Positions 1 to 11,414 of a stretch of 11,414 nt of DNA are shown here, in pieces. Below the pieces are notes generated by a model. That model was not told the origin of the DNA and did not search any database. It was given only the letters and a program-made list of their open reading frames with translations. Every line of letters begins with the position of its first letter. The first letter of the stretch is position 1. A program made the translations under genes and the position numbers. Source of the DNA: JAWOFN01 sp046497505 [NCBI: bacterium] (GTDB lineage: Bacteria > Blakebacterota > Blakebacteria > Blakebacterales); contig JAWOFN010000013.1 of assembly GCA_046497505.1 (NCBI GenBank), forward strand, positions 1 through 11,414, given 5' to 3'.

Positions 1-114
1 GTCTACTGGATCTCCTGGGACGGGATATGGCGGAGCGAGCTGGACGGCACGAGCCCGGAGAGCGTGGCGGGCGTGACGGACGGGGTCAGTCTGGTCCTGC
101 ACCTGCACCGGTGA
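1..114 (+). CDS. C-terminal 37 residues of an unidentified protein (YWTD-like repeat)
   Basis: The first reading frame is open from base 1 to a TGA at 112-114; the start lies outside the window. The visible tail begins VYWISWDGIWRSELDG. This pattern (aromatic-Y/W, then I-x-R-x-x-LDG-S/T) resembles the strands of YWTD/TolB-type beta-propeller repeats, so the protein may end in a propeller blade. That reading is inference from about one repeat. Codons are GC-rich like the neighbours. The gene ends just before a strong hairpin at 141-165 that separates it from the convergent gene on the other strand. No function can be assigned from this fragment. Confidence 0.6.
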   Translation, partial: VYWISWDGIWRSELDGTSPESVAGVTDGVSLVLHLHR

Positions 115-140
115 CGCGGGCACCCGGCGGGCTGGAGCGG

Positions 141-165
141 AAGGGGCCGGTGGATCCGGCCCCTT
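141..165. terminator. Bidirectional hairpin terminator between convergent genes
   Basis: A perfect 10-bp stem (AAGGGGCCGG at 141-150 and CCGGCCCCTT at 156-165) encloses a 5-nt loop. It lies between the plus-strand stop at 114 and the minus-strand stop at 182. The tract after the stem is only modestly T-rich on the plus strand (TCTCCTT), so termination efficiency is uncertain, but the stem and its place between two convergent genes fit a shared terminator. Confidence 0.65.
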
Positions 166-181
166 CTCCTTACGGTCCGGA

Positions 182-1084
182 TCAGGGTCGGAGCAGCCCG
201 TGGACCGTCCGGGCGATCCGGGCCCCTACGGCCGCGGACTCGTCGGGGTCCTCGAATCCCCCGGTGAGGACCACGAGCACATAAGGTGGAGCATCGGGCG
301 GATAGACGATGGCCGCGTCGTGGTGGATCCGGGTGATCATCCCCGTCTTGTGGGCGACCTTCACATCCTCCGGCAGCCCCGCCGGGATCATGTCGTTGAA
401 GCGCTGGTCCAGCAGGATCTCCACCATCTCCCCGTCCGCCTCCTGGCTCACCGCAGCCCCCTTCATGAGGGCCTCCAGCTGCAGTGCCAGGTCGGAAGAG
501 GTGGCCTGGTTGTTCAGTCCCGCCCGGTAGGCCGGGATGTCCTCCACCCCCCGCAGCACCTTCATCTGCTGGTTCCCCAGGCGGTCGATGAGGGCCTGGG
601 CCGAGTCGGCCGTGACGTGCTGGATGAGCAGGTTGGTGGCCAGGTTCGAGGAGACCGTGATCATCTGGTAGACCAGGTCCCGGATCGACATCCGGGTGCC
701 CAGGCGGCTGTAGATGACATCGTCCGAGTCGTCCTCGATGGCGTACTCCGAGCCGTCCAGGATGGAGGTGAAGCGGTTCTCCACCACCAGCGAGTCAGAG
801 AGGGAGAGGGTCCCTTCCTCGGCCTGCTGGAAGACGGCCATCATCACGGCGACTTTCATCGTACTGGCGGCGTGGAAGCGCGTGGCTCCCTTCAAGTCAA
901 GGAAGGCCATGTGCTCGGGGTCCCGGACCGAGACCGCGATCTCCTGCTGCGGGTGTTCGAGGACGATCTCCATCACCGCCCGGCGCAGGTCCTCGTGGCC
1001 GGGCTGGGCTCCGGCGCTGGCGGGGAGAAGGACCAGACAGAGGATCGCAATGCTGGGGGCGCTCACGGTACAGTGCCTGAACAC
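182..1084 (-). CDS. Exported class A beta-lactamase-like serine hydrolase
   Basis: Predicted 300-residue exported serine hydrolase of the penicillin-recognising fold (beta-lactamase class A-like, Beta-lactamase2 family). The GTG at 1084 is chosen because AGGAGG at 1098-1093 sits 8 nt before it. This start gives a clean signal peptide (residues 1 to about 26, ending ASAGA-Q); an upstream ATG at 1135 would place 17 charged residues before it. Catalytic motifs: S74-T-M-K77 (SxxK), S145-S-N147 (the SDN element) and K246-T-G248. The omega-loop segment is AYRAGLN, so the general-base glutamate that class A enzymes have four residues before this Asn is an Arg here. True beta-lactam hydrolysis by the class A mechanism is therefore doubtful. 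A periplasmic hydrolase or penicillin-binding role is more likely. It is transcribed divergently from the S9 peptidase gene. Confidence 0.85.
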   Translation of the reverse strand: MFRHCTVSAPSIAILCLVLLPASAGAQPGHEDLRRAVMEIVLEHPQQEIAVSVRDPEHMAFLDLKGATRFHAASTMKVAVMMAVFQQAEEGTLSLSDSLVVENRFTSILDGSEYAIEDDSDDVIYSRLGTRMSIRDLVYQMITVSSNLATNLLIQHVTADSAQALIDRLGNQQMKVLRGVEDIPAYRAGLNNQATSSDLALQLEALMKGAAVSQEADGEMVEILLDQRFNDMIPAGLPEDVKVAHKTGMITRIHHDAAIVYPPDAPPYVLVVLTGGFEDPDESAAVGARIARTVHGLLRP

Positions 1085-1092
1085 GTCGACTA

Positions 1093-1098
1093 CCTCCT
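1093..1098 (-). promoter_or_regulatory. Ribosome binding site that fixes the GTG start at 1084
   Basis: On the minus strand AGGAGG is followed by an 8-nt spacer and GTG. It is a perfect anti-16S match and argues against the longer in-frame ATG start at 1135. Confidence 0.8.
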
Positions 1099-1182
1099 GG
1101 CGGGGTGTTGTCCGGCGGATCCTGGACCCTCTCACGCCACCTTACCCTGCGGCCCCTGAGGGGGGAAGGACCGCACCCTGGA

Positions 1183-1212
1183 TTGGATGGACGCACGGCG
1201 ACAGGCTAGACT
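1183..1212 (+). promoter_or_regulatory. Putative sigma70 promoter of the S9 peptidase operon
   Basis: TTGGAT (1183-1188) and TAGACT (1207-1212) are separated by 18 nt. Transcription would start near 1219, giving a leader of about 24 nt that carries AGGAGG at 1231-1236 and the GTG start at 1243. Both hexamers deviate from consensus, so this is a plausible site rather than a certain one. Confidence 0.4.
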
Positions 1213-1242
1213 CCTCACGTCCCGATCCGAAGGAGGCCCTCC

Positions 1243-3540
1243 GTGAAGCCGTCCCGCATCGTCCCGTTACTCCTGCTCGTCTCATGTTCCCTCGCCGCTT
1301 TCCCGGCCGAGCTCCAGGCCCAGGGTACCCGGGCGGACTACGAGCGGGCCGATCGGCTGCCGCGCGAGGCCCGTGCGTCGGTCTACCACATCATCGAGAC
1401 CCGGGAGTGGATCGGCGAGAGCCACCGGTTGTGGTACCGCATCCAGACGCGGGAGGGGAAGCAGTTCATGCTGGCGGATGCCGACCTGAGGACCCGCCAG
1501 GCGGCCTTCGACCACGCCCGGCTGGCCGAGGCCCTGAGCGAGGCCACGGGAGATACCATCGAGGCGGCCGACCTGCCTTTCGACCGGATCGAGTTCCTGG
1601 ACGAGGGCGACCGCATCCGGTTCGCCGTGGAGGGGTGGCGGTGGGTCTGCGACCTGCAGGACTATGCGCTGGAACGCACCGAGCGGGTGCCCGAGCGGGA
1701 CCGGGGCCGGCGGTCGGATCGGATCCCGCCCGAGGAGCGGCGGTACACCGCCCCGGATTCCTCCATGGAGGCGTTCATCCGGGATCACGACATCTGGCTG
1801 CAGCCCCTCTCGCGGGCCGAGGATGAGGAGCCGGCGGAGGCCTACCCCCTCAGCATCGACGGCGGGGCGGGGGCTCCCTACGTCTCGGTGCACTGGTCCC
1901 CCGACTCGAGCCGCCTGGCGGGGGTGCTGGAGGAGCCTGGGTACGAGCACATCATCCACTACGTGGAATCCTCCCCCGATGACCAGCTCCAGCCGAAGCA
2001 CCACACCCGGGAGTACACGAAGCCGGGGGACGCGCTGCCGCAGCGGAAGGTCCGGCTGTTCGACGTCAGGACACGGGAGATGACCCCCGTCGATGATGCG
2101 CTCTTCACGAACCAGTACGCCCTGAACCGGCTTTCCTGGCGGGAGGACGGTCGGGCCTTCACCTTCGAGTTCAACCAGCGGGGGCACCAGGTCTACCGCA
2201 TCATCGAGGTGGACGGGCAGACCGGACAGGTCCGGGCCCTCATCGAGGAGACCAGCCCCACCGTCATCGACTACAGCCAGAAGCGCTACCGCCGCGACCT
2301 GGACGATGGCCGGGAGATCCTCTGGGCCTCGGAGCGGGACGGCTGGAACCACCTCTACCTCATCGACGGCGTCACCGGCCGGGTGAAGCGGCAGATCACC
2401 CGGGGGGAGTGGGTGGTCCGGGATGTGGTGCACGTGGACGAGGAAGCGCGGCAGGTCACCTTCCGGGCCTCGGGGCGCGAGCCAGGTGACCCCTACTTCC
2501 TGCACCTCTACCGGGTAGGCTTCGACGGGCGCGGCCTGTTGCGTCTGACCGAGGGGGCGGGCACGCATTCCACCGACTTCTCCGAGGACCGGGCCTACTT
2601 CGTGGACACCTGGTCGCAGGTGGACACACCCCCCGTCTCGGTCCTCCGGCGTGCCTCGGACGGCCAGGTCGTCCTCGAACTGGAGCAGGGGGACATCACC
2701 GACCTCATCGAGATGGGATGGAAGGCCCCCGAGCCCTTCGTCGCGAAGGGCCGGGACGGGGTCACCGACATCTGGGGGGTGATCATGCGGCCCACCGGGT
2801 TCGATCCCTCCCGCTCCTGGCCGGTACTGGAGTACATCTACGCCGGTCCCCACAGTTCCTTCGTCCCCAAGTCGTTCCGCCCCTTCCACGGCATGCAGGC
2901 CATGGCCGAGCTGGGCTTCGTGGTGGTCCAGGTGGACGGGATGGGCACCAACAACCGGGGGAAGGCCTTCCACGACGTGGCCTGGCGCAACCTGAAGGAT
3001 GCCGGGTTGCCCGACCACATCCTCTGGCACCGGGCGGCGGCCGAGCGCTACCCCTGGTACGATATCGACCGGGGGGTGGGGATCTACGGCACCTCGGCCG
3101 GCGGGCAGAGCTCGATGGGGGCGCTGCTCTTCCACCCCGGGTTCTACGCCGCGGCGGTCTCCTCCTGCGGCTGCCATGACAACCGCATGGACAAGATCTG
3201 GTGGAACGAGCAGTGGATGGGCTGGCCCATAGGACCGTGGTACGGGGAGTCCTCCAACGTGGACAACGCCTGGCGCCTGCAGGGGGACCTGCTCCTTATT
3301 GTGGGGGAGATGGATACGAACGTGGACCCGGCCTCCACCATGCAGGTGGTGGATGCCCTGGTCGAGGCGGACAAGGACTTCGACCTGCTCGTGCTGCCCG
3401 GGGCGGGCCACACCAGCGGCGGCTCCTACGGGGAGCGCAGGCGCCGGGACTTCTTCGTCCGGCACATCCTGGGCATCGAGCCGCCCGACTGGAACGCGGA
3501 CGAAGCGGAACCGGCGGTGGGGCGGGGGCCGGGCGCCTGA
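1243..3540 (+). CDS. Secreted S9 family dipeptidyl-peptidase-like serine protease
   Basis: Predicted 765-residue exported prolyl-oligopeptidase-clan enzyme (family S9, DPP IV-like) that would cleave peptides in the periplasm or outside the cell. The GTG start has AGGAGG at 1231-1236, 6 nt upstream. Residues 1-27 form a signal peptide ending LQA-QG; L12-V-S-C15 also resembles a lipobox, so lipid anchoring is possible. Residues about 90-500 form the N-terminal propeller region, with a HWSPDSSRLAG strand and the REYTKPGDALPQ stretch typical of bacterial DPP4. The hydrolase domain starts around YAGP (533-536). The triad is visible: Ser618 in GTSAGG, Asp691 in GEMDTNVD and His723 in GAGHTSG; the spacing matches the family. 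Length is normal. The serine hydrolase gene follows after 26 bp, probably co-transcribed. Confidence 0.93.
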   Translation: MKPSRIVPLLLLVSCSLAAFPAELQAQGTRADYERADRLPREARASVYHIIETREWIGESHRLWYRIQTREGKQFMLADADLRTRQAAFDHARLAEALSEATGDTIEAADLPFDRIEFLDEGDRIRFAVEGWRWVCDLQDYALERTERVPERDRGRRSDRIPPEERRYTAPDSSMEAFIRDHDIWLQPLSRAEDEEPAEAYPLSIDGGAGAPYVSVHWSPDSSRLAGVLEEPGYEHIIHYVESSPDDQLQPKHHTREYTKPGDALPQRKVRLFDVRTREMTPVDDALFTNQYALNRLSWREDGRAFTFEFNQRGHQVYRIIEVDGQTGQVRALIEETSPTVIDYSQKRYRRDLDDGREILWASERDGWNHLYLIDGVTGRVKRQITRGEWVVRDVVHVDEEARQVTFRASGREPGDPYFLHLYRVGFDGRGLLRLTEGAGTHSTDFSEDRAYFVDTWSQVDTPPVSVLRRASDGQVVLELEQGDITDLIEMGWKAPEPFVAKGRDGVTDIWGVIMRPTGFDPSRSWPVLEYIYAGPHSSFVPKSFRPFHGMQAMAELGFVVVQVDGMGTNNRGKAFHDVAWRNLKDAGLPDHILWHRAAAERYPWYDIDRGVGIYGTSAGGQSSMGALLFHPGFYAAAVSSCGCHDNRMDKIWWNEQWMGWPIGPWYGESSNVDNAWRLQGDLLLIVGEMDTNVDPASTMQVVDALVEADKDFDLLVLPGAGHTSGGSYGERRRRDFFVRHILGIEPPDWNADEAEPAVGRGPGA

Positions 3541-3566
3541 ACGACGGATACGGGCAGGAGGGGCCG

Positions 3567-4697
3567 ATGCTCTCAGAGGAACGATTGGGTCGGATGGTGC
3601 GGGGTCTGGCCGCCGGGAGGGGTGTACGTCATGCCGTCCTCGCCATCGGTCGGGAGGACGGCTCGCCGATCTGGATAGGGACGGCCGGTTCGGCAGACGA
3701 CGCGGACATGCCCCTGACGGCGGACACGCCGTATTTCCTGGCGAGCGTGACGAAGCTGTACATCGCCACGGCGATCCTGCGGCTGGTGGAGCAGGACCGG
3801 GTCGCCCTGGACGCGCCCATGGCGGACTACCTTCCGGCCGATCTGGTCGCGGGGCTCCACGTACAGAAGGGGACGGACCGGACGGGCGAGATCACGGTGC
3901 GGCACCTGCTGGGCCACGCCTCGGGGCTGCCCGAGTACCTGGCGATCCGGCCGCCGGGCGGAACGTCGATCTTCGAGTCGGTGGGATCGGAAGGGGACTC
4001 GGAGTGGGGGATCGAGGAGATCACACGGCTGGTCCGTGAACACGGGCAGGCGCAGTTCCCACCCCGACCCTTCGACGGCCGGCGCCACACCATCAAGTAC
4101 TCGGACACCAACTTCCAGCTCCTCATCGCCATCATCCGGACCGTGACGGAGAAGTCGCTGCAGGACGCGTTCGATGAACTGATCCTCAGCCGTCTGGGCC
4201 TCGAACAGACGTTCCTTCCCGGCACGCCGGCCGCGGAGGCGGCCTCACCGGCGCCGGCGGCGACGTGGTCGGGCGATGAGCGGCTGGATACGCTCCCCGG
4301 TGCCATGCGCTCGTTCAACGACCTGTTCAGTACGGCCGGCGACTCACTCCGGTTCATGGCCGCGCTGGTGAGCGGCGAGGCGTTCGACGACCCGTCGACG
4401 GCGGATCTCATGACAGCGCACTGGAACCCCCTGGCCTTCTCGCTGAGCCTGAGACCCCTTGGTCCGGGATGGCCCATGGAGTACGGACTCGGGACGATCC
4501 GTTTCCGCCTGCCCCGGCTGTTCACGCCGTTCCGGCCGGTGCCGGAAGTCGTGGGTCACACGGGCGTCACCGGCTCGTGGCTCTTCCATTGCCCCGACCT
4601 CGAGATCATCACCGCCGGGACCGTGGACCAGGCCACAGCGGCGGCGGTGCCGTACCGGTTCGTTCCGCGCCTGCTCCGAGCACTCCAGGAGGCGTGA
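3567..4697 (+). CDS. Serine hydrolase, beta-lactamase class C / esterase-like
   Basis: Predicted 376-residue member of the beta-lactamase-related serine hydrolase family (PF00144-like), which includes D-aminopeptidases, esterases and carboxypeptidases. The ATG at 3567 is preceded by AGGAGG (3556-3561) with a 5-nt spacer; the open frame extends further upstream but only as an out-of-frame overlap with the S9 gene. Motifs: S60-V-T-K63 (nucleophile and Lys), Y178-S-D-T-N182 (the Tyr motif) and H331-T-G333 in place of KTG, all usual for this family. No signal peptide or lipobox is seen, so it is probably cytoplasmic, unlike its two exported neighbours. It lies 26 bp behind the S9 peptidase in an apparent operon, consistent with a role in peptide turnover. 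The substrate cannot be deduced. Confidence 0.9.
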   Translation: MLSEERLGRMVRGLAAGRGVRHAVLAIGREDGSPIWIGTAGSADDADMPLTADTPYFLASVTKLYIATAILRLVEQDRVALDAPMADYLPADLVAGLHVQKGTDRTGEITVRHLLGHASGLPEYLAIRPPGGTSIFESVGSEGDSEWGIEEITRLVREHGQAQFPPRPFDGRRHTIKYSDTNFQLLIAIIRTVTEKSLQDAFDELILSRLGLEQTFLPGTPAAEAASPAPAATWSGDERLDTLPGAMRSFNDLFSTAGDSLRFMAALVSGEAFDDPSTADLMTAHWNPLAFSLSLRPLGPGWPMEYGLGTIRFRLPRLFTPFRPVPEVVGHTGVTGSWLFHCPDLEIITAGTVDQATAAAVPYRFVPRLLRALQEA

Positions 4698-4707
4698 GAC
4701 AGAAGAA

Positions 4708-5085
4708 CTAGCCCGTGGCCGGAATGCGCCGATAGAGGCCCAGGACGACGATCCCGCCGCTCAGGGCGAAGTTGACCAGGTAGCCGGCCGAGTAGGGGTT
4801 GAGGAACTCGCCGCCTGCGGCGGCCTCCAGGGCCCCGAAGTAGGCGGCAAAGAACCCCGCGAAGAGCGTGAGCAGGTTCAGGGTCCCCTCCCCGATGGCG
4901 ATGAGGGGCTCCAGGGCAGGGCGCTTTCACCCGACCACGCCCAGACCCAGGCATGCCGGGTAGTAGCCGTAGTGGAGGGCCGGGAAGCCCTCCAGGGCGG
5001 CTGTGCGGATGTTCCAGCCCAGCAGCAGGTCGACGAGGAGGAAGAGGGGAGCCGCCAGGTAGTATGCGGAGATCGAACGCTTCAC
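4708..5085 (-). pseudogene. Small membrane protein gene interrupted by an in-frame TGA
   Basis: One continuous minus-strand frame runs from GTG 5085 (MKRSISAYYLAAPLF) to TAG 4710-4708, with TGA at codon 53 (4929-4927). Coding character continues across the stop: the downstream half, KRPALEPLIAIGEG onward, is hydrophobic and keeps GC-rich third positions. Joined, it would be a 125-residue protein with about three to four membrane segments (near residues 7-24, 40-52, 62-80 and 100-117), resembling small uncharacterised integral membrane proteins. I do not recognise a named family. The residue before KRP at a membrane edge could have been Trp (TGG to TGA). The only hairpin after the TGA has a 12-nt loop starting AT, unlike a bacterial SECIS, so nonsense decay is favoured over selenocysteine. 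A weak GGAG precedes the GTG by 10 nt; an ATG at 5178 is the upstream alternative. Confidence 0.6.
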
Positions 5086-5180
5086 ATCTGGCAGTCTCCA
5101 GCCGGCCTGTGACATGCCGGGTGCCGGATCCGGTACCTGATCCGATCCCGCTACCGGTTCGAGCGCATCCGGCTGCACAT

Positions 5181-5247
5181 ATGAACATCAACTGAACAGT
5201 CACGCCGTTCAGTCGTTCCAGCAGGTAGACGCAGGTCCCAGTGAACA
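5181..5247. promoter_or_regulatory. Cluster of TGAACA boxes with a 7-bp inverted repeat (putative operator)
   Basis: ACTGAAC (5191-5197) and GTTCAGT (5207-5213) form a perfect 7-bp inverted repeat with a 9-nt spacer. The same half-site recurs as ATGAACA (5181-5187) and GTGAACA (5241-5247). The cluster lies between the divergent membrane-protein and selenoprotein genes, 29 to 95 bp before the selenoprotein start. Dyad binding by a dimeric repressor or activator controlling one or both genes is inference. Confidence 0.45.
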
Positions 5248-5275
5248 CCGGCTCTCGATACCGGGGAGGTTCCAG

Positions 5276-5803
5276 ATGACCAGCCCAGACCTCAGACAGC
5301 GGCGATCGGCCCTGCTGCTGTCCGCAGTCCTCCTGCTGTCCGTCCCCCTGGCCTGCTCGGCCCAGGAGGGCACCTCGGTGGGAGATATCGCCCCCGAGAT
5401 CGTCGGGGAAGATGTGGATGGCAACCCGATGAAGCTGAGCGACTACCGCGGCAAGGTGGTGATGATCGACTTCTGGGGCGACTGGTGAGGCCCCTGCCGG
5501 GCCATGTACCCGCACGAGCGGTCGCTCGTGGAAAAGTACCCGGACCGATTCATCATCGTGGGCATCAACAGCGACAGGTCACGTGAGAAGCTCCGTGAGG
5601 TGATGAAGGAGAACGACATCACCTGGCCCTCCTTCTACGACGGAGGCAGCACCAGGGGGCCGATCTCCAGAGCGTGGGGTATCTCTTACTGGCCCACGAT
5701 CTTCCTGCTGGATGCTGAGGGGGTCATCCGGTACAAGGACATCCGCGGCGAGAAGCTTGAGAAGGCCATCGAGGAGCTGCTGGCGGAGATGCCGCCGGCC
5801 TAG
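5276..5803 (+). CDS. Exported TlpA/thioredoxin-like selenoprotein (U-G-P-C active site)
   Basis: Read through the TGA at 5486-5488, this is a 175-residue thiol-disulfide oxidoreductase of the TlpA/AhpC-TSA thioredoxin fold. ATG 5276 follows GGGGAGG (5263-5269) with a 6-nt spacer. Residues 1-29 are a signal peptide (RQRR, then a long hydrophobic run, ending ACSA-Q); Cys27 makes lipidation a weaker option. Mature features: VGDIAPEI near the N-terminus, VVMIDFWGDW ahead of the active site, residue 71 = TGA, then G72-P73-C74. The cis-Pro loop is Y138-W-P140-T, followed by the FLLDAEGVI strand. Family members read W-C-x-x-C here, so the TGA replaces exactly the nucleophilic cysteine. The frame is intact on both sides with no other lesion, and a SECIS-like hairpin follows. 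The likely role is periplasmic reduction of disulfides or oxidised substrates. A TGC/TGT-to-TGA nonsense mutation is the alternative. Confidence 0.85.
5486..5488 (+). other. Selenocysteine codon (UGA) at the thioredoxin nucleophile position
   Basis: TGA lies in frame between TGG (Trp70) and GGC CCC TGC (Gly-Pro-Cys). Selenocysteine insertion at the first position of CxxC is an established pattern in thioredoxin-fold selenoproteins. TGA terminates other genes in this window (for example at 1-114, 182-1084, 1243-3540 and 3567-4697), so a general reassignment of TGA to Trp is excluded. Confidence 0.8.
5513..5530 (+). promoter_or_regulatory. Bacterial SECIS hairpin
   Basis: CACGAGC (5513-5519) and GCTCGTG (5524-5530) form a perfect 7-bp stem closing the tetraloop GGTC (5520-5523). 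The loop starts 31 nt after the TGA, inside the roughly 16-37 nt range accepted for bacterial SECIS elements, and has G in its first two positions. The GGUC loop matches that of the SelB-binding mini-helix of E. coli fdhF. A second small hairpin (GGCCC 5489-5493 with GGGCC 5499-5503) lies right after the TGA but has a CTGCC loop and fits less well. Confidence 0.75.
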
Positions 5804-7290
5804 ATCGCCAGCCGGGCAGCCTGCACGTCCCAGGTGTCCACCATGAAGCCGTCCCGGTCGATCAGCAGCAGGTCCCAACCGTCTCGGACAGGCACAACGG
5901 TCACAGTGCGGGCATCACGCCAGGGATCCTCCAGGGAGGGGGCTTTGTCTGTCACGATCTCGAGGTCCAGCCTCGTCTCCTCGGCCTGGCACATCATGGT
6001 GATGAGCGTCGGTTCGTCATGGTGGCACCAGGGAGCCGGGATCCACTTGTCCAGAAAACCCCACCGCACCCGTACGTGGCCGTGGAGACGACCGTATTCA
6101 TAGAGGGCATGGAGCGAGCACACATCCGCTTCCAGGTGCCGGAAGAGGGCTTCTTCGCGGCCTGAGCGAAGCAGCTCCTCCAGCTCGTCCGGCTCACTCA
6201 GGGGACGGTCGATCCCGCAGGAGCCCTGGACCAGGAGGGTGGGGGTGAGTCTGAGTGCGCGTCCCTGGCGGTTGAGCTGGATCGACTTCTGGGGCGGTTC
6301 GAGTTCGTGGAGCCGGCGGGTGCCGTGCGGGATGCCCAGCCCCCGCAGCATGCCGCGGATGCCCAGGCCCCCGAGGATCTCGAACGCGTCCAGCCGGGCC
6401 GCGAGCTCCTTGATCCCATCGCCCCGGAGACGGGTGATCCGACGACGGTTCACATCCAGGAGGACCGCGGCCTCCGGGGCCCCGGCGGGCACGCCGTGCA
6501 GGAGCACCCGGCGCATCCGGGCGAGTTCCTCCGCGTGGGCGAGCCGCTCCTCACGTTCCCGCCCCCAGATCGCGGCGTAGGTCTGCGGGTGGATGTAGTA
6601 ATAGGGACCCGGATTGAGCATCTCGATCCGTTGCCGGATCGCTGCCCGTGCGGACCGTACGGCGTCGTGGGATCGGTCGAGGATCCACGCCCCGTCCTCC
6701 CGGACCTGGATCGGGGCATCCCGCCGCCAGTACTTCGCCGTATCCTCCCGGAGCCGGCTGGCCAAACAGTTCTCATCCAGATACGCGAGGACGTCCGAGG
6801 GCGTCATGGCACCGCCGTGCGCGTCCAGGACGCAGATCGCAGTACGCAGGGCCGACCAGCTCTTCGGGATGTTGGCCCGCCACGCACTCTTGAGGAACTG
6901 GGGCGTGAGGGGCACCTCCGGCGAGGGGAGAGGACCCAGGATGTCGGGCATCTGCGGGATCGGTGAGGGTTCCGGGGGACGCAGACCCATCCGGGAGACC
7001 CACTGGTCCGCCTCGTGATCGTGGGGATCCAGGGCGTAGAGATCGCCGTCCCGGTAGACGGGGGGCCTCCCGGGCCTGCACTTCTTCAGCGAGGCCAGGG
7101 CATCCCGGGCCGATGCGATGCCCGCCTCATGCAGGCGGTCGGCGGCCTCCTCCAGGGTGAGGGGGCGGCCCTTCTCCAGCAGGCAGGCGATGAGCAGGCC
7201 GTACCAGTTCGCCTCGGCGCTCTCGGCCGCCTTCTCCACGACGGGGACCTCGATCCCCAGGACCTCGCAGTAGGGGTTGTTCGTGCTCAT
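5800..7290 (-). CDS. Uncharacterised 496-residue protein with two winged-helix-like segments
   Basis: I do not recognise this family. The ATG at 7290 has AGGAG (7303-7299) 8 nt upstream. The sequence is soluble, with no signal peptide or membrane segment. Residues about 28-92 (NWYGLLIACLLEKGRPLTLE, then a basic KKCRPGRPPVYRDGDLYALDP wing) look like a winged helix. A second similar unit lies at about 143-208 (SWSALRTAICVLDAHGGAMTPSDVL onward, ending in a DGAWILD wing). The middle (about 225-330) is rich in Arg, Glu and Leu and may be helical. The C-terminal third (about 340-496) is mixed alpha/beta with a CHHDEP motif and no familiar catalytic signature. DNA binding is a structural guess. Its TAG stop overlaps the TAG of the convergent selenoprotein gene by two bases. 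Confidence 0.8.
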   Translation of the reverse strand: MSTNNPYCEVLGIEVPVVEKAAESAEANWYGLLIACLLEKGRPLTLEEAADRLHEAGIASARDALASLKKCRPGRPPVYRDGDLYALDPHDHEADQWVSRMGLRPPEPSPIPQMPDILGPLPSPEVPLTPQFLKSAWRANIPKSWSALRTAICVLDAHGGAMTPSDVLAYLDENCLASRLREDTAKYWRRDAPIQVREDGAWILDRSHDAVRSARAAIRQRIEMLNPGPYYYIHPQTYAAIWGREREERLAHAEELARMRRVLLHGVPAGAPEAAVLLDVNRRRITRLRGDGIKELAARLDAFEILGGLGIRGMLRGLGIPHGTRRLHELEPPQKSIQLNRQGRALRLTPTLLVQGSCGIDRPLSEPDELEELLRSGREEALFRHLEADVCSLHALYEYGRLHGHVRVRWGFLDKWIPAPWCHHDEPTLITMMCQAEETRLDLEIVTDKAPSLEDPWRDARTVTVVPVRDGWDLLLIDRDGFMVDTWDVQAARLAI

Positions 7291-7370
7291 TCGGGGTACT
7301 CCTGCTATAGCGATCCGGTGCTGCGCCGCATTCTACCATAACGTGCGCCCGGCAGGGAGCGGAAGATCTC

Positions 7371-7470
7371 CTGCACATAGTTCGAAGTGCACTTGAAGGT
7401 ATTCGCGTCTTCCTGCAATTGCACCTTGCATTCTGTGCAGGTACCCGCTCCGGTGGCACTTCATGTGCAG
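7371..7470. repeat. 100-nt imperfect inverted repeat (foldable element)
   Basis: CTGCACAT (7371-7378) pairs with ATGTGCAG (7463-7470). After a one-sided 5-nt bulge, GAAGTGC (7384-7390) pairs with GCACTTC (7456-7462), which is directly adjacent on the 3' side. An inner arm CCTGCA (7412-7417) pairs with TGCAGG (7436-7441). Two 10-bp palindromes, AAGTGCACTT (7385-7394) and TGCAATTGCA (7414-7423), lie inside. It sits in the intergenic region between the divergent 496-residue gene and the DUF433-like antitoxin and looks less GC-rich than its surroundings. It could be a structured leader RNA, an operator array or a small mobile repeat; no family is recognised. Confidence 0.45.
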
Positions 7471-7500
7471 ACAGCTCTTGCCCTCCCCACTGCCAATCTG

Positions 7501-7523
7501 ATACACTTGAAACGTTGTATACA
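7501..7523 (+). promoter_or_regulatory. Putative operator/promoter of the DUF433/DUF5615 module
   Basis: ATACA (7501-7505) and TGTAT (7516-7520) form an inverted repeat that overlaps the palindrome TGTATACA (7516-7523). The site lies 30-50 bp before the antitoxin start at 7553. TATACA (7518-7523) could serve as a -10 box, though no good -35 is seen at the right distance. Autoregulation by the antitoxin would be usual for such modules. Confidence 0.3.
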
Positions 7524-7552
7524 TCGTCAACAATCAACTGATCGGAGGGCCG

Positions 7553-7945
7553 ATGGCGGGTACGACGCTGACGACACGCCTGCCGGAATGGCTGGAGGAG
7601 GAGATTCGCGAGGAGTTCGAACAGCGTGGCGAAGGCCCTTCTGAGGGGCTGCGTCGCGTTGTGCAGGAGTGGTGGATCCTCACGCGCCTGACGCTCATCG
7701 AAATCCGCGAGGGTGTCACCGGCCCCCGCCCAGCCCTCAAAGGGGGGCCCGAGGTCTGGGAGGTCATCCTTGTTCGCAGGTGGTATGAGAATGATCCGAA
7801 GGGCCTCAGGGACTACTTCGGCGGGTTGACTGAAGAACAGCTCCGACAGGCCCTGGCGTGCTACGAACTGTTCCCAGAGCCGGTTGACGAGCATCTGCGT
7901 GAGATCGATCGTCTTAATGAACTCCATGAGGCAGGTCTCCTCTGA
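7553..7945 (+). CDS. DUF433-like antitoxin
   Basis: Predicted 130-residue antitoxin of the DUF433 (VapB-like) type. ATG 7553 is preceded by GGAGGG (7544-7549). The N-terminal half (MAGTTLTTRLPEWLEEEIRE...) resembles a ribbon-helix-helix DNA-binding start followed by a helix. The C-terminal half carries the DUF433 pattern: GPEVWEVILVRRWYENDP, then LRDYFGGLTEEQLRQALACY and ELFPEPVDEHL, i.e. a strand, an initial helix and a Y-x-x-LT-x-x-x-hxxAL helix. DUF433 proteins are commonly encoded just before DUF5615 toxins, as here. The stop overlaps the next start by one base (TGATG), implying translational coupling. It would neutralise the toxin and repress its own promoter. A diverged copy of its end appears at 8451-8504. 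Confidence 0.8.
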   Translation: MAGTTLTTRLPEWLEEEIREEFEQRGEGPSEGLRRVVQEWWILTRLTLIEIREGVTGPRPALKGGPEVWEVILVRRWYENDPKGLRDYFGGLTEEQLRQALACYELFPEPVDEHLREIDRLNELHEAGLL

Positions 7946-8415
7946 TGGCTGGTCCCGTCCGCCTGATGATCGACGAGAACATCCCGCTCGTTATCGCACA
8001 GGCTCTCAGAGACAATGGGATCGATGCCCTTCATGTAGAGGAGGCAGATCTCAAGGGCGAAGAGGATGTCCTGATTCTGCGCGTTGCAGCGATTCAACGC
8101 CGCATCGTCGTGACGCGGGATGTGAAGGACTATATCCGTCTGGCAGGACTATTTCGGGACACCGGACATGACCTGGAAGGGATTCTCCTTGTGGGGCACC
8201 GTATCCCGGCCGCCCCGCCGCGCATTCTCATCCAAGCCCTCCTGGAATGGACCCTCGCCGTTCAGGAGGAGCCTGATCGGCCGGGGTACGCGGTGCAATG
8301 GCTCCCATCTCCTTCGGCAGGCCCGAAGAGCGAGGGAAGGGTGCGAGAACGACCTCCACGTTATAGGCGTGCTCGGGAACGGATCAGTTCAGAGATTTCC
8401 TTTGAAGTGGCTTGA
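7945..8415 (+). CDS. DUF5615 PIN-like toxin (first copy)
   Basis: Predicted 156-residue PIN-like ribonuclease-fold protein of the DUF5615 (Mut7-C-related) family. The core runs RLMIDENIP (Asp10-Glu11-Asn12), EEDVLIL (Asp41), then VVTRDVKDY (Asp59, Asp62). This arrangement of acidic residues fits a metal-binding nuclease site. Residues about 110-156 form an extra tail rich in Arg and Pro that the second copy shares in part (P-x-Y-x-R-A-x-E-R). ATG overlaps the antitoxin TGA by one base; GAGGCAGG inside the antitoxin end supplies a binding site. It presumably acts as the toxin of the module by RNA cleavage, known for PIN toxins in general but not demonstrated for this one. Confidence 0.83.
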   Translation: MAGPVRLMIDENIPLVIAQALRDNGIDALHVEEADLKGEEDVLILRVAAIQRRIVVTRDVKDYIRLAGLFRDTGHDLEGILLVGHRIPAAPPRILIQALLEWTLAVQEEPDRPGYAVQWLPSPSAGPKSEGRVRERPPRYRRARERISSEISFEVA

Positions 8416-8450
8416 TCGACTTGTTGCCAAGGCAAGAGACTGAAGGAAGC

Positions 8451-8504
8451 CAGGAGGGTCCTGAAGTGTGGAAGATCATTTTCCATGAAGAGGGTCGGAT
8501 CTGA
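8451..8504 (+). pseudogene. Relic of a second DUF433-like antitoxin fused to the TGATG junction
   Basis: Read in the frame ending TGA 8502-8504, this stretch encodes QEGPEVWKIIFHEEGRI. It lines up with two separated pieces of the intact antitoxin: GPEVWEVIL in the middle and LHEAGLL at the very end. The stop overlaps the next toxin's ATG through the same TGATG junction as in the intact pair. Matching codons differ mainly at synonymous positions, so the copy is old rather than a recent duplicate. About 75 residues in between appear deleted and no N-terminal part is recognisable (the frame is open only from 8406). It is probably a decayed antitoxin; a retained mini-peptide cannot be excluded. 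Confidence 0.55.
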
Positions 8505-8968
8505 TGTCCGGGGGGATCCGCCTGCTTCTGGACGAGCATATCCATGCATCCGCGGCACCTGCCCTGAGGGAGCGGGGAATCGACGCGATCCACGTCCGGG
8601 ACAAAGAGTCGGCGAGTTCCTCCGACATCGATATCCTGGCGACCGCACGCTCCCGCCGGCGGGTCCTGGTCACCCGGGACGCAGGCGACTTCATGCGACT
8701 CGCCGAGCACTTACGTGCATCCGGTGGGGATCCGCCGGGTCTCCTGCTCGTCTCCCACCGATTCCCCCCCACTGCTCCGGATATCCTGGTCGAGGCCCTC
8801 ACCGAGTGGGTGCGATCCACCGAGCAGATGCGACTCACCGTGTTCCGGGGGAGCTCCTGGTTGAGGCCACCAGGTGATGAGGAGTCAGAGCCGGACGAGG
8901 TGCGGGAAAGCAGACCGTCCTATGCCCGAGCGCTCGAGCGGGTGAACCAGGACCCGCGAACCGCCTGA
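8504..8968 (+). CDS. DUF5615 PIN-like toxin (second copy, without intact antitoxin)
   Basis: Predicted 154-residue paralogue of the preceding toxin. The acidic residues occupy the same positions: Asp10-Glu11 in LLLDEH, Asp41 in SSDIDIL, Asp59 in LVTRD and Asp62. The site therefore looks intact, although the Asn12 of the first copy is His here. LLLVSHRFPP and the tail P-x-Y-x-R-A-x-E-R match the first copy (LLVGHRIPAAPP; PPRYRRARER). ATG 8504 follows AGAGGG (8489-8494) with a 9-nt spacer and overlaps the TGA of the antitoxin relic. With no full antitoxin of its own, it may be held in check by the upstream antitoxin or be tolerated because of changed activity. It is 88 bp downstream of the first toxin and probably in the same transcript. 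Confidence 0.82.
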   Translation: MSGGIRLLLDEHIHASAAPALRERGIDAIHVRDKESASSSDIDILATARSRRRVLVTRDAGDFMRLAEHLRASGGDPPGLLLVSHRFPPTAPDILVEALTEWVRSTEQMRLTVFRGSSWLRPPGDEESEPDEVRESRPSYARALERVNQDPRTA

Positions 8969-9047
8969 CCCGTCCCGTGCGCGGTCCCCTGGCGTGCTGC
9001 CTTTCGAGACAGGCACGGAAAGCACCCAACTTGCTAAGGCCGGTTTA

Positions 9048-9083
9048 TTGCAGTTACTTGCCAATAGTGGTATATTGGTGCCA
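9048..9083 (+). promoter_or_regulatory. Sigma70-type promoter giving a leaderless abiEi mRNA
   Basis: TTGCAG (9048-9053), a 17-nt spacer and TATATT (9071-9076) make a good promoter. The ATG at 9083 lies 7 bases after the -10 box, which is where transcription should start, and no Shine-Dalgarno sequence precedes it. A leaderless transcript is therefore implied. Confidence 0.6.
9061..9078. promoter_or_regulatory. Inverted repeat operator over the abiEi -10 box
   Basis: CCAATA (9061-9066) and TATTGG (9073-9078) form a 6-bp inverted repeat with a 6-nt spacer that covers the -10 element. AbiEi-type antitoxins are known to repress their own promoters by binding inverted repeats upstream of abiEi, so this is a natural operator candidate. 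Confidence 0.5.
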
Positions 9084-9724
9084 TGAGGTTCGAGGATGTC
9101 GTCGCTACCGTTGTCGACCTGCCCTGCTTCACCGGGAGTCTGCTGCTTGCAGGCGATCGGGACCCGGGGGATGTGCGCCGGCAGCTCTCACGGTGGAAGG
9201 ACGCGGGGAAGGTCATCCAGCTCCGCCGGAACCTCTACGTACTGGCCGAGCCGTGGCGCAAGATCCGCCCTCATCCCTTCCTGCTCGCCAATGCGATCCA
9301 GAGCCCCTCGTATGTGAGTCTGCAGTCCGCGCTCGATCACCACGGGCTGATCCCCGAGGCGGTACCGGTCACCACGTCGGTGACGACGGCGCGCCCGACG
9401 ACATACGATACGCCCCTGGGACGCTTCACCTACCGGCACGTGCGTGAGGAGGTTTTCTTCGGCTACCGGACCGAACGGGTCCAACAGGACCAGCAGGCGT
9501 TCGTCGCCGATGCGGCCAAGGCACTGCTCGACCTCGTCTACCTGACGCCCGGCGGCGATGACCCGGAGTACCTGGCCTCACTCCGGCTTAAGGACCTGGA
9601 GCCCGGCCACAGGGAAGACCTCAAGGCATACGCCCGCAGGTGGGACAAGCCGAAGATCCACCGGGCGGTCGAGCGGATCCTGGATCTGCAGGGTGAAGTG
9701 CCTGGTAGGAGGGATCGCCCATGA
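9083..9724 (+). CDS. abiEi: AbiEi-type antitoxin (type IV toxin-antitoxin)
   Basis: Predicted 213-residue AbiEi-family antitoxin/transcriptional regulator. An N-terminal winged helix is visible at about 1-52: DPGDVRRQLSRWKDAGKV followed by IQLRRNLYVLAEP, the wing that matches the usual 'G.i.rlrrGlYvl' pattern. The segment PHPFLLANAIQSPSYVSLQSALDHHGLIPE (about 69-98) is the family's conserved core, followed by the antitoxin domain with FGYRTERVQQDQQAFVADAAKALLDLVYL. In type IV systems the antitoxin counteracts the toxin's effect without stable binding and represses the operon. Its stop overlaps the toxin start by ATGA, typical of coupled abiE genes. The start lacks a ribosome binding site and appears leaderless. 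Confidence 0.85.
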   Translation: MRFEDVVATVVDLPCFTGSLLLAGDRDPGDVRRQLSRWKDAGKVIQLRRNLYVLAEPWRKIRPHPFLLANAIQSPSYVSLQSALDHHGLIPEAVPVTTSVTTARPTTYDTPLGRFTYRHVREEVFFGYRTERVQQDQQAFVADAAKALLDLVYLTPGGDDPEYLASLRLKDLEPGHREDLKAYARRWDKPKIHRAVERILDLQGEVPGRRDRP

Positions 9725-10536
9725 AGGAGCGACTGCTCGAACTGATCCGGGCCGCCGACAGCCCGGTCCACGGCCGCAACCTTGCCCGCGAGTACCTCCA
9801 GGCCCGCATCCTGGCGGCCATGCAGGATGCGGGGGCCATGATCCCTCTGGCCTTCCAGGGGGGTACCGCCCTCCGCTTCCTGTACGACCTGCCGAGGTTC
9901 TCCGAGGACCTGGACTTCGCCCTGGAGCGGCCCGAACGCGGCGACTACGACTTCCAGAAGATGAGCGACCGGGCGCTCGCCCGACTGCGGCGAGAAGGGT
10001 ACGAAGTGAGTGAGCAGATCCGGACCGACGGGGTGGTCGAGTGCCTCATGGTCCGCTTCCACGACCTGCTCCATGAGGGCGACCTCCCGCCCCGCGTCAC
10101 CGAACGACTCCGGATTCGCGTGGAGGTCGATACACGTCCTCCCGAAGGAGCCGTCCTGGCGACCACAGTCGTCCGTCGGCATGTCCTGCTCAACCTGCAG
10201 CATCACGATCGTGCCTCCCTGCTGGCCGGGAAGCTGCACGCCGTCCTCCAGCGGACCTGGACCAGGGGGAGGGACCTGTTCGACCTCTTCTGGTACCTCA
10301 GCGACCGGCGGTGGCCCGGTCCCAACCTGACGCTGCTCAACAACGTCCTGACGCAGACCGGTTGGGAGGGCCCGGACCTCCAAGAATCCACCTGGCGTGG
10401 AGTGGTCGAGGAGAAGGTCGGCGCATTGGACTGGGATACGGCCCGAGCGGATGTCGAGCCCTTCCTGGAGCCCGGTCCCCACACCGATCTGTTCACCAGG
10501 GAGCATCTGCTGGGGTTGCTGGCGTCGGCTGGATAG
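9721..10536 (+). CDS. abiEii: AbiEii-type nucleotidyltransferase toxin
   Basis: Predicted 271-residue AbiEii-family nucleotidyltransferase, the toxin of the pair. Motif I is G47-G48-T49-A-L-R52 and motif II S61-E-D63-L-D65-F, the metal-binding aspartates of the polymerase-beta fold. The family's later motifs appear as LAGKLHAVLQR (Lys171) and RGRDLFDLFWYL (Arg184, Asp185, Asp188). All expected catalytic residues are present and the length is within the usual range. Related toxins (AbiEii, MenT) transfer nucleotides, in studied cases to tRNA acceptor ends, and confer abortive infection or growth arrest; the substrate here is unknown. It starts inside the antitoxin stop (ATGA). The 221 bp after it show no clear gene or terminator. 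Confidence 0.88.
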   Translation: MKERLLELIRAADSPVHGRNLAREYLQARILAAMQDAGAMIPLAFQGGTALRFLYDLPRFSEDLDFALERPERGDYDFQKMSDRALARLRREGYEVSEQIRTDGVVECLMVRFHDLLHEGDLPPRVTERLRIRVEVDTRPPEGAVLATTVVRRHVLLNLQHHDRASLLAGKLHAVLQRTWTRGRDLFDLFWYLSDRRWPGPNLTLLNNVLTQTGWEGPDLQESTWRGVVEEKVGALDWDTARADVEPFLEPGPHTDLFTREHLLGLLASAG

Positions 10537-10757
10537 CTTGAGATCCGATCCTGCCACCAGCATCAGAGGTTGCAGCGTGAAAAGGTCGATGTGATGCCAG
10601 CACTTGAGCACCTGACAGCAGATGGGTACTCTCGGAGGTTGTAGAGACTCAAGCGAAGAGGGAAGCACTACTCCGTTCGGTGGGAGGGTAGGCCTGCAGA
10701 GGTTCTCCCCTGTGAACGGTGGCAGGCCAGGAACGATGTTGGAGGGAGCGCCCAAGG

Positions 10758-11066
10758 ATGATCCCGCTATTGGAGAAGAAGCGTCCCGCCATCGAGCGGC
10801 TCTGCCGTCGCTATCATGTAGACACCCTGTATGTCTTCGGATCAGCAGCCACGGGGGAATTCGATTCAGACGAAAGCGACCTGGATTTTCTGGTGGAATT
10901 CGAGCGGACTGAGGAGATGAAGCTCGCGGACCAGTACTTCGGACTCCTTGAGGAGCTTCGAGAACTGTTCAACAGGGACGTCGACCTGCTTACACCGCGC
11001 TCACTTCGCAATCCGTATTTCACGGCTGAGGTTAACAGGACGCGCGAGGCGGTCTATGCAGCTTGA
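10758..11066 (+). CDS. MNT-type minimal nucleotidyltransferase
   Basis: Predicted 102-residue minimal nucleotidyltransferase (MNT/MntA-like, NTP_transf_2). The ATG at 10758 is preferred because GGAGGGA (10741-10747) precedes it by 10 nt and MIPLLEKKRPAIERL is the normal family beginning; an in-frame ATG at 10719 would add 13 atypical residues. Motif: G28-S29, then D41-x-D43 in SDLDFLVEF, with the third acidic residue in NRDVDLLTP (Asp74/Asp76). It ends REAVYAA, typical of the family. MNT proteins usually act as antitoxins that AMPylate a neighbouring HEPN ribonuclease. No HEPN gene is seen on either side: a 25-residue frame (11056-11133) overlaps the end but has no HEPN motif. It is either an orphan or the partner has been lost. 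Confidence 0.83.
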   Translation: MIPLLEKKRPAIERLCRRYHVDTLYVFGSAATGEFDSDESDLDFLVEFERTEEMKLADQYFGLLEELRELFNRDVDLLTPRSLRNPYFTAEVNRTREAVYAA

Positions 11067-11414
11067 GGCGCTGCAAGTGTTGGTCGAGTGGAGCAGGAAG
11101 CTCCTATCGGAGGGTCCCGGTCTGGATCAGTAGGCATTATGGGTCGGTAGAGATGCCGCTCTGAATTGGAGCGTACCCGCAATAGGACATCTGATTTCCA
11201 GTTCTGGTTTGCATCAGCATCTCCAATGCGGATAGCATGACATTCGACAGGGGAACCGCGGACACGTGTGTCCGGGGCTCCCCTTTTTCGTTGGGACTTA
11301 GAAGGCTTCTGGGGTTGAAGGCCGACCCGAGGTCTGGAAGTCCGCGGGGCGCAATCCCTCGCGGGAGTTCTGCTATCAAGCGTATACACCGATCGTGGGG
11401 ATCTTATGAAACTG
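11067..11414. other. Terminal 348 bp with no clear gene apart from the terminator
   Basis: Open frames here (for example 11054-11389 and 11137-11379 on the minus strand) have no ribosome binding site or recognisable motif, and they run across the terminator, so I do not call them. At the edge, TATACA (11383-11388), GGGG and ATG at 11406 (ATGAAACTG) may mark the beginning of a further plus-strand gene, of which only three codons are visible. Confidence 0.4.
11250..11288 (+). terminator. Rho-independent terminator
   Basis: A long stem (GGGGA 11250-11254 with TCCCC 11279-11283; CC with GG; CGGACA 11259-11264 with TGTCCG 11269-11274, two single mismatches, loop CGTG) is followed at once by TTTTT (11284-11288). 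It probably ends transcription from the MNT gene, whose stop lies 183 bp upstream. Confidence 0.8.

What the first reader, a model, noticed from the sequence alone, without database searches (positions are those of the whole stretch)
5276..5803. Exported TlpA-like selenoprotein with a W-U-G-P-C active site
Seen: the frame 5276-5803 is intact except for one TGA at 5486-5488, and that TGA is exactly at the nucleophilic cysteine of the thioredoxin CxxC motif (W-[TGA]-G-P-C). Standard annotation would split it into a 70-residue truncated ORF and a 99-residue ORF starting at Met77. Known: UxxC thioredoxin-fold selenoproteins exist. Inferred: this is one, secreted, in which selenium replaces the attacking sulfur.
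Basis: partly seen in the sequence, partly recalled or inferred. Interest (0 to 1): 0.9.

Follow-up and report, generated by a model that had tools for sequence, protein, structure and literature searches.

The report
Exported thioredoxin-like selenoprotein with coding SECIS
This bacterial gene almost certainly uses one TGA "stop" codon to insert selenocysteine into the active site of an exported thioredoxin-like enzyme, as many relatives in Planctomycetota appear to do; the kind of protein is known, but the size and regularity of this family were not found described.

Summary
Frame 5276-5803 is open except for one TGA (codon 71), at the first Cys of the thioredoxin CxxC motif (W-U-G-P-C). It is not decay: 6 of 6 close relatives from a scan of 84,980 species have TGA there, as do 68 of 80 copies examined base by base, window included, the other 12 having TGC/TGT. 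The 86 best-scoring places listed in 392 Planctomycetota genomes all contain an in-frame TGA. Downstream is a SECIS-type hairpin (7 bp, GGUC loop 31 nt after the TGA) spelled by the codons of H-E-R-S-L-V. It occurs in 57 of 68 TGA copies and 0 of 12 Cys copies, with nearly fixed synonymous codons. A strong selA match is present in 78 of 82 genomes with listed TGA copies. Best explanation: an exported ResA/TlpA-like thiol-disulfide reductase with Sec71-Cys74 as redox pair. UxxC TlpA-like selenoproteins are known, so this is a new member of a known kind. I found no description of the planctomycete expansion with its near-invariant coding SECIS, or of its double-Sec (UxxU) branch. The window's own genome is not held: its Sec machinery is untested and its phylum unproven.

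The parts
5263..5269 (+). Shine-Dalgarno-like GGGGAGG upstream of the start codon
   Evidence: read in the sequence; inference
5276..5803 (+). TlpA/ResA-like selenoprotein gene, 175 residues with Sec71, stop TAG
   Evidence: homologs
5276..5362 (+). N-terminal export signal (n-region RQRR, hydrophobic stretch, possible cleavage after CSA, residues 1-29)
   Evidence: read by eye in the sequence; residues 1-31 have pLDDT < 50; export not tested
5378..5797 (+). thioredoxin-fold domain, about residues 35-174
   Evidence: Pfam AhpC-TSA 35-153; AlphaFold model pTM 0.73 and Foldseek hits to ResA
5483..5497 (+). active site W-U-G-P-C (Trp70, Sec71, Gly72, Pro73, Cys74)
5486..5488 (+). in-frame TGA, read as selenocysteine
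   Evidence: TGA in 68 of 80 copies, the other 12 being TGC/TGT
5513..5530 (+). SECIS-type hairpin CACGAGC-GGTC-GCTCGTG, codons 80-85 (H-E-R-S-L-V); 31 bases lie between the TGA and the loop 5520-5523

Best explanation
The gene encodes an exported thioredoxin-fold oxidoreductase of the TlpA/ResA type. SelB carrying Sec-tRNA reads codon 71 (UGA) as selenocysteine, directed by the hairpin just downstream. After export, Sec71 is the nucleophile that attacks a substrate disulfide, and Cys74 resolves the intermediate, leaving an internal Se-S bond that an unidentified membrane electron donor re-reduces. Shown here: the conserved UGA, the hairpin with codon constraint and some covariation, the predicted fold, and Sec genes in relatives' genomes. 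Inferred: actual Sec insertion in this organism, export, the reducing direction, the substrate and the electron donor.
For: TGA at the same codon in 6/6 close relatives and in 68/80 copies examined; an in-frame TGA in each of the 86 best-scoring listed places of 392 Planctomycetota genomes (codon position checked only in those fetched). Hairpin with GGUC loop and 6-7 bp stem in 57/68 TGA copies and 0/12 Cys copies (Fisher p about 2e-8, not corrected for relatedness or for my choice of copies). Codons of that hairpin are nearly frozen: CGG 57/57 for Arg82, TCG 57/57 for Ser83, CTC 54/54 where residue 84 is Leu, against a joint expectation of 0.0066 for GAG-CGG-TCG-CTC from codon use in the same domains. 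Stem 96.0% of cells paired; 3 of 7 pairs have changes on both sides (5 cells); sliding the partner gives 15-43%. selA: strong match in 78 of 82 genomes with listed TGA copies against about 161 of the other 310 (my hand count; p about 9e-15, uncorrected). selB over cut-off in 13/14 genomes (control: 2 of 14); tRNA-Sec over cut-off in 4/6 (control 5 of 14) and 6/8 (control 2 of 14 at E <= 1e-10). selA and tRNA-Sec lie about 1.2 kb apart in G219, G169 and G107. ResA-type structures are the top fold matches.
Against: The window's own genome is not held, so its selA/selB/selC/selD are unseen. Four of 82 genomes with listed TGA copies show no selA match (G156, G179, G218, G270) and the selA match of G332 contains two in-frame stops; incomplete or faulty assemblies are a possible reason, not tested. 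tRNA-Sec is missing in G036 and G156 and below cut-off in G001 and G003; selB is below cut-off in G003. Eleven of 68 TGA copies lack the GGUC hairpin. The outermost hairpin pair is unpaired in 15 of 54 distinct sequences, and covariation rests on 5 cells. The fold of the window stretch alone is only mildly more stable than shuffles, z -1.74, 11 of 200 shuffles as good. No Rfam family reaches its gathering score in the window. 58 of 68 TGA copies have 200 or more residues from the first in-frame ATG to Sec, whereas this one has 70.
Confidence: 0.93

Rival explanations
1. A nonsense mutation or sequencing error has turned a Cys codon (TGC/TGT) into TGA, in a decaying or wrongly read gene.
For: One base change would be enough; 12 of 80 homologs examined do have a Cys codon there.
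Against: The same TGA recurs in 6/6 close relatives and in dozens of genomes; the GGUC hairpin follows it only in TGA copies; GC3 and protein similarity continue after the TGA.
Confidence: 0.02
2. UGA is read through by some other amino acid (Trp, Cys or near-cognate suppression) rather than Sec.
For: The window's own Sec machinery is unseen, and four genomes with listed TGA copies lack a detected selA.
Against: 8 of 11 window ORFs checked end in TGA; the TGA sits at the redox Cys and swaps with Cys codons; the hairpin and the selA association point to SelB-dependent decoding.
Confidence: 0.04
3. It is a real Sec protein but works as an oxidase, isomerase or peroxidase rather than a disulfide reductase.
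For: Pfam AhpC-TSA and Redoxin are the top matches, and these families are recalled to include peroxidases; function was not tested.
Against: It has a CxxC-type UGPC motif, as in thioredoxin, and the best solved matches are ResA, TlpA and DsbE-type thiol-disulfide oxidoreductases; G-P between the redox residues is recalled as typical of reducing thioredoxins.
Confidence: 0.25

Closest known systems
UxxC selenoproteins of the TlpA-like (cd02966) / Trx-like 1 (COG0526) / Prx-like (PF00578, PF08534) families (review PMC13188914 table; GOS survey PMC2398784; Sargasso survey PMC1088965; passages seen)
   Same: thioredoxin fold, UxxC motif with Sec at the first position, bacterial SECIS just downstream of UGA
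   Different: the main texts of these papers do not contain 'planctomycet' (0 occurrences each); the fixed H-E-R-S-L-V/GGUC cassette is not mentioned in the passages I saw; homology to their reference sequences was not tested
ResA, thiol-disulfide oxidoreductase (PDB 4nmu, 1st9)
   Same: fold (TM-score by target length about 0.80), CxxC redox domain of similar length
   Different: ResA has Cys where this has Sec; position 77 here is Met (ResA Glu80 is recalled as the equivalent); the NCBIfam ResA model scores 90.7 against a cut-off of 170
NCBIfam NF041054, ResA-like WAxxUGC motif protein
   Same: by its name, a selenoprotein family with a ResA-like domain
   Different: UGC motif rather than UxxC; 37.8 bits against a cut-off of 300
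Prx-like thiol:disulfide oxidoreductase with UxxC or UxxU (PMC13188914 table, passage)
   Same: precedent for double-Sec UxxU, as in four relatives found here
   Different: reference sequence not available here, so relationship untested

Membership tests
Bacterial selenoproteins | in-frame UGA at a redox position, conserved in homologs and replaced by Cys in others | tested here: met
   68 TGA and 12 TGC/TGT of 80 copies examined
Bacterial selenoproteins | SECIS hairpin immediately downstream with a small apical loop containing G | tested here: met
   GGUC loop on a 7-bp stem, 31 nt between UGA and loop; feature as stated in PMC1088965
Bacterial selenoproteins | selA, selB, selC, selD in the same genome | not testable with these tools
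   no genome held for the window; in relatives selA, selB and tRNA-Sec found in most genomes searched; selD not searched
Bacterial selenoproteins | selenium in the mature protein | not testable with these tools
   needs 75Se labelling or mass spectrometry
TlpA/ResA-like thioredoxin-fold family | thioredoxin fold with AhpC-TSA/Redoxin-type profile match | tested here: met
   PF00578 71.1 bits against cut-off 26; ResA top in Foldseek
TlpA/ResA-like thioredoxin-fold family | CxxC redox motif (here UxxC) | tested here: met
   W-U-G-P-C; Cys74 in 57 of 57 HERS-type copies
TlpA/ResA-like thioredoxin-fold family | export or membrane anchoring | tested here: inconclusive
   signal-like N terminus read by eye; no signal predictor or experiment available
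ResA subfamily (NF002854) | curated score cut-off of 170 bits | tested here: not met
   90.7 bits
WAxxUGC ResA-like selenoprotein (NF041054) | curated cut-off of 300 bits and UGC motif | tested here: not met
   37.8 bits, motif is UGPC

The most novel reading that the evidence does not exclude
The window gene belongs to an undescribed, phylum-scale family of exported thioredoxin-fold selenoproteins, multiplied up to several copies per genome. Its coding SECIS dictates an almost invariant peptide (H-E-R-S-L-V) that is absent where Sec is replaced by Cys, and a branch of it has Sec in place of both redox cysteines (UxxU), served by a single SECIS.
Probability: 0.6. Interest if true: 0.6.

Novelty: new member of a known kind. 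Interest (0 to 1): 0.45.

Why it matters
Ordinary gene calling splits these genes at the TGA, so a multicopy family of planctomycete redox enzymes is probably missing or truncated in databases (inference). Because the SECIS lies inside conserved protein sequence and is absent from the Cys copies examined, the family is a natural test of how a coding RNA signal constrains a protein, and of why an exported reductase would pay for selenium. The UxxU branch would allow a direct test of double-Sec insertion from one SECIS.

Tried and rejected
Own-genome search for Sec machinery failed because no genome is held. Rfam found nothing in the window at gathering thresholds. In-frame TGAs reported in some DPP4 (S9 peptidase) homologs looked like possible further Sec sites; in the one such locus looked at, L092, the tblastn-aligned core has no stop, so I dropped that idea without checking the others. 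The second TGA counted in L042 is its terminal stop. Of 53 matches to the SECIS 14-mer in 20 genomes, 46 lie in TlpA places listed and 7 do not: six are in frames that do not resemble the family and look like chance (reversed-pattern control: 5 matches), the seventh is a UxxU family member. Placing the window by its DPP4 gene was inconclusive: 47 of 392 planctomycete genomes match at E <= 1e-170, with 49-60% identity; a class search around G169 covered only 29 genomes and gave nothing closer. Viral contigs gave no match. The plasmid search matched 1,312 records, none covering 80% of the query; the best is a 49.6%-identity TlpA of Planctomyces sp. SH-PL62 annotated as one uninterrupted gene; I did not read its active-site codon. 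Paper searches pairing selenoprotein/selenocysteine terms with Planctomycetes, Planctomycetota, Pirellul, Gemmatimonad, TlpA or metagenome terms gave no description of this family in the listings and passages I saw; most subscription papers and all supplements are outside what I could read, including Table S9 of PMC4807772, which lists planctomycete selenoprotein candidates.

Full report
The observation. The frame 5276-5803 contains a single internal stop, TGA at 5486-5488, and reads M...FWGDW-U-GPCRAMYPHERSLVEK... to TAG at 5801-5803. Standard ORF listing splits it into 70 and 99 residues. A GGGGAGG motif sits about 6 bases before ATG5276. The read-through protein matches AhpC-TSA, Redoxin, Thioredoxin_8 and Thioredoxin profiles across the TGA, and third-codon GC is similar on both sides, 0.87 and 0.89. 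Eight of 11 window ORFs checked end in TGA, so TGA normally terminates here.

Conservation of the TGA. A scan of one genome for each of 84,980 species, with exact peptide patterns from the window protein, returned seven loci. Six are planctomycete relatives at 45-57% identity and all six have TGA at the same codon; the seventh is a distant thioredoxin (Persicitalea) with Cys, matched over 50 residues. A broader search in 392 Planctomycetota genomes found matches in 277 at E <= 1e-15; the 86 best-scoring listed places all carry an in-frame TGA, and the first listed place without a stop is number 87 (my count; the listing is truncated, and the codon position was checked only in copies that I fetched). 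I examined 80 copies base by base, window included: 68 TGA, 10 TGC, 2 TGT. The Cys and the divergent copies were chosen on purpose from the listing, so 68:12 is not a population frequency.

The SECIS. After the TGA comes a hairpin CACGAGC-GGTC-GCTCGTG (5513-5530), exactly the six codons H80-E-R-S-L-V85; 31 bases separate TGA and loop. It is predicted in the fold of the window stretch (z only -1.74, 11 of 200 shuffles as good). A GGTC loop on a 6-7 bp stem at that place occurs in 57 of 68 TGA copies and 0 of 12 Cys copies. Arg82 is CGG in 57/57, Ser83 is TCG in 57/57 and Leu84 is CTC in 54/54 (three copies have Phe), whereas nearby conserved residues vary in codon, for example Leu54 uses six codons and Pro73 four. 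The joint expectation for the four codons GAG-CGG-TCG-CTC from the same domains is 0.0066, observed 54/54. Pair counting on 54 distinct sequences: 96.0% of cells paired, three of seven pairs with changes on both sides (five cells), slid controls 15-43%; the outermost pair is unpaired in 15 of 54. Compensatory changes are seen in L026 (CAT/ATG) and in L070 and L071 (GAAC/GTTC). Since 54 of the 57 copies share one 12-mer, covariation rests on few events; codon constraint is the stronger argument. Eleven TGA copies lack this hairpin and show other predicted structures.

Genome-wide check of the cassette. The pattern TGA-N27-GARCGGTCGYTC gave 130 matches in 82 of 392 genomes (matches by my count); 111 read U-x-x-C, 4 read U-x-x-U and 15 fit neither. 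The reversed-pattern control gave 14, so the 15 are what chance gives. In 20 genomes the 14-mer without the TGA requirement gave 53 matches, 47 of them in the family. At this spacing, then, the cassette marks this family; I saw no sign that other planctomycete selenoproteins share it, but other spacings were tested only in those 20 genomes.

Machinery. No genome is held for the window. In the six named relatives' genomes selA is over cut-off in 5 and partial in the sixth; tRNA-Sec is over cut-off in 4 of 6, with 5 of 14 control genomes also over it. Across the 392 genomes selA is over cut-off in 239. Of 82 genomes with a listed TGA copy, 78 have a strong selA match (E <= 1e-70; that of G332 has two in-frame stops) and four have none (G156, G179, G218, G270). 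This is a hand count; against it stand about 161 of the remaining 310 (239 over cut-off minus 78; one or two of the 78 may lie under the curated cut-off, and some of the 310 may hold unlisted TGA copies). Fisher p is about 9e-15, uncorrected for relatedness. selB is over cut-off in 13 of 14 genomes tested, control 2 of 14; tRNA-Sec in 6 of 8 more genomes at E <= 1e-10, control 2 of 14. In G219, G169 and G107 tRNA-Sec lies about 1.2 kb from selA. selD was not searched.

Fold and function. AlphaFold with a 7-sequence alignment gives mean pLDDT 77.9, pTM 0.73, with residues 1-31 unreliable and the active-site stretch modest (71-80: 66). Foldseek ranks ResA structures first; in the sequence search the first hit is a Bacteroides-type thiol-disulfide oxidoreductase (2lrn), followed by ResA. 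No NCBIfam model reaches its cut-off. Position 77 is Met in 56 of 68 TGA copies, this one included; Glu in 4 of 68 TGA and 4 of 12 Cys copies; recalled, ResA has a functional Glu there. I infer a reducing thioredoxin-type cycle with Sec71 attacking and Cys74 resolving. Partner and electron donor are unknown: the nearest upstream gene with a Pfam match on the same strand ends 578 bases before the start, and the downstream ORF lies on the other strand, so no operon partner suggests itself.

Architecture and placement. 58 of 68 TGA copies have 200 or more residues from the first in-frame ATG to Sec. In the seven longer relatives scanned no Pfam family other than thioredoxin-fold ones reaches its cut-off before the Sec domain; two (L001, L006) carry SHD1 after it. 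The window protein has only 70 residues before Sec; 7 of 68 TGA copies have 120 or fewer, some of them cut by the end of the stretch or tandem. In a 79-row tree the window falls in a group of 17 rows, all TGA, with support 90/81, below the starred level. This suggests a planctomycete origin, but only that phylum was searched deeply, and the DPP4 gene's best planctomycete matches are 49-60% identical. The phylum is therefore not settled.

Comparison with what is known. UxxC TlpA-like, Trx-like and Prx-like selenoproteins are listed in a 2026 review (PMC13188914; passages) and in marine surveys (PMC2398784 and PMC1088965; passages). Sec use in planctomycetes is described in PMC4807772 (passages), whose candidate table I could not read. 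The main texts of PMC5029168 and PMC12013277 (passages) do not contain 'planctomycet'. PMC1242214 (passages) names a Pirellula peroxiredoxin as the homolog of a Geobacter candidate. I found no description of this expansion in the searches listed. The kind is known; the family scale, the fixed cassette and the UxxU branch may be new.

Noticed in passing
L112 (G312:C32), L113 (G070:C54), L114 (G326:C678), L115 (G115:C37): Four relatives have TGA at both redox positions (U-[LR]-[TS]-U-[RK]-A-x-W-P) followed by the same SECIS cassette, with otherwise open frames (L112 is cut at its contig start); selA is strong in all four genomes.
   Followed up: partly
L062, L063, L067, L069, L072, L073, L074, L076, L084, L087: Eleven TGA copies in these ten loci lack the GGUC hairpin and fold differently downstream of the TGA, so a second SECIS type may exist in the family.
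   Followed up: partly
L050 (G289:C1): A 53%-identical homolog with TGC and without HERSLV, in a genome without a selA match: a possible natural Sec-to-Cys replacement.
   Followed up: no
L001 and L006: These two copies carry SHD1 (SLA1 homology domain 1) after the selenoprotein domain, a fusion of unknown meaning.
   Followed up: no
window 9083-11066: An AbiEii gene (over its Pfam cut-off), an AbiEi-like gene and an MntA-antitoxin-like gene (both below their NCBIfam cut-offs) suggest a toxin-antitoxin/defence island; DUF5615/PIN-like gene at 7945-8415.
   Followed up: no
window 5800-7290, minus strand: A 496-aa ORF with GC3 0.86 and no Pfam or NCBIfam match, whose stop overlaps the selenoprotein's stop.
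   Followed up: no
window 182-4697: Class A beta-lactamase-like gene, DPP4-like S9 peptidase and a second serine beta-lactamase-type hydrolase side by side; all three end in TGA.
   Followed up: no
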